The notes beneath the pieces were generated by a model. It worked only from the letters and a program-made list of their open reading frames with translations, was not told the DNA's origin and did no database searches. A program made the translations under genes and the position numbers. DNA of 64,000 bases from assembly GCF_000168295.1 (NCBI RefSeq), contig NZ_AAQJ02000001.1, forward strand, positions 1,502,412 to 1,566,411, read 5' to 3'. The stretch's first letter is position 1. Each line of letters starts with the position of its first letter. Shown here piece after piece: positions 1-64,000 of this stretch. The DNA comes from Rickettsiella grylli. Its GTDB lineage: Bacteria; Pseudomonadota; Gammaproteobacteria; Diplorickettsiales; Diplorickettsiaceae.

Positions 1-882
1 ATAAGCCAGTAGATTTTCTAGAAACTCGAGAACTTCTTCAGGATTTTTTGCCATTTTATTCGCGGCTAAACTTTTTTGAGCATAATTTTTGAAGCCTAAT
101 AATTGGCTTAATTCATGGCGTAATTTAAGGATATTGAAAATTATTTTACTATTATCGAGGGTGGGATTACCCAGCTCTGATGCGCGGGTAATATGTGCCT
201 TATAGATTAATTCTCGTAAACTACGATTATCCGCGTACGTGAGTAATGGAAAATAAGAAGGAGAATCCAGTGTAATGAGATAACCTATGAGATTTTTATC
301 TTTTGCTGCTTTTTCTGCGTTGGTGATCACATAAGCAGGGACTCCTTTTAGTTCCGATTTATTTTTAATACAGGTTGACCATTCAGCCGTAGCGTCCAGT
401 AAATTTTCTTCAAATTGATTTGAGAGTTGCAATAATTGCGTTTCAATGTCTTCATATCTTTTTTGTTTGTCTTCGGGTAAATCAACGCCACCGAGATGAA
501 AATCGCGTAACGCATTATGTAGACATTTTTCTTGTGCATAATTGAATTGATAATCACTATTGGCTAACGTTTTAATCGCCTGATAAATCGCCTGATTTTG
601 ACTTAGTTCTGAATGATAGACACTTAATTTTGGAAGGCACTCATTATAAGCAACTCTTAATTCGGGTGTTTGTCTAACGGCGTGTAAATGATTAATGGGA
701 GACCAAAAATGTTGGATTCGATCATCCAAATCATCTAATTTCTGAATAAAACTCCAATCCAGAGGAATGATTTCAGCTAATAATTGGGTTAATTCTGATT
801 TGTTTTTTGCAAGTAGCGCATCCAGTTCTCTGACAATCGTTTTCGGATTAATTTCATTAAATTGAGGCAATGTATTTATCAT
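1..882 (-). CDS. prlC: Oligopeptidase A (M3 metallopeptidase), N-terminal part, cut by the window edge
   Basis: Translating the reverse strand from the ATG at 882 gives 294 uninterrupted codons running off the left edge. The protein closely follows the N-terminal half of gammaproteobacterial oligopeptidase A: a segment like SPINHLHAVRQTPELR, then NALRDFHLGGVDLP, then LRELIYKAHITRASE and LRHELSQLLGF. The family is a cytosolic zinc protease that degrades short peptides, including cleaved signal peptides. The catalytic HEXXH motif lies in the C-terminal half outside the window, so activity cannot be judged. The gene points away from recX, with about 60 bases of AT-rich sequence between them. Identification is secure from the pattern of conserved segments. 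Confidence 0.93.
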   Translation of the reverse strand, partial: MINTLPQFNEINPKTIVRELDALLAKNKSELTQLLAEIIPLDWSFIQKLDDLDDRIQHFWSPINHLHAVRQTPELRVAYNECLPKLSVYHSELSQNQAIYQAIKTLANSDYQFNYAQEKCLHNALRDFHLGGVDLPEDKQKRYEDIETQLLQLSNQFEENLLDATAEWSTCIKNKSELKGVPAYVITNAEKAAKDKNLIGYLITLDSPSYFPLLTYADNRSLRELIYKAHITRASELGNPTLDNSKIIFNILKLRHELSQLLGFKNYAQKSLAANKMAKNPEEVLEFLENLLAY

Positions 883-944
883 GTAATATCCTAGGTTTTG
901 CAGTTATTTTTAAGAAAAATTACAAAGGAAGCAAGTTACAATAG

Positions 945-1400
945 CTAAATTTTTTGTGAAACTTTTATCTGATCCAGCTTAAAACCGCGATGTTGAAGAT
1001 AACGTATTTGACGTAACGGCGATTTAAGAAAATCATTAGATTTAGATTTTTTTTTCAGAATTTTTTGTATAATCGCAACCCAAAACGTTTCATCCTGAGG
1101 AAGTTGATCTAAAATAATAGTATCAGCTATACCATATTGATGACATTCAGCAATGATGCGTAGAGGCCCATACCCTTGCCTTATGCGCTTTTGAATAAAA
1201 CTTTCACAAAAACGAACGTCATCTAAAAGTTTTTGTTGACTTAAATTATCCAAAACAACATTTATTGATTGTTGCAAAAACCCCTTTTGTATCAGTTTTT
1301 TTCGAAGTGTACAACGAGAATGTTCTTTTTGCGCGAGATAACGCAAGGCAATGTGGTAAATGTTTTTGTCAATTTCTGAAGCATTCTTTTCACTTAACAT
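945..1400 (-). CDS. recX: RecX, regulator of RecA
   Basis: The 151-residue protein has the RecX make-up: three-helix repeats with an early segment ALRYLAQKEHSRCTLRKKL followed by a second block around FIQKRIRQGYGPLRI, both typical of the family. RecX binds inside the groove of RecA filaments and limits their extension. It lies 8 bases downstream of recA on the same strand, the usual arrangement, so the two are probably co-transcribed. Length is normal for the family. Identification rests on both sequence and position. Confidence 0.92.
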   Translation of the reverse strand: MLSEKNASEIDKNIYHIALRYLAQKEHSRCTLRKKLIQKGFLQQSINVVLDNLSQQKLLDDVRFCESFIQKRIRQGYGPLRIIAECHQYGIADTIILDQLPQDETFWVAIIQKILKKKSKSNDFLKSPLRQIRYLQHRGFKLDQIKVSQKI

Positions 1401-1408
1401 ATTTAAGT

Positions 1409-2464
1409 TTAAGGTTCAATGATTTCAGTTTCCAATTCTGGCGTTTCACGTCGACTCTCTTTAGTGGAGTTACCCAATAAATTTTTTCGGATTTCTGTTT
1501 CTATTTGTTGACAAAGTTCAATGCGATCGCGTAAAAACTGCTTTACATTGTCCTTACCTTGACCAATCCGTTCCCCTTGATAGCTATACCATGCGCCGGC
1601 TTTATCAATTAACCCTTGCGCGACACCCAGATCAACGATTTCTCCTCTGTGACAGATACCTTGATTATAAAGAATTTCAAATTCAGCTTGTTTGAAGGGG
1701 GGAGCCACTTTATTTTTAACGACTTTGACTCGTGTTTCATTCCCGATGACTTCGTCACTTTTTTTGATTGAACCCGTACGACGTATATCAAGACGTACTG
1801 ACGCATAAAATTTTAATGCATTTCCACCTGTTGTTGTTTCAGGGTTACCAAACATAACGCCAATTTTCATACGAATTTGATTAATAAAAATAACGAGCGT
1901 ATTGGAGCGTTTAATATTTCCTGCAAGTTTACGTAACGCTTGTGACATTAAACGCGCTTGCAAACCCATGTGCGAATCGCCCATCTCTCCTTCAATTTCA
2001 GCCCGCGGAGTAAGTGCGGCAACCGAGTCAACGACAATAATGTCAATTGCATTAGAACGAACTAACATATCAACAATTTCTAATGCCTGTTCTCCGGTAT
2101 CCGGCTGAGAAACAAGAAGATCATCTTTTTTTACGCCTAATTTTTCGGCATAATTCGCATCAAGTGCATGTTCAGCATCAACGAATGCGGCGACCCCCCC
2201 CATTTTTTGGCATTCCGCAATGGTTTGTAAGGTCAGTGTTGTTTTCCCCGAAGATTCAGGACCATAGATTTCAACGATACGCCCGCGTGGTAGCCCTCCT
2301 ATTCCTAAAGCAATATCGAGTCCTAAAGATCCGGTGGAGATTACATCGACAGAAACCCGACTTGAATCACCCAAGCGCATAACAGCACCTTCACCATGCT
2401 GCTTTTTAATCTGACTTAATGCCATTTTAAGGGCTTTTTCTCGTGAATTAGTTGCATCACTCAT
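1409..2464 (-). CDS. recA: RecA recombinase
   Basis: The 351-residue protein is a full-length RecA. The Walker A motif GPESSGKT is at residues 68-75, the Walker B region [11 protein letters not shown] at about 141-151, and the L2/DNA-binding stretch with [17 protein letters not shown] at about 207-222. RecA polymerises on single-stranded DNA, drives strand exchange and, in bacteria with LexA, triggers the SOS response. Upstream, between recA and the divergent hldE, I found no CTG-N10-CAG type LexA box, so SOS control is not evident here. The gene is followed at once by recX. Confidence 0.98.
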
Positions 2465-2587
2465 AGCGCAGGATACCTTTTTAGCATGTAAAAATAGACT
2501 CGAGTAAACATTATCGCATAAAATAAGCGGTCGTCTCTATATGCTTTATAGCGATTTATTGAAAAGAAACAAATTTTGTTTAAAATT

Positions 2588-2642
2588 TTGACAATTAATG
2601 TCAAATACTCTATTTGACGACGCTTTATTAAAAGGATTATAG
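2588..2642 (+). promoter_or_regulatory. Divergent recA/hldE control region: 17-bp palindrome and candidate hldE promoter
   Basis: A perfect inverted repeat TTGACA-ATTAA-TGTCAA lies at 2588-2604. Just downstream, TTGACG (2614-2619), a 17-base spacer and TTATAG (2637-2642) form a plausible sigma-70 promoter for hldE, 39 bases before its ATG. The left arm of the palindrome could also act as a -35 box for a rightward promoter. The palindrome may be a repressor site or two facing -35 boxes; the sequence alone does not decide. Confidence 0.4.
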
Positions 2643-2680
2643 CGGCTTGAATGTGAAAAGAAGATATTGTAAGAGGTTTA

Positions 2681-4123
2681 ATGAAACTACAAATCCCTTC
2701 ATTTGAATTAATCCGCGTTTTAGTCATCGGCGATGTCATGTTGGATCGTTATTGGTCTGGTGATACGTCTCGAATTTCCCCAGAGGCGCCGGTACCTATT
2801 GTGCATGTAAAAAATTGTGATGAACGTCCAGGCGGCGCAGGAAATGTCGCGCTTAATATAGCTGCATTAGGTGCAAAGGTTGATTTACTTAGTTTTTGTG
2901 GTGATGACGAGGAAGGTATTCTACTCGAGAAAAAATTAAGTCAAGCAGGTGTCAATTGTTATTTGTGCAAGCTGCCAAAGTCACGTACGGTAACTAAACT
3001 GCGTATACTCAGTTTACATCAGCAATTGATACGGCTCGATTTTGAAGAGGCATTATATCCCGTTGATGATGATTATTTAAAGCAATTATTTGAGCAAAGA
3101 ATAACTCATTGTGATGTTGTTATCATTTCTGATTATGCAAAAGGCTGTTTGACAGAGATTCAGCATTTTATTCAATGCGCACAAAAAGCCAATAAGCCCG
3201 TATTTGTTGATCCTAAACGTAAGGATTTTATGGCTTATTACGGTGCTACGGTATTAACACCCAATCTGCGAGAATTTGAGTCCGTTGCTGGAAAATGTGA
3301 AAACGAGCATGCCTTATTAACGAAAGGTAAACAGCTTTTAAAAAAATATAATTTCAAAGGGTTACTCGTGACTCGTGGTGAAGCGGGTATGATATTAATA
3401 CAAGAAAATCAACCTGAGCTTTCTTTACAAGCTTTTGCGAAGCAAGTCTACGATGTTACGGGGGCAGGTGATACAGCAATAGCCTGTTTAGCGCTCACTT
3501 TTGCTGTACAAAGGGATTTAGTTTGTTCAGCGCAGCTTGCTAATATTGCAGCGAGTATTGTTGTGGGGAAGCTTGGCGCTGCTACGGTGAGTCGAGCTGA
3601 GCTCAGACGAGCCATGCAAACTCAACAAAGCGCATTCCGTCGCGGTATTGTGACTGAAGAGGCGCTTAAAATAAATGTTGCAGATGCAAAAGCGAATAAT
3701 GAAAAAATAGTGATGACAGGGGGTTGTTTCGATATTTTACATGCAGGTCATGTTGCCTATTTAGAGCAGGCAAAAGGTTTAGGTGATCGGTTAATCGTTG
3801 CGGTTAATGATGATAATTCCATAACGAGCTTAAAAGGTTCGGGGAGACCCATCAATAAATTAGCGCATCGAATGGCTGTATTAGCAGGATTAAGCGCAGT
3901 CGATTGGGTAGTGGCATTGAGTGACATAACCCCTGAGCGGCTTATTCAGCGAATATTACCGGATATTTGGGTTAAGGGAAATGACTATCAAGTGAATGAT
4001 CTTCCTGAAGCGAAAACAGTACACGCGTACGGAGGTCAAATTAAGTTAATTGATTTTGTTAAAGGATGTTCCACAAGTGCTATGATTTCTAGAATTCAAG
4101 AACAAGAAAGAGAATCTTTATGA
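2681..4123 (+). CDS. hldE: Bifunctional heptose-7-phosphate kinase / heptose-1-phosphate adenylyltransferase HldE
   Basis: The 480-residue protein fuses two enzymes for making ADP-heptose, the precursor of LPS inner core heptose. Residues 1 to about 320 are a PfkB/ribokinase-type kinase with the anion-hole motif GAGD at 261-264 (Asp264 the likely base) and the N-terminal GGAGNVALN sugar-site motif. Residues from about 343 form a nucleotidyltransferase with HAGH at 354-357 and a C-terminal STSAMI segment. Length and order match the family. The stop codon overlaps the hldD start by 4 bases (ATGA), so the pair is translationally coupled. Confidence 0.96.
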   Translation: MKLQIPSFELIRVLVIGDVMLDRYWSGDTSRISPEAPVPIVHVKNCDERPGGAGNVALNIAALGAKVDLLSFCGDDEEGILLEKKLSQAGVNCYLCKLPKSRTVTKLRILSLHQQLIRLDFEEALYPVDDDYLKQLFEQRITHCDVVIISDYAKGCLTEIQHFIQCAQKANKPVFVDPKRKDFMAYYGATVLTPNLREFESVAGKCENEHALLTKGKQLLKKYNFKGLLVTRGEAGMILIQENQPELSLQAFAKQVYDVTGAGDTAIACLALTFAVQRDLVCSAQLANIAASIVVGKLGAATVSRAELRRAMQTQQSAFRRGIVTEEALKINVADAKANNEKIVMTGGCFDILHAGHVAYLEQAKGLGDRLIVAVNDDNSITSLKGSGRPINKLAHRMAVLAGLSAVDWVVALSDITPERLIQRILPDIWVKGNDYQVNDLPEAKTVHAYGGQIKLIDFVKGCSTSAMISRIQEQERESL

Positions 4124-5073
4124 TTATTATTACAGGCGGAGCAGGTTTTATTGGAAGCAATTTAGTGAAACAGGTTAATATTAATTATCCTGATATGCCG
4201 ATTATCGTCGTTGACGATCTAACAGAGGGTACGAAATTTAGAAATATTGCAAATTGTTCGATTACCGATTATTTAGATCAGAGTGAATTTTTAGATAAAA
4301 TTAAACAGAATACGCTTTTTCCTAAATTAAAAGCTATTTTCCATCAAGGTGCTTGTTCAGTGACTACTGAATGGAATGGGCGTTATATGATGAATAATAA
4401 CTACGACTATTCTAAACATTTATTGCATTATTGTTTAAGGTGGAAAATTCCATTCATTTATGCTTCAAGTGCATCGGTGTATGGTTTAGGGAGTATTTTT
4501 AAAGAAGAATTAGTTTATGAAAAACCGATTAATGTTTATGCGTATTCTAAGTATTTATTTGATCACTATGTAAGAAATAGTTTAAGTGAGATAAAAAGCC
4601 AAGTGGTCGGTTTACGCTATTTTAATGTTTATGGCCCTAATGAAAACCATAAAGGCGCCATGGCGAGTATGGTATTACATGCAGATAAGCAACTTAAAAA
4701 TACGGGCATTATAAAATTATTCGAAGGAACAGATGGATATGCGAATGGTGAACAACGGAGAGATTTTATCTATGTTGATGACGTTGTCGCGATTAATCTT
4801 TGGTTTTTAAAATCTAAAAAAAGCGGAATTTATAATGTGGGAACTGGAAATAGTGAAAGTTTTAATACACTGGCTCAGTCAGTTATTGATTTTTATGGTT
4901 ACGGAAAGATCCATTATATTCCATTCCCAGAACATTTAAAAAGCAGTTATCAAAATTTTACACAGGCGGACCTTTCAAAGTTGCGTAATGCAGGTTACCA
5001 AGGTGTTTTTCGTAATATTACGTGCGGAGTGAAAGATTATCTTTCAATTATCCATAAAAATATTACCAATTAA
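4120..5073 (+). CDS. hldD: ADP-L-glycero-D-manno-heptose-6-epimerase HldD
   Basis: The 317-residue protein is an extended short-chain dehydrogenase. It has the NADP-binding GGAGFIG motif at residues 6-12 and the catalytic YAYSK (Tyr140, Lys144), with the family signature HQGACSVTTEWNG around 75-87 and RYFNVYGPNE further on. It converts ADP-D-glycero- to ADP-L-glycero-manno-heptose, the step after HldE. It overlaps hldE by 4 bases. Together they imply that the organism builds heptose-containing LPS. Confidence 0.96.
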   Translation: MIIITGGAGFIGSNLVKQVNINYPDMPIIVVDDLTEGTKFRNIANCSITDYLDQSEFLDKIKQNTLFPKLKAIFHQGACSVTTEWNGRYMMNNNYDYSKHLLHYCLRWKIPFIYASSASVYGLGSIFKEELVYEKPINVYAYSKYLFDHYVRNSLSEIKSQVVGLRYFNVYGPNENHKGAMASMVLHADKQLKNTGIIKLFEGTDGYANGEQRRDFIYVDDVVAINLWFLKSKKSGIYNVGTGNSESFNTLAQSVIDFYGYGKIHYIPFPEHLKSSYQNFTQADLSKLRNAGYQGVFRNITCGVKDYLSIIHKNITN

Positions 5074-5146
5074 TTCATTGAAACATTTATTTTTTATCCA
5101 TACAATATAAATTCCGATAAAAAAATTTTAAAAAGGAGTTTTGTTT

Positions 5147-5482
5147 ATGAGTACTTCTTCTTTATTCGCTACTATTTTTCTGTTCTTGATGGTAGCGACT
5201 CAAACATTAGCCGTTACTCATCCGTTTATTTCGCATAATAATACAACGTTAGCTTCTTCCCCAACCAAAACGGCTGAGTCAGTCTCAGCGCGCATTAATA
5301 TTAATACCGTTGATGAAGCCACTTTAGTTGACGAATTAAAGGGAATTGGGATTAAACGAGCGAAAGCAATTATTGCTTATCGTGACGTACACGGGCCTTT
5401 TAAATCCATTGATGATTTAATTAAAATCAAAGAAATAAGCAAACGGATAGTCGATTTAAATCGTGAAAAAATAACTGTTTAA
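5147..5482 (+). CDS. Small secreted helix-hairpin-helix protein, ComEA-like
   Basis: The ATG at 5147 is chosen over an in-frame TTG at 5141 because AGGAG at 5134-5138 lies 8 bases before it. The 111-residue product has an N-terminal signal peptide (SSLFATIFLFLMVATQTLA) and a C-terminal double helix-hairpin-helix with ININTVDEATLVDELKGIG and IKRAKAIIAYR, the hallmark of ComEA. ComEA proteins bind incoming double-stranded DNA in the periplasm during transformation. This short form, lacking the Gram-positive extra domain, is common in Gram-negatives. The role in DNA uptake is inferred from the family; the pilin at 56.4 kb would fit. Confidence 0.85.
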   Translation: MSTSSLFATIFLFLMVATQTLAVTHPFISHNNTTLASSPTKTAESVSARININTVDEATLVDELKGIGIKRAKAIIAYRDVHGPFKSIDDLIKIKEISKRIVDLNREKITV

Positions 5483-5552
5483 TGCGCTTTCAGATGAACT
5501 ATAAAAATATAAATAACAAATAGAAAGATTATTACTTAATTATTTAAACGCT

Positions 5553-5599
5553 ATTCATTGTACTTGAAAAAATAAAAAATTTTTTCAGGTACAATGAAT
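5553..5599. terminator. Bidirectional intrinsic terminator between the comEA-like and cytochrome genes
   Basis: A 20-base arm starting ATTCATTGTACTTG (5553-5572) pairs with 5580-5599 apart from one G-U position. The loop is about 7 bases. The inner part of the stem is A6/T6, so each strand carries a U-run. It sits between convergent genes and should stop transcription from both sides. Confidence 0.8.
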
Positions 5600-5609
5600 T
5601 TATAATTCT

Positions 5610-6041
5610 TTATAACTGATCTAACATGTAATGGATAGCTTTTTCTAAATCGGTTATGGAGCACTCTAAACAGGCTCCTTTAGGCGGCATCGCTCGATAG
5701 CCTATCATTGCATGTTTTAACAAAAGTGAAAATTTTTTTTTAATCCGTGGTGCCCAATCTAAATGATTGCCCAAACGAGGTGCACCCCCTATTCCATTTT
5801 TATGGCATAAGATGCATTTATTTTCAAATATAATTTTACCCGAACGGTTATTATTAATAACTTTTAAAGTGGATTGGTTGACTTTTGAAGGCGCTATTTT
5901 TAATTTTCCAATAGGCGCAATGCGATCTTCAAGTGCTATTAAGGAACTATCAAATGAATCGGCGTAACCAGACCGCATAAAACCAAAAAATAAAATAAAA
6001 AAAACGATAGTTGAAACTTTTTTAATTTTTAAAATAAACAC
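5610..6041 (-). CDS. Cytochrome c5-like periplasmic monohaem cytochrome
   Basis: The 143-residue precursor begins with a hydrophobic signal segment (TIVFFILFFGFMRSGYA) and then carries one haem-attachment motif CILCH at residues 76-80. Met118 in RAMPPKGACLEC is the likely sixth haem ligand. The Cys124-Cys127 pair after it is characteristic of cytochrome c5. Such proteins shuttle electrons to terminal oxidases in the periplasm. It is convergent with the comEA-like gene across a bidirectional terminator. The exact electron partner cannot be told from sequence. Confidence 0.88.
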   Translation of the reverse strand: MFILKIKKVSTIVFFILFFGFMRSGYADSFDSSLIALEDRIAPIGKLKIAPSKVNQSTLKVINNNRSGKIIFENKCILCHKNGIGGAPRLGNHLDWAPRIKKKFSLLLKHAMIGYRAMPPKGACLECSITDLEKAIHYMLDQL

Positions 6042-6100
6042 GTTCTTTTTAATTTACATAAACATTATCGTGATCTCTCTTATAAATAATTTACAAAGCG

Positions 6101-7144
6101 TTAAACAAAATTTGTTTCTACTTCTTTTTCTTCTTTTTCCATACTTGACTGATAGTGACCTTTGCAAGCTGCAGCATTAAGTTTTGCACGTTTGTAAAAA
6201 GCACGCTGGGCCGCTTTGATATTATGTGCTTTGCCATTCCAAATTTTTAATGCGGGTTCTTGTAAAGCGCGGGCGTAAGAAAAACTTAAGCGCCAAGGAT
6301 GACGTGAGGGTTGTAGTTTATTCATCGTATTTAAATGAGCGGTTGCTGCTTCAGGTGACTGCCCTCCCGAAAGAAAATTAATGCTTGGTACGGCTGCAGG
6401 AACTGTTCGACGTAATATCTTTAAAGTAGCTGCTGCAACTTCAGCAATATGGGGCTGGGGCGTATATTGATTTCCAGCGATGACCATACTGGGCTTTAAT
6501 AACATACATTCCAGCAAGATATGGTGTTTATGAAGTTCTTCAAAGACAGAATAAAGAACAGTTTCTGTTGCTTCAGCACATCGAGATAAACTGTGATCAC
6601 CCTCTATTAATAATTCGGGTTCTACAATGGGTACAACGCCATTGTGTTGACAAATCGATGCATAGCGCGCGAGGGCTTGGGTATTCGCAGTGATGGCTAA
6701 AGAGGAAGGCAAAGTATTTGATATGGAAAAAACAGCTCTCCATTTGGCAAAACAAGCACCGAGATTTTTATAAGTGAGAAGACGTTCAGCGAGACCATCG
6801 AGACCTTGAGTCATTTTTTCTTCAGTATTTAAAGAAATAAGCCCTTTATCTACTTTTATTCCAGGAACAATCCCTTCATTGTCTAAATAATCCGAGAATA
6901 ATAACCCATCCTTCGTTTTTTGCCCTAACGTTTCTTCGTGAAGAATAACACCGCTGATAAAGGCTTCAATGCCAGGTGTCGTAAAAAGGAGTTCACGATA
7001 ATGACGACGGTTTTCTGCAGTTGATTCTATATGTAAAGGGGAAAACCGTTTGGCAATAGTCGCTTGACTTTCATCTGCTGCTAGAATTCCTTTCCCGTGT
7101 ATCGTTAATCGTTGAATTGTTCCTTCAAGCTCATGAGTGGCCAT
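6101..7144 (-). CDS. Class I fructose-bisphosphate aldolase
   Basis: The ATG at 7144 (MATHELEGTI) is chosen because AAGGAG lies 10 bases upstream; a TTG start 12 codons earlier has no such support. The 347-residue protein is a class I, Schiff-base aldolase of the animal/plant type. It has LAADES near residue 21, AKWRAV with Lys134, VEPELLIEG from 174 and the Schiff-base lysine Lys217 in LLKPSM. It cleaves fructose-1,6-bisphosphate in glycolysis and runs the reverse step in gluconeogenesis. It is divergent from the ATP synthase operon and shares its upstream region. Class I enzymes need no metal, unlike the class II enzyme usual in gammaproteobacteria. Confidence 0.95.
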   Translation of the reverse strand: MATHELEGTIQRLTIHGKGILAADESQATIAKRFSPLHIESTAENRRHYRELLFTTPGIEAFISGVILHEETLGQKTKDGLLFSDYLDNEGIVPGIKVDKGLISLNTEEKMTQGLDGLAERLLTYKNLGACFAKWRAVFSISNTLPSSLAITANTQALARYASICQHNGVVPIVEPELLIEGDHSLSRCAEATETVLYSVFEELHKHHILLECMLLKPSMVIAGNQYTPQPHIAEVAAATLKILRRTVPAAVPSINFLSGGQSPEAATAHLNTMNKLQPSRHPWRLSFSYARALQEPALKIWNGKAHNIKAAQRAFYKRAKLNAAACKGHYQSSMEKEEKEVETNFV

Positions 7145-7311
7145 AAATGAGTTGCTCCTTATATTTTGAGGTGAAGCCAAGTTTGAATCACTATAATTTT
7201 GTAAAACTTAATACTATATAGAACAATTAAAATAATTTCTAGTAAAGTTTTCCATCGATAAATTGAAAAATGAGAGGATAGAACGAAGAAATAAAATTCA
7301 TCGCATGAGCA

Positions 7312-7340
7312 TTGCATAAACGGGTTGTGATTATTATACT
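7312..7340 (+). promoter_or_regulatory. Candidate sigma-70 promoter of the atp operon
   Basis: TTGCAT at 7312-7317, a spacer of exactly 17 bases and TATACT at 7335-7340 form a good sigma-70 promoter 34 bases before the atpI start. It is the best match in the 229-base region between the aldolase gene and atpI. Confidence 0.6.
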
Positions 7341-7373
7341 GTCCGACATTTCAAATAAAGTGGGTGACTTAAG

Positions 7374-8935
<1,562 letters not shown>

Positions 8936-8960
8936 ATGATAATAAACTTGAGAAAATATT

Positions 8961-9431
8961 GTGGAAATTAATATAACTTTATTAGGCCAGTTAATTACAT
9001 TTTCTGTTTTTGTATGGTTTACCATGAAGTTTGTATGGCCACCCATACTCAACGCAATGAAAGAACGAGAACGACGAATTGCTGAGGGTTTAGCGGCTGC
9101 AGAGCGTGGGCAACAGGCTTTAGAATTAGCTCAATTAAAGGCCAATGAATATTTACAGAAAGCGAAACACGAGGCGGCTGATATTATTGAACAAGCGAAT
9201 AAACGCGCTAACCAATTGTCTGAAGAGTCTAAGGAACAAATAAGACTCGAAAATGAGCGGTTATTAGCGATAGCTCGAGCTGACATCCAACAAGAATGGC
9301 AGGCTGCACAACAGAAATTGCGTGCGGAAGTTGCTAATTTAGTGATTATAGCCACGGAGAAAATTTTGGCGCAATCGCTGGATAGTGTTGCTCAGCATGC
9401 CCTCGTTAAACAATCGTTGGAAGAAATTTAA
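8961..9431 (+). CDS. atpF: ATP synthase Fo subunit b
   Basis: The 156-residue protein starts at a GTG preceded by a weak GAGAA. It has one N-terminal membrane helix ([20 protein letters not shown]) and then a long charged coiled coil rich in Ala, Glu, Gln and Arg. This forms the peripheral stalk that holds F1 still against the turning rotor. Its last base overlaps the first base of atpH, so translation is coupled. Confidence 0.95.
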
Positions 9432-9967
9432 TGACTGATTTCGTATCCATTGCTAGACCTTATGCCGAAGCAGCATTTCACTGTGCGCTGGATAAAAATG
9501 ACCTGTCCGCGTGGTCTCTTTTACTTAAGCAGGCTGTGCGTGTTATTAAAGAAAAGTCGATGCAAACGCTATTAAAAAATCCATGTATCGATAAAAAAAT
9601 GGCCTATGAATGTTTGTTGGAATTATGTAAGCCAGTTATTTTCCCTTTTGGGAAAAACTTTTTAAAACTGATGGCGGTTAATCAACGATTATTAGTACTT
9701 CCAACGGTTGAAGATTTATTTAAGCAATATAAGGCTCGAGAAGCGAAGGAAGTTAGCGCTTATGCTTTTTCCACTGTACCGTTAACTAAACTGGAAGAAC
9801 AAACATTAGAAAAAAAATTATCCGCGCGGTTACAGCGTCATATAAAATTAACCCATCGCATTGATAAAAGTTTATTGGGTGGATTGATCGTTCGAGTCGG
9901 AGATTTAGTCATCGACGGATCTGTACGTGGCAAATTAGAACGCTTACATGCAATATTAGTGAATTAA
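9431..9967 (+). CDS. atpH: ATP synthase F1 subunit delta
   Basis: The 178-residue protein begins with IARPYAEAAFHCA, the conserved start of the delta/OSCP family. It ends with the C-terminal signature DKSLLGGLIVRVGDLVIDGSV. Delta caps the alpha/beta hexamer and ties it to the b-subunit stalk. It overlaps atpF by one base and is 15 bases before atpA. Confidence 0.95.
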   Translation: MTDFVSIARPYAEAAFHCALDKNDLSAWSLLLKQAVRVIKEKSMQTLLKNPCIDKKMAYECLLELCKPVIFPFGKNFLKLMAVNQRLLVLPTVEDLFKQYKAREAKEVSAYAFSTVPLTKLEEQTLEKKLSARLQRHIKLTHRIDKSLLGGLIVRVGDLVIDGSVRGKLERLHAILVN

Positions 9968-9982
9968 GGGGCGGTATAGGCT

Positions 9983-11527
9983 ATGCAACAATTAACCACA
10001 TCTGAAATTAATGAAATAATCAAAGAACGTATTCAGAAATTTGATATTTCTACAGAAACGCGAACAGAAGGAACTATTGTCAGCCTGCGTGATGGGATTG
10101 TACGTATTTATGGCTTGAATGACGTAATGCTGGGCGAAATGATTGAGTTTTCATCTCAATGTTATGGACTTGCTTTAAATTTAGAGCGAGATTCTGTCGG
10201 CGCGGTTGTTTTAGGAGACTATGAAGGATTAAGTGAGGGTCAAACGGTTAAATGTACCGGGCGTATTTTGGAAGTTCCGGTCGGCGAAGCGTTGTTAGGT
10301 CGGGTTGTTAATGCTTTAGGGCATCCTATCGACGGTCGCGGAACTATTGAAACTGAAAAAAAATCGCCGATTGAACAAATTGCGCCCGGTGTTATTTGGC
10401 GTCAAAGTGTCTCGCAACCGCTGCAAACAGGAATATTGGCTATTGATAGTATGGTACCTATCGGTCGTGGTCAGCGCGAATTAATTATAGGCGATAGACA
10501 AACAGGAAAAACGGCCTTGGCCATTGATGCAATTATTAATCAAAAAGACACGGGCGTAAAATGTATTTATGTGGCGATAGGCCAAAAAGCGTCATCGATT
10601 GCTGCTGTCGTGCGTAAGTTAGAAGAACAAGATGCGTTAAAACATACGATTATTATCTCCGCCAACGCGGCTGATTCTGCCGCATTACAGTTTATTGCTC
10701 CTTATGCGGGATGTGCGATGGGAGAGTATTTTCGTGACCAAGGTGAAGATGCACTGATTATTTATGATGATTTAACAAAACAAGCGTGGGCTTATCGGCA
10801 AATATCATTATTATTGAGACGTCCACCAGGTAGAGAAGCTTATCCAGGAGACATTTTTTATTTACATTCACGTTTGCTTGAGCGCGCAGCGCGAGTTAAT
10901 GAAGCGTTTGTCGAAAAAGCGACGAATGGCCGTGTAAAGGGAAAAACAGGTTCGTTAACCGCTTTACCCATTATCGAAACGCAAGCGGGAGATGTTTCAG
11001 CTTTTGTTCCGACCAATGTTATTTCCATTACAGATGGTCAAATTTTTTTAGAAACTGATTTATTTAATTCGGGGATACGCCCTGCAATTAATGCCGGCTT
11101 ATCGGTCTCTCGAGTAGGTTCCGCGGCACAAACCAAAATTATAAAAAAATTAGGTGGAGGTGTTCGCTTAAGTTTAGCTCAATATCGCGAACTTGCTGCG
11201 TTCTCGCAGTTTATGTCTGATTTAGATGAAGTGACCCGTAAACAGCTTGAACGGGGGCAGCGTGTTACTGAAATTTTAAAACAAAAGCAATATTCGCCGT
11301 TAAGTGTTGCTGAAATGGCTGTGTTGTTGTTTGCTGTGGATAAAGGTTATTTAGATGATATTGAATTGACTAAAATAGTCGCTTTTTCTGAAGGGTTGTT
11401 AGCTTATATGCATTCAGAAGAAATGGCCTGCTTAGAACAAATTAATCAAAAAGACGATTATAATGAGACGATAGTGAACGCGTTAAATCGTGCTATTACT
11501 GCCTTTAAAACGACACAAACGTGGTGA
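9983..11527 (+). CDS. atpA: ATP synthase F1 subunit alpha
   Basis: The 514-residue protein is the non-catalytic nucleotide-binding subunit. It shows Walker A GDRQTGKT at 170-177, the segment [17 protein letters not shown] (Walker B) and the alpha signature with [18 protein letters not shown]. Length is normal. The next gene, atpG, starts 7 bases after the stop. Confidence 0.98.
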
Positions 11528-11534
11528 TCAACTG

Positions 11535-12395
11535 ATGAGTTTTGCGCAAGAAATACGTGGTAAAATCTCGAGCATTAAAGGGACTCAGAAAATAACCCGA
11601 GCCATGGAGATGGTCGCTGCGAGTAAAATGAGAAAGGCACAGGATCGTATGACGCTTTCCCGGCCCTATGCGCATAAAATGCTTGATTTAGTCAATCATG
11701 TTGCAAGTAGTCATGCCGAATATAAACATCCCTATTTACAAATGAGGGAGTTAAAACGGTCTGGCTTTCTTATCATTACAACCGATAAAGGCTTGTGCGG
11801 TGGATTGAATACCAACTTACTGAAGTTAGTTTTACAAGAGTTTCGAATATGTCAATCTAAAGGGATGGATGTCGATTTGGCGATTATCGGCGGAAAAGGA
11901 GAAGCGTTTTTTAAACGTGTCGGTGGTCATATTGTTGCACAGGCCAGTCATTTGGGGGATACACCACAATTACACGATTTAATTGGTGTTATTAAAGTTT
12001 TATTGGATGCATATAAACAAAATAAATTAGATAGCGTAACTATTTTTTATAATGAATTTATTAATACGATGACGCAAAAAGCACAGAAGCTATCCTTATT
12101 ACCTATTTTACCTTCTGAAAAATCAGAAATTAATTATCGTTGGGACTATCTTTATGAGCCGGATGCGAAGCCCTTATTGGAATTAGTCCTGACACGTTAT
12201 ATTGAATCACAAGTCTATCAAAGCGTAGTAGAAAATACTGCGTGCGAGCAAGCGGCCAGGATGGTCGCGATGAAAAGCGCGACAGATAATGCCGGTGAAT
12301 TAATAAATGATTTACAGTTAGCTTATAATAAAGCGCGTCAGGCTGCTATTACCAAAGAATTAGCTGAAATAGTGGCGGGTGCTGAAGCTGTTTAG
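11535..12395 (+). CDS. atpG: ATP synthase F1 subunit gamma
   Basis: The start is taken at ATG 11535, giving [20 protein letters not shown], the conserved gamma N-terminus; an open frame extends upstream into atpA but would add an atypical tail. The 286-residue protein has long N- and C-terminal helices that form the rotor shaft, and a C-terminal [17 protein letters not shown] signature. Gamma couples c-ring rotation to the catalytic sites in beta. Confidence 0.96.
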
Positions 12396-12414
12396 ATAAA
12401 TTTTATATGAATAA

Positions 12415-13824
<1,410 letters not shown>

Positions 13825-13839
13825 ATTTATGAGAATGTC

Positions 13840-14271
13840 ATGATGAAAACAATGCAGATTGAGATTGTTAGCGCTGAAGTCGAGATTTTTTCAGGTGAAG
13901 CAACGCACATCATCGCGGTGGGTTTATTAGGCGAGCTTGGTATTTATCCGGGTCACACCCAATTATTAACCGCGTTAAAGCCGGGTTCTGTGCGCATTGT
14001 AAAACCGGAAGGAGAGGATGAAATACTGTACATTTCGGGTGGTATTTTAGAAGTTCAACCACAAATGGTTAGCATATTGGCTGACACGGCTATACGGGCA
14101 GCAGATTTAGATGAGTTGGCCGTATTAGAAGCAAAAGAACATGCAGAAAAAATATTAAATGACAAACAATCGGATATTGATTACGCAAAAGCGACAGCAG
14201 AATTAGCGCAAGCAGTTGCCCAATTACAGGTTATTTCTAAATTAAAGAAAAAATTAGGCAGTAGAATTTAA
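13840..14271 (+). CDS. atpC: ATP synthase F1 subunit epsilon
   Basis: The 143-residue protein has the epsilon beta-sandwich with the conserved [19 protein letters not shown] and then two C-terminal helices (about 95-140) that can inhibit the enzyme by inserting into F1. It closes the operon. A second ATG one codon in is equally possible. The 104 bases before glmU have only a weak potential hairpin, so readthrough into glmU is possible. Confidence 0.95.
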
Positions 14272-14375
14272 TTCTGTTAAAAATTATAGAAGGAAATTTT
14301 TATTTTTTACAGTAATTAAGATTAAATAGATAATCCGGCAAAGTAATGGTTTTAAAATAGGCTTGATTTGAAAAC

Positions 14376-15746
14376 ATGAAATTAGATGTCATTATTTTAG
14401 CAGCAGGCCATGGAAAGCGTATGCATTCTACTTTGCCCAAAGTATTACATAAATTAGCCGATAAACCGTTATTGCAGTATATTGTTGAGACCGTTAAAGG
14501 TTTGAATCCTAATAATATCTATGTGGTTTATGGAAACGGTGGAAACCAAGTTCTTGATTGTTTAGGTCATTTAGCGGTTCATTGGGTTAAGCAAACGGAA
14601 TTATTAGGCACCGGTCATGCGGTTGCTCAAGCACTTCTAGAAATTAAACAAGATGAAAGTCAACTATTAATATTATTAGGTGATACGCCTTTAGTCAGTT
14701 TAAAAACATTACAAAAATTACTGCATACAACCAACACGCATCAAATGGGTTTAATTACGTTAACAACGACACACCCTTTTGGTTTAGGACGTATTTTACG
14801 TGATCAGTACGGAAAAGTCATTCAAATTGTTGAAGAAAAAGAAGCGACTCCAGAGCAAAAAAAGATAAAAGAAGTAAATAGTGGAATTTTTTACGTCCCT
14901 GTAAAATTATTAAGGCGTTGGTTACCTAAAATAAAAAAAATGAATGCCCAAGGCGAATACTATTTAACGGATATTATTACAATGGCTGTAGAGGAGAAGA
15001 TAGAAATAGTAACGCTACCGCTCACTATTGATGGTGAAATGCAAGGGGTCAATGATCGGGTACAATTAGCAAAACTCGAACGTTTTTTTCAACAATCTGC
15101 TGCTGAAAAACTGATGTTATCCGGTGTGACAATACGCGACCCCAACCGATTTGATCTTCGTGGAAAATTAGTTGCTGAAAAGGATGTCATCATTGACATC
15201 GACGTTATTTTAGAAGGAAAAAATACAATAGGCGCGAATAGTTTTATTGGTCCACATACCATTTTGAAAAATGTCAAAATTGGGAAAAATGTTGAGATTA
15301 AACCTTATTCATTCATTGAAGATGCCGTGATTGGTGATAACTGCATTATTGGGCCTTACGCCCGTATTCGCCCTGGAACAGAACTTAAAAAGAATGTTCA
15401 TATAGGGAATTTTGTTGAAGTTAAAGAAAGTCAGATAGAACGAGAAACTAAAATTAATCATTTAAGTTACATCGGTGATGCGAATATAGGCAAAAATGTC
15501 AATATTGGCGCAGGGACTATTACCTGTAATTATGATGGAGCCGTGAAGCATCAAACACAAATAGAAGATGATGTGTTTATTGGCTCTAATACGGCCTTAG
15601 TTGCACCGATTCGCATACGAAAAGGCGCAACAATAGGGGCTGGATCGACCTTAAATAAAGATATTCCTGCGGGAAAATTAACGTTAAATAGAGCTGAGAT
15701 AAAAACCGTTTCAAACTGGAAACGCCCGCGAAAAAAAAGAAGCTAA
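14376..15746 (+). CDS. glmU: Bifunctional GlcNAc-1-phosphate uridyltransferase / glucosamine-1-phosphate acetyltransferase GlmU
   Basis: The 456-residue protein starts with the pyrophosphorylase motif LAAGHGKRM (8-16) and LHKLADKPLL. Its C-terminal half is a left-handed beta-helix of hexapeptide repeats (VIIDIDVILEG, NTIGANSFIG and many others) ending in the acetyltransferase GAGTITCNYDG region. It makes UDP-GlcNAc, the precursor of peptidoglycan and lipid A. The atpC-glmU adjacency is common in gammaproteobacteria. Both domains look complete. Confidence 0.97.
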   Translation: MKLDVIILAAGHGKRMHSTLPKVLHKLADKPLLQYIVETVKGLNPNNIYVVYGNGGNQVLDCLGHLAVHWVKQTELLGTGHAVAQALLEIKQDESQLLILLGDTPLVSLKTLQKLLHTTNTHQMGLITLTTTHPFGLGRILRDQYGKVIQIVEEKEATPEQKKIKEVNSGIFYVPVKLLRRWLPKIKKMNAQGEYYLTDIITMAVEEKIEIVTLPLTIDGEMQGVNDRVQLAKLERFFQQSAAEKLMLSGVTIRDPNRFDLRGKLVAEKDVIIDIDVILEGKNTIGANSFIGPHTILKNVKIGKNVEIKPYSFIEDAVIGDNCIIGPYARIRPGTELKKNVHIGNFVEVKESQIERETKINHLSYIGDANIGKNVNIGAGTITCNYDGAVKHQTQIEDDVFIGSNTALVAPIRIRKGATIGAGSTLNKDIPAGKLTLNRAEIKTVSNWKRPRKKRS

Positions 15747-15788
15747 ATCATTAGAAACGTGCCTATTTTAGTGGTTTTTGGGGTGCAC

Positions 15789-16244
15789 TTAGATTTTATT
15801 GGAACGGATAATATCCCACCAATTTTCTTTTAAATAGTTAATAAGTACCGCATCGTCTTCACCAACAAAATTTTTTTTGATATTAACTAATAAGACGTGC
15901 GTAACCTGTTTATCGAGATGGTTCAGTAAAATACCACCCGCATGAGGGGCAGCGCATAAAATAAGCTGAGTGTATTGATGGTTATCTAAGCTTTTTTTTA
16001 AAAAATGAGCAATGTTTTTAGTAAACTGATCAAGCTCTGCTTCGTGAGGGCTCGTTGGTGGTTCATAGGCGCCTTTTGCAGAATGCATGGTTTGATAATG
16101 ACCGGGTCTATCTGAAACTAAATCGCTTTCTTTTAGTTTAGCGCTCGGGTTTTCAAAATTTTTTAATAAACTTAATGTGTGATTTTTAGGTTCGTAAGAA
16201 TGAACATGACATAAACTACTATTTAAGCGAATCACCCAAATCAT
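15789..16244 (-). CDS. Host-attachment family protein (PF10116-like)
   Basis: The 151-residue protein resembles the 'protein required for attachment to host cells' family: an N-terminal strand MIWVIRLNSS, a central block VSDRPGHYQTMHSAKGAY followed by PHEAELDQFTKNIAHFL, and a segment LILCAAPHAGGILLNHLD. The fold is related to the C-terminal domain of eRF1-type proteins. The name comes from work in plant-associated bacteria and the molecular function is not established. There is no signal peptide. It is convergent with glmU, 42 bases apart. Confidence 0.7.
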   Translation of the reverse strand: MIWVIRLNSSLCHVHSYEPKNHTLSLLKNFENPSAKLKESDLVSDRPGHYQTMHSAKGAYEPPTSPHEAELDQFTKNIAHFLKKSLDNHQYTQLILCAAPHAGGILLNHLDKQVTHVLLVNIKKNFVGEDDAVLINYLKENWWDIIRSNKI

Positions 16245-16313
16245 TTAACTTCCCCTTAAGTCTGTTTTTAAGTATAGCAGGGGTTCATAGGCGATAGGCG
16301 TTTTTTGCTGATC

Positions 16314-17708
16314 TTAAGAGAATAAATCGGGTTTCTGCCAGCCACCCCATAAAACTTCTAGTTTTTGTCCAATCATAAGTGCTAAATTATCATGCCAGGG
16401 TTTAGCAACAATTTGCACACCTATTGGTAAACCCTCCTTAGAAGAACCACAACGTAGGGTTAAAACGGGCCAGCCTGTTAAATTGTAAAGGCTCAGATAA
16501 CTAAAATCATGGCCTTCAATAAAAGAACGACCAAGTAATTTTGCAGGCGTTGCAGCAACAGGGCAGAGTATGATGTCATAGGGAATAAAAAATTTTTCTA
16601 AAGAAATACGTAATTCATCAATACGTCGCAAGCGTCGATGTAATTCAGTAATAGAAAATTCGCATTGACGAGCAATGGCTAAAAATTCTTTTAAAAGCCT
16701 TGAAGGTTTATTAATACCCAAATTTTTAATTAGATTTTTTAATCCAAGTCCTCTATCGCCACCTAAAATAAATGTTTCTGTAATCAAGGTATACAGTTCG
16801 TTTAAATAAGGGGGACATTGATATTCGATGTCTTTTACTTCATTTTGTAAACCCTCTACGACTTGATTAATTGTTTGTAATGTGGCCTGACAAGGAGAGA
16901 CAATCCCATTATCTGAATAAAAAGCTACGCGTAAATTTTTGCAGTGGATGGGAGCTTTTGGAATAGAAATGGGCATGGCATCTGGATCAGTCGGGTCAGG
17001 TCCCGATAATAACGGTAATGTTAAAACAATATCCTCTACAAATCGTGCCATAGGACCAAACGTTATTAATGATCGCGATAAGCCGCTACCATCAGAGGGT
17101 ACGAATCCTGAACGAGGAATTAAGCCGCGCGTGGGTTTTAAACCGACGATACCGGTGTTATGAGCCGGTTGGCGAATGCTTCCTGCACCATCTGAACCAA
17201 GACCAATAACGGAGCCTCCCGCCGCAATAATCGCTGCTTCCCCGCCGCTACTTCCGCCCGGTGTACGGCTTAAATCATAAGGATTTAATGTCTTGCCATA
17301 ACGATCATTATCCGTTTCGTAGGCAATATTGAATTCCGGGACATTGCTTATACCTAAAACAATTCCACCGGCCGCTTTTAATCGAGCAACGGCAGTGGCA
17401 TCTTCTCGAGCGAATACAGAATATCCACAGCTTCCTTTACTGTTCGTAAATCCTTTGACTTTACAACAATCTTTAATCGTAATAGGGACACCATGTAAAG
17501 GACCGAGGGGTTGATTTTTAGATAATTTTTTATCCGCTAAACGCGCTTTTTCTAAAATTACTTCGGGATTTTCACATTGAATAAGTGCATTAAGTTTAGA
17601 ATTTACGTGTTGAATACGATCTAAGAAAGCGTGAATAACTTCAACACAAGAAATTTCTTTTTCTTTAATTAATGTAGTTAATGTTCTTGCAGATAAAAAG
17701 TAAAGCAT
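16314..17708 (-). CDS. Amidase signature family hydrolase (GatA-like)
   Basis: The 464-residue protein has the full amidase catalytic triad: Lys79 in PITIKD, cis-Ser153 in GGSSGG, and nucleophile Ser177 in GSDGAGSIRQPA. The 24-residue spacing between the two serines matches the family. Such enzymes hydrolyse amides or, as GatA, act with GatB/GatC in Gln-tRNA formation. No gatB or gatC is adjacent, so a stand-alone amidase is more likely, but a separately located gat set cannot be excluded. The substrate is unknown. Confidence 0.85.
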   Translation of the reverse strand: MLYFLSARTLTTLIKEKEISCVEVIHAFLDRIQHVNSKLNALIQCENPEVILEKARLADKKLSKNQPLGPLHGVPITIKDCCKVKGFTNSKGSCGYSVFAREDATAVARLKAAGGIVLGISNVPEFNIAYETDNDRYGKTLNPYDLSRTPGGSSGGEAAIIAAGGSVIGLGSDGAGSIRQPAHNTGIVGLKPTRGLIPRSGFVPSDGSGLSRSLITFGPMARFVEDIVLTLPLLSGPDPTDPDAMPISIPKAPIHCKNLRVAFYSDNGIVSPCQATLQTINQVVEGLQNEVKDIEYQCPPYLNELYTLITETFILGGDRGLGLKNLIKNLGINKPSRLLKEFLAIARQCEFSITELHRRLRRIDELRISLEKFFIPYDIILCPVAATPAKLLGRSFIEGHDFSYLSLYNLTGWPVLTLRCGSSKEGLPIGVQIVAKPWHDNLALMIGQKLEVLWGGWQKPDLFS

Positions 17709-18043
17709 TGACTCATGATTCTATATTATTTCTTATCACTCAAAAAATTCTATTTTTTAAAAATAAATAATGGAATAAGAACGTTTAATTATAAGTAGCC
17801 TAAAAGATTACTTGGTTTCTTGCAAGCTGTTTTCAGTGATATAAACAATTAAATGCAAGGCCTATTTTTTCTAACATAAGGTTACAAAAATTTTGGTGAT
17901 GTAAGAAATGGTTATTCAAAAAATTTAATTGTTTTTATAGTGTTTGATTTTAATAATGCTCATAGTCATCGCGTGTGTATTCCGGTATTATAGATTACTT
18001 AATTTATTTTATTGAAAACTCCATTATTGACTATTTAAAAGCT
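17709..18043. other. Divergent intergenic region between amidase and LysR genes
   Basis: About 335 AT-rich bases with no convincing gene. LysR regulators often bind such divergent regions, but I could not pick out a clear T-N11-A operator. An in-frame GTG at 17975 would extend the LysR protein by 23 atypical residues and is not favoured. Confidence 0.4.
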
Positions 18044-18919
18044 ATGCGTATTACTCTAAAACAACTTGAAGTTTTTGTCGCAATTGCTAAGACAGGGAAT
18101 GTTAGTCATGCTGCAAAAGAAATGTATTTGTCTCAATCAGCTTGTAGTATGGCACTTGCCGCACTAGAAGGACAATTAAAGGGTTATATATTTGATAGAC
18201 ACGGTAAACAATTATTTTTAAACGAGCGAGGAAGAGTGTTGTTACCCAAAGCAAGTAGCATTATATCGCAAATCTCAGAACTCAAAGATATGATGGCAAA
18301 CAATAAAAAAAAAGCGTTATCCGGTCAATTATTTATAGGAGCAAGTAAAACAATCGGTAATTATCTATTACCTAAACTTATTTCTGAACTAACCCAGTCG
18401 TATAAAAATATTCAAATCAATCTTAAAATAGCAACGACTAAAGCCATATTGTCAAAATTATTTGCTTTTAACATCGATATCGCTTTAATAGAAGCAAATT
18501 GTTTTTCAGATAAAGTTCATACCTATCCTTGGAAAAAAGACGAATTGGTTATTGTTGCTGCGCCTAAGTATCCGTTAAGTAAAAAAAAGAAATTAACATT
18601 GTCGGATGTTGTTAATGCACGTTGGTTATTAAGAAAACAAAATTCGAGTATTCGTGGAAAATTAGAAGAAAAAATGGGTGGAAAAATTCGTCCTTTTTTG
18701 GAATTGGATGATACCGAAGCCCTAAAACAAGCAACGCAAGCGGGCTTAGGAATAAGTTGTCTCTCCCGATTTGTTGTTGAAGATGCTTTAAAAAATAAAA
18801 GTTTAGTGGAATTAAAAATACCATTTCTAAACTTAAGTCGAGAGTTTCATATTTTGATACATAAAGAAAAGTATCAGTCTACAATAATTTCTGAATTTTT
18901 AAAAAAAGCAAATACCTAG
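18044..18919 (+). CDS. LysR-type transcriptional regulator (YeiE/CysB-like N-terminus)
   Basis: The start at ATG 18044 gives MRITLKQLEVFVAIAKTGNV, the standard LysR beginning. The winged helix-turn-helix spans about residues 3-60 with AAKEMYLSQSACSMALAALE as the recognition part. A ligand-binding domain follows (about 90-290). The DNA-binding region resembles YeiE more than CysB. The 291-residue length is typical. The effector and targets are unknown; the divergent amidase gene is the usual first suspect. Confidence 0.88.
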   Translation: MRITLKQLEVFVAIAKTGNVSHAAKEMYLSQSACSMALAALEGQLKGYIFDRHGKQLFLNERGRVLLPKASSIISQISELKDMMANNKKKALSGQLFIGASKTIGNYLLPKLISELTQSYKNIQINLKIATTKAILSKLFAFNIDIALIEANCFSDKVHTYPWKKDELVIVAAPKYPLSKKKKLTLSDVVNARWLLRKQNSSIRGKLEEKMGGKIRPFLELDDTEALKQATQAGLGISCLSRFVVEDALKNKSLVELKIPFLNLSREFHILIHKEKYQSTIISEFLKKANT

Positions 18920-19015
18920 ATTTTAGATAATAATTATTGATTATTTTTAAATAGCCTATTATCGTATCGGGTATATTATAGAGTATAAAGTAATGGGTGA
19001 AGCTTTTTTATTTCT

Positions 19016-19732
19016 ATGCAGTCTGTACTTATTTTAGGTGCTACTTCTTCCATCGCAAGAGCGTGTAGTGAGATTTTTGCGTCGAGACACTGCACGCTTT
19101 TTCTGGCGAGTCGAGATGTTGAGGAGCTAAAGCGCATTGCATCCGATCTTGAACTTCGGTTTAATAGCAATGTGCATTATTCTTTTTTTGACATTACGCA
19201 ACTTGATTCACATGCTTCTTTTTTTGAGAACGTCATTCATAAAATGGGTTTTATTGATGGAGTATTAATGGCTGTGGGGTTGATTGATCAATTAGATTAT
19301 CAGAAAGTCATTAACGCTAATTTTACAGGGCCGATTACTTTTCTTGAGTTATTTGCCGATTACCTCAATAGCAAGGAAGATGGTTTTATTATTGGGCTAA
19401 GTTCCGTTGCAGGAGATAGAGGACGCAAACCCAATTATACTTATGGTGCAAGCAAAGCAGGATTAACGGCTTATTTACAAGGATTACGTAATCGGTTGCA
19501 TCTTTCTAAAATAAAAGTATTAACGGTTAAATTAGGGTTAATTGATACTAAAATGGTTTTTGGTGGAAAATATCCGCTGAGGTTAGCGGCAAATCCGAAA
19601 AAAACAGCCGTTAAAATTATAAATGCATTGGATAAAAATAAAGAAAGTGTGTATATCCCCACAGTGTGGAGATTTATTATGTTCTTTATTCAGTGTATAC
19701 CGGAAAAAATTTTTAAACGGTTTAATTTATAA
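19016..19732 (+). CDS. Short-chain dehydrogenase/reductase
   Basis: The 238-residue protein has the nucleotide motif GATSSIA at 8-14 (variant of GxxxGxG) and the catalytic set Ser130, Tyr143 and Lys147 (YGASK). A C-terminal hydrophobic segment (FIMFFIQCIPEKIF) may associate with membrane. The pattern resembles DprE2-like keto-sugar reductases and other membrane-linked SDRs. The substrate is not predictable from sequence. It follows the LysR gene on the same strand by about 100 bases. Confidence 0.85.
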   Translation: MQSVLILGATSSIARACSEIFASRHCTLFLASRDVEELKRIASDLELRFNSNVHYSFFDITQLDSHASFFENVIHKMGFIDGVLMAVGLIDQLDYQKVINANFTGPITFLELFADYLNSKEDGFIIGLSSVAGDRGRKPNYTYGASKAGLTAYLQGLRNRLHLSKIKVLTVKLGLIDTKMVFGGKYPLRLAANPKKTAVKIINALDKNKESVYIPTVWRFIMFFIQCIPEKIFKRFNL

Positions 19733-19787
19733 GAATGAAGGTCCTTAATGCTCACGCTTTTTAAAAATTACTGTTTATTAGAAATGT

Positions 19788-22340
19788 TTAATAACCGGCG
19801 AGTTTATCAAAATTCAAATAGCGGTAAATGTTTTTGTGCATCGTATCAATAAATTTCATTTTTTCTTTATATTCATCGACGTTCGGAATATAGCCTAAAA
19901 TTGCGGTTATTGCAGATAATTCCGCTGAAGCTAAATAGACATTAGCCTCTTTTCCCATACGATTTGGGAAATTTCGAGTGGAGGTAGAAACGACAGTTGC
20001 GCCATTATGTACTCTGGCTTGGTTTCCCATACATAAAGAACAACCGGGCATTTCCGTTCGTGCGCCTACACGTCCATAGATAGCATAGTAGCCTTCCTGC
20101 ATTAATTGATGGGCATCCATTTTAGTGGGTGGTGCTATCCATAATACGGTCCGTAAAGGGTTATTAAGGGTTTTTAGTAAACTGCCTGCTGCGCGGTAAT
20201 GTCCGATATTGGTCATGCAGGAACCAATGAATACCTCGTCAACCTTTGTTTGTGAGACGGCAGATAATGGTTTGATATTGTCTGGATCATTGGGACACGC
20301 TAATAAAGGCTCTTTGATCTGATTGAGATCGATTTCAATGATTTCAGCATATTCAGTGTCGGGATCCGGCTCTAATAAAGTGGGATTTTTGAGCCACGCT
20401 TCCATTGCCTCAATTCGGCGGGTTAAGCTCCGAATATCCTGATAACCCTTTTTTATCATCCATTTAAGAAGAGCGATATTGGAATTTAAATATTCAATAA
20501 TCGGCTCTTTGCTTAAACGTACCGTACAACCATTTGCGGAACGTTCAGCAGATGCATCTGCCAATTCAAACGCTTGTTCAACTTTAAGATGAGGTAAACC
20601 TTCGATTTCTAATACTCTACCTGAAAAGATATTTTTTTTATTTTTACACTCCAGTGTCAGTAAGCCTCGCTGTAAAGCAATATAGGGGATTGAATTAACG
20701 AGATCACGGAGGGTAATCGTCGGTTGTATTTCACCAGTAAATCGGATTAATACGGACTCTGGCATTGTTATAGGCATTACCCCCATGGCTGCTGCAAAAG
20801 CAACCACACCGGAGCCACCTGGGAAGCTGATTCCGATAGGGAAACGGGTGTGTGAATCTCCTCCTGTGCCCACTGTATCCGGTAAAAGCATTCGGTTAAG
20901 CCAAGAATGGATTATCCCATCACCTGGGTTTAAAACAATCCCACCGCGAGAAGAAAAAAAATTAGGTAAATTATGTTGAGTTTCGATATCGACAGGTTTT
21001 GGATAAGCGGCGGTATGACAGAAGCTTTGCATGACAAGATCAGCTGAAAACCCAAGACAAGCCAATTCTTTAAGTTCATCTCTTGTCATCGGTCCAGTCG
21101 TATCTTGTGAACCGACCGTTGTCATTTTGGGTTCGCAATAGGTTCCGGGACTCACACCGGTTATTCCACACGCTTTGCCGACTATTTTCTGAGCCAACGT
21201 AAACCGTTGTTTATTTGGGCGCATTATTTCAGGTCGATTAAATGCGTTAGAAAGAGAATAAGAGAGCGTCGTTCGTACCTTATCCGTCAATGAACGACCA
21301 ATAATCAGAGAAATTCGACCGCCTGCACGTACGGCATCCATCAGTGTGAAATTCGGTGTGAAATGCACAACTTCTTTAGAGCGTTCATTTTCAATTCGTC
21401 CTTCGTAAGGATAGAGGTGGATAATGTCACCCATCTGAAGTTGACTGACATCAACTTCGATAGGAAATGCACCGGAATCTTCAGCAGTGGTTCGAAATAT
21501 AGGCGCAATTTTACTACCAAGAATAACTCCCCCACGATTTTTGTTAGGGATAAAAGGAATTGCATAACCAATATGCCATAAGAGAGAATTAATGGCGGAT
21601 TTGCGGGATGAACCGGTACCAACAACATCACCAACAAAGGCAATAGGATGCCCTTTTTGTTTTAATTCCTGGATAATTTCTAATGCATTGGGCATACGAT
21701 TACGTAACATCACTAAGCTATGTAAAGGGATGTCAGGACGACTCCATGCTTCAGTCGCCGGGGAAAGATCGTCCGTATTGATTTCACCGCCGACTTTAAA
21801 AATAGATAACGTCAACTTATTTGGAAGCGCTGGCTTAGAAAGAAACCATTCTGCATTGGCCCACGCGTCAACCACTTCTTGCGCATAACGATTGCCTTGT
21901 TTGGATTTTGTGATGACATCATGATAGGCATCAAATATTAATAAAGTATGCGCCAATTGCTCGGCTGATGTCTGTGCTAATTCATCCGATTTATTATCAA
22001 GTAATTCAATAAGAACAGGCACATTGTATCCACCTAACATGGTTCCGAGGAGTTTTGTCGCGAAAAGAGGCGTTATAAAAGGTGAATTGATTTCACCTTT
22101 TGCTAAAGCGGCAAGAAATCCGGCTTTTACATACGCTGCGGGGTCGACTCCTGGTCCGACTCGTTCAGCTAATAATTGGATTAAAAATTCTGCTTCTTGT
22201 GAAAAAACAGGATTTTTAATGAGTTCAATACAGGCAGTAACCTGCATTGCATCCAGAGGAAGCGGAGGGAGTCCTTGAAGCGCACGTTGCTGGCTATGGG
22301 CTCGATAAGTCGTTAAAAAATTGGAATGAGATGAAGACAC
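19788..22340 (-). CDS. acnB: Aconitate hydratase B
   Basis: The 850-residue protein has the AcnB domain order, with the swivel domain near the N-terminus (GDVVGTGSSRKSAINSLLWH) rather than at the end. The iron-sulphur cysteines are in VFIGSCMTNIGHYRAAG and EMPGCSLCMGNQ. It interconverts citrate and isocitrate in the TCA cycle. The start is a GTG with GAGGGA six bases upstream. Length is usual for AcnB. Confidence 0.97.
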   Translation of the reverse strand: MSSSHSNFLTTYRAHSQQRALQGLPPLPLDAMQVTACIELIKNPVFSQEAEFLIQLLAERVGPGVDPAAYVKAGFLAALAKGEINSPFITPLFATKLLGTMLGGYNVPVLIELLDNKSDELAQTSAEQLAHTLLIFDAYHDVITKSKQGNRYAQEVVDAWANAEWFLSKPALPNKLTLSIFKVGGEINTDDLSPATEAWSRPDIPLHSLVMLRNRMPNALEIIQELKQKGHPIAFVGDVVGTGSSRKSAINSLLWHIGYAIPFIPNKNRGGVILGSKIAPIFRTTAEDSGAFPIEVDVSQLQMGDIIHLYPYEGRIENERSKEVVHFTPNFTLMDAVRAGGRISLIIGRSLTDKVRTTLSYSLSNAFNRPEIMRPNKQRFTLAQKIVGKACGITGVSPGTYCEPKMTTVGSQDTTGPMTRDELKELACLGFSADLVMQSFCHTAAYPKPVDIETQHNLPNFFSSRGGIVLNPGDGIIHSWLNRMLLPDTVGTGGDSHTRFPIGISFPGGSGVVAFAAAMGVMPITMPESVLIRFTGEIQPTITLRDLVNSIPYIALQRGLLTLECKNKKNIFSGRVLEIEGLPHLKVEQAFELADASAERSANGCTVRLSKEPIIEYLNSNIALLKWMIKKGYQDIRSLTRRIEAMEAWLKNPTLLEPDPDTEYAEIIEIDLNQIKEPLLACPNDPDNIKPLSAVSQTKVDEVFIGSCMTNIGHYRAAGSLLKTLNNPLRTVLWIAPPTKMDAHQLMQEGYYAIYGRVGARTEMPGCSLCMGNQARVHNGATVVSTSTRNFPNRMGKEANVYLASAELSAITAILGYIPNVDEYKEKMKFIDTMHKNIYRYLNFDKLAGY

Positions 22341-22439
22341 AATGTCCCTCGTTTATTGTTTAATAATAGCGCTATTATACGCGTTTACCGTAAGATAAGT
22401 AAGTAATTGCACTTATTACGTCAGAAATAGAATCAACAA

Positions 22440-23819
22440 TTAATAAGAAAAGTAGTTTTTTATATAATTTTCAAGTTCAGATAAATGAATACGTGTTTGT
22501 TCCATACTATCCCGATAACGGACCGTGACGGTGTCATGATTTTCAACATTTTTGCTTTTACCTATCGTGTCAAAATCAATCGTAATGCACAACGGAGTGC
22601 CTATTTCGTCATGGCGACGGTAACTTTTTCCAATATTTCCAGTATCTTCAAAGGCAATGCGGCCTAAACCTAAAACCTGTATAGCGTGTTTCAGTACGTT
22701 TGCTTTTTCGACTAAGCCACTATCATTTTTTTTCAACGGGATAATAGCGATTTTGACGGGAGCGAGATGAGGTTGTATTTTTAATACGAAACGTTTTTTT
22801 CCGTCTTTCAATGTTTCCTCTTCGTAAGCCTCGGTCAGTAGTGCGAGCACGCCTCTGTCTAATCCTGCCGAGGGTTCAATCACGTAAGGTATAAAATGGG
22901 AACCTGGCGGATCCTGCACAGATAATTTTGCGATACTTTCCTTATTAACGGAGATATTAGCATGGATATTTAATCCATTTTGGCCTTGTGTGTGCGAACC
23001 TAAATCATAGTCCGTACGATTAGAAATTCCTTCCAACTCTTCAAATCCATGTGGGAATTTATAAAGGATATCCGTGGTTGCTTTTGCATAATGTGCCAAT
23101 TCAGAAGCGTTTTGATTTAATAATTTTAATCTTTGAGGATTTAACCCTTGATTTTTCCACCAGGTTAAACGGGATTCAACCCAATAGTGATGCCATTTTT
23201 CATCCTCACCCGGCTTAACAAAAAATTCAATTTCAAGTTGCTCAAATTCTCGGACTCTAAAAATGAAATTACGAGGGGTAATTTCATTTCGAAATGCTTT
23301 ACCTATTTGGGCTATACCAAAAGGAAATCTTGGTGACATCGAATCCATTATATTTTTAAAATTAGTAAATATTCCTTGCGCCGTTTCAGGGCGTAAATAA
23401 GCAAATGCATTGGAGTCTTCGAGAGGCCCTATCGTCGTTTTAAACATCATATTAAAGGTCCTCGGTTCTGTAAGCTGGGTTGAACCGCAGGTTTCACATT
23501 GTCCTTTTTTAAGATGATCAAAACGCCAGCGTTTTTTACACTGTTTACAATCGACTAATAAATCAGCGAAAGTACGTTCATGGCCAGAATAATAAAAAAT
23601 TTTTTGATGCGTTAAAACAGCAGAGTCTAAACCATAGATATCATCACGTTCATAAACATTAGATTTCCACCAGGCCATTTTCAGATTGTTTTTTAGTTCC
23701 ACACCGAGGGGGCCATAATCATAGACACCTTGTAGACCGCCATAAATTTCGGCACTAGGGAATATGAATCCTCTGCGTTTGCATAAGGAAACGATTTCTT
23801 CTAGGTTTTTTGCCGCCAC
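22440..23819 (-). CDS. Glycyl-tRNA synthetase, single-chain dimeric type
   Basis: The 459-residue class II synthetase is the alpha2 type, not the GlyQ/GlyS tetramer common in gammaproteobacteria. It shows [26 protein letters not shown] near the N-terminus, a CKQC...CETC zinc-type cluster, motif 2 around [19 protein letters not shown], and a C-terminal anticodon-binding domain. It charges tRNA-Gly. The start is a GTG. Use of this type is a lineage marker. Confidence 0.94.
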
Positions 23820-23929
23820 GTTAATGTCCCAAAATAGGTTTAAAATAAATTTTCATAAGAAGTATACAACAGCTTTTATAAGTCGAGATAGGACTCTTAA
23901 AATTTAATGAAGCCTAAGGAGAATGTTGC

Positions 23930-25744
23930 TTAGGCATCTCGGCTGGAACGTTTACGCTCATGCTCTTTTAAAAATTTTTTTCGCAGGCGCAAGGAATGAG
24001 GGGTGACTTCGAGTAACTCATCATCTGCAATAAACTCGAGTGCTTGTTCTAAAGAAAATGTGAGGGGGGGCGTTAAAATAATATTCTCATCGGAACCAGA
24101 TGCGCGGACGTTGGTCAGTTGTTTCCCTTTCACCACATTCACAACTAAGTCATTATCACGCGAATGAATGCCAACGATCATTCCTTCATAGACATCGGTT
24201 TGCGGTCCAATTAATAATTTTCCGCGCTCTTGTAAATTAAATAAAGAGAATCCAGTTGATTTACCGAGTTGGTTTGCGACAAGGACACCATTGACTCTGC
24301 TCGCAAGGGTTCCTTTTTTTAGGGGACCATAATGACAGAAAACATGATGCATTAACCCTAAGCCGGAAGTCGCCGTTAAAAATTCTGTACGAAAACCAAA
24401 TAAAGCACGTGTCGGTATTTTATAATCTAATCGGACACGTCCATTTCCATCCGCTATCATATCAAGGAGATCACCACGCCGACTTCCTAATTTTTCCATA
24501 ATAGGACCTTGGTGTTGCTCTTCTAGATCGACCGTGAGATTTTCATAGGGTTCTTTCAGCTCACCGTCTATTTCTTTCAAAATCACCTCAGGACGAGAGA
24601 CACCGAGCTCATATCCTTCGCGACGCATGGTTTCAATGAGTATTGATAAATGCAGTTCTCCGCGACCCGAGACGCGAAATCGATTGGGATCGTCCGTATC
24701 TTCGACTTTAAGTGCTACGTTATGAAGGAGTTCTTTATCCAGTCGTTCTTTAATTTGTCGGCTCGTAACAAATTTCCCGTCTTTACCTGCAAAAGGCGAG
24801 TTATTGACTTGAAAGGTCATGCTCATCGTGGGTTCATCGACAATTAATGCAGGTAACGCTTCTACAAAATGAGGATCACATAAAGTATCGGAGATATTTA
24901 ACGTATCAATACCCGTAATAGCGACAATGTCTCCAGCCTGTGCGTGTTCGATTTCAATACGTTCTAGACCGTGATAACCTAAAATTTGTAATATACGTGC
25001 CGATCGCGTTTTTCCTTCTCGGTCGATGAGTGTAACCGGCATGTTCGCTTGGGCACATCCTCTTTGAATACGACCAATACCAATGGTGCCGACATAACTC
25101 GAATAATCCAGTGTCGTAATTTGCATTTGAAAACCTCCCTCTGGATCGACTCTGGGAGGATTGACTTTATTAATAATGGTTTCAAATAATGGATCCAAAT
25201 GGGAACTCGGATTTTTAAGATCCAATGTCGCATAACCCTGCAAAGCGGACGCATAGATAATGGGGAAATCAAGTTGTTCTTCCGTTGCACCTAACCTATC
25301 AAATAGATCAAATACTTGATTAACGACCCAATCGGGTCTGGCGCTTGGCCTATCAATTTTATTAACAACAACAATAGGTTTTAAGCCTTTGGCAAACGCT
25401 TTTTGGGTCACAAATCGGGTTTGAGGCATCGGTCCGTCGACCGCATCAACAAGGAGTAAGACGGAGTCGACCATGGACAAAATACGTTCTACTTCCCCAC
25501 CGAAGTCAGCATGGCCCGGGGTGTCGACAATGTTAATACGATAACCTTGCCATGTTATCGATGTGTTTTTTGCAAGGATAGTAATACCGCGTTCACGTTC
25601 TAAATCGTTACTATCCATAATACGATCCACGGTTGCTGCTCGGCTGGACAGTGTGCCGGATTGTTGTAATAACTTATCCACGAGCGTGGTTTTTCCGTGG
25701 TCAACATGGGCGATGATAGCAATATTACGTATGGTTTGAATCAT
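23930..25744 (-). CDS. typA: Ribosome-associated GTPase TypA/BipA
   Basis: The 604-residue protein has G1 AHVDHGKTT at 12-20, G3 [16 protein letters not shown] and G4 [14 protein letters not shown], followed by EF-G-like domains and the BipA-specific C-terminal domain ([20 protein letters not shown]). It is a translational GTPase that helps ribosome assembly under stress and cold. Length is normal. It is divergent from the next gene. Confidence 0.97.
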
Positions 25745-25863
25745 AACAATTTAGGATTAGTGATGAGGTCGTTCAAAAAGAGTGCATAATAACGCAAAAC
25801 AAGCCATTTTTGCTAGCGTCATCTACACTAAAAGAAGACAATTCAATACTGAGGGGTTTTATC

Positions 25864-26442
25864 ATGGGTGTGTTTTTATTGCAACCAACGATGACAGCTC
25901 AATGGCAATCCTTAGTAAAAGAAGCGGAATCGAGCAGTCATCTCAGATTAAATAATGAACTTGAAAGTTATTTGGTTTTTTTATTGGGCCATTATAATCA
26001 AAGGCCGGATATCGCCCGTTCTATTTTAGCGAAAGAGTTTCTAACAGGGATGAATGAAAAATATGCCAGACAACGCGATTGTTTGCGCGAGGTGGGCGAT
26101 AAATGCTTATTATTTGCTGGATTTTTTCCGGAACAGGCTGAAAAAAAACATGTTAAAATTAAATATTTTATTGAATTAGGTCAAACGGCTTATATTCAGG
26201 TGGCTCATCTATCCAAAGCACGTTCTGCTTCCCTTTATAATGCGTTAAGTTACGGTTTTGTGAGTTTGATGGAAATTTTACATGTTATTCGTGGGCTGAG
26301 TGACCCCATCCATGAATGGACACCGTTACAAGCCTTTGAACTATGGACGGATGTTAAAAGCCAACATGCATTAACTGTTTTACGTCGATATACTGATACT
26401 ACTCTCCCTGGAACTTTTATTGAATCACGTCTAAAACATTAG
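25864..26442 (+). CDS. Conserved hypothetical protein
   Basis: The ATG at 25864 is preferred because GAGGGG lies 7 bases before it; the open frame starts earlier at 25810. The 192-residue product is mostly helical, without signal peptide or membrane segment. It has a segment LESYLVFLLGHYNQRPD and a conserved-looking block CLLFAGFFPEQAEKKHVKIKYFIELGQTAY. I recognise it as the sort of uncharacterised protein found beside ubiE in Legionella relatives, but no function is known to me. Confidence 0.7.
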   Translation: MGVFLLQPTMTAQWQSLVKEAESSSHLRLNNELESYLVFLLGHYNQRPDIARSILAKEFLTGMNEKYARQRDCLREVGDKCLLFAGFFPEQAEKKHVKIKYFIELGQTAYIQVAHLSKARSASLYNALSYGFVSLMEILHVIRGLSDPIHEWTPLQAFELWTDVKSQHALTVLRRYTDTTLPGTFIESRLKH

Positions 26443-26499
26443 CCGTACAGGGGTATTGAACATCCTTTAAAATTTCTGAATGAATTGAACGTCGTTTTC

Positions 26500-26528
26500 T
26501 TGCTCAAAATCAATGAGCTCGTTAAGAT
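26500..26528 (+). promoter_or_regulatory. Candidate promoter of the ubiE-ubiJ-ubiB operon
   Basis: TTGCTC (26500-26505), a 17-base spacer and TAAGAT (26523-26528) lie 38 bases before the ubiE start. It is a moderate sigma-70 match in the only gap before the operon. Confidence 0.4.
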
Positions 26529-26566
26529 AGAATCATTAAATAACGAACTTTTTTCATTATCATCAA

Positions 26567-27313
26567 ATGAATGAACTTTTAACGACCGATTTTGGTTATC
26601 AGACGATTCCAGTGACTGAAAAAAACAATCGAGTCGCTGAAGTTTTTCAGTCTGTCGCTGAAAAATATGACGTGATGAATGATTTGATGTCATTGGGATT
26701 GCATCGGTTATGGAAAAAATTTGCAATGCAATTGGCCCAAATTCGCAAAGGAGAGTGTGTACTCGATGTGGCGGGAGGTACAGGTGATTTGATAAGGACA
26801 TTTGCTCAGCAAGTGGGTCCAAAAGGCAAGGCTATTTTGTTAGATATCAATGCGACGATGTTAAACAAAGGTCGTGATCGACTCCTTAATGCAGGTCTAA
26901 CAGAAGTAATAACAATTCAAGCGGATGGTGAGTATTTACCGTTCACGGAAGCGAGTTTTGATTGTTTAAGCATCGCTTTCGGATTACGTAATGTAACCCA
27001 TAAAGAAAGGGCGCTCCGATCCATGTATCACGTTTTAAAACCGGGTGGACGATTACTTGTTTTAGAATTTTCTAAACCGCTATTAGGTTTTTTAGAGGTT
27101 TTGTACAATCGCTACTCGTTTAACGTTTTGCCTCAGTTGGGGAAATGGATTGTCAATGACGAAGCCAGTTACCGTTATTTAGTCGAATCAATACGTCGTC
27201 ACCCTGATCAAGAAACACTTCAAAGTATTATTCTCGCGGCAGGATTTGATGAATGTGAATATTATAATCTCAGTGGGGGAATAGTGGCATTACATCGAGC
27301 GTGGAAATTTTGA
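26567..27313 (+). CDS. ubiE: Ubiquinone/menaquinone C-methyltransferase UbiE
   Basis: The 248-residue protein carries SAM motif [12 protein letters not shown] (65-75), the UbiE signature [17 protein letters not shown] and the second signature [21 protein letters not shown]. It adds the C-methyl group to the quinone ring in ubiquinone synthesis. Its stop overlaps the start of ubiJ. Gene order ubiE-ubiJ-ubiB is the gammaproteobacterial standard. Confidence 0.96.
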
Positions 27314-27906
27314 GTAACAATAACCTATTGTCTATTCAAGAAGCATTCCTTAATTGCTATCTTAATCTAGACCCTGAGTCTAAAGAACAGTTACGACAAT
27401 TATCCGGTAAGGTCATAAAGATAGAATGGGGTCCTTTAACCTATTACTGGCAGTTTAAATCCGATTCAATTTCCTTAAGTAAAATTTATAATGGACCTGC
27501 GGATCTCGTATTACGCGGTTCAACGTTTGATTTTTTACGTTTGATTTTTTCAAAGAATAAAGCGCTTATCGATATTCCTCTGCAAGTCTCGGGTGATATG
27601 GCATTTGGAATGCAATTTAGGGCGTTTTTTTTAAATCTAGAAATGGACTGGGAAGAACAATTAGCCAAAATTTTAGGAGATACAGCCGCTTATCCGGTGA
27701 TACAGCTTCTTAAGGCAATACGTCGCTGGGCGAGAGAAAGTGTGAAAAATCTAAGCGAAAATTTGACAAATTATCTCCAGACTGAAATAAAGGGGTTGAT
27801 ATCCACTGAAGAGCTGCAGGTTTTTTTTTCTGATATTGATGAGTTACGTGATGATTGTGCCCGATTAGAGGCTCGAATACAAAGATTGGAAAAAAAGGGT
27901 GCATGA
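27301..27906 (+). CDS. ubiJ: Ubiquinone biosynthesis accessory factor UbiJ (SCP2 domain)
   Basis: The 201-residue protein has an SCP2-type lipid-binding domain (about 15-110, with [15 protein letters not shown] and [13 protein letters not shown]) and a C-terminal coiled coil ending in [16 protein letters not shown]. UbiJ binds ubiquinone intermediates in the cytosolic Ubi complex. The start is a GTG at 27301 or a TTG at 27310; both overlap ubiE. The stop overlaps ubiB. Confidence 0.9.
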
Positions 27907-29558
27907 TGAAGTCAATGGCGCGTTTAGCTCGTTTAATGCAAATAGGTTTTGTTCTTTTTCGGTATAATCTGGATGAACTCATCTTTTCTCTACACGTATT
28001 TCGTCATTTACGTTTTCTTATTTATCTCAATCCCTATTGGAAAGTGAATAAAAAAATACCGCGAGGGAAAAGAATTCGATGTGCACTCGAAGACTTAGGC
28101 CCCATATTTGTTAAATTTGGTCAAACGTTATCGACTCGGCGCGATTTTATTCCGCTGGATATTGCGGATGAGTTAGCGAAATTGCAGGATCGAGTTCCTG
28201 CTTTTTCTGGAGAACAAGCAAAATCAATGGTTCAAACCCATATGAAAAAGCCTCTTTGTGAGGTATTTTCTGAATTTAACATTGTTCCGTTGGCATCTGC
28301 ATCCATTGCACAAGTTCATGCGGCTAAATTAATTACGGGCCAAGACGTTGTCGTTAAAGTTTTACGCCCAAAAATTTATAAAAAAATTAGTCGAGATGTT
28401 GATTTATTATATGTTTTAGCGTCGTTGTCTTTACGTTGCTTTCGGCCAGCCAAACAACTGAGACCGCGTGAAATTGTAGCAGAATTTGAAGCGTGTTTAA
28501 AAAATGAATTAGATTTATTGCGTGAAGGAGCGAATGCTTCCCAACTTCGGCGTAATTTTTTAAATTCGGATTTGCTTTATATTCCAGAAGTTTATTGGCC
28601 TTATACGTCACATCATGTTTTAGTCATGGAGCGTATTTATGGCATTTCAATTTCTGATCTATCGGCTTTAAAAAAACAAGGAATTCATTTAAAAAAATTA
28701 GCTGAAAGAGGCGTTGAAATTTTTTTTACGCAAGTTTTCCGAGATAGTTTTTTTCACGCGGATATGCATCCGGGAAATATTTTCGTGTCACCTAAAGAAA
28801 AGGAGAATCCTCAATATCTCGGTGTTGATTTTGGTATTATGGGAAGTTTAAGTTCTGAAGATCAACGTTATCTTGCCGAAAATTTAGTTGCTTTTTTTAA
28901 TAGAGACTATCGTCGCGTCGCGCAATTACACGTTGAATCGGGGTGGGTTGCCAAAAACACTCGAATTAACGAGTTTGAAGCCGCAATTCGTACGGTTTGT
29001 GAACCTATTTTTGGAAAACCTTTAAAGGAAATATCGTTTGGTCAGTTACTTTTACGATTATTTCAAACCGCACGACAATTTAATATGGAGGTGCAACCTC
29101 AATTAATACTCTTACAAAAAACGTTATTTAATATTGAAGGTTTAGGTCGCCAATTGTATCCAGAATTAGATTTATGGAGTACCGCAAAGCCTTTTTTAGA
29201 ACACTGGTTACGTCGACAAGTGGGGCCCACGATCTTTTTTAAAAAAATTCGGGAATATGCTCCTTTATGGCTGGAGAAGCTTCCTGAGTTTCCCAATTTA
29301 ATCTACCAAGTAATGCTTGAATTACGTCATAAAAAGAAGTCAAACTGTCTTTATTGTGCAGAAAAAAAGAAAAAACAAACGACTAAAAAATCTTTTTGGT
29401 TTATTAGTTTAGGGATCGCTATAACCGGGATGGTTTGGGTTATGTTGAACTGGATGAACAAAAACGTTTATTTAACGCCAATTTATCAATGGATTATCGC
29501 CTTAGGGTGTGTCGGATTATTTTTAATAACGGTGAAAAAAATAAAAAAAATAGATTAA
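27903..29558 (+). CDS. ubiB: Ubiquinone biosynthesis protein kinase-like UbiB
   Basis: The ATG at 27903 overlaps the ubiJ stop by 4 bases (ATGA) and gives a 551-residue protein. It has the atypical-kinase features [13 protein letters not shown] (KxGQ), the alanine-rich loop [21 protein letters not shown] and VDFGIMGSL. Two C-terminal membrane helices (about [17 protein letters not shown] and [14 protein letters not shown]) anchor it. UbiB is an ATPase thought to extract quinone precursors from the membrane. Confidence 0.96.
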
Positions 29559-29582
29559 TTTAATTTTAAACAAGGACGGTTT

Positions 29583-29789
29583 ATGAAATTTTTGGGATTA
29601 AATTTAATATCATTTTTTTTTATTTTTTTGATTGCCTTATTATTATTTGGACCTCGATATATCAATGGTATTTTTAAAGATCTCTATTTTTCATGGAATA
29701 AGTGTATTAAAATTTTTTCTTCAAAATTATTTAATCTGAAGTCAAATGATAATAAAACCAAATCCGAAACAGATATTACTTGTGGATGA
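29583..29789 (+). CDS. Short TatA/TatB-like protein, probably a remnant
   Basis: The 68-residue product has one N-terminal membrane helix ending LLLFGPRYINGIFKDL, which matches the helix-hinge-amphipathic helix design of TatA/TatB (FGPxxL hinge). In gammaproteobacteria tatA-tatB-tatC follow ubiB, and this gene sits 24 bases after ubiB. The amphipathic helix is short and irregular and no tatB or tatC follows. It overlaps the response regulator gene by 44 bases. It may be a single multipurpose TatA or, more likely, a decaying leftover. Confidence 0.5.
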   Translation: MKFLGLNLISFFFIFLIALLLFGPRYINGIFKDLYFSWNKCIKIFSSKLFNLKSNDNKTKSETDITCG

Positions 29790-30141
29790 TGACCCATTAA
29801 ATCTAAAATTATTAACCCATTATTTAGAGGAGGCTCACTATGCGTATGTCGCCTGTCAAGATGGGCAACGTGCGTGGAATTATTTACAGCAACACCCGGA
29901 TCGATTTTTTGTTGTTTTAAGCGATCGCGTGATGCCCCGACTCCATGGTTTACAATTATGGGCACAAATGCAGTTGAAAAAACTGAATATTCCGTTGATT
30001 TTGTTTTCTGGCGAAGCCAGCAAAGAAGAACGGTGTGAGGCTTTCAAGCAAGGTATCTATGATTTTTTTTATAAACCTATCTCTAAAGAATTGCTTTTGA
30101 TATTATTGAAAAAAATAGAACGACAACGATTATATTATTAA
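29746..30141 (+). CDS. Receiver-only response regulator (CheY-like)
   Basis: The 131-residue protein is a single receiver domain with the acidic pair Asp14-Asp15 in LVDDDP, phospho-acceptor Asp60 in VLSDRVMP, Ser88 in LILFSGE and Lys110 in FYKPIS. It has no output domain, so it would act by protein contact or in a phosphorelay. No histidine kinase gene is nearby. It overlaps the Tat-like gene and is 24 bases before the ankyrin gene, so the three could be co-transcribed with ubiB. Confidence 0.85.
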   Translation: MIIKPNPKQILLVDDDPLNLKLLTHYLEEAHYAYVACQDGQRAWNYLQQHPDRFFVVLSDRVMPRLHGLQLWAQMQLKKLNIPLILFSGEASKEERCEAFKQGIYDFFYKPISKELLLILLKKIERQRLYY

Positions 30142-30165
30142 AAAACATAAATGAAAGAGGTAAAA

Positions 30166-30915
30166 ATGCAAAAAGAAAATTCCAATTGGGAAATAGGTTG
30201 TTTATTTGTGTTAGCGAATCTAGGAGATGTCCAATTATTGGAGTATTGGCTCGGTAAAAAAAAATTAAATATAAATTTACAAGATGAAGACGGTAATACA
30301 GCGTTGCACTACGCCGTAAGAGGAAACCACATTAATCTGATTATTTTCTTATTACAAAATAAAGCTGTTATTAGCTGGAACAAAGAGAAGCAGTCGCCTT
30401 TGCAACTGGCGTATAATCTAAAACAACATCAAGCGGTCCGTGAAATTACAAAATCGATTATTGAAGGAAACAATGCAATCGATGAAGATCAAAAATTAGA
30501 TCTCTATATTAATGATTTTATAACATATTTGAAAAAAAATTATTTGGATAGAAATATATTTTATCGTGTGCCAGCGAAACATATAAAAAGAGCGAATGCT
30601 TTAATCAGCGCAGCTAAGAACTGTTACTCAATGAAAGAATTTAGAGATCTTTTAAATAATCAACTGAATTTATTTAAAAACATTGCCTTACCGACGTTAC
30701 CTAAACGAATACTTGAGGAACGATGGTCTAAGCTTATTAAAAATAGACCTTCCAATGTTAATAATTCCCATTTTTATAAAACGGTTAATTCTTTTGTTGT
30801 GGATAGGCTTTCTAAAAAAATAATGAATAAAAATCCAGTGAATATTCTGGAACGGCGAGGTTATGGGGAGTATTCAATTAACTGTGTCAACGCTAAACTA
30901 AATCAACAATTTTAG
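30166..30915 (+). CDS. Ankyrin-repeat protein with C-terminus altered by an IS insertion
   Basis: The ATG at 30166 follows AAAGAGG by 5 bases and is preferred over the in-frame ATG at 30151. The 249-residue product has about two ankyrin repeats; the clearest is DEDGNTALHYAVRGNHINLI followed by NKEKQSPLQLAYNLKQHQ. The rest is helical and basic. The IS at 30866 supplies the last 16 codons and the stop. Joining the flanks across the IS and one copy of its target duplication restores codons for GYAKINV and a TAG, so the original protein was about 11 residues shorter. Ankyrin proteins of intracellular bacteria often bind host targets, but no secretion signal is evident. Confidence 0.75.
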   Translation: MQKENSNWEIGCLFVLANLGDVQLLEYWLGKKKLNINLQDEDGNTALHYAVRGNHINLIIFLLQNKAVISWNKEKQSPLQLAYNLKQHQAVREITKSIIEGNNAIDEDQKLDLYINDFITYLKKNYLDRNIFYRVPAKHIKRANALISAAKNCYSMKEFRDLLNNQLNLFKNIALPTLPKRILEERWSKLIKNRPSNVNNSHFYKTVNSFVVDRLSKKIMNKNPVNILERRGYGEYSINCVNAKLNQQF

Positions 30916-32177
30916 GAGTTGACATGAAACAAGCCATACTCAGTAAAGAATTTGAAGCTGAAGCGATAGCACGGCTAAAATCAGGAGAATCGTTAACAGG
31001 AAAAGATGGAATATTAACGCCGTTAATAAAACAAATTATCGAAGCATCGTTAGAGGGGGAAATAGACGCTCATTTATCAGAATCTAAAGCAACGGATATC
31101 TCAAATCGACGCAATGGAAAAACCAGTAAGTTATTAAAAACGGGGACAGAAAGTTTTGAGCTAGAAACACCCCGAGACCGTTTAGGAACGTTTGAACCAC
31201 AAATGGTTAAGAAACGTCAAACGGTTTTAAACGAGTCCTTAGATAACAAAATACTGTCATTGTATGCACTTGGGATGAGCTATGAGGCGATCCAAGAACA
31301 TCTGGCGGATATGTATGGTCTTGAGGTTTCAGCCGCTAAAATTAGCTTGATAAGCGATAAATTAATGCCGGTTATAACGGAATGGCGAAATAGACCGTTA
31401 GAATCTGTGTATCCCATCGTATTTCTCGATGCCATGCATTTTAAGGTGCGTATTGAAGGAAAAGTCAGTAGTCGTGCTTTTTATTCGGTTTTGGGTGTTA
31501 ACAATCAGGGTCGTAAAGAAATTTTAGGGCTGTATCTTTCTGAAAATGAAGGTTCTCGTTTCTGGCTACACGTTTTAAATGATTTGTGCGCTCGCGGAGT
31601 TGAGGATATTCTCATTGCTAGCATTGACGGATTAAAGGGTTTTCCTGAAGCCATTGCTGAGGTTTTCCCCCAGACAGAAATTCAGCTTTGTGTGATTCAT
31701 CAAATCCGTAACTCATTAAAGTACGTGACCAGCAAAGATCAAAAATCCTTTATGGCTGATTTAAAATTGGTTTATCGTGCGAGCTCCAAGGATTTAGCCG
31801 AGCATCGCCTATTGGAGCTTGATGAAAAATGGGGTAAAAAATACCCTGCTGTGATTAAGTCTTGGCAAACTCAATGGGAGCGTTTGTCTCAGTATTTTAA
31901 GTACCCAGAAGAGCTACGACGTATTGTTTACACAACGAATATAGTGGAGGGGTTTCATCGGCAAGTGCGTAAATATACCAAAAATAAAGGCGCTTTTACT
32001 AGTGAAAATGCCTTACTTAAATTAATTTACTGTGCCTGTCAAAAAATACTAGAAAAGTGGTACCAGCCCCTGCATAATTGGGCCTTAATTGCCTCTCAAC
32101 TACAGATATTTTTTGATGGCAGATTAAATTTACAGTTACGATAAAATTATTAATGACACAGTTTTGTGAACACTCTC
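30866..32177 (+). mobile_element. IS256-family insertion sequence, copy 1
   Basis: A 1312-bp element with imperfect terminal inverted repeats (left GGGAGTATTCAATTAACTG, right end reading inward GAGAGTGTTCACAAAACTG; 19 of 24 positions agree). It is flanked by an 8-bp target duplication with one mismatch: AGGTTATG at 30858-30865 and ATGTTATG at 32178-32185. It contains one transposase gene. The same element occurs at 52207-53518. It is inserted near the 3' end of the ankyrin gene and ends 105 bases before ispH. Confidence 0.92.
30924..32144 (+). CDS. IS256-family transposase (copy 1)
   Basis: The 406-residue protein is a complete Mutator-type DDE transposase. The catalytic residues are expected in YPIVFLDAMHF (first Asp), LIASIDGLKGFPEAI (second Asp) and VYTTNIVEGFHRQVRK (Glu). 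The family hallmark CVIHQIRNSLKYV is present. Its protein is identical to the copy at 52265-53485. No frameshift is seen, so it is probably functional. Confidence 0.95.
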   Translation: MKQAILSKEFEAEAIARLKSGESLTGKDGILTPLIKQIIEASLEGEIDAHLSESKATDISNRRNGKTSKLLKTGTESFELETPRDRLGTFEPQMVKKRQTVLNESLDNKILSLYALGMSYEAIQEHLADMYGLEVSAAKISLISDKLMPVITEWRNRPLESVYPIVFLDAMHFKVRIEGKVSSRAFYSVLGVNNQGRKEILGLYLSENEGSRFWLHVLNDLCARGVEDILIASIDGLKGFPEAIAEVFPQTEIQLCVIHQIRNSLKYVTSKDQKSFMADLKLVYRASSKDLAEHRLLELDEKWGKKYPAVIKSWQTQWERLSQYFKYPEELRRIVYTTNIVEGFHRQVRKYTKNKGAFTSENALLKLIYCACQKILEKWYQPLHNWALIASQLQIFFDGRLNLQLR

Positions 32178-32282
32178 ATGTTATGCAAAAATTAATGTTT
32201 AGAAAGAGCTCTTTTTTTGTTACGAAAATCTCAGTTTATTTTGTACACTGTCCAAACTTATTTTTTATTTAAGAACCTTGAT

Positions 32283-33233
32283 ATGAAAATTGTTTTAGCG
32301 AATCCAAGAGGTTTTTGTGCCGGTGTTGATCGCGCTATTGAAATTGTCAAAAGGGCATTACATTTGTTTGGAAGGCCTCTTTATGTACGTCATGAAGTCG
32401 TCCATAATCGAATGATTGTTGCTGAATTACAACAAAAAGGCGTTACTTTTGTAGAACACATCCAACAAATACCCATGGGTGCAACCGCTATCTTTAGTGC
32501 TCATGGTGTTTCTCTCTCTGTTCGAGAAGCAGCTAAACAACGCAATTTAAAAATTTTTGATGCGACATGTCCTTTAGTGACTAAAGTACATATGGAAGTG
32601 GCACGTTACAATCGTTTAGGTCAGGAATGCATTTTAATTGGTCATGCGGATCATCCTGAGGTTGAAGGAAGTTTAGGACATTATGATAATCCTCGCGGTG
32701 GAATCTATTTAGTGGAAAATCTTGACGATATTGCTTCATTAAACGTTAAAAATCCTTCTTTATTGAGTTATGTGACTCAAACTACCTTGTCACTGGATGA
32801 TACACAAGTGATTGTAAAGGCATTGAAAGCGCGTTTTCCTAAAATTTCTACACCTAAAAAAGAAGATATTTGTTATGCGACTCAAAATCGTCAACAAGCC
32901 GTTAAAGAATTAACACAGCAATGTGATATAGTTTTCGTTTTAGGCTCAGTGAATAGTTCGAATTCGAATCGATTGAAAGAATTAGCAGAACGGCTAGGAA
33001 AACCCGCTTATTTAATCGACTCTGCGAAAGATATTCTAGCCCATTGGTTCATTGGGAAAAAATCGATTGGTATTACTGCAGGGGCTTCTGCGCCAGAATT
33101 TTTAGTGCAAGAAGTTGTCAAACAGATAAAAAGATTTCCTACGTGGCAAAAATGTCCGGTTGAAGAATTAATGGGTAGAAAGGAAAACGTTGCTTTTGCG
33201 CTTCCACGACCGTTAAGAATTTCAATTGACTGA
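32283..33233 (+). CDS. ispH: 4-hydroxy-3-methylbut-2-enyl diphosphate reductase IspH
   Basis: The ATG at 32283 gives [18 protein letters not shown], the standard IspH start; the open frame begins further upstream. The three iron-sulphur cysteines are Cys12, Cys96 (DATCP) and Cys197, and the substrate-binding His124 and Glu126 are in HPEVEG. The 316-residue length is normal. It makes IPP and DMAPP in the last step of the non-mevalonate isoprenoid pathway, feeding ubiquinone synthesis. The IS256 copy lies directly upstream and may have displaced or supplied its promoter. Confidence 0.97.
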
Positions 33234-33507
33234 TTCCTATAACCCTAATTCTGAATACCTTACACCGCTCGCTTGTAATGGTTTGTACAATCTTTTGCGC
33301 ATTTAACTCGCTTCCTTCTTCCCGTTATCTTCTTTTTAATCTGAAAGTATAAATTTAAGGGTTGCTATAATAGATAAAAATTTTATGCCCATTATTGTCT
33401 AAAAAAAATCCCCTACTAAAAAATAGGGTAAATTTTGTATGGTGTTAAAAGAAAAAAAGTAGTTATAAATAAATCATAGTTTTTTATGTAATTTAATTAG
33501 GATTACC
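33234..33507. other. Intergenic region with a weak terminator hairpin
   Basis: No gene seen. CCCTA (33411-33415) and TAGGG (33424-33428) form a short hairpin followed by TAAATTTT, a weak candidate terminator. A TATAAT at about 33366-33371 could be a -10 box for the following decayed gene. Confidence 0.35.
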
Positions 33508-33794
33508 ATGAAACATGATGATAGCTTAATCAAAGACCCCCAATTAAATAAAATTTTACATCAAACTTTGGATACACCACTTACATCGGACGACTTGATG
33601 CAGCCAATCAGTAAATTTTCGATTTAGGTAGTATGGAATACTGTAAAAATATTACCAATGTCAATTTTTCATTTAACTCTATCAGCGATCTTTCGCCACT
33701 TAAAGGTTTAGATTCATTAGTCGAAATAGATATTTCTCATAATTTAATTACTGATATTTCTCCCTTAAGTAACTTGGTCAAATTGGTTCTATAA
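33508..33794 (+). pseudogene. Decayed leucine-rich-repeat (internalin-like) protein gene
   Basis: The ATG at 33508 opens 39 codons ending at a TAG (33625-33627). In another frame from about 33615 to 33794 the sequence encodes LRR units: NITNVNFSFNSISDLSPLKG, then LDSLVEIDISHNLITDIS, then SPLSNLVKLVL. The frame changes near AAATTTT at 33613-33619, so a one-base slip in the run is the likely cause. The LRR type (spacing of 22, ISDLSPL) is that of internalin-like proteins. It ends where the 214-bp inverted repeat begins, so the 3' part was lost. Confidence 0.7.
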
Positions 33795-34001
33795 AATTTG
33801 TATTGAATAAACCGTTGTAATTTTATCTTATGATAGGAAAAGAAGAATCACTATAATAAATGAAGGTCGTTATTAGAGAGGGCATGATAAATCTTACAGA
33901 AATCTACTAGCGAAACTTAAAAAAACGTATTAAATATGTTTGATTACAAAATGATTGTACAGAATGGTTTAGTTCATTAATAGCGTTCTTACTGGATTCT
34001 A
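33788..34001 (+). repeat. Left copy of a 214-bp inverted duplication
   Basis: This segment, beginning TCTATAAAATTTGTATTG and ending TACTGGATTCTA, reappears reverse-complemented at 40044-40256 with only a few differences (GCG/GGG near the middle, seven versus six A in one run). It does not encode an intact protein in either copy. The two copies flank a 6-kb block of IS remnants, the DUF4304 gene and the 604-residue protein gene. Confidence 0.9.
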
Positions 34002-34204
34002 AAACACTAATACTTTCAGTTGAGGCGAGAACTCAGTTTCATATGGATACCTTCGTAGTGCCTATTTCTTAGATACAGGGTTCTTATCCAAGAATGAAAA
34101 CTGCTTAGGTAGGAAATAAAATAATACTGAGTAAGTATCTGAGATGCCTTGCTAAATGGAGTAACTGTAAAAATTGTTGTGTATAGCGAAGGAGAAATTA
34201 AAAA

Positions 34205-34876
34205 ATGTATTCAGAAATATTTAATCGTTTATTGAAGCTAATGCGACCCTTAATGAAACAACAGGGTTTTATTTTGAGAGGTAATAGTTTTTATAAAAGA
34301 AATCCAAAAAAAAATATTGGAATAATCAATTTTCAAAGAAATAGAGAGGAATTTTCTAAATTTACCATTAACGTGGCTATTTATTCGAGGGTATTAGCAG
34401 AATTTTTTTTAGCTGAATTTAAGCAAAAGCAAGTAAAAGAATATCCTTTATTTGGTGATTACCATTGTCAAACAAGAGTTGGTGATTTGGTTCCTAAAGA
34501 AAATGTTTATCGAAAAAAAGACAAAAAATGGTTAAATGGGGATGATAAATGGTGGCATTATGACGACAAAACAGATGTTGATGTAATGTTTCAAGAAATC
34601 AGCGAGTTGATTATTGAGTTTGCTATTCCATATATAGATAGCCATATCACGGATCAGCAGTTAATAGAGCTATGGTTTCCTCTAGTAAGACAGGGTAAAA
34701 AACATCTTTTCAAAGAACTTTCAGTTTTGCTTTTATTTAATGACGAAAAAGAAAAATTAAAGATAGTTATGAATAAATTAGCAGAATACTTAGAATGGCG
34801 TCCAGAGCTTATGGGGTTAAAAAGGCATTATGATCAGCTTAAGAAAGAAATGGATAAAAAATTAGCTTCTAATTAA
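34205..34876 (+). CDS. DUF4304-like protein
   Basis: The 223-residue protein begins MYSEIFNRLLKLMRPLMKQQGFILRGNSFYKR and continues IGIINFQRNREEFSKFTINVAIY, the pattern of DUF4304 (a lone helix, GF-x-(K/R), then strands with INFQ). It is soluble and without signal peptide. AAGGAG lies 10 bases upstream of the ATG. DUF4304 proteins are of unknown function and often occur alone in mobile or variable regions. The base composition is AT-rich like its surroundings. Confidence 0.75.
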   Translation: MYSEIFNRLLKLMRPLMKQQGFILRGNSFYKRNPKKNIGIINFQRNREEFSKFTINVAIYSRVLAEFFLAEFKQKQVKEYPLFGDYHCQTRVGDLVPKENVYRKKDKKWLNGDDKWWHYDDKTDVDVMFQEISELIIEFAIPYIDSHITDQQLIELWFPLVRQGKKHLFKELSVLLLFNDEKEKLKIVMNKLAEYLEWRPELMGLKRHYDQLKKEMDKKLASN

Positions 34877-35007
34877 AGAAAATGTGAAAGCAAATATTTA
34901 CCTAAAAAATTGAAATTTTATTTTATCTTATATGGTAACCCTCCCGTAAAATACCCCAACCATTAAATAGAGTTTTTTGGTAAATTACTGACCAGGAGAG
35001 TTAACAA

Positions 35008-35301
35008 ATGAAGAAGAAAAAGTTTAGTGAATCACAAATTATCACCGTGCTGAAAGAGTATGGAGCGGGAGTTCCAGCGGTTGAATTAGCCCGTAAATAT
35101 GGAATTGGAGAAAGCACAATTTATACGTGGCAAACAAAATACGGGGATATGGAGCTATCAGAATTGAAGCGCCTACGTCAGCTAGAAGATGAACATACCC
35201 GTTTAAAAAAAATGTATGCGACCTTGAGTATGGATCATGAGTTACTTAAGGAGGTGCTTGAAAAAAAGTACCACGTGGATCTGAGCGGCGTGAAATCGTA
35301 G
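35008..35301 (+). CDS. IS3-family transposase OrfA
   Basis: The 97-residue protein has the helix-turn-helix VELARKYGIGESTIYTWQTKYG and a leucine-zipper-like helix (LKRLRQLEDEHTRLKKMYA). In intact elements it is made alone or, by -1 frameshifting, as the N-terminus of the OrfAB transposase. AGGAGAG precedes its ATG. Here orfB is truncated, so only OrfA, a potential repressor of related elements, can be produced. Confidence 0.88.
   Translation: MKKKKFSESQIITVLKEYGAGVPAVELARKYGIGESTIYTWQTKYGDMELSELKRLRQLEDEHTRLKKMYATLSMDHELLKEVLEKKYHVDLSGVKS
35248..35268 (+). promoter_or_regulatory. Programmed -1 ribosomal frameshift signal of the IS3 element
   Basis: In the orfA frame the codons GAA AAA AAG form a slippery A-AAA-AAG heptamer at 35262-35268. 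An AAGGAGG Shine-Dalgarno-like stimulator lies at 35248-35254, 7 bases upstream. After a -1 shift the reading continues VPRGSERREIVDELIVNYSV into orfB without a stop. This is the classic IS3-family arrangement for making OrfAB. Confidence 0.75.
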
Positions 35302-35306
35302 ATGAG

Positions 35307-35517
35307 TTGATAGTTAACTATAGCGTGAGCATCAGTCAAGCGTGTCGCGTTATCACGATGGATCGTAAAACTTATCGTTATAAACCTAAGAAAAAATCAG
35401 GTGACCAAATGATTGAGTCGTTATCAAAAAATTATTCTGCTGAGTATCCAACCTACGGATTTGGGAAATTATTTAATTTAATTCGGCTTAAAAATTATCC
35501 CTTTAATCATAAGCGAA
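35307..35517 (+). pseudogene. IS3-family OrfB, N-terminal fragment
   Basis: The 70 codons up to 35517 encode IVNYSVSISQACRVITMDRK and on to PTYGFGKLFNLIRLKNYPFNHKR, matching the start of the orfB in element B at 40-41 kb. The catalytic DDE integrase core is missing. Confidence 0.85.
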
Positions 35518-36786
35518 GCTGATAAATAAGGACTAAGCAATGGAACAACAATTTACTATTGATAAAAAATTACTGGATGAATTGTTGAAATCAATCAAAA
35601 CTGAAAAAGATCGAGCGGCGCTAAGCAAGCACTTGCTAAAACTCACCGTAGAACGTGCGATGGATGCTGAATTAGATGAGCATCTTGGTTATCAAAAGCA
35701 TGCTGTTGAAGGAAAGAATACAGGAAATAGTCGTAATGGCTATTCTTCTAAGAGCCTAAAGGGTAATTTCGGTGAAGTTGAAATTAGTACGCCACGTGAC
35801 CGAAATAGTACATTCGAACCTCAACTTATTCGCAAAGGGCAAACACGCATCACTGAATTTGACGAACAAATTTTGGCTCTTTATGCCAGAGGTATGACCA
35901 CCCGCGATATTGCGGCTACGTTTTAAAGAAATGTATGGCGCAGAAGTATCGCACAGTTTAATTTCCAAGGTCACTGAAGCGGTTATTGACGAGGTTAACG
36001 CTTGGCAGAATCGTCCATTAGAAACGGTGTATCCGATACTTTACTTAGATTGCATCGTTATTAAGTGTCATCAAGATAAACGTGTTATCAATAAATCGAT
36101 TTATTTGGCATTAGCGATTAATTGCCGTGGCCAGAAGGAATTACTTGGCTTGTGGATAGCCGAAACGGAAGGCTCTAAATTTTGGCTATCGGTATTAACC
36201 GAGTTAAATAATCGTGGTGTGAAGGATGTTTTTATTGCGTGTGTTGACGGATTAACCGGCTTTCCAGATGCCATTAATGCGGTATTTCCCAATACTAAAA
36301 TTCAATTATGTATTGTGCATCTTATTCGTAATTCGTTACGCTATGTGCCCTATAAAGACATGAAAGCCGTTGCCGCTGACCTTAAAATTATTTATCGTGC
36401 TATTTCCATTGAACAAGCAGAAGAAGCCCTTCTCACTTTTAGTGAGAAATGGGATAAAAAATATCCAGCGATCAGTCGTTCCTGGCATAAGAACTGGAGC
36501 AATATTATAACCCTATTCGATTATCCTGATGAAATACGTAAAATTATCTACACAACAAATGCCATTGAATCACTCAATCGTGTTATTAGAAAATCGATTA
36601 ATAACCGTAAAATTTTTCCTAGTGACCGATCCGCATTAAAAGTAGTCTATTTAGCGATACAGAAGGCATCCCAAAAGTGGACTATGTCTTTGCATGATTG
36701 GAGAGTGGCTATGAATCGATTCGCTATCGAATTCGAGGGCAGGTTCTCCTAAAACAGCGCGTTTACACAAATCCGTTTACAGGCTC
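35518..36786 (+). mobile_element. IS256-family element of a second type, left end missing
   Basis: The right end is intact: the terminal repeat GTTTACACAAATCCGTTTAC followed by AGGCTC ends at about 36786. No matching repeat is found at the left, which abuts broken IS3 sequence at 35517. It carries the frameshifted transposase gene 35540-36752. Confidence 0.75.
35540..36752 (+). pseudogene. IS256-family transposase, second type, with a frameshift
   Basis: The 5' frame (35540-35926) ends ARGMTTRDIAATF-stop; the rest of the protein (KEMYGAEVSHSLISKVTEA onward, with LDCIVIKCHQ, ACVDGLTGFPDAI and YTTNAIESLNRVIRKS) is in the next frame. An extra T in the run ACGTTTTAAAG at about 35920 explains it. 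IS256 transposases are normally one frame, so this is a disabling slip (or a base-calling error in a homopolymer). The protein differs clearly from the copy-1/copy-2 transposase. Confidence 0.85.
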
Positions 36787-36824
36787 ATTTATTTCGAAAT
36801 ATACAAGAAATACAGAACATAACT
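36787..36824 (+). mobile_element. Tail fragment of IS3 element A
   Basis: Thirty-eight bases starting ATTTATTTCGAAATATACAA match the 3' part of orfB in IS3 element B exactly. It is the other side of the break at 35517. Confidence 0.75.
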
Positions 36825-36908
36825 CGGTTAAATTCATGTATTCATGTGTATTAGCTCAAACTTGATCGTACAGTGACCGGCTTTTAAGAAGTGACTGTCA
36901 GGTGAAGT

Positions 36909-37972
36909 TTAGTGAATAAACTTTTCCTTCCAGATTTGTTTCCCATCAACAAGTGTTTCTACGGGTGTTCTCCCACAACACATTTTATCTTGATGAGTGC
37001 GTTTATTATTATAAAAATCAAGCCACTCGTCTAGATCATTTTGTAACATTTCTAGACTGGAATAAAGTTTTTTCCGAAAAGTTACTTGATAAAACTCCTG
37101 TAGAATCGTCTTATGAAAACGTTCGCAGATGCCATTGGATTGAGGTGATCGAACTTTAGTTTTTGTGTGATCAATATCGTTAAGCGCTAAATAAAGCTGG
37201 TAATCATGATGTTCAGTTTTACCGCAATATTCTGTACCTCTATCCGTTAGAATTCTTAATAAAGGCAAATGATGTGCCTCAAAAAAAGGCAATACCTCAT
37301 CGTTTAATAAGTCAGCCCCTGTAATCGGGGTTTTCGTCGTATAAAGTTTAGCAAAAGCAACTTTACTATAGGTATCAACAAAGGTTTGTTGATAGACACG
37401 ACCCACTCCTTTTAGCGTACCGACATAAAAAGTATCTTGTGAACCTAGATAACCTGGATGAGCTGTCTCAATTTCTCCAGACACTTCATCGTCATGTTTT
37501 TTCCGTTCAAGCGCAACAATTTGTGCTTCTGTTAAAAGGATACCTTCTTCAGCTACCTTGGCTTCCAGGGCCTTCAAACGTGCTTTAAAATTTTCCAATG
37601 AGTGGCGGACCCAGATACTTCGTACGCCACTTCCCGAGACAAAAATACCTTCCCTGCGTAATTCATTACTGGCTCTGTGTTGGCCATGCGCTGGATAAGC
37701 AATTAGTTCACAACAGCAATTTCCGTTTTATCGTCCACCCGGTTTTTTAAATTAGGTTGCCGGCGACTCTTTTCAAACAAAGCTTCCACACCGCCTTCTT
37801 CAACTGCAGACTTATAACGATAAAAGGTATCTCGAGAGAGTCCCATTACCTGGCAGGCTTTTGATACGTTACCTAGTTCTTCTGCCAAATTAAGCAGTCC
37901 CACTTTATGTTTAATAATTTTATCCGTAGTATGTAACATGAGAGTTTCCTCTATTTTTAAGTTTTGAGTCAA
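36909..37972 (-). pseudogene. IS481-family transposase, frameshifted
   Basis: The N-terminal frame (37703-37972) encodes a helix-turn-helix (LAEELGNVSKACQVMGLSRD TFYRYK). The rest is in another frame: IAYPAHGQHRASNELRREG, then the integrase core (TFYVGTLKGVGRVYQQTFVD, RILTDRGTEYCG, SPQSNGICERFHKTILQEFY) and the C-terminal NNKRTHQDKMCCGRTP. The frames switch near 37710 at GAACTAATTGC, by one base. It is probably inactive. The left terminus may be TGTCAGGTGAAG at 36896; a matching right end was not found. Confidence 0.8.
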
Positions 37973-38055
37973 AGTTTTTGCACTTCTATCAAAACCGGAA
38001 ACTCTCGCTTTTTCAAGCTATTTGTACGATCTCATCTAAACTAATCCAATTCATT

Positions 38056-39870
38056 CTATTTCTTTGGAATCTTTTCTGGTATAAATTCTTCTTCTATTCC
38101 TTCACTTTTTGACTGAGAATCTTTAGTCATAGCTTTCGCTTGAGCTGAAAAGGCTTTGCTGACTTTTCGTGCATTATTAATCTGAACTTCTGTCGCTCGG
38201 TTCATTATATTTTTTAATTGAATCCCTCGTGTATTTATAGTCGTTTGAGTGCCTTGTACTGTTTTTACATTATTGACTGAAGTAACATTAGCGTTTTGTA
38301 TTGAATCTCGTATAATAGAAAGTGATACATTTCTTGCCTTTATAAGGTTACCGAGTTCTTTCCTTACCATTCGCGAACTTCTATATTCGTTATTGATAGC
38401 TGCATTTGCTTCAGACAACTCTGGCGTCACACCACCAATTTTGACTTCTGTTGCAATAGAATTATAATTTTGTGATAAAGCTATTTCGCCTTTTATAAGC
38501 GAAGCTACTGTAATTTCAGCAGACGCATTTGCTCTAATCGCTGACAAAGATTCGATACCTTTTGAGGCTGTGTCCGGAATAGAGGTCACCTCATCTTTGC
38601 TTTTGACTCCATCCAGTAAGACTTCTCTCTCTCTGCGTATTATTTCTTCTATCGCTGCTCCTGCATCATTAGCGCTGTTTGTTGCTGTTGCAACATCTTC
38701 AGTAGTGGGCTCGGTACAAATTTGTGTAGCTTGGTCACTTATATTTTTCAACTCGATTTCCTTTTTTTTCTTAACAAAGAACCAAGTATAGATTGATTCT
38801 CCAATTGTTAAGGTTGATACAGCAATTCTGAGAATCAATCCAACGATCACATCGACATAACAAAAAGTTTCAGGAGATTCATCACTGTTTATAGGAAATT
38901 TAGCTGGCTCTAGAAATGTAGAAAATACATTTAGGTTTGTTATTGCCCCTAATAAAAGTACCGTTAAGCGGTTATCAGAGATATCTTTGGTAATAAATCT
39001 TTCAAACTGATATGAAAAAAGGACAGTAATCAACGGGTTATTACCGATCGAAAAATTATTTGACAATTGCATATTCGAATAGGAAAGTGAAACTGTTTGT
39101 GAATAATCCAAATAAGTAAATTTATAACCTCCGTTATAATCATTTAAATCAGCCAGATCGCTTCCCGGTACATCAGAATTAGGCTCCATTTTAATAATAC
39201 CTAACTTTTTACCAGCTATTATCATACTGTCTTGTTGGTTTAGTGTAGAACCTTGATAAACGTGAAATTGAATACTTTCTCCCCATTTCTTTCCAGATGC
39301 GTTTAAACTAGAAAAAATATACTGATAAGGATACGTAACTATATAACTAAAATAAAAAACAACTGCGAAAAAGCTTAAGTTATTATTTCCTGAAGCAGTA
39401 TGAATACATTGATCTAAAGCAGATATGTCTAATACTTTATCTTCTGATGCTATCTGAATCGCTTGTAAACACTTATAAAAGTTTTCTGTGGTCGTTGAAA
39501 GGCTATTTACTTGCAAAAATTGTATAAATTCAAAAGCAGATGACATCTCTTCAGCATCAGCCTCTAATACAGTAATCGGTGGAATCTCCCCATCTCTCAA
39601 AGGAAGTTGTATAACCACGTACTTATATGGGTTTAAGAACTTTGGATCTACTATAATCAGTAACCAAAGTGTTATGGGTTCTGTTTGAGTTCCCGAGGGT
39701 AAAATGACTGATTTTGTTTCTCTGTTTGCGATGATTTGTTTATCTTCTGTTGTTGAAAGGTAGCTTAATATACCACTATAAGGCAATTGCTCAGAATCCG
39801 TCACATTAATAACCGCCAAGGGCTGGTCTAAATTATTTGTTAAAGAAACAGTCATTTTACTCTTTCGCAT
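38056..39870 (-). CDS. Large protein of unknown function with membrane segments and a long alanine/serine-rich helical tail
   Basis: The start is placed at ATG 39870 because AGGAGAG lies 6 bases upstream; the same frame is open to a TTG at 40035 but without a ribosome site. The 604-residue product begins with a strand-rich domain (MTVSLTNNLDQPLAVINVTD). Two hydrophobic stretches follow mid-protein: LTVLLLGAITNLNVFSTFL and VDVIVGLILRIAVSTLTIG, the second followed by KKKK. About 200 residues of low-complexity helix with many Ala, Ser and Asn come last. I recognise no family. A membrane-active or effector-like role is only a guess. The 5' flank is the right copy of the inverted repeat. Confidence 0.6.
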   Translation of the reverse strand: MRKSKMTVSLTNNLDQPLAVINVTDSEQLPYSGILSYLSTTEDKQIIANRETKSVILPSGTQTEPITLWLLIIVDPKFLNPYKYVVIQLPLRDGEIPPITVLEADAEEMSSAFEFIQFLQVNSLSTTTENFYKCLQAIQIASEDKVLDISALDQCIHTASGNNNLSFFAVVFYFSYIVTYPYQYIFSSLNASGKKWGESIQFHVYQGSTLNQQDSMIIAGKKLGIIKMEPNSDVPGSDLADLNDYNGGYKFTYLDYSQTVSLSYSNMQLSNNFSIGNNPLITVLFSYQFERFITKDISDNRLTVLLLGAITNLNVFSTFLEPAKFPINSDESPETFCYVDVIVGLILRIAVSTLTIGESIYTWFFVKKKKEIELKNISDQATQICTEPTTEDVATATNSANDAGAAIEEIIRREREVLLDGVKSKDEVTSIPDTASKGIESLSAIRANASAEITVASLIKGEIALSQNYNSIATEVKIGGVTPELSEANAAINNEYRSSRMVRKELGNLIKARNVSLSIIRDSIQNANVTSVNNVKTVQGTQTTINTRGIQLKNIMNRATEVQINNARKVSKAFSAQAKAMTKDSQSKSEGIEEEFIPEKIPKK

Positions 39871-40043
39871 TATATTCTCTCCTATTTTAAGATGCATTTC
39901 TGTAATCCCCCTTAGGTAAAGCCGTTCAATGGAAGTTATACCCCCCATCTGTTTAAACAATGTTTGCTCTGCTAGGTAAAGTAATGGATTTAATTCACCA
40001 CTAGCAATAATTCGCTTATTATTAGCTTCTAGCAAAGTATTTC

Positions 40044-40256
40044 TAGAATCCAGTAAGAACGCTATTAATGAACTAAACCATTCTGTACAATCATTTTGTA
40101 ATCAAACATATTTAATACGTTTTTTAAGTTTCCCTAGTAGATTTCTGTAAGATTTATCATGCCCTCTCTAATAACGACCTTCATTTATTATAGTGATTCT
40201 TCTTTTCCTATCATAAGATAAAATTACAACGGTTTATTCAATACAAATTTTATAGA
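40044..40256 (-). repeat. Right copy of the 214-bp inverted duplication
   Basis: Reverse complement of 33788-34001 with few changes. It lies just upstream of the 604-residue protein gene and may have carried its promoter or an N-terminal coding piece: a frame with KSYRNLLGKLKKRIKYV then TGA then LQNDCTEWFSSLIAFLLDS leads into the open frame of that gene. The stop suggests decay of a longer ancestral start. Confidence 0.85.
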
Positions 40257-40451
40257 GAAAAAAAAGCAACTTAATATCTACTCAAATATTCCGCTTTTTC
40301 AGAACATGCGAGTCTATGCTCAAAAATTTCAGCCATCATGTGCCCGAAATGTTCACATCACGCGACTTATTTAGGCTGCAACTATCCCTCTGCATCTGAC
40401 ACACAGTTCTAGGTAAGTCTCCCTGTAAACCTCCCAAACTTCCCCCAGTTT

Positions 40452-41252
40452 TTAAATAGAGTAATTTTTGTTTAGGGATTGAAAATAGTATATGGGTGTT
40501 TGATTATTTAAAGCTTCATGGGGTCTTTCCTCGTTGTAATGTTTAAGCCAGTTATCAGTTATGTTCTGTATTTCTTGTATATTTCGAAATAAATACCTAT
40601 CTAAAACAGCTTCACGATAAGTTCGGTTAAATCTTTCGATAAATGCATTCTGTGCGGGTTTTCCAGGTTGGATATATTGAATTTCAATCCCCTGTATTTT
40701 CGCTCATTGTTGGAAGTGACGTGAAATATTTTCTGGGCCGTTATCCACTCGAATACGCTGAGGGTAGCCCTATTTCATGGCGAGTTGATCCAACCATCGG
40801 GTAATCCGCTTGGAAGGTAAACCATAAGCCACTAATATTCCTAATCCACCGCGATGATAATCATCAATGATATTTGCTGTACGAATGCGTCGCCCATTGA
40901 CTAAAGCGTCGCTCATGTCGTCTAACGACCAGCATTGATTGATACCCTCAGGTTGCTGTAATTTAATAGCGGTTCGAGGGGCTAAACGCTTTTTTGGTTT
41001 TATCTTTAAATTAAGCTTTAATTCACAGTAAATTCGATAAACTCGTTTATGATTAAAGGGATAATTTTTAAGCCGAATTAAATTAAATAATTTCCCAAAT
41101 CCGTAGGTTGGATACTCAGCAGAATAATTTTTTAATAACGACTCAATCATTTGGTCACCTGATTTTTTCTTAGGTTTATAACGATAAGTTTTACGATCCA
41201 TCGTGATAACGCGACACGCTTGACTGATGCTCACGCTATAGTTAACTATCAA
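40452..41252 (-). pseudogene. IS3-family OrfB with two nonsense codons (element B)
   Basis: The frame gives INQCWSLDDMSDALVNGRRI and GLGILVAYGLPSKRI, then hits TAG after RWLDQLAMK (40768-40770). It resumes GYPQRIRVDNGPENISRHFQ, hits TGA, then continues GIEIQYIQPGKPAQNAFIER and FNRTYREAVLDRYLF to a normal end at 40452. CAG-to-TAG and TGG-to-TGA changes would account for both stops. The DDE core is otherwise preserved. Confidence 0.85.
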
Positions 41253-41257
41253 CTCAT

Positions 41258-41550
41258 CTACGATTTCACGCCGCTCAGATCCACGTGGTACTTTTTTTCA
41301 AGCACCTCCTTAAGTAACTCATGATCCATACTCAAGGTCGCATACATTTTTTTAAACGGGTATGTTCATCTTCTAGCTGACGTAGGCGCTTCAATTCCGA
41401 TAGCTCCATATCCCCGTATTTTGTTTGCCACGTATAAATTGTGCTTTCTCCAATTCCATATTTACGGGCTAATTCAACCGCTGGAACTCCCGCTCCATAC
41501 TCTTTCAGCACGGTGATAATTTGTGATTCACTAAACTTTTTCTTCTTCAT
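41258..41550 (-). pseudogene. IS3-family OrfA with a one-base deletion (element B)
   Basis: Identical to OrfA of element A for the first 68 residues, then out of frame after LKK because the A-run has seven A where element A has eight (about 41347-41353). The downstream sequence in the original frame is intact, including the frameshift signal. Confidence 0.85.
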
Positions 41551-41624
41551 TTGTTAACTCTCCTGGTCAGTAATTTACCAAAAAACTCTATTTAATGGTT
41601 GGGGTATTTTACGGGAGGGTTACC

Positions 41625-42232
41625 TAAGCATTTTGAGCAGTTTTTCCAGGCTGTATATATTGAACAATCACTTGATGTTGCTTTGCCCAACTAAGAAAGT
41701 GTTTTGACAAGTTCTCTGGGCCATTATCTACCCGAATAACGTTGGGATAACCTTTGATAGCGGTAATAGTATCAAGCCATCGTGTCACACGCTGTGCAGG
41801 CATTGAGAATCCAATTTCAATACCCAATCCTTCGCGGTTATAATTATCAATGACGTTGACTGTAGGTAAGCGTTTTCCAGTAAATAAAGCATCGCTCATA
41901 AAATCTAATGACCAACATTCATTTAAGTACATCGGCTGCCTAAGCGATTGCTTTAAGCGAGAAGGCAATCGCTTTTTATTCTTTCGTTTGAGATTTAATC
42001 GTAATTCGCAATACAAGCGATAAACTCTTTTATGATTTATCATATAACCTTGGGCCTTTATCATTTGAAATAGCTTTTTAAATCCATACCGTGGATGTTC
42101 AGTCGATAATTGTTTTAATAATGCTTTAATGGCTTCATTGGCTTGAGTTAGCCTCGATTTGTAATCGAAATTTATACGATTAATTCGAGCTACACGGCAA
42201 GCACGATTGATGCTAATTTGTTTGGCCGCCAC
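41625..42232 (-). pseudogene. IS3-family OrfB, second type, C-terminally truncated
   Basis: About 202 residues with ISINRACRVARINRINFDYK, YLNECWSLDFMSDALFTGKR and VIRVDNGPENLSKHFLSWAK, ending QYIQPGKTAQNA where IS3 element B begins. The last catalytic residue (Glu of DDE) would follow and is missing. Confidence 0.85.
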
Positions 42233-42534
42233 TAATTCTTGCGCAATAATTCTTCGCTGACATCCACGCCTAACTTTTTTTCGAGGACCTCCCTTAAAAG
42301 TTCATGGTCTAAACTTAATGAAGCATACATCCTTTTTAATCGAAGATTTTCATCTTCCAGCTGTTTTAAGCGTTTAAGTTCCGTAACACTCATACCCGCA
42401 TATTTTGATCTCCAAGCAAAGTACGTGCTTTGGCCCATTCCATATTTTCGGCATAAATCGGTAATCGGAATACCCGCTTCCCCTTCTTTTAATATCGTGA
42501 CTATTTGCGTTTCGGTAAATTTTTTCTTCTTCAT
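42232..42534 (-). CDS. IS3-family transposase OrfA, second type
   Basis: The 100-residue protein has the HTH ITDLCRKYGMGQSTYFAWRSK and the zipper helix LKRLKQLEDENLRLKRMYAS. It is related to but distinct from OrfA of elements A and B. A GGAGATT ribosome site precedes the start. It overlaps the start of the truncated orfB by one base. Confidence 0.85.
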   Translation of the reverse strand: MKKKKFTETQIVTILKEGEAGIPITDLCRKYGMGQSTYFAWRSKYAGMSVTELKRLKQLEDENLRLKRMYASLSLDHELLREVLEKKLGVDVSEELLRKN

Positions 42535-42607
42535 TTAGAATCTCCGCTGGTTATTAATTTAACAGAAACTCTATTTCTTACTTGCGGCAGTATAGGGGAG
42601 ACTTACC

Positions 42608-42909
42608 GTATCCATACCATTCAAACGGATAATGGCCATGAATTTCAAGCCAAATTCCATTGGCATGTCGAAGATTTAAGCATGAGGCATGTTTATATTA
42701 AACCAGCCATGCCTCATCTCAATGGTAAAGTAGAGCGTTCGCATGGGATTGATAAAGAAGAGTTTTATCAAATGCTTAACTATAAAAACGACGTCGATTT
42801 AGATAAAAAAATTCGTGAATGGGAAAATTTTTATAATTACCAACGACCTCATGGTTCTTTAAAAGGTAAAACTCCTTATGAAATTCTAAAAATTAAACTT
42901 TCTTGTTAA
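42608..42909 (+). pseudogene. IS481-type integrase C-terminal fragment
   Basis: Beginning right at the end of the IS3 element, the frame encodes IHTIQTDNGHEFQAKFHWHV, MPHLNGKVERSHGIDKEEFY and NYQRPHGSLKGKTPYEILK to a stop at 42909. These are the last two catalytic regions of an rve-core transposase. The N-terminal two thirds are missing. It is not the same type as the IS481 element at 36.9-38 kb. Confidence 0.8.
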
Positions 42910-42943
42910 AATTAGGCTGTCAACCTTAGTTATTTTCTTAAGC

Positions 42944-44281
42944 TTATTTTTTAGAGATTTTTATGCAGCCATTTAAAAAACTCGAAGTGTAGCAAAAATC
43001 TTTATTTGGAAATAGAGATTGATCCCAAAGTAAGTCTGAAGCTCCTTTTGTTATTTCTAACGCAATACCTATTTCTTTATAGGCATCGATATTGTTATGA
43101 TAAAAGTTGTAGTTTACGGTATCAAACAACTGACATATTCGTGGAAATTTTTGTTTGTAATGAGAAGAATTATTCTTTATTGTATCAAATAAAATTTTTA
43201 GCTCTCGCTGATCGGTTAAAATATCTCGAGGTTCCTTGTTCATAGGTAACCCTTCTAAAATCGAAGGAAAGGATAGCGAATAGTAAAGAGGGGTATTTTT
43301 TTGAATATTAAAATAGGATGGATGCATTATAGTAGGTAAGTATTTTAGCTTATAAATATCAATAAAAATTTCCTTAAGAATTTTAGTTGGTGCAATAATT
43401 TGTTCTAAATTCGCTGAAGAAAAACCAGGTAATAAACCGACAGCTATAGCAAGCAAATGTTTTGCAGTACTTAATATATAGGGGCGAGGCTTTAAATTTC
43501 TACAACCAATAGCAGTCATAAATTCTTGCCATGTCAGTTCAAAATTGTAAAAATTACTATACCCCGGAGTTAATTGATTATGATAAGCTTTAGATAAAAA
43601 GTTAAAAAAAGGAAACCAGTTAGGGTTAGTGCAATTAACTTCTTCAAACCAGCTTTTAGTAAAAAATAACACCTGGTTATTCCATTGGTTAATATAATTC
43701 GGATGGTTACTAATAGATGTAAAAATACCCCAATGATCAGATAAAGAAATAGGAGGATCTAACTGCATATTTAGATATTTTTTAAGCCTACTATACCCGC
43801 CTTTATTAGCTATTTTAGGCACTAAAAATATGGAACGGGCGCCACTATTAATACTAAAATTTGGTTTTTCTTTATAATCGTAAATAGTTTGCATAATCTC
43901 TTGTAAGCCAAATAATTGTCCGGGCATTAATAATTTTAAAGGAATGACACGGTTTTTGTTAAAGGGACAATAAACCTCTATTGCTTTATTTAGGAGTAAA
44001 CCCAATGGAACACTGGCGTAGGAAAGTTTATCTTTTAAAGAGCTATTTACTAAACTGATAGACACATTTGTTTTTTTAACGTAACTGTATACACTAAGTT
44101 CACCATTATTTACTAAAGTAGAGCCATAGGGGTAAACTACCTTAATAAAATTTGGTTTCTTTTGAAGTTTTATTTTTTGAATACAATTAAATAATTCCAC
44201 ATTTGTTTCTTTAATAACTTTTTTTATTTCTCCCCAAGTAACTTCTGAAACTTTAAACTCATCCAAGCTTGTCTCTGGCAT
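42944..44281 (-). CDS. Protein of unknown function, 445 residues
   Basis: An intact, AT-rich gene between IS debris and the adhesin genes. The protein has no signal peptide or evident membrane helix. It contains VVYPYGSTLVNNGELSVYSYV, a proline-rich QLDPPISLSDHWG and an aromatic segment FNFELTWQEFMTAIGCRNL. The stretch HLLAIAVGLLPGFSSANLEQ is moderately hydrophobic. I recognise no family and make no functional claim. No good ribosome site precedes the ATG. The gene reads away from the adhesin pair and shares the 850-base region upstream with it. Confidence 0.65.
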   Translation of the reverse strand: MPETSLDEFKVSEVTWGEIKKVIKETNVELFNCIQKIKLQKKPNFIKVVYPYGSTLVNNGELSVYSYVKKTNVSISLVNSSLKDKLSYASVPLGLLLNKAIEVYCPFNKNRVIPLKLLMPGQLFGLQEIMQTIYDYKEKPNFSINSGARSIFLVPKIANKGGYSRLKKYLNMQLDPPISLSDHWGIFTSISNHPNYINQWNNQVLFFTKSWFEEVNCTNPNWFPFFNFLSKAYHNQLTPGYSNFYNFELTWQEFMTAIGCRNLKPRPYILSTAKHLLAIAVGLLPGFSSANLEQIIAPTKILKEIFIDIYKLKYLPTIMHPSYFNIQKNTPLYYSLSFPSILEGLPMNKEPRDILTDQRELKILFDTIKNNSSHYKQKFPRICQLFDTVNYNFYHNNIDAYKEIGIALEITKGASDLLWDQSLFPNKDFCYTSSFLNGCIKISKK

Positions 44282-44640
44282 AACTAAATTAACCCATTTA
44301 ATGAAAATTAAAAAAGAATCTATTTTTAATTATTATCTTTAGAATGTTTTAATTGTGAGAAGAGTTGTAATGACTTAGAATTTTTATTGACCGTAAATAT
44401 TGATCCACTGATCCGAAAAAGTCAATATATTAAATTTGATCTTATTAATTTAAATTATATCCTAACATATCGCGTTATAATTTCTATTACATTTTTTTAT
44501 GTAAAATTTTATAATGATTTTTTCTGTAGCATTTTTAGCTACAGAAATTACTGCTAAAAAATAGAATCCTATAGTTATGCACAAAGTTTAAATAAATTGA
44601 ATCTTAGCATACAGTAATATTTAAATGTGGAGTTAGGACG

Positions 44641-44769
44641 ATGCTTAATAAGAGAAATAGCGTTAAGTTGATTCAATCGTTTTTGATAGTGATTTTGTTT
44701 CTCATTTTTTATAATAACATAATGGAATTAAGAATAAGATGTACGATACAATTAGATTACAGCGCGTGA
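44641..44769 (+). CDS. Possible small membrane peptide, 42 residues
   Basis: ATG at 44641 follows GGAGTTAGGA and opens 42 codons with a hydrophobic core (SFLIVILFLIFYNNIM) between charged ends. The length and composition could arise by chance in AT-rich DNA. Confidence 0.25.
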   Translation: MLNKRNSVKLIQSFLIVILFLIFYNNIMELRIRCTIQLDYSA

Positions 44770-45064
44770 GAATATTACATTTTCGGTACCCAAAATGTCG
44801 TGTAATTCAACATCCATGACGTTCAACGGTGCTTTGGGTAGTGTTTGCTTTGTGTTGCTAAATTTTTTCAATTAGCATCGACCCTATTAAGTCTAAGTTT
44901 ATTTTTTCTGTAATTTTGCGGTTTATTTTATAAGCTTTCATTTTATCTCTTAATATTCCCTCAATATATTTCTCTAAGAAATTCAATAATGAATTAATCA
45001 TTAATAAATAGTTCTATTGTAATTTTTAATTGGCAACTAAATTAAAAACAGTTTTATATTTAGT

Positions 45065-45130
45065 AATCAGTTAGCCTTTGGTGGATTGATTTATCAGGAC
45101 TTTGTCCCTCTTGCTATGTAAAGGAGCTCC
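45065..45130 (+). promoter_or_regulatory. Conserved leader of adhesin gene 1 with hairpin and palindromic ribosome site
   Basis: The 68 bases before the ATG are repeated identically before gene 2 (48787-48852). They contain GGACTTTGTCC (a 4-bp hairpin) and, at the ribosome site, the perfect palindrome AGGAGCTCCT, which places the Shine-Dalgarno sequence in a self-complementary 10-mer. Translation might thus be tuned by RNA pairing; this is an inference. Confidence 0.45.
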
Positions 45131-45132
45131 TA

Positions 45133-48100
45133 ATGAAAAGTAAAGGTATAAACAAATGTTGTTTTATTACCCTTGCAATAGGATTTAGTTCAATACTTTT
45201 AAAAGCGAATGCAGAAGTTCTACCTATACCGGCTCGTTTTTCGGGAAACGTTTATGGTAGTACGAAATATGTTGTGGGTCAGGCTGATGCGATGCTGCCT
45301 TTAGTAGGAGATGCTCAGCATAACTTTTATATTGATCCTGCATTAACTTCAGGAAGTAATTGGGAAGGTCATGGAGATTTAGGGTTAGGGTATCGCTGGA
45401 TTCAAAATGGTTCAGCGATATTAGGTGGTTATCTTTTTGGTGAATATAATCGAATGGATAATAATGTGCGTATATGGACAATGAATCCAGGGATAGAAGC
45501 CTTAGGTTCTCGTTGGGATGCCCATCTTAATGGGTATTTTGTTATGGATAATCGGAGTAAAGTTGTTGGAACTGATTTAGAGTTTGTTAGATTTCGTGGC
45601 CATTCGGCAGTTTATAACCTATTTGATGTAACCCAAAATGTGGGAAATGGTGGTGATGTGAAACTGGGTTACCAACTCTTTCCTAAAACACCTTTAAAAG
45701 CTTTTGTAGGTAGTTATTTTTTTAGTCCAGCAGAAACAAAAAATATTTTAGGTGGAGCAGTGGGCTTAGAATATTGGGCGAACCGAAATGTGAAAGTTTT
45801 TGCTAGTTATACGTACGATAAGTTACGGCGTAGTGTGGGTTCTTTAGGGTTAGGGGTTGAATTGGGAGGTACGCACGTCCATCGTAGCGATCCTTCCATA
45901 GAAGAACGAATCACTGATCCATTAGAGCGTAATTTAGCTGAATTAGGGGGTTCGGCGGCGTTTCCGAGTCAAATGAAAAGAAAGCTAGTACGTACGATAG
46001 GTGATGGGGGCGATGGAGAAATTCCAGGAATTAATGCTTTTTTTAGCCAAACCGGTACGCCTAATAATGGCGGGGTGGGTTTGACCTTGGGTAATTGTAC
46101 CTATGAGAATCCTTGTGGCCCCACTGATCTAACTAACGAAGCTACGCAAACCTTATCCGGTTATCTTCCAAACACGAAGATGTACTTTTTGGGAGGGACA
46201 TACACGGCGTTAGATGTTCCTGGAGGAAGCAACCCGGTCACGATCAGGGCCGGACAAAGTCTTACTTCGTATCCAGGGACTCCGATTTCTACGCTGAGTG
46301 GAGGACTTATCATGGAAGGCAATAATAGTGTAAATAATATGAAACTTGCTCCGACGCCTAGTACCCCCATCGGCATCAGTGGTGCTCCAAACGGTAACGT
46401 ATTGATTAATGGCAGCGAGATTGGAAGTGCAGAAGCTCCATACGTGACCGGAGTAGAGCTGACAGGCAGTGCACAAACAACGTTAGACAAAAGTAAGGTT
46501 TTTGGTTCTACAGGAGTAAGATTTTCTGAGGCTACTAGCTTGATCAGTAATGCGAGTGAGATCAATGGTACTGTTTCAGGTATTGAGTCAACGGGTAGTG
46601 GACTTATTAATCTTACTAATCAAAGCTCAGTTAATGTAACAGGAGAAGATGGTTTGGTTGGAGTGAGTTCTACTGGAGAGGGCGAAGTGACTGTCAGTGG
46701 AGCAAGTTCAATTAATGTAGATGCGACGGGCAGTGCGGTTGGTTATTCAAGTGGTGGTAGCGGTGCAGTCAACTTTAGTGGAGGCAGTGCAATTAATGTG
46801 AAATCGACTGGCGGTCAAGCCATAGGAATTCATACGCTTACAAGCAGCGTTGCCCCTGTAATGTTGGATGAAACACAAATTAAGGTCGATGGCCAAACCA
46901 GTCCTATTGGGGTACTCACCGAGGGAGAAGGAAGTTACACAGCTAGAAATCCTAAAATTGAAGTGATCGGTGGTGCTTCAGCTCAAGGAGTTCTTTCCTC
47001 AGGAAGTGGTGCTATTAAAACAGAGGCAGGCACAATCACGGTAGATGGAAATGGACAAGCCGCGGCCACAGGGTTTTCAACCACGAGCACGAGTAGCGGC
47101 AACGTCGAACTCAAGGGAACAAAGATTAATGTGTCGGGGGGTGATAGAACGCGAGGACTTGACGTCGGAGGAAGTGGACCTATTGAACTAACAGGTCAAA
47201 GCTCAGTTAATGTAACAGGAGAAGATGGTTTGGTTGGAGTGAGTTCTACTGGAGAGGGCGAAGTGACTGTCAGTGGAGCAAGTTCAATTAATGTAGATGC
47301 GACGGGCAGTGCGGTTGGTTATTCAAGTGGTGGTAGCGGTGCAGTCAACTTTAGTGGAGGCAGTGCAATTAATGTGAAATCGACTGGCGGTCAAGCCATA
47401 GGAATTCATACGCTTACAAGCAGCGTTGCCCCTGTAATGTTGGATGAAACACAAATTAAGGTCGATGGCCAAACCAATCCTATTGGGGTACTCACCGAGG
47501 GAGAGGGAAGTTACACAGCTAGAAATCCTAAAATTGAAGTGATCGGTGGTACTTCAGCTCAAGGAGTTCTTTCCTCAGGAAGTGGTGCTATTAAAACAGA
47601 GGCAGGCACAATCACGGTAGATGGAAATGGACAAGCCGCGGCCACAGGGTTTTCAACCACGAGCACGAGTAGCGGCAACGTCGAACTCAAGGGAACAAAG
47701 ATTAATGTGTCGGGGGGTAATAGAACGCGAGGACTTGACGTCGGAGGAAGTGGACCTATTGAACTAACAGGTGCAGGTTCAATCACAGTAAATGCAGTTG
47801 GTTCTTCTGGAATTTTGGGAATTTCAAGAAACAGTGGATCCACTAGTGATATCACGTTGGCGGATAACTTTTCAGTGGATGCAATAGGAGGTGAAGGTAC
47901 AATAGGAATTTCTGATGAAGGAACAGGAACTTTCACACTAGGTGACGAAAATATTATAAGTGCTATGGGAGATACTAATATTACTGCATTTTCCAAAACA
48001 AGTGCTGGAGAGGTTAACATAGGCAGTAGCAAACTGATGGCAAATGCTCCAGCAGGACAAGCATTAGGGCTTTCAGCAGATGGCCCTGCTGTTATTAAAA

Positions 48101-48648
48101 TGAATGGAACACAAATACAAGTGGAAAGCGGAGGTGGGAGAGGCGCTTGGTTCAAACAAACGAGTAAGGGTGAGTTAACCAATACCATAATCACGGCGCC
48201 CAACCGAGCATTAGAGGTTCAAGATAGAAGTCAGGTTACAGTTACTGGAGGTCATTTTACTGTGGGAAATAATCGCGCAAGTGCGATTATTTCTGGTCCA
48301 GGAACTAGTACTATTAACATAAGTGGCACTAGGATTGATGTTACTGGGGCTGGTATTCCTCCTAATGCAGAACTTAATGGGATAGCCAAGAACCGGGCTG
48401 GATCTGGTGCGGTGAGAGCAAAAGATTTAATTATAAATGTGTCGAGCCCGACTACTGGCACCTCTCGGGGGGCGACTACAACTGAACGTACAAGCGGCGT
48501 GTTTACTATAGAAGGATCAAAAATCAATGTGAAGGGCGGCAATACTAGTGAGGGGCCCAGCGGCCCAGTTGTTCCACGGGGTGGCCCCATAACATCAACT
48601 AATAACACCTGTACGCTAAATGGACGATCAGTAAATTGTAACTCTTAA
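45133..48648 (+). CDS. Giant inverse-autotransporter adhesin, tandem copy 1
   Basis: The 1171-residue protein has a signal peptide (cleavage likely after ANA, residue 27). A beta-barrel domain of about 30-248 follows, of the intimin/invasin inverse-autotransporter type (NFYIDPALTSGSNWEGHGDL, LGLGYRWIQNGSAILGGYLF, VGLEYWANRNVKVFASYTYD). A glycine/aspartate linker near 290 leads to a repetitive passenger rich in Gly, Ser, Thr and Val with beta-helix-like spacing (ITLADNFSVDA, SSVNVTGEDGLVGVSS). The tail is CTLNGRSVNC. In this family the barrel sits in the outer membrane and the passenger is exported C-terminally. A 192-residue module occurs twice here (46621-47196, 47197-47772). Ligand unknown. 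Confidence 0.78.
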   Translation: MKSKGINKCCFITLAIGFSSILLKANAEVLPIPARFSGNVYGSTKYVVGQADAMLPLVGDAQHNFYIDPALTSGSNWEGHGDLGLGYRWIQNGSAILGGYLFGEYNRMDNNVRIWTMNPGIEALGSRWDAHLNGYFVMDNRSKVVGTDLEFVRFRGHSAVYNLFDVTQNVGNGGDVKLGYQLFPKTPLKAFVGSYFFSPAETKNILGGAVGLEYWANRNVKVFASYTYDKLRRSVGSLGLGVELGGTHVHRSDPSIEERITDPLERNLAELGGSAAFPSQMKRKLVRTIGDGGDGEIPGINAFFSQTGTPNNGGVGLTLGNCTYENPCGPTDLTNEATQTLSGYLPNTKMYFLGGTYTALDVPGGSNPVTIRAGQSLTSYPGTPISTLSGGLIMEGNNSVNNMKLAPTPSTPIGISGAPNGNVLINGSEIGSAEAPYVTGVELTGSAQTTLDKSKVFGSTGVRFSEATSLISNASEINGTVSGIESTGSGLINLTNQSSVNVTGEDGLVGVSSTGEGEVTVSGASSINVDATGSAVGYSSGGSGAVNFSGGSAINVKSTGGQAIGIHTLTSSVAPVMLDETQIKVDGQTSPIGVLTEGEGSYTARNPKIEVIGGASAQGVLSSGSGAIKTEAGTITVDGNGQAAATGFSTTSTSSGNVELKGTKINVSGGDRTRGLDVGGSGPIELTGQSSVNVTGEDGLVGVSSTGEGEVTVSGASSINVDATGSAVGYSSGGSGAVNFSGGSAINVKSTGGQAIGIHTLTSSVAPVMLDETQIKVDGQTNPIGVLTEGEGSYTARNPKIEVIGGTSAQGVLSSGSGAIKTEAGTITVDGNGQAAATGFSTTSTSSGNVELKGTKINVSGGNRTRGLDVGGSGPIELTGAGSITVNAVGSSGILGISRNSGSTSDITLADNFSVDAIGGEGTIGISDEGTGTFTLGDENIISAMGDTNITAFSKTSAGEVNIGSSKLMANAPAGQALGLSADGPAVIKMNGTQIQVESGGGRGAWFKQTSKGELTNTIITAPNRALEVQDRSQVTVTGGHFTVGNNRASAIISGPGTSTINISGTRIDVTGAGIPPNAELNGIAKNRAGSGAVRAKDLIINVSSPTTGTSRGATTTERTSGVFTIEGSKINVKGGNTSEGPSGPVVPRGGPITSTNNTCTLNGRSVNCNS
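46621..47772 (+). repeat. Internal tandem duplication of 576 bp in adhesin gene 1
   Basis: Two units (46621-47196 and 47197-47772) of exactly 576 bases (192 codons) are nearly identical. Unit 1 differs at a few codons: TSPIGV for TNPIGV, GGASAQG for GGTSAQG, GGDRTRG for GGNRTRG. Gene 2 has one unit, matching unit 2. The frame is kept, so copy number changes lengthen or shorten the passenger without breaking it. Confidence 0.93.
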
Positions 48649-48786
48649 GTTTAAACAGAATAGTCAGAAACAAATTTATGTTTTGCAGTCTTCTTTATAA
48701 CTAGGACAAATCAGCTAATAGTTGATAAATTTTTTCAATCATACTATTAAATAAGGCTACTATTCACTATTAATAATGTTTATAAA

Positions 48787-51700
48787 AATCAGTTAGCCTT
48801 TGGTGGATTGATTTATCAGGACTTTGTCCCTCTTGCTATGTAAAGGAGCTCCTAATGAAAAGTAAAGGTATAAACAAATGTTGTTTTATTACCCTTGCAA
48901 TAGGATTTAGTTCAATACTTTTAAAAGCGAATGCAGAAGTTCTACCTATACCGGCTCGTTTTTCGGGAAACGTTTATGGTAGTACGAAATATGTTGTGGG
49001 TCAGGCTGATGCGATGCTGCCTTTAGTAGGAGATGCTCAGCATAACTTTTATATTGATCCTGCATTAACTTCAGGAAGTAATTGGGAAGGTCATGGAGAT
49101 TTAGGGTTAGGGTATCGCTGGATTCAAAATGGTTCAGCGATATTAGGTGGTTATCTTTTTGGTGAATATAATCGAATGGATAATAATGTGCGTATATGGA
49201 CAATGAATCCAGGGATAGAAGCCTTAGGTTCTCGTTGGGATGCCCATCTTAATGGGTATTTTGTTATGGATAATCGGAGTAAAGTTGTTGGAACTGATTT
49301 AGAGTTTGTTAGATTTCGTGGCCATTCGGCAGTTTATAACCTATTTGATGTAACCCAAAATGTGGGAAATGGTGGTGATGTGAAACTGGGTTACCAACTC
49401 TTTCCTAAAACACCTTTAAAAGCTTTTGTAGGTAGTTATTTTTTTAGTCCAGCAGAAACAAAAAATATTTTAGGTGGAGCAGTGGGCTTAGAATATTGGG
49501 CGAACCGAAATGTGAAAGTTTTTGCTAGTTATACGTACGATAAGTTACGGCGTAGTGTGGGTTCTTTAGGGTTAGGGGTTGAATTGGGAGGTACGCACGT
49601 CCATCGTAGCGATCCTTCCATAGAAGAACGAATCACTGATCCATTAGAGCGTAATTTAGCTGAATTAGGGGGTTCGGCGGCGTTTCCGAGTCAAATGAAA
49701 AGAAAGCTAGTACGTACGATAGGTGATGGGGGCGATGGAGATGGAGGCGACGGTGATAATGGAGGTCCTGGTGGAGAAATTCCAGGAATTAATGCTTTTT
49801 TTAGCCAAACCGGTACGCCTAATAATGGCGGGGTGGGTTTGACCTTGGGTAATTGTACCTATGAGAATCCTTGTGGCCCCACTGATCTAACTAACGAAGC
49901 TACGCAAACCTTATCCGGTTATCTTCCAAACACGAAGATGTACTTTTTGGGAGGGACATACACGGCGTTAGATGTTCCTGGAGGAAGCAACCCGGTCACG
50001 ATCAGGGCCGGACAAAGTCTTACTTCGTATCCAGGGACTCCGATTTCTACGCTGAGTGGAGGACTTATCATGGAAGGCAATAATAGTGTAAATAATATGA
50101 AACTTGCTCCGACGCCTAGTACCCCCATCGGCATCAGTGGTGCTCCAAACGGTAACGTATTGATTAATGGCAGCGAGATTGGAAGTGCAGAAGCTCCATA
50201 CGTGACCGGAGTAGAGCTGACAGGCAGTGCACAAACAACGTTAGACAAAAGTAAGGTTTTTGGTTCTACAGGAGTAAGATTTTCTGAGGCTACTAGCTTG
50301 ATCAGTAATGCGAGTGAGATCAATGGTACTGTTTCAGGTATTGAGTCAACGGGTAGTGGACTTATTAATCTTACTAATCAAAGCTCAGTTAATGTAACAG
50401 GAGAAGATGGTTTGGTTGGAGTGAGTTCTACTGGAGAGGGCGAAGTGACTGTCAGTGGAGCAAGTTCAATTAATGTAGATGCGACGGGCAGTGCGGTTGG
50501 TTATTCAAGTGGTGGTAGCGGTGCAGTCAACTTTAGTGGAGGCAGTGCAATTAATGTGAAATCGACTGGCGGTCAAGCCATAGGAATTCATACGCTTACA
50601 AGCAGCGTTGCCCCTGTAATGTTGGATGAAACACAAATTAAGGTCGATGGCCAAACCAATCCTATTGGGGTACTCACCGAGGGAGAGGGAAGTTACACAG
50701 CTAGAAATCCTAAAATTGAAGTGATCGGTGGTACTTCAGCTCAAGGAGTTCTTTCCTCAGGAAGTGGTGCTATTAAAACAGAGGCAGGCACAATCACGGT
50801 AGATGGAAATGGACAAGCCGCGGCCACAGGGTTTTCAACCACGAGCACGAGTAGCGGCAACGTCGAACTCAAGGGAACAAAGATTAATGTGTCGGGGGGT
50901 AATAGAACGCGAGGACTTGACGTCGGAGGAAGTGGACCTATTGAACTAACAGGTGCAGGTTCAATCACAGTAAATGCAGTTGGTTCTTCTGGAATTTTGG
51001 GAATTTCAAGAAACAGTGGATCCACTAGTGATATCACGTTGGCGGATAACTTTTCAGTGGATGCAATAGGAGGTGAAGGTACAATAGGAATTTCTGATGA
51101 AGGAACAGGAACTTTCACACTAGGTGACGAAAATATTATAAGTGCTATGGGAGATACTAATATTACTGCATTTTCCAAAACAAGTGCTGGAGAGGTTAAC
51201 ATAGGCAGTAGCAAACTGATGGCAAATGCTCCAGCAGGACAAGCATTAGGGCTTTCAGCAGATGGCCCTGCTGTTATTAAAATGAATGGAACACAAATAC
51301 AAGTGGAAAGCGGAGGTGGGAGAGGCGCTTGGTTCAAACAAACGAGTAAGGGTGAGTTAACCAATACCATAATCACGGCGCCCAACCGAGCATTAGAGGT
51401 TCAAGATAGAAGTCAGGTTACAGTTACTGGAGGTCATTTTACTGTGGGAAATAATCGCGCAAGTGCGATTATTTCTGGTCCAGGAACTAGTACTATTAAC
51501 ATAAGTGGCACTAGGATTGATGTTACTGGGCCTGGTATTCCTCCTAATGCAGAACTTAATGGGATAGCCAAGAACCGGGCTGGATCTGGTGCGGTGAGAG
51601 CAAAAGATTTAATTATAAATGTGTCGAGCCCGACTACTGGCACCTCTCGGGGGGCGACTACAACTGAACGTACAAGCGGCGTGTTTACTATAGAAGGATC

Positions 51701-51824
51701 AAAAATCAATGTGAAGGGCGGCAATACTACTAGTGAGGGGCGCAGCGGCCCAGTTGTTCCACGGGGTGGCCCCATAACATCAACTAATAACACCTGTACG
51801 CTAAATGGACGATCAGTAAATTGT
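48787..51824 (+). repeat. Second unit of the adhesin tandem duplication (first unit 45065-48639)
   Basis: Sequence identity starts at AATCAGTTAGCC (45065/48787) and ends at GTAAATTGT (48639/51824). Outside these points the flanks differ. The near-absence of silent changes between the copies points to a recent duplication or ongoing gene conversion. Confidence 0.92.
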
Positions 51825-51827
51825 TAA
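48855..51827 (+). CDS. Giant inverse-autotransporter adhesin, tandem copy 2
   Basis: The 990-residue protein is almost identical to copy 1 in signal peptide, barrel and passenger. It has one 192-residue module instead of two, and a 12-residue insert in the linker (DGGDGDNGGPGG type) that copy 1 lacks. A Thr is added near the C-terminus and it ends at RSVNC rather than RSVNCNS. The upstream leader is repeated exactly. Intergenic spacing to copy 1 is about 206 bases, without a clear terminator, so both could be expressed. An intrinsic terminator follows it. Confidence 0.78.
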   Translation: MKSKGINKCCFITLAIGFSSILLKANAEVLPIPARFSGNVYGSTKYVVGQADAMLPLVGDAQHNFYIDPALTSGSNWEGHGDLGLGYRWIQNGSAILGGYLFGEYNRMDNNVRIWTMNPGIEALGSRWDAHLNGYFVMDNRSKVVGTDLEFVRFRGHSAVYNLFDVTQNVGNGGDVKLGYQLFPKTPLKAFVGSYFFSPAETKNILGGAVGLEYWANRNVKVFASYTYDKLRRSVGSLGLGVELGGTHVHRSDPSIEERITDPLERNLAELGGSAAFPSQMKRKLVRTIGDGGDGDGGDGDNGGPGGEIPGINAFFSQTGTPNNGGVGLTLGNCTYENPCGPTDLTNEATQTLSGYLPNTKMYFLGGTYTALDVPGGSNPVTIRAGQSLTSYPGTPISTLSGGLIMEGNNSVNNMKLAPTPSTPIGISGAPNGNVLINGSEIGSAEAPYVTGVELTGSAQTTLDKSKVFGSTGVRFSEATSLISNASEINGTVSGIESTGSGLINLTNQSSVNVTGEDGLVGVSSTGEGEVTVSGASSINVDATGSAVGYSSGGSGAVNFSGGSAINVKSTGGQAIGIHTLTSSVAPVMLDETQIKVDGQTNPIGVLTEGEGSYTARNPKIEVIGGTSAQGVLSSGSGAIKTEAGTITVDGNGQAAATGFSTTSTSSGNVELKGTKINVSGGNRTRGLDVGGSGPIELTGAGSITVNAVGSSGILGISRNSGSTSDITLADNFSVDAIGGEGTIGISDEGTGTFTLGDENIISAMGDTNITAFSKTSAGEVNIGSSKLMANAPAGQALGLSADGPAVIKMNGTQIQVESGGGRGAWFKQTSKGELTNTIITAPNRALEVQDRSQVTVTGGHFTVGNNRASAIISGPGTSTINISGTRIDVTGPGIPPNAELNGIAKNRAGSGAVRAKDLIINVSSPTTGTSRGATTTERTSGVFTIEGSKINVKGGNTTSEGRSGPVVPRGGPITSTNNTCTLNGRSVNC

Positions 51828-51859
51828 AAGAGAGCAGAATAAAAACAGAATAAATAAAA

Positions 51860-51887
51860 CCTCTTCTTCATGTTTAGAGGGCTTTTT
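51860..51887 (+). terminator. Intrinsic terminator after adhesin gene 2
   Basis: CCTCT (51860-51864) pairs with AGAGG (51876-51880), followed by GCTTTTTATT. A longer pairing of ACCTCTTC with GAAGAGGT (to 51901) is also possible. Confidence 0.6.
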
Positions 51888-52198
51888 ATTGTAGAAGAGG
51901 TCTGACCACCTTCTAACTATAGCGGTAGCGGTCGTAATACGGTGGGATAGACAAATGATTATAGGTTCTAGAGATATTAATTGCTTCAGCACAAAGAAGT
52001 AAAAGATTTCATTTATTTACTACAACTTTATAATCATTGCTTTGTTTCTTACTTAACAGAAAGTAAACAATTGCTCTATACACATTTATTTCGATAAAAA
52101 CATTGATGATTATTGCCATTGAAGATTAAACGTAAAGCTTCAATGTTATAAAATAAGAAAGGAGTAAATCTGTAAATAATAAATTCATTTTTTTCTTA
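51888..52198. other. Intergenic region before IS256 copy 2
   Basis: About 310 AT-rich bases with short degenerate frames only. No gene, RNA or promoter that I can support. Any promoter of the oxygenase gene that lay here is now cut off by the IS. Confidence 0.4.
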
Positions 52199-52206
52199 AA
52201 ATAAAG

Positions 52207-53518
52207 GGGAGTATTCAATTAACTGTGTCAACGCTAAACTAAATCAACAATTTTAGGAGTTGACATGAAACAAGCCATACTCAGTAAAGAATTTGAAGCT
52301 GAAGCGATAGCACGGCTAAAATCAGGAGAATCGTTAACAGGAAAAGATGGAATATTAACGCCGTTAATAAAACAAATTATCGAAGCATCGTTAGAGGGGG
52401 AAATAGACGCTCATTTATCAGAATCTAAAGCAACGGATATCTCAAATCGACGCAATGGAAAAACCAGTAAGTTATTAAAAACGGGGACAGAAAGTTTTGA
52501 GCTAGAAACACCCCGAGACCGTTTAGGAACGTTTGAACCACAAATGGTTAAGAAACGTCAAACGGTTTTAAACGAGTCCTTAGATAACAAAATACTGTCA
52601 TTGTATGCACTTGGGATGAGCTATGAGGCGATCCAAGAACATCTGGCGGATATGTATGGTCTTGAGGTTTCAGCCGCTAAAATTAGCTTGATAAGCGATA
52701 AATTAATGCCGGTTATAACGGAATGGCGAAATAGACCGTTAGAATCTGTGTATCCCATCGTATTTCTCGATGCCATGCATTTTAAGGTGCGTATTGAAGG
52801 AAAAGTCAGTAGTCGTGCTTTTTATTCGGTTTTGGGTGTTAACAATCAGGGTCGTAAAGAAATTTTAGGGCTGTATCTTTCTGAAAATGAAGGTTCTCGT
52901 TTCTGGCTACACGTTTTAAATGATTTGTGCGCTCGCGGAGTTGAGGATATTCTCATTGCTAGCATTGACGGATTAAAGGGTTTTCCTGAAGCCATTGCTG
53001 AGGTTTTCCCCCAGACAGAAATTCAGCTTTGTGTGATTCATCAAATCCGTAACTCATTAAAGTACGTGACCAGCAAAGATCAAAAATCCTTTATGGCTGA
53101 TTTAAAATTGGTTTATCGTGCGAGCTCCAAGGATTTAGCCGAGCATCGCCTATTGGAGCTTGATGAAAAATGGGGTAAAAAATACCCTGCTGTGATTAAG
53201 TCTTGGCAAACTCAATGGGAGCGTTTGTCTCAGTATTTTAAGTACCCAGAAGAGCTACGACGTATTGTTTACACAACGAATATAGTGGAGGGGTTTCATC
53301 GGCAAGTGCGTAAATATACCAAAAATAAAGGCGCTTTTACTAGTGAAAATGCCTTACTTAAATTAATTTACTGTGCCTGTCAAAAAATACTAGAAAAGTG
53401 GTACCAGCCCCTGCATAATTGGGCCTTAATTGCCTCTCAACTACAGATATTTTTTGATGGCAGATTAAATTTACAGTTACGATAAAATTATTAATGACAC
53501 AGTTTTGTGAACACTCTC
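52207..53518 (+). mobile_element. IS256-family insertion sequence, copy 2
   Basis: Same 1312-bp element as at 30866-32177, in the same orientation. It is flanked by a perfect 8-bp target duplication AAATAAAG at 52199-52206 and 53519-53526. The exact duplication shows simple, recent transposition. It ends 36 bases before the oxygenase start codon. Confidence 0.95.
52265..53485 (+). CDS. IS256-family transposase (copy 2)
   Basis: A 406-residue protein identical to the one encoded at 30924-32144, with intact DDE motifs. TAGGAGTTGAC supplies the ribosome site before the ATG. Confidence 0.95.
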   Translation: MKQAILSKEFEAEAIARLKSGESLTGKDGILTPLIKQIIEASLEGEIDAHLSESKATDISNRRNGKTSKLLKTGTESFELETPRDRLGTFEPQMVKKRQTVLNESLDNKILSLYALGMSYEAIQEHLADMYGLEVSAAKISLISDKLMPVITEWRNRPLESVYPIVFLDAMHFKVRIEGKVSSRAFYSVLGVNNQGRKEILGLYLSENEGSRFWLHVLNDLCARGVEDILIASIDGLKGFPEAIAEVFPQTEIQLCVIHQIRNSLKYVTSKDQKSFMADLKLVYRASSKDLAEHRLLELDEKWGKKYPAVIKSWQTQWERLSQYFKYPEELRRIVYTTNIVEGFHRQVRKYTKNKGAFTSENALLKLIYCACQKILEKWYQPLHNWALIASQLQIFFDGRLNLQLR

Positions 53519-53554
53519 AAATAAAGTTTAAGTTTTATTTTAAAAAATTATTTT

Positions 53555-54343
53555 ATGAATGAATTACGGTCATCTAAACATAATCTGGAAAGAATTTTTA
53601 ACAGATGTCCTAAACTAGAACTTCCTCTTCCTTGTTATTTTCAAATAAAAAATTCTATAAGTATTTCTTATGAAAATTGTGCAGATCTACTAGATAAATA
53701 TGGTATCTGTATTTTTTCTTTAAATTACCGAGATAATAGTTTTACTTTCAAACAACTTATTCAAAGTTTAGGTATTTTGCACACTCATAATGAAAAAGAT
53801 AGTTTTATATGGAATATTAAGATATCGAGAGAAAATAAAAAACAATTGCCTAGATCACATAAAGATTATGAATTTCACTTTCATACTGATTGTTCCTATG
53901 AAGAAAATGTACCTGATTATTTTGCACTATATGTATTACATGCAGATCAAAAAATGGGAGGTAACAATTTAATTGTTGATAGTAAAATATTACTTAATTC
54001 TTTATCTAAAGAAACTCTCAAAGTATTACAAAATTTTCCTGTAACAATAAAGGTGCCGCACGAGTTTTTTAAGGGAAAAAGTTGTATACAAGCATGTATT
54101 ATTGATGCTAATTGTAATATACGATTTCGCCGTGAAATTATTGATTTAGATAGCCTCACTTTTAAACAATTAAAGGCAATAGAAGAATTAGAAAATTTAA
54201 TTTATTTTCCACAATATAGCCGGAAACTTACATTGAAAAATGATCAAATACTTATACTAAATAATAAAAGATTTCTGCATGCAAGAACCCATGTAAAAGA
54301 TTCGAGGAGGCACTTGCAACGTATTCGTTTTTTTCGTGGCTAA
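53555..54343 (+). CDS. TauD/TfdA-like Fe(II)/2-oxoglutarate-dependent oxygenase
   Basis: The 262-residue protein has the iron facial triad: His110 and Asp112 in FHFHTDCSY and His242 in NNKRFLHART. The likely 2-oxoglutarate-binding Arg256 (HLQRIRFF) is 14 residues after the distal His, as in clavaminate-synthase-like enzymes. Length is typical. Such enzymes hydroxylate, desaturate or cyclise amino acids, amines and peptide intermediates. The gene is very AT-rich, unlike the core. Its upstream region was replaced by IS256 copy 2 and I see no good ribosome site. The neighbour downstream is an ATP-grasp-like ligase, which suggests a shared pathway. Confidence 0.8.
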   Translation: MNELRSSKHNLERIFNRCPKLELPLPCYFQIKNSISISYENCADLLDKYGICIFSLNYRDNSFTFKQLIQSLGILHTHNEKDSFIWNIKISRENKKQLPRSHKDYEFHFHTDCSYEENVPDYFALYVLHADQKMGGNNLIVDSKILLNSLSKETLKVLQNFPVTIKVPHEFFKGKSCIQACIIDANCNIRFRREIIDLDSLTFKQLKAIEELENLIYFPQYSRKLTLKNDQILILNNKRFLHARTHVKDSRRHLQRIRFFRG

Positions 54344-54384
54344 TTATTAGTAAGTGAAATTAGAATTTTTTATTAAAAGAAAGT

Positions 54385-54743
54385 GAGTCTGTAAACCATT
54401 TTGTGTAGTGCTTCATGGCGCACTACACAATTTTATTTACAGACTCACGTCATGGGAAAATGTCATTCCATTTTTTGGCTATCCCACTGAAATTCGTAAG
54501 GTGATTTATACTACCAATGCGATAGAATCACTGAATATGACTTTACGGAAATTTATAAAAAATAAACGGATTTTTCCCTCAGATGAAGCGGCATTTAAAC
54601 AAATTTATTTGGCGATGCAAATTATTGCTAAAAAATGGACTATGCCTATCCGCGATTGGAAGCCTGCTTTGGCTCGCTTTACTATCGAATTTGGTGACAG
54701 AATAGGCACCATAGCTAATTTACACAAATGTTCTTGCAGACTC
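54385..54743 (+). mobile_element. Miniature IS256-family derivative with intact ends
   Basis: A 359-bp element starts GAGTCTGTAAACC and ends with the inverted TTGCAGACTC. It is flanked by a perfect 8-bp duplication AAGAAAGT (54377-54384, 54744-54751). Inside, the first 62 bases form a hairpin because a second, inverted end copy (54418-54446) follows the first. Then comes an in-frame C-terminal transposase piece (NVIPFFGYPTEIRKVIYTTN, AIESLNMTLRKFIKNKRIF, WTMPIRDWKPALARFTIEFG). It has no complete transposase, so it either moved in trans or shrank after insertion. It splits the oxygenase and ligase genes. Confidence 0.85.
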
Positions 54744-54759
54744 AAGAAAGTATATATCT

Positions 54760-56034
54760 ATGTTATCTATAAATCATTTTATGCCTAATCCTTTAATAAA
54801 TTGTTGTCATCTTCAAAGAGACAAACATACTTTAATAAAGAATTTGAATAAACTTTATACTCCTATATGTTTTGATTCCTTAAATATCAATCCTTATCCG
54901 TTATTATTTGATAAACAATTATTTTCTCAATTAAAGGATTGTCATTCATTACTTATAGAAGTAATACCAAAAATAGTAAGTAATTTTTTTATAGATCCCT
55001 CTCTACAGCAGATTATTGCATTAGATGATAAAACACTTGATTTATTACACTCATTAGAAGATAAGCCGTATGAAATAGGGTTTATTCGTCCTGATTTTGT
55101 TTTAGATAAGAACTATCAAATTAAAATATGTGAAATAAATGCTAGATTTCCTTTGAATGCATTTGTTCTTTCTCAATGCTTATCAGATGAAATATTCAAA
55201 AAATTTGAAATTGAGCTTTCTTTTCTAAATGTAAATAAAATAAAAAATTTGGACATCTTCGAGAATTTTTTTGATTTTAAACATTCTATTCATATTATTT
55301 TTAATAAAGAAAAAAGTTTAGATATTTTCTTATTAAAAACTGTAGGAAAAAAAATATTTTCAAATTTAAAAGTTGAATTGATATCTTCACCTAAATTTTT
55401 ATTTAAAAATAAAAAAAAATGTGTTCAGATGATACTTAATTTACATCAACAGGAATTACTTAAATTAAAACCAAGTTTACTTAACGAAATAATCCAACAA
55501 ACTCATTTTAATGATATAAGAACGATATTCATAGTACACGACAAACGTTTTTTATCCATATTGTCAAATAGAACAATTATGTCTAATTACATTTCTCTTG
55601 AAAAATATAATAGATTAACGAGCTATATTATCCCCACTTATATTTTAAATAATGATATTATACATAATATTAAATCTAGTATGAAAAACTGGGTTTTAAA
55701 AAAGAATACGGCGGGTAAAGGCGAAGGTATGATTATCGGTAAAGAGGATCACTCTACCAAAATGCATGACATACTAAGTAATAAAAGACTTGAATATATT
55801 GCCCAACCATTTGTTAATCAACCATTTTTTCGGTTTCTAAGTGATTCATCGCCAATTACAAATAATATTTTCAACAAAAACTACTATAATTTGTACCTGG
55901 TTGGCACAATACTTAGTTTTAATAATATTTTTTTAGGACCAGGTCTTTTAAGAGGTTCTTCTAAATCAATTATAAATATCGCACAAGGTGATACTACTAT
56001 TTTTATACCATTTTCTTTAAATTACAATAATTGA
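54760..56034 (+). CDS. Probable circularly permuted ATP-grasp-type ligase
   Basis: The 424-residue protein (or 417 from ATG 54781) has RPDFVLDKNYQIKICEINAR at about 110-129, resembling the (R)xDF...(E)xNad/rxP block of glutathionylspermidine-synthase-like and permuted ATP-grasp proteins. Glu125 and Asn127 are the expected Mg2+ ligands. A later VLKKNTAGKGEGMIIGKE (about 314-331) resembles the ATP-binding glycine-rich loop. ATP-grasp enzymes join a carboxylate to an amine or thiol via an acyl-phosphate. It is 417 bases after the oxygenase gene, with the miniature IS between, and shares its high AT content. The ribosome site is weak. The family assignment is tentative. Confidence 0.55.
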   Translation: MLSINHFMPNPLINCCHLQRDKHTLIKNLNKLYTPICFDSLNINPYPLLFDKQLFSQLKDCHSLLIEVIPKIVSNFFIDPSLQQIIALDDKTLDLLHSLEDKPYEIGFIRPDFVLDKNYQIKICEINARFPLNAFVLSQCLSDEIFKKFEIELSFLNVNKIKNLDIFENFFDFKHSIHIIFNKEKSLDIFLLKTVGKKIFSNLKVELISSPKFLFKNKKKCVQMILNLHQQELLKLKPSLLNEIIQQTHFNDIRTIFIVHDKRFLSILSNRTIMSNYISLEKYNRLTSYIIPTYILNNDIIHNIKSSMKNWVLKKNTAGKGEGMIIGKEDHSTKMHDILSNKRLEYIAQPFVNQPFFRFLSDSSPITNNIFNKNYYNLYLVGTILSFNNIFLGPGLLRGSSKSIINIAQGDTTIFIPFSLNYNN

Positions 56035-56357
56035 ATATTACATTTTTTTGTTAATCTGGATGAGATATATTCACAGAAAATATAATAGCAGTTCAAGAGT
56101 TTCAATCATAAAACACTTATTTTTTATCATTTGAAATTTTCTGAAAATTCTAACTCAAATGCGATGAGGGGTTAAATTAGTTGTATTTTAATGGTAAAAT
56201 GCGTTAATTAAATAACAAATTATTTTTACTAAGGTAAAGATTATTTTTTAACCTAAAAATAATAGCCAGCATTGGCCTTAATTCCCAAGGATTTCTAGTA
56301 AAATATAGCAGCTAAACGCACATTCGTAGTAAATGAGTAAATGAAATGTGCGGAAAT
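56035..56357. other. Intergenic region between ligase and pilin genes
   Basis: About 320 AT-rich bases between convergent genes. I see no gene, RNA or clear terminator. It marks the end of the accessory island. Confidence 0.4.
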
Positions 56358-56750
56358 TTAAGCTGACCAGCATTGACTTGAGCCACTGCCTTTATTGGTT
56401 TTTTCACCTAATTGATTCAGCATAAAAAGATAGCATTCTGGATCAGTAAATTGTGCTTTGGCGGATAGTTGATACGTATTAGAGGTACTTTTTAAAGTGA
56501 GTTGATAAAATTTTTTTTCAGTCATGTTCTTTAAATGGAGTTTGCTAAAACTGGCTTTTTCATAACTATTATTATTTTCAAGATAGTAAATTTCCATATG
56601 TTGAGCAAGATTAATTAAGGCAATTTTTGCTTCGCTACGACGCGTTTTTTTTACCAAATGTCTGTAAATAGGGGTGGAGAAAGTCGTTAAGATGCCGATT
56701 ATCACTAAGACGATCAGTAATTCAAATAAAGTAAATCCAGCAGTATTCAC
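56358..56750 (-). CDS. Type IV pilin-like protein (PilE family)
   Basis: The 130-residue prepilin has a short leader MNTAG, then FTLFELLIVLVIIGILTTFS: cleavage after Gly5, methylated Phe and the conserved Glu at +5. The C-terminus has a Cys pair (PECYLF...SQCWSA) like the D-loop of minor pilins such as PilE. It would be cut by PilD and enter the pilus or its base. No other pil genes are adjacent. Together with the ComEA-like protein it could serve DNA uptake. Confidence 0.85.
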   Translation of the reverse strand: MNTAGFTLFELLIVLVIIGILTTFSTPIYRHLVKKTRRSEAKIALINLAQHMEIYYLENNNSYEKASFSKLHLKNMTEKKFYQLTLKSTSNTYQLSAKAQFTDPECYLFMLNQLGEKTNKGSGSSQCWSA

Positions 56751-56842
56751 GCTATAAACTCCTTATTATGCTTTATTATAAAAATAAACATAATAAAAGA
56801 GTTTATACAAGTTATTTATCAAAAACGGATTGTATTTTTTTG

Positions 56843-57802
56843 TTAACGAAATCCATGAGGTAAAATGCCCAGATTCGTACTGAGTTGTTGTGCAAACGCC
56901 GCGCCAATACGATCAGAAAGTTGTTGTAGAAGGCCGGGTTTAACCGTGTAATCGACAATGTTTTTATTTTTAATTAATTCACGGGATAAACTATTTAAAT
57001 CTCCAAAACCGTCGATTAACCCTAAAGGTAATGCCTCCTCGCCGGTCCAGGCTAATCCTGAAAATAATTCAGGATTATTTTTTAAACGATTTCCGCGGCC
57101 TTGTTTAACCGCATGAATGAATTGCTGATGAACATTGGCAAGCATACGTTCGGCAATCCGTTTTTCATCTAATTTTTCTGGTGAAAATGGATCTAAAAAA
57201 CCTTTATGATCGCCAGCGGTTAATAAACGACGTTCGACGCCGACTTTTTTCATCGTCTCTACAAAACCAAATCCATCCATTAAAACACCAATTGATCCGA
57301 CGAGACTTGAGGGATTCGCATAAATACGATCACTTGCAGAGGCGATGTAATAAGCCGCCGATGCACACAGATCATCACAGACCGCATAGAGCTTGGTTTT
57401 GGGATATTGATGACGTAAATAACGGATTTCATGATAGATCTGTGCGGCTTGCACTGGACTTCCACCGGGACTATTAATGCGAAGAATAACGGTACGGGTA
57501 TTTTTGTCCTCAAAGGCATTTTGTAGACCTTCTATAACATTGTCCGCATTAGCCGCTGAGTTATCGTTAATGATCCCTTTGATATCAACAAGTCCAATGT
57601 GTGCTTTGGCTTTAGAAGTCGTTGGAAGGTTAGGCGTTGATGGCCATAAAATAAGCAAAAAGCTTAAAAAAATCAAAAAAAGTAAAAATTTAAAAAAAAT
57701 GTTCCATCGTCTTTTACGTCGTTGTTCTTTTAAGGCCTCAAAAAGTAATTTTTCCAGGGTTTTACGTTGCCACGTTGGATCACTTAATAATTCTTCTGCC
57801 AT
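56843..57802 (-). CDS. sppA: Signal peptide peptidase SppA-like S49 serine protease
   Basis: The 319-residue protein has one N-terminal membrane helix (FFKFLLFLIFLSFLLILW), then a protease domain with INSPGGSPVQAAQIYHEI. The catalytic Ser is in DDLCASAAYYIAS and the Lys in AGDHKGFLDPF. This is the short (single-repeat) form found in many bacteria. It degrades leftover signal peptides in the membrane. It is divergent from clpB. Confidence 0.92.
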   Translation of the reverse strand: MAEELLSDPTWQRKTLEKLLFEALKEQRRKRRWNIFFKFLLFLIFLSFLLILWPSTPNLPTTSKAKAHIGLVDIKGIINDNSAANADNVIEGLQNAFEDKNTRTVILRINSPGGSPVQAAQIYHEIRYLRHQYPKTKLYAVCDDLCASAAYYIASASDRIYANPSSLVGSIGVLMDGFGFVETMKKVGVERRLLTAGDHKGFLDPFSPEKLDEKRIAERMLANVHQQFIHAVKQGRGNRLKNNPELFSGLAWTGEEALPLGLIDGFGDLNSLSRELIKNKNIVDYTVKPGLLQQLSDRIGAAFAQQLSTNLGILPHGFR

Positions 57803-58045
57803 ATAAACCCCTGCTGAAACGTTAAATAGGTAAATTCGCTTAGTTTACCTCTTTTTTATGACAGGGGACATATTGATCTAAAAATGAATCATTGACTTTC
57901 TATTCATCGACTTGTGCAGTGGTATTGGGTATTGATGTTCTATTAGAATGATCTGAAATTTTTCCAGAGTTGACTTGATTTTTCCGAATTAGACTAAACT
58001 ATTGAGAAGACAGTCATCCAATTGAATGATCATTCGAGGGGTAAT

Positions 58046-60652
58046 ATGAGTCTTAATAAATTAACAAGTCAATTTCAGAATGCGTTGGCCGAATCGCAAT
58101 CAATCGCAATAGGGCATGATAACGCGTTTATTGAACCTATTCATTTGATGTCTGCTTTATTACGACAAGAAAAGGGTACGGTGAGGCCTCTATTAAGTAA
58201 AGCGAACGTTAATTTAAATCAATTAACGAAAAGTGTAGATGAAGCAATCGCACACTTGCCGAGCGTAGAAACTTCAACACCAGGTGAAATTTATCCTTCT
58301 AAAGATTTTACTCGTTTATTGAATATAACCGATAAATTTGCACAACAAAGACAGGATGAGTATCTATCCAGTGAATTATTTGTATTGGCCGCAGTGGGGG
58401 ATAAAAGTATTTTAGGTGAGTTATTAAGGAAAGCAGGTGCTGATAAAACAATGATTGAACAAGCAATAAAGGATATACGAGGTGGCGAGACCGTGAATGA
58501 TCCTGAAGCGGAAGGTCGTCGAGGGGCTTTAGAAAAATATACCATTGATTTGACAACACAAGCGTCACAAGGAAAATTAGATCCGGTGATTGGTCGAGAT
58601 GATGTGATACGTCGAACCATTCAAGTGTTACAACGACGAACCAAAAATAATCCGGTTCTTATTGGTGAACCTGGAGTGGGTAAAACGGCTGTCGTGGAAG
58701 GGCTTGCTCAACGTATTGTTAATCACGAAGTTCCAGAAGGATTAAGAAATAAACGTTTACTGGCTTTAGATATCGGTTCATTGATTGCGGGGGCTAAGTA
58801 TCGTGGTGAATTTGAAGAGCGATTAAAAGCGGTATTAAATGAACTTGCAAAGCAAGAAGGGCAAATTATTTTATTTATTGATGAGTTGCATACCATGGTG
58901 GGGGCAGGGAAAGCGGAAGGGGCTATGGATGCGGGGAATATGCTAAAACCTGCTTTAGCAAGAGGTCAATTACACTGTATTGGTGCAACGACATTAAATG
59001 AATACCGAAACTATATTGAAAAGGATGCTGCATTAGAACGTCGTTTTCAAAAAATTCTGGTTGATGAGCCGAATGTTGAAGATACGATCGCTATTTTACG
59101 GGGTTTAAAGCAACGTTATGAAATTCATCATGGCGTCGAAATTATGGATTCTGCTATTGTTGCGGCCGCAACGTTATCGCATCGTTATATTTCAGATAGA
59201 AATTTACCGGACAAAGCCATTGATCTGATTGATGAAGCGGCGAGTCGGATTCGAATTGAAATTGATTCTAAACCCGAAAAATTAGATCGATTAGATAGGC
59301 GATTAATTCAGTTAAAAATTGAACGAGAAGCACTCAAAAAAGAAACCGATGAATCCTCCAAAATCAGATTGAAAAATTTAGACAATGAGATTACTGAACT
59401 TTCAAAAAAATATGCCGATCTGAATGAGATTTGGAAAGCTGAAAAGGCAACCTTACAAGGCGAGCAAAAAATTAAAAGTGAACTGGAAAAGGCTCAATTT
59501 GAGTTAGAAAAAGCACGCCGTTCGGGCGATTTGAATCGAATGTCTGAACTCCAATATGGCCATATTCCTGCTTTAGAAAAAAAATTAGTGGCCGCTCAAA
59601 AAATAGAAAAAAAAGAACAACCCGCTTTAATACGCAATAAGGTAAGCGAGAAAGAAATTGCAGAAATTGTTTCACAATGGACCGGTATCCCTGTTGCGAA
59701 GATGCTCGAGGGTGAACGAGAAAAATTATTACAGATGGAAGACGCACTCCATAAACGGGTGGTGGGTCAAGATGAAGCGATTTCTGTGGTAGCCAATGCC
59801 ATTCGGCGGTCTCGCGCAGGACTTTCTGATCCGAATCGTCCCATCGGATCATTTATTTTTTCAGGACCTACGGGTGTGGGTAAAACTGAAGTGTGCAAAG
59901 CTTTAGCAGGATTTTTATTTGATTCCGATGAGGCGATGGTGCGTTTAGACATGTCCGAATTTATGGAAAAACATTCGGTCGCACGGTTAATTGGTGCTCC
60001 TCCAGGCTATGTGGGTTACGAAGAAGGCGGCTATCTTACTGAAGCAGTGCGTCGAAAGCCTTATTCTGTGGTGCTTTTGGATGAAATTGAAAAAGCACAT
60101 GCGGATGTATTCAATATTTTATTACAAGTATTAGAAGATGGTCGGTTAACCGATAGTCATGGACGTACCGTCGACTTTCGAAATACAGTGATTGTTATGA
60201 CATCGAATTTAGGATCGCAAATTATTCAAGAATTTACTTCAAAGCAGGACTATGCCGCTTTAAAAAGTACATTAATGGATATCATTGCGCAACATTTTCG
60301 ACCTGAATTTATTAATCGCGTTGATGAAGTGGTTGTATTTCATGCCTTAAATGAAACACAAATTCATTCGATTACAAAAATTCAATTACAACGCCTCCGT
60401 CAACGTCTTGGTGAACGAGACTTACACTTAGAAGTGAGCGAAGCTGCCATAAACCATATTGCTAAAATGGGTTACGATCCTGTTTATGGCGCACGACCTT
60501 TAAAACGGACGATTCAGCAAGAATTGGAAAACCCCATTGCCAAGGAAATGCTTGAAGAAAAATTTCTGCCGGGGGACAAAATTTTTGTGGATTATAGTGA
60601 CGATAAAATAAAATTAACCGCAAAAAAACAACGTCAAAAAATGAGGAAATAA
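58046..60652 (+). CDS. clpB: Disaggregase ClpB (Hsp100)
   Basis: The ATG at 58046 follows GAGGGG by 5 bases and starts [21 protein letters not shown]; an in-frame ATG at 58022 would add 8 residues. The 868-residue protein has the Clp-N domain, the first AAA module ([21 protein letters not shown]), the coiled-coil middle domain typical of ClpB, and the second module ([26 protein letters not shown]). It rescues aggregated proteins with DnaK. No clear heat-shock sigma-32 promoter could be confirmed upstream. Confidence 0.97.
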
Positions 60653-60671
60653 AAAATAAACAACGATAAAA

Positions 60672-62042
60672 CTATCCAATGGATTGCGCCAATTCTGTTG
60701 CATAACCTAAATAATTGGTCGGAGATAATTGGAGTAGTCTTTTTTTAGCATGATTGGGTATTTTTAAATCGTTAATAAATTGGTGAAGCATTTTTTGATC
60801 AACCTTTTTTCCTTGGGTTAATTGTTTTAATTGCTCATAAGGCAGGTTAGCGGAATAACGTCTTAAAACGGTTTGTATGGCTTCGGCCAGTATTTCCCAA
60901 TGCTGATTCAGATCTTCCAAAAGTTTTGTGTCATCAACGGAAATTTTTTTTAAACCACATAATAAACTGTTATAGCCGATTAGCGTGTATGCGAACGCTG
61001 ATCCTAGATTGCGAAGTAATGTTGAATCTCTTAAATCTCGCTGCCAGCGGGAAATAGGCAAGGTTCTGGAAAAATGTTGATAAAGACTATTTGCTAAACT
61101 GAGATTTCCTTCTGCATTTTCAAAATCGATAGGATTAATTTTATGAGGCATTGTCGAAGAACCTATTTCACCAGGTTCGGTGTTTTGCTTGAAATAACCG
61201 AGAGAAATATAACCCCAACAATCAGCGGCTAAATTTATGAATATGTTATTGATTCGTTTTAAATTGTCGCAGTATTCCGCAATCGTGTCATGTGGTTCAA
61301 TCTGGGTGGTATATGCGTTCCAATCTAGATTTAAACGGGTTACGAATTTTTTGCTGAGTGCAGGCCAGTTAATATCAGGGTAAGCAATTCGATGTGCATT
61401 ATAATTACCAATCGCACCATTAAATTTACCGCGTAGTTTAATAGCCATCAATAATTTTTTTTGTTCGATTAAACGATTCGCAAAATTGGCCAATTCTTTA
61501 CCCATGGTGGTCGGTACAGCCGGTTGACCATGTGTGCGGCTAAGCATGGGGTGTGATGCATAGCGATGTGCATATTTTTTTAAACACGTAATCAGTTTTT
61601 GAATAGCGGGTAATAAATGTTGAGTACGTACTTCCTTGAGCATTAAGGCATAAGACAGGTTATTGATATCCTCTGAGGTACACGCAAAATGTACAAACTC
61701 GCGAATAGGTTTTAATGAAGGGATTTTAGTTAATTTTTCCTTTAAAAAATATTCGACGGCTTTAATATCATGCCGCGTCGTTTTTTCTAACGTTTTAATT
61801 TTTTCAGCATCTTTCAAACTAAATTTTTCAATGATAGCCTCTAATTGTTGTTGGCTTTTTAAGGAAAACTTTGGAATTTCCTTGATATGAGGTTCATGAG
61901 CCAATGTTTGTAGCCAACGTATTTCAATCAATACTCTAAAATAAAATAAACCATACTCACTGCATAAACAACGCAAACTATCGGTTTTATCAGAATAACG
62001 TCCATCAATTGGGGAAATCGCAGTTAAAGAATTAAGTTGCAC
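60672..62042 (-). CDS. purB: Adenylosuccinate lyase
   Basis: The 456-residue protein has the fumarase/aspartase-superfamily signature GSSTMPHKINPIDFENAEG and the N-terminal LTAISPIDGRYSDKT typical of gammaproteobacterial PurB. It acts twice in purine synthesis, releasing fumarate from SAICAR and adenylosuccinate. It is convergent with clpB, only 19 bases apart, with no separate terminator visible. Confidence 0.97.
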   Translation of the reverse strand: MQLNSLTAISPIDGRYSDKTDSLRCLCSEYGLFYFRVLIEIRWLQTLAHEPHIKEIPKFSLKSQQQLEAIIEKFSLKDAEKIKTLEKTTRHDIKAVEYFLKEKLTKIPSLKPIREFVHFACTSEDINNLSYALMLKEVRTQHLLPAIQKLITCLKKYAHRYASHPMLSRTHGQPAVPTTMGKELANFANRLIEQKKLLMAIKLRGKFNGAIGNYNAHRIAYPDINWPALSKKFVTRLNLDWNAYTTQIEPHDTIAEYCDNLKRINNIFINLAADCWGYISLGYFKQNTEPGEIGSSTMPHKINPIDFENAEGNLSLANSLYQHFSRTLPISRWQRDLRDSTLLRNLGSAFAYTLIGYNSLLCGLKKISVDDTKLLEDLNQHWEILAEAIQTVLRRYSANLPYEQLKQLTQGKKVDQKMLHQFINDLKIPNHAKKRLLQLSPTNYLGYATELAQSIG

Positions 62043-62062
62043 AAAGGCCTCGATAAATTTAT

Positions 62063-62398
62063 TTACAGTTCTTCGGATCCCTCTGGATCATATTTTTCGG
62101 ATCGATCATGTCGTTTTTCTTTACTTTTTAATTTATGTTTATTGATTTGCTGCTCTATTTTATCAATTAATTCATCAATAGCCGTGTAAAGATTTTCATT
62201 TTTAGCACGGGCATAAAATTCATTACCATGGGTATGCATTAACGCTTTAGCGACTTGATCTAGATGTTCAAGACTTAAAGTAATATGTAATGTTGAGGTT
62301 TTATGCGTTATACGTTCCAGTCGTTTAAATTTATCTAAAATATATTGTTTTAAAGCATCGGTCACTTTAATGCCATCGTCTGTAATCGTAATTTGCAT
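62063..62398 (-). CDS. hpf: Ribosome hibernation promoting factor (short HPF/YhbH type)
   Basis: The 111-residue protein begins MQITITDDGIKVTDALKQYI and has VAKALMHTHGNEFYARAKNE and LYTAIDELIDKIEQQINKHK, the short HPF pattern. It binds the 30S subunit in stationary phase and helps form 100S dimers. In most gammaproteobacteria it lies after rpoN in the lpt-rpoN-hpf-ptsN cluster; here the gene before it is lptB. Confidence 0.93.
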   Translation of the reverse strand: MQITITDDGIKVTDALKQYILDKFKRLERITHKTSTLHITLSLEHLDQVAKALMHTHGNEFYARAKNENLYTAIDELIDKIEQQINKHKLKSKEKRHDRSEKYDPEGSEEL

Positions 62399-62608
62399 AA
62401 GGCCCTCTTTATAATTAATTGTTTTAAATAATGTTCTAAAAAATGCCCACCCGATTATACCTTAGATTAGGCTCTCCTGTGGAGAGGGTGAGCGTTATCG
62501 ATCCATTTTAAATCGATTGCGTGTTATGAAAAATGAGCGTCAAAATGAGTTGGTTTGTAAAAACTGATTAAAAATTAAACCAATTTTGCCTTGTATTTAT
62601 TATTAAGG
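62399..62608. promoter_or_regulatory. Gap between lptB and hpf, where rpoN usually lies
   Basis: About 210 bases with no coding trace of rpoN. A TATAAT on the reverse strand (62454-62459 region) could be the -10 box of a dedicated hpf promoter. The CTCTCC-TGT-GGAGAG hairpin at 62472-62486 has no following U-run on either strand, so it is not a standard terminator. Confidence 0.4.
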
Positions 62609-63334
62609 TTATAGATCAAATTCATGTCCTAAATAAATTTCTCTGACCCGTTGATTCTTCAATACTTCCTGTGGTGTGCCTACATAGATTGTTTTTCCCT
62701 CATTCACGATATAAGCCCGTTTGCAAATCGCGAGTGTTTCTCTGACATTATGGTCGGTAATCAAAACGCCTATACCCCGTTGGCTTAAGTGAATAATCAT
62801 GCGTTTAATATCAACAACAGAAATCGGATCGATTCCTGCAAAAGGTTCGTCTAATAGCATAAATTTGGGTTCCATCGCCAAAGCGCGCGCTATTTCGACA
62901 CGCCGGCGTTCACCGCCGGATAAACGAATGCCTAGCGTGTCACGGATAGGTGTAATATGAAACTCGCGAAGTAAATTTTCAAGGTGTTGTTTGCGTTGTT
63001 CTTTTGATAAATCATGACGTAATTGAAGAATAGCAAGAATATTATCAGCCACGGTTAATTTGCGAAATATCGAAGGTTCTTGTGGTAAATAACCAATCCC
63101 TGCTTTAGCGCGAGCATGCATCGGCAAATGCGTAATGTTCTGATTATTGAGTAAAATTTTTCCTTGTGTGCAGGTCACTAAACCGACAATTAAATAAAAG
63201 CTTGTGGTTTTTCCTGCGCCATTGGGGCCGAGTAAACCAATCACTTCTCCGGTTTCTAATTCAAGCGAAACATTTTCGACAACAATACGTGAATGATACC
63301 GTTTCGTTAAATGGATAGCGTTTAATTTATTCAT
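62609..63334 (-). CDS. lptB: LPS export ABC transporter ATPase LptB
   Basis: The 241-residue ABC ATPase has Walker [10 protein letters not shown], the Q-loop [14 protein letters not shown], signature [15 protein letters not shown], Walker [16 protein letters not shown] and the H-loop DHNVRET. It powers LPS extraction with LptFG. It overlaps lptA by 8 bases. Confidence 0.96.
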
Positions 63335-63848
63335 GATTCAAGGGTGCTATTGTAATTTGAGTGTGTCCTTTTGGTGATAAAGGAGAACCGATCGTTTTCG
63401 TTTTAAAATCGTAATTAATTTGATACCCTTTAAAATGATTTTTTCCTTGTACCATTTCAGCATTTCCTATGGCTTCTAAGTACTCTTTTTTTGGATAATA
63501 ATAAATCGTTTTTCCGGTAGCGATTAATTGAGGACGATGAGGAAATATAAACGCTTGATATCGCGCTGGATTTCCTATGGCGATTATCTTATTAATTTGG
63601 CCATTTTGATCGAAATAACTGGTCGCATAATCTGCAGTGAGGACGGCTGAACCTTGGGTCAGTTTAATATGTCCTCGATAAATGCCTTGTTTCGTTTTAT
63701 TATTATAGGTCACACTATCCGATTCAAAATAAGCAAGATCATTGGAGTGTGCGCAAGCAACAGTCGACAGGCAAAACACGATCGATAGATTGACGAACAA
63801 TAAATAAGCTTTCTTTATTTTAAATATTTTTTGTTCAAGTGCATTCAA
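63327..63848 (-). CDS. lptA: LPS periplasmic bridge protein LptA
   Basis: The 173-residue precursor has a signal peptide (about residues 14-34, ending ACAHS) and the OstA-type beta-jellyroll with [20 protein letters not shown] and [13 protein letters not shown]. LptA oligomers carry LPS across the periplasm. The start overlaps nothing upstream; 9 bases separate it from the lptC stop. The lptC-lptA-lptB order is standard. Confidence 0.92.
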
Positions 63849-63857
63849 GAGTAAACC

Positions 63858-64000
63858 TCATTTACTTTTTTCGGGCATGAATTGACTCTTTACCTGAGAT
63901 AAAAGTCGAATTGTTTTGGTATTGAAATTAGCATGGAGTCCTACCGCATGGATGACTTGGTTCATCCGCGTGATGCGAACCGGTGCGGACGTATCCGCTA
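63858..64000 (-). CDS. lptC: LPS export protein LptC, C-terminal end, cut by the window edge
   Basis: Forty-six codons of the reverse strand end at a TGA (63858-63860) and read VRITRMNQVIHAVGLHANFN then TKTIRLLSQVKSQF, the usual C-terminal stretch of LptC (a strand with gmxanl...xxxLlsxVrg pattern). Its position before lptA supports the call. The rest is outside the window. Confidence 0.85.
   Translation of the reverse strand, partial: ADTSAPVRITRMNQVIHAVGLHANFNTKTIRLLSQVKSQFMPEKSK

Follow-up and report, generated by a model that had tools for sequence, protein, structure and literature searches.

Two adjacent genes at 53555..56034 of the window, the 64,000-nucleotide stretch of Rickettsiella grylli DNA analyzed here as a whole, encode an Fe(II)/2-oxoglutarate oxygenase and a ligase which, as a two-gene unit, probably make an epoxysuccinyl-amino acid, a compound expected to bind covalently to papain-family cysteine proteases, e.g. 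host cathepsins, and so to block them. Judged by its sequence and modeled structure, the ligase is a member of the Cp1B family of ATP-grasp pseudodipeptide ligases, which belongs to the pathway of E-64. This inhibitor of cysteine proteases is in wide use; its biosynthesis was described in fungi in 2025, and the one bacterial example given was a cyanobacterial enzyme (PMC12568646). Since a Cp1B-family ligase and a matching oxygenase occur together, the likely outcome in this bacterium is a small epoxide with which the lysosomal proteases of the host would be disarmed. The proposal builds on the integrity of the genes, the family and predicted fold of the ligase, the conservation of catalytic residues, the adjacency, fusion and co-occurrence of the two families, and the fact that a third enzyme was undetected. 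The earlier note on this DNA had proposed a possible uncharacterized small-molecule pathway: the unit of ligase and oxygenase proved to be real, whereas membership of the ligase in the Cp1B family places it in a type of pathway that was already known. What is likely new is a pared-down form of the E-64 logic, with two enzymes only, in bacteria that live inside cells.

The ligase and the oxygenase

The ligase gene (54760..56034, plus strand) encodes a protein of 424 aa. Its start at 54760 is supported by the first residues, MLSINHF, which recur in a relative (P0002); the closest database entry begins seven codons later. The RPDF...EINAR signature and the late glycine-rich loop, described earlier for this 424-residue protein, were recovered, the latter as GKGEG. 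The family profile of the ligase matched Cp1B with an E value of 1.6e-61 over the full length (positions 12-414 of 416), the window ligase alone did so with an E value of 3.9e-16, and Cp1B was the best PDB match in both sequence and fold. Structure prediction, which had been named as a test of the proposed ATP-grasp-like nature of this protein, bore it out, giving the three-domain ATP-grasp fold of the Cp1B family, kin to glutathione and glutathionylspermidine synthetases. Moreover, the alignment to 9cjn revealed that the Cp1B catalytic residues are all kept in the window ligase: Arg110-Pro-Asp112 (55087..55095, plus strand) corresponds to R139 and D141 of Cp1B, and Glu125-Ile-Asn127 (55132..55140, plus strand) to E163 and N165, the numbering of the paper being that of the 9cjn chain minus 15, as deduced from the spacing of the four residues. 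Cp1B mutants at R139, D141, E163, and N165 lost their activity (PMC12568646). By analogy, the window ligase is predicted to join trans-epoxysuccinate to an L-amino acid in an ATP-dependent reaction that releases ADP. All 65 ligase homologues found carried the PF28486 label, and 49 of them entered the ligase alignment, fused, short, and a few other rows being left out. Other matches, namely Pfam DUF4518, AAA_lid_RFC1, and ATPgrasp_ST, all below cut-off, and the PDB matches of the window ligase alone to calcineurin B-like protein 2 (E 0.0039 and 0.013), were taken as chance or too weak.

The oxygenase gene (53555..54343, plus strand) encodes a TauD-family protein of 262 aa (PF02668, E 6.7e-21), and its AlphaFold2 model (pLDDT 90.8) presented the TauD-superfamily fold. 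The gene is intact, as had been claimed, and the four residues singled out earlier are all present and invariant in an alignment of 33 rows, comprising 32 of the 45 homologues plus the window protein. By analogy with TauD-family enzymes, His110-Thr-Asp112 (53882..53890, plus strand) would supply the first two iron ligands and His242 (54278..54280, plus strand) the third, while Arg256 (54320-54322, plus strand) is probably the arginine that binds 2-oxoglutarate; thus, sequence and predicted structure both point to a TauD-type oxygenase with a 2-His-1-Asp iron site. This enzyme is predicted, by analogy, to be a trans-epoxysuccinate synthase with the role of Cp1A and MfaA. The oxygenase profile matched 19 PDB sequences, and neither Cp1A nor MfaA appeared among their names. 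In a midpoint-rooted tree, the fungal oxygenases fell on the side of the window protein, away from the Bacteroidota rows, on a long stem whose exact place is unsure.

Pairing of the two genes across genomes

The earlier note had named neighborhood of the homologues as a test, and they were found adjacent or fused, making the pair a conserved unit. A TauD domain was fused in 7 of the 65 ligase homologues, with the oxygenase first in P0007 and P0065 and the ligase first in P0043, P0058, P0059, P0062, and P0063. Both P0007 and P0065 carry eukaryotic labels, so these two fusions could be annotation errors. P0065, from Penicillium, is nevertheless informative, because its ligase half matches Cp1B (E 5.6e-148) while its other half is of the oxygenase type of the window. 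Of 51 ligase loci from named genomes, 14 had a related oxygenase directly next to the ligase or separated from it by one gene (on the opposite strand in L008 and split in L004 and L022), and in five Bacteroidota loci it was placed about 1-2 kb downstream of the ligase. For 32 of the 51, some of them on short contigs, a search to a distance of 5 kb gave no related oxygenase, so the ligase family also works without the oxygenase. Likewise, an Ignavibacteriales genome carries the ligase family in three tandem copies (L025:8684-12518), in a 21-kb locus with no oxygenase match, which indicates that the family has uses outside the pair.

Within the Rickettsiella family, the ligase was present in 5 of 16 genomes and the oxygenase in the same 5, the remaining 11 having neither. 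In four family relatives the two genes share a strand, and their open frames are 15-30 nt apart (counted from the first start of each frame), which is too little for an insertion sequence (IS); the conserved adjacency without an IS in between, which had been put forward as a check, was thus found in these relatives. The ligase itself is interrupted in one of these four, G011 (L076:9636-10110), by two copies of a short element that encodes GMNSEGVxACRTQDVSRPNFSRVMRTNFGDTMAEILREHSDSL. We take this element to be reminiscent of the palindromic elements that invade Rickettsia genes.

The evolutionary distances of the two families were correlated, with r of 0.91 for 23 pairs and 0.85 for an 18-pair subset, and none of 10,000 permutations reached as high a value in either case, a correlation that may partly reflect the shared ancestry of the organisms. 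For the trees, 25 ligases and 26 oxygenases were picked by hand, the distance test using the 23 with both, and the database entries of Piscirickettsia (P0021 with P0093) and Vibrio ostreicida (P0104) stood in for frames that L022 and L004 carry in split or truncated form. Rickettsiella, Aquarickettsia, Piscirickettsia, and Vibrio formed one clade in both trees (support 100/98 for the ligase and 99/99 for the oxygenase), which also takes in the ligase of Mollicutes bacterium UO1 in the former and a Geosiphon-labeled oxygenase in the latter; fungal and metagenomic fusion rows had long branches and uncertain places. As the labels of this clade come from different classes and phyla, horizontal transfer offers the simplest explanation. 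The ligase had no match among 72,556 plasmid records, and 14 pattern matches to it in IMG/VR viral contigs included no relative.

Proposed pathway and product

The substrates, stereochemistry, product, export, and target of the pathway are those that we infer from the enzyme families and the systems to which they are compared. In a first step, the Fe(II)/2-oxoglutarate oxygenase would epoxidize free fumarate to (2S,3S)-trans-epoxysuccinate. The ligase would then phosphorylate one carboxylate and join the epoxysuccinate to an L-amino acid, probably a hydrophobic one. Finally, the product would leave the cell and react with proteases of the lysosome or phagosome, alkylating their active-site cysteine. 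The order of the first two steps is proposed because Cp1A epoxidizes free fumarate first and does not accept fumaryl-Ile-putrescine as a substrate (PMC12568646), and the reverse order of the earlier note, ligation followed by oxidation, is on these grounds probably wrong. It is through their epoxide that epoxysuccinyl compounds inactivate cysteine proteases (PMC12568646), and a host target is suggested by the lifestyle of the bacterium. In Coxiella burnetii, placed by NCBI in the same family as Rickettsiella (Coxiellaceae), cathepsin B is actively removed, and its overexpression impairs replication (PMC12022341).

Several observations stand against an E-64-type reading. Identity to the halves of Penicillium P0065 is low, being 24% for the ligase and 29% for the oxygenase; the pair is patchy in the family, and it is broken in G011, L004, and L022; and AnkG, a distant Cp1B relative, has been proposed to join other substrates (PMC12568646). 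The same enzyme families could yield another product, the oxygenase hydroxylating or epoxidizing a different small acid that the ligase couples to an amino acid, with no cysteine-protease inhibitor made. The function of TauD-family enzymes is hard to predict, the structural neighbors of the oxygenase model were diverse hydroxylases, and no NCBIfam equivalog cut-off for a named TauD function was reached, the nearest being trimethyllysine dioxygenase with 42.8 of the 268.3 bits. Moreover, family members differ in the ligase pocket residue that corresponds to Cp1B F175. However, trans-epoxysuccinate is made by the bacterial MfaA despite an identity of only about 20% between Mfa and Cp1 enzymes (PMC12568646), and the oxygenase type of the window is joined to a close Cp1B relative in the fungal record, so that a different product is regarded as unlikely, while retaining some weight beside the epoxysuccinyl-amino acid.

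Insertion sequences and the state of the locus

The pair had been described as far more AT-rich than the core genes, and base composition agreed with this: GC was 25-31% across 53001-56000, with 55001-56000 the lowest of the 64 one-kb windows, against 33-47% in 51 of the other 61, the remaining 10 of which were also below 33%. No transporter or regulator was found directly beside the pair, as claimed. An IS256-family element of 1313 bp (52207..53519, plus strand), with a transposase ORF at 52265-53485 (PF00872, E 1.8e-100) and an identical copy at 30866-32178, ends 35 bp upstream of the oxygenase start. It has the 8-bp AAATAAAG on both flanks if its last A is counted as flank, a probable target duplication. 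Between the oxygenase and ligase genes sits a decayed IS256-family remnant (54383..54748, plus strand, ends approximate) consisting of the end of the transposase gene and terminal repeats, which matched the NCBIfam IS256 model at positions 278-336 of 338. This remnant contains an inverted repeat forming a hairpin with 29-nt arms (54383-54448), and the folding of the intergenic sequence 54344-54759 gave a z score of -5.6. A terminator-like site lies inside the hairpin (54401-54430), one of two such sites in the region, compared with 0.7 +/- 0.8 expected by chance.

These IS sequences may have cut expression of the pair here, and the locus could be a recent relic, i.e. an ancestral inhibitor pathway silenced in this strain by the upstream insertion together with the intergenic remnant and its hairpin. 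The position and probable target duplication of the upstream copy, the terminator-like site, the broken ligase frame of G011, and the lack of both genes in most of the family are consistent with such a loss. Nevertheless, both frames and all catalytic residues are intact, and comparison of both genes with three relatives gave dN of 0.26-0.46 and dS of 0.97-1.75, with a ratio of about 0.24-0.32; both genes have been under purifying selection on average, an average in which very recent loss would not show. Silencing is thus a minority reading to which we give perhaps the same modest credit as to a different product, and a working pair that makes an epoxysuccinyl-amino acid is preferred.

The segment from 52207 to 64000, which reaches the contig end in the window copy, has an exact 11,794-bp inverted copy in the same genome at about C1:1417152-1428945, and matching IS flanks were present at the window copy only. 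Either IS256 has given rise to a genuine inverted duplication here, or the assembly has folded back on itself. Just upstream of the IS256 element, 48855-51827 encodes a 990-aa secreted-looking protein with long Gly/Ser/Thr repeats, whose N-terminal part is presumably inverse-autotransporter-like.

The third enzyme and the transporter

In other bacteria the pair is part of a wider cassette. In Vibrio sagamiensis and V. ostreicida, the genes for oxygenase and ligase are followed in the same row by those for a MATE-like transporter and an enzyme of the adenylate-forming (ANL) type. In Candidatus Aquarickettsia rohweri, the oxygenase occurs with a ligase-ANL fusion of 843 aa (L005:6624-9152) and, downstream of the fusion, a MatE gene with one internal stop. 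Ligase, ANL enzyme, and oxygenase also occur together in Obscuribacter, Isosphaeraceae, and others (L003, L006, L007, L008, L009, and L013), and the label Mollicutes bacterium UO1 is attached to both an ANL protein (P0119) and a ligase (P0030). By profile, the bacterial ANL family is PaaK-like (E 2.5e-31 to a phenylacetate-CoA ligase). In fungi, E-64 requires at least the A+B+D trio (PMC12568646), so the bacterial trio of oxygenase, ligase, and ANL enzyme fits by role. No fungus appeared among the 120 listed of 129 homologues of this ANL family (7,996 best candidates scored), and its likeness to Cp1D is one of role.

Beside the window pair there is no gene for an ANL amide-bond synthetase. A search with a nine-row alignment of the ANL family matched none of the five pair-carrying Rickettsiella-family genomes and all three controls, each of which had supplied rows to the alignment; the transporter family was likewise detected in none of the five and in both controls, one of which had supplied a row while Aquarickettsia had not. 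No ANL match was obtained in the Piscirickettsia LF-89 draft, where a run of N follows the ligase, nor in the L038 and L017 genomes, and V. ostreicida was matched. With the ANL enzyme and the transporter detected in none of the five genomes, no E-64 proper is expected, and with the third enzyme undetected, the predicted product is a free epoxysuccinyl-amino acid.

A complete E-64-like three-part inhibitor would be conceivable if the last amide came from an unlinked adenylation-domain protein or NRPS. The window genome encodes four PF00501 proteins, two of which were considered as a third enzyme elsewhere. A 596-aa stand-alone adenylation protein (L082:1157-2944, minus strand; G000 C1 1348156-1349943) has a histidine kinase and a GNAT protein of two domains as neighbors. 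A 2101-aa NRPS-like protein (L083:5065-11367, minus strand; G000 C1 about 1141064-1147366), adjacent to a hybrid histidine kinase, has a first stretch of ~750 aa without assignment followed by condensation, adenylation, carrier, and thioesterase domains. Neither candidate tracks the pair and both were rejected: a condensation domain was found in 15 of the 16 family genomes, and copies of the 596-aa protein with at least 55% identity (55-67%) occurred in only 2 of the 15 other family genomes, both without the ligase. A three-part product is therefore considered improbable, and the free epoxysuccinyl-amino acid is retained as the predicted compound.

Comparison with known systems

The cp1 and cp2 clusters of Aspergillus flavus (Cp1A, Cp1B, and Cp1D; PMC12568646) resemble the window in that an Fe/2OG oxygenase adjoins a Cp1B-family ligase with conserved catalytic residues. 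In contrast, the window pair is bacterial and intracellular, its genes are split by an IS remnant, and neither a third amide-bond synthetase nor a Cp1C-type decarboxylase adjoins it. The mfa cluster of the cyanobacterium Microcoleus is a bacterial version of the cassette, whose low identity to Cp1 enzymes is compatible with function, and it was reported with three genes rather than the two of the window (PMC12568646). Vibrio sagamiensis, V. ostreicida, and Aquarickettsia rohweri (L002, L004, and L005) share both enzyme families in one supported clade with Rickettsiella, but add the PaaK-like enzyme and an exporter, neither of which was detected in the five Rickettsiella-family genomes. Enzymes resembling Cp1B had already been noted in ‘a few bacteria’, along with cyanobacterial clusters of three genes (PMC12568646); the words Rickettsiella and endosymbiont are absent from the main text of that paper, and among the matches listed in open-licence PMC, by title and start of abstract, no other paper tied this chemistry to Rickettsiella or intracellular bacteria.

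A bolder reading, held tentatively and at less than even chances, is that unrelated cell-dwelling bacteria and Vibrio share, by horizontal transfer, an epoxysuccinyl-peptide weapon that would switch off host lysosomal cathepsins, with Rickettsiella holding the minimal two-enzyme form. With the same reserve, the sharers might be Rickettsiella, Piscirickettsia, Midichloriaceae such as Aquarickettsia, a Mollicute, and Vibrio. If true, such bacteria would achieve without a protein what Coxiella achieves with an effector that removes cathepsin B. Relatives of the E-64 ligase that are kept with a matching oxygenase across intracellular bacteria lead directly to the testable idea that intracellular bacteria might survive lysosome-like compartments or shape symbiosis by chemically inhibiting host cathepsins, rather than, or besides, acting through injected proteins, and compact enzyme sets, including a natural ligase-ANL fusion, may make epoxysuccinyl peptides.

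YgiC/YjfC, glutathionylspermidine synthetase, and eukaryotic-type glutathione synthetase have different partners and showed no strong sequence match to the ligase. In the profile search that the earlier note had suggested against ATP-grasp and glutathionylspermidine synthase families, curated cut-offs were not reached, and the kinship surfaced with Cp1B instead; no Pfam or NCBIfam cut-off, including those of glutathionylspermidine synthase and CP_ATPgrasp_2, was reached by the window ligase, and a glutathionylspermidine synthase was rejected as its identity, since the fold is shared and the sequence is not. That the two genes are unrelated neighbors, the ligase being an ordinary glutathionylspermidine- or glutathione-synthetase-like enzyme, is highly improbable given matches to those synthetases of 3.3e-4 or weaker, far from that of the family profile to Cp1B, and the fusions and co-occurrence of oxygenase and ligase.
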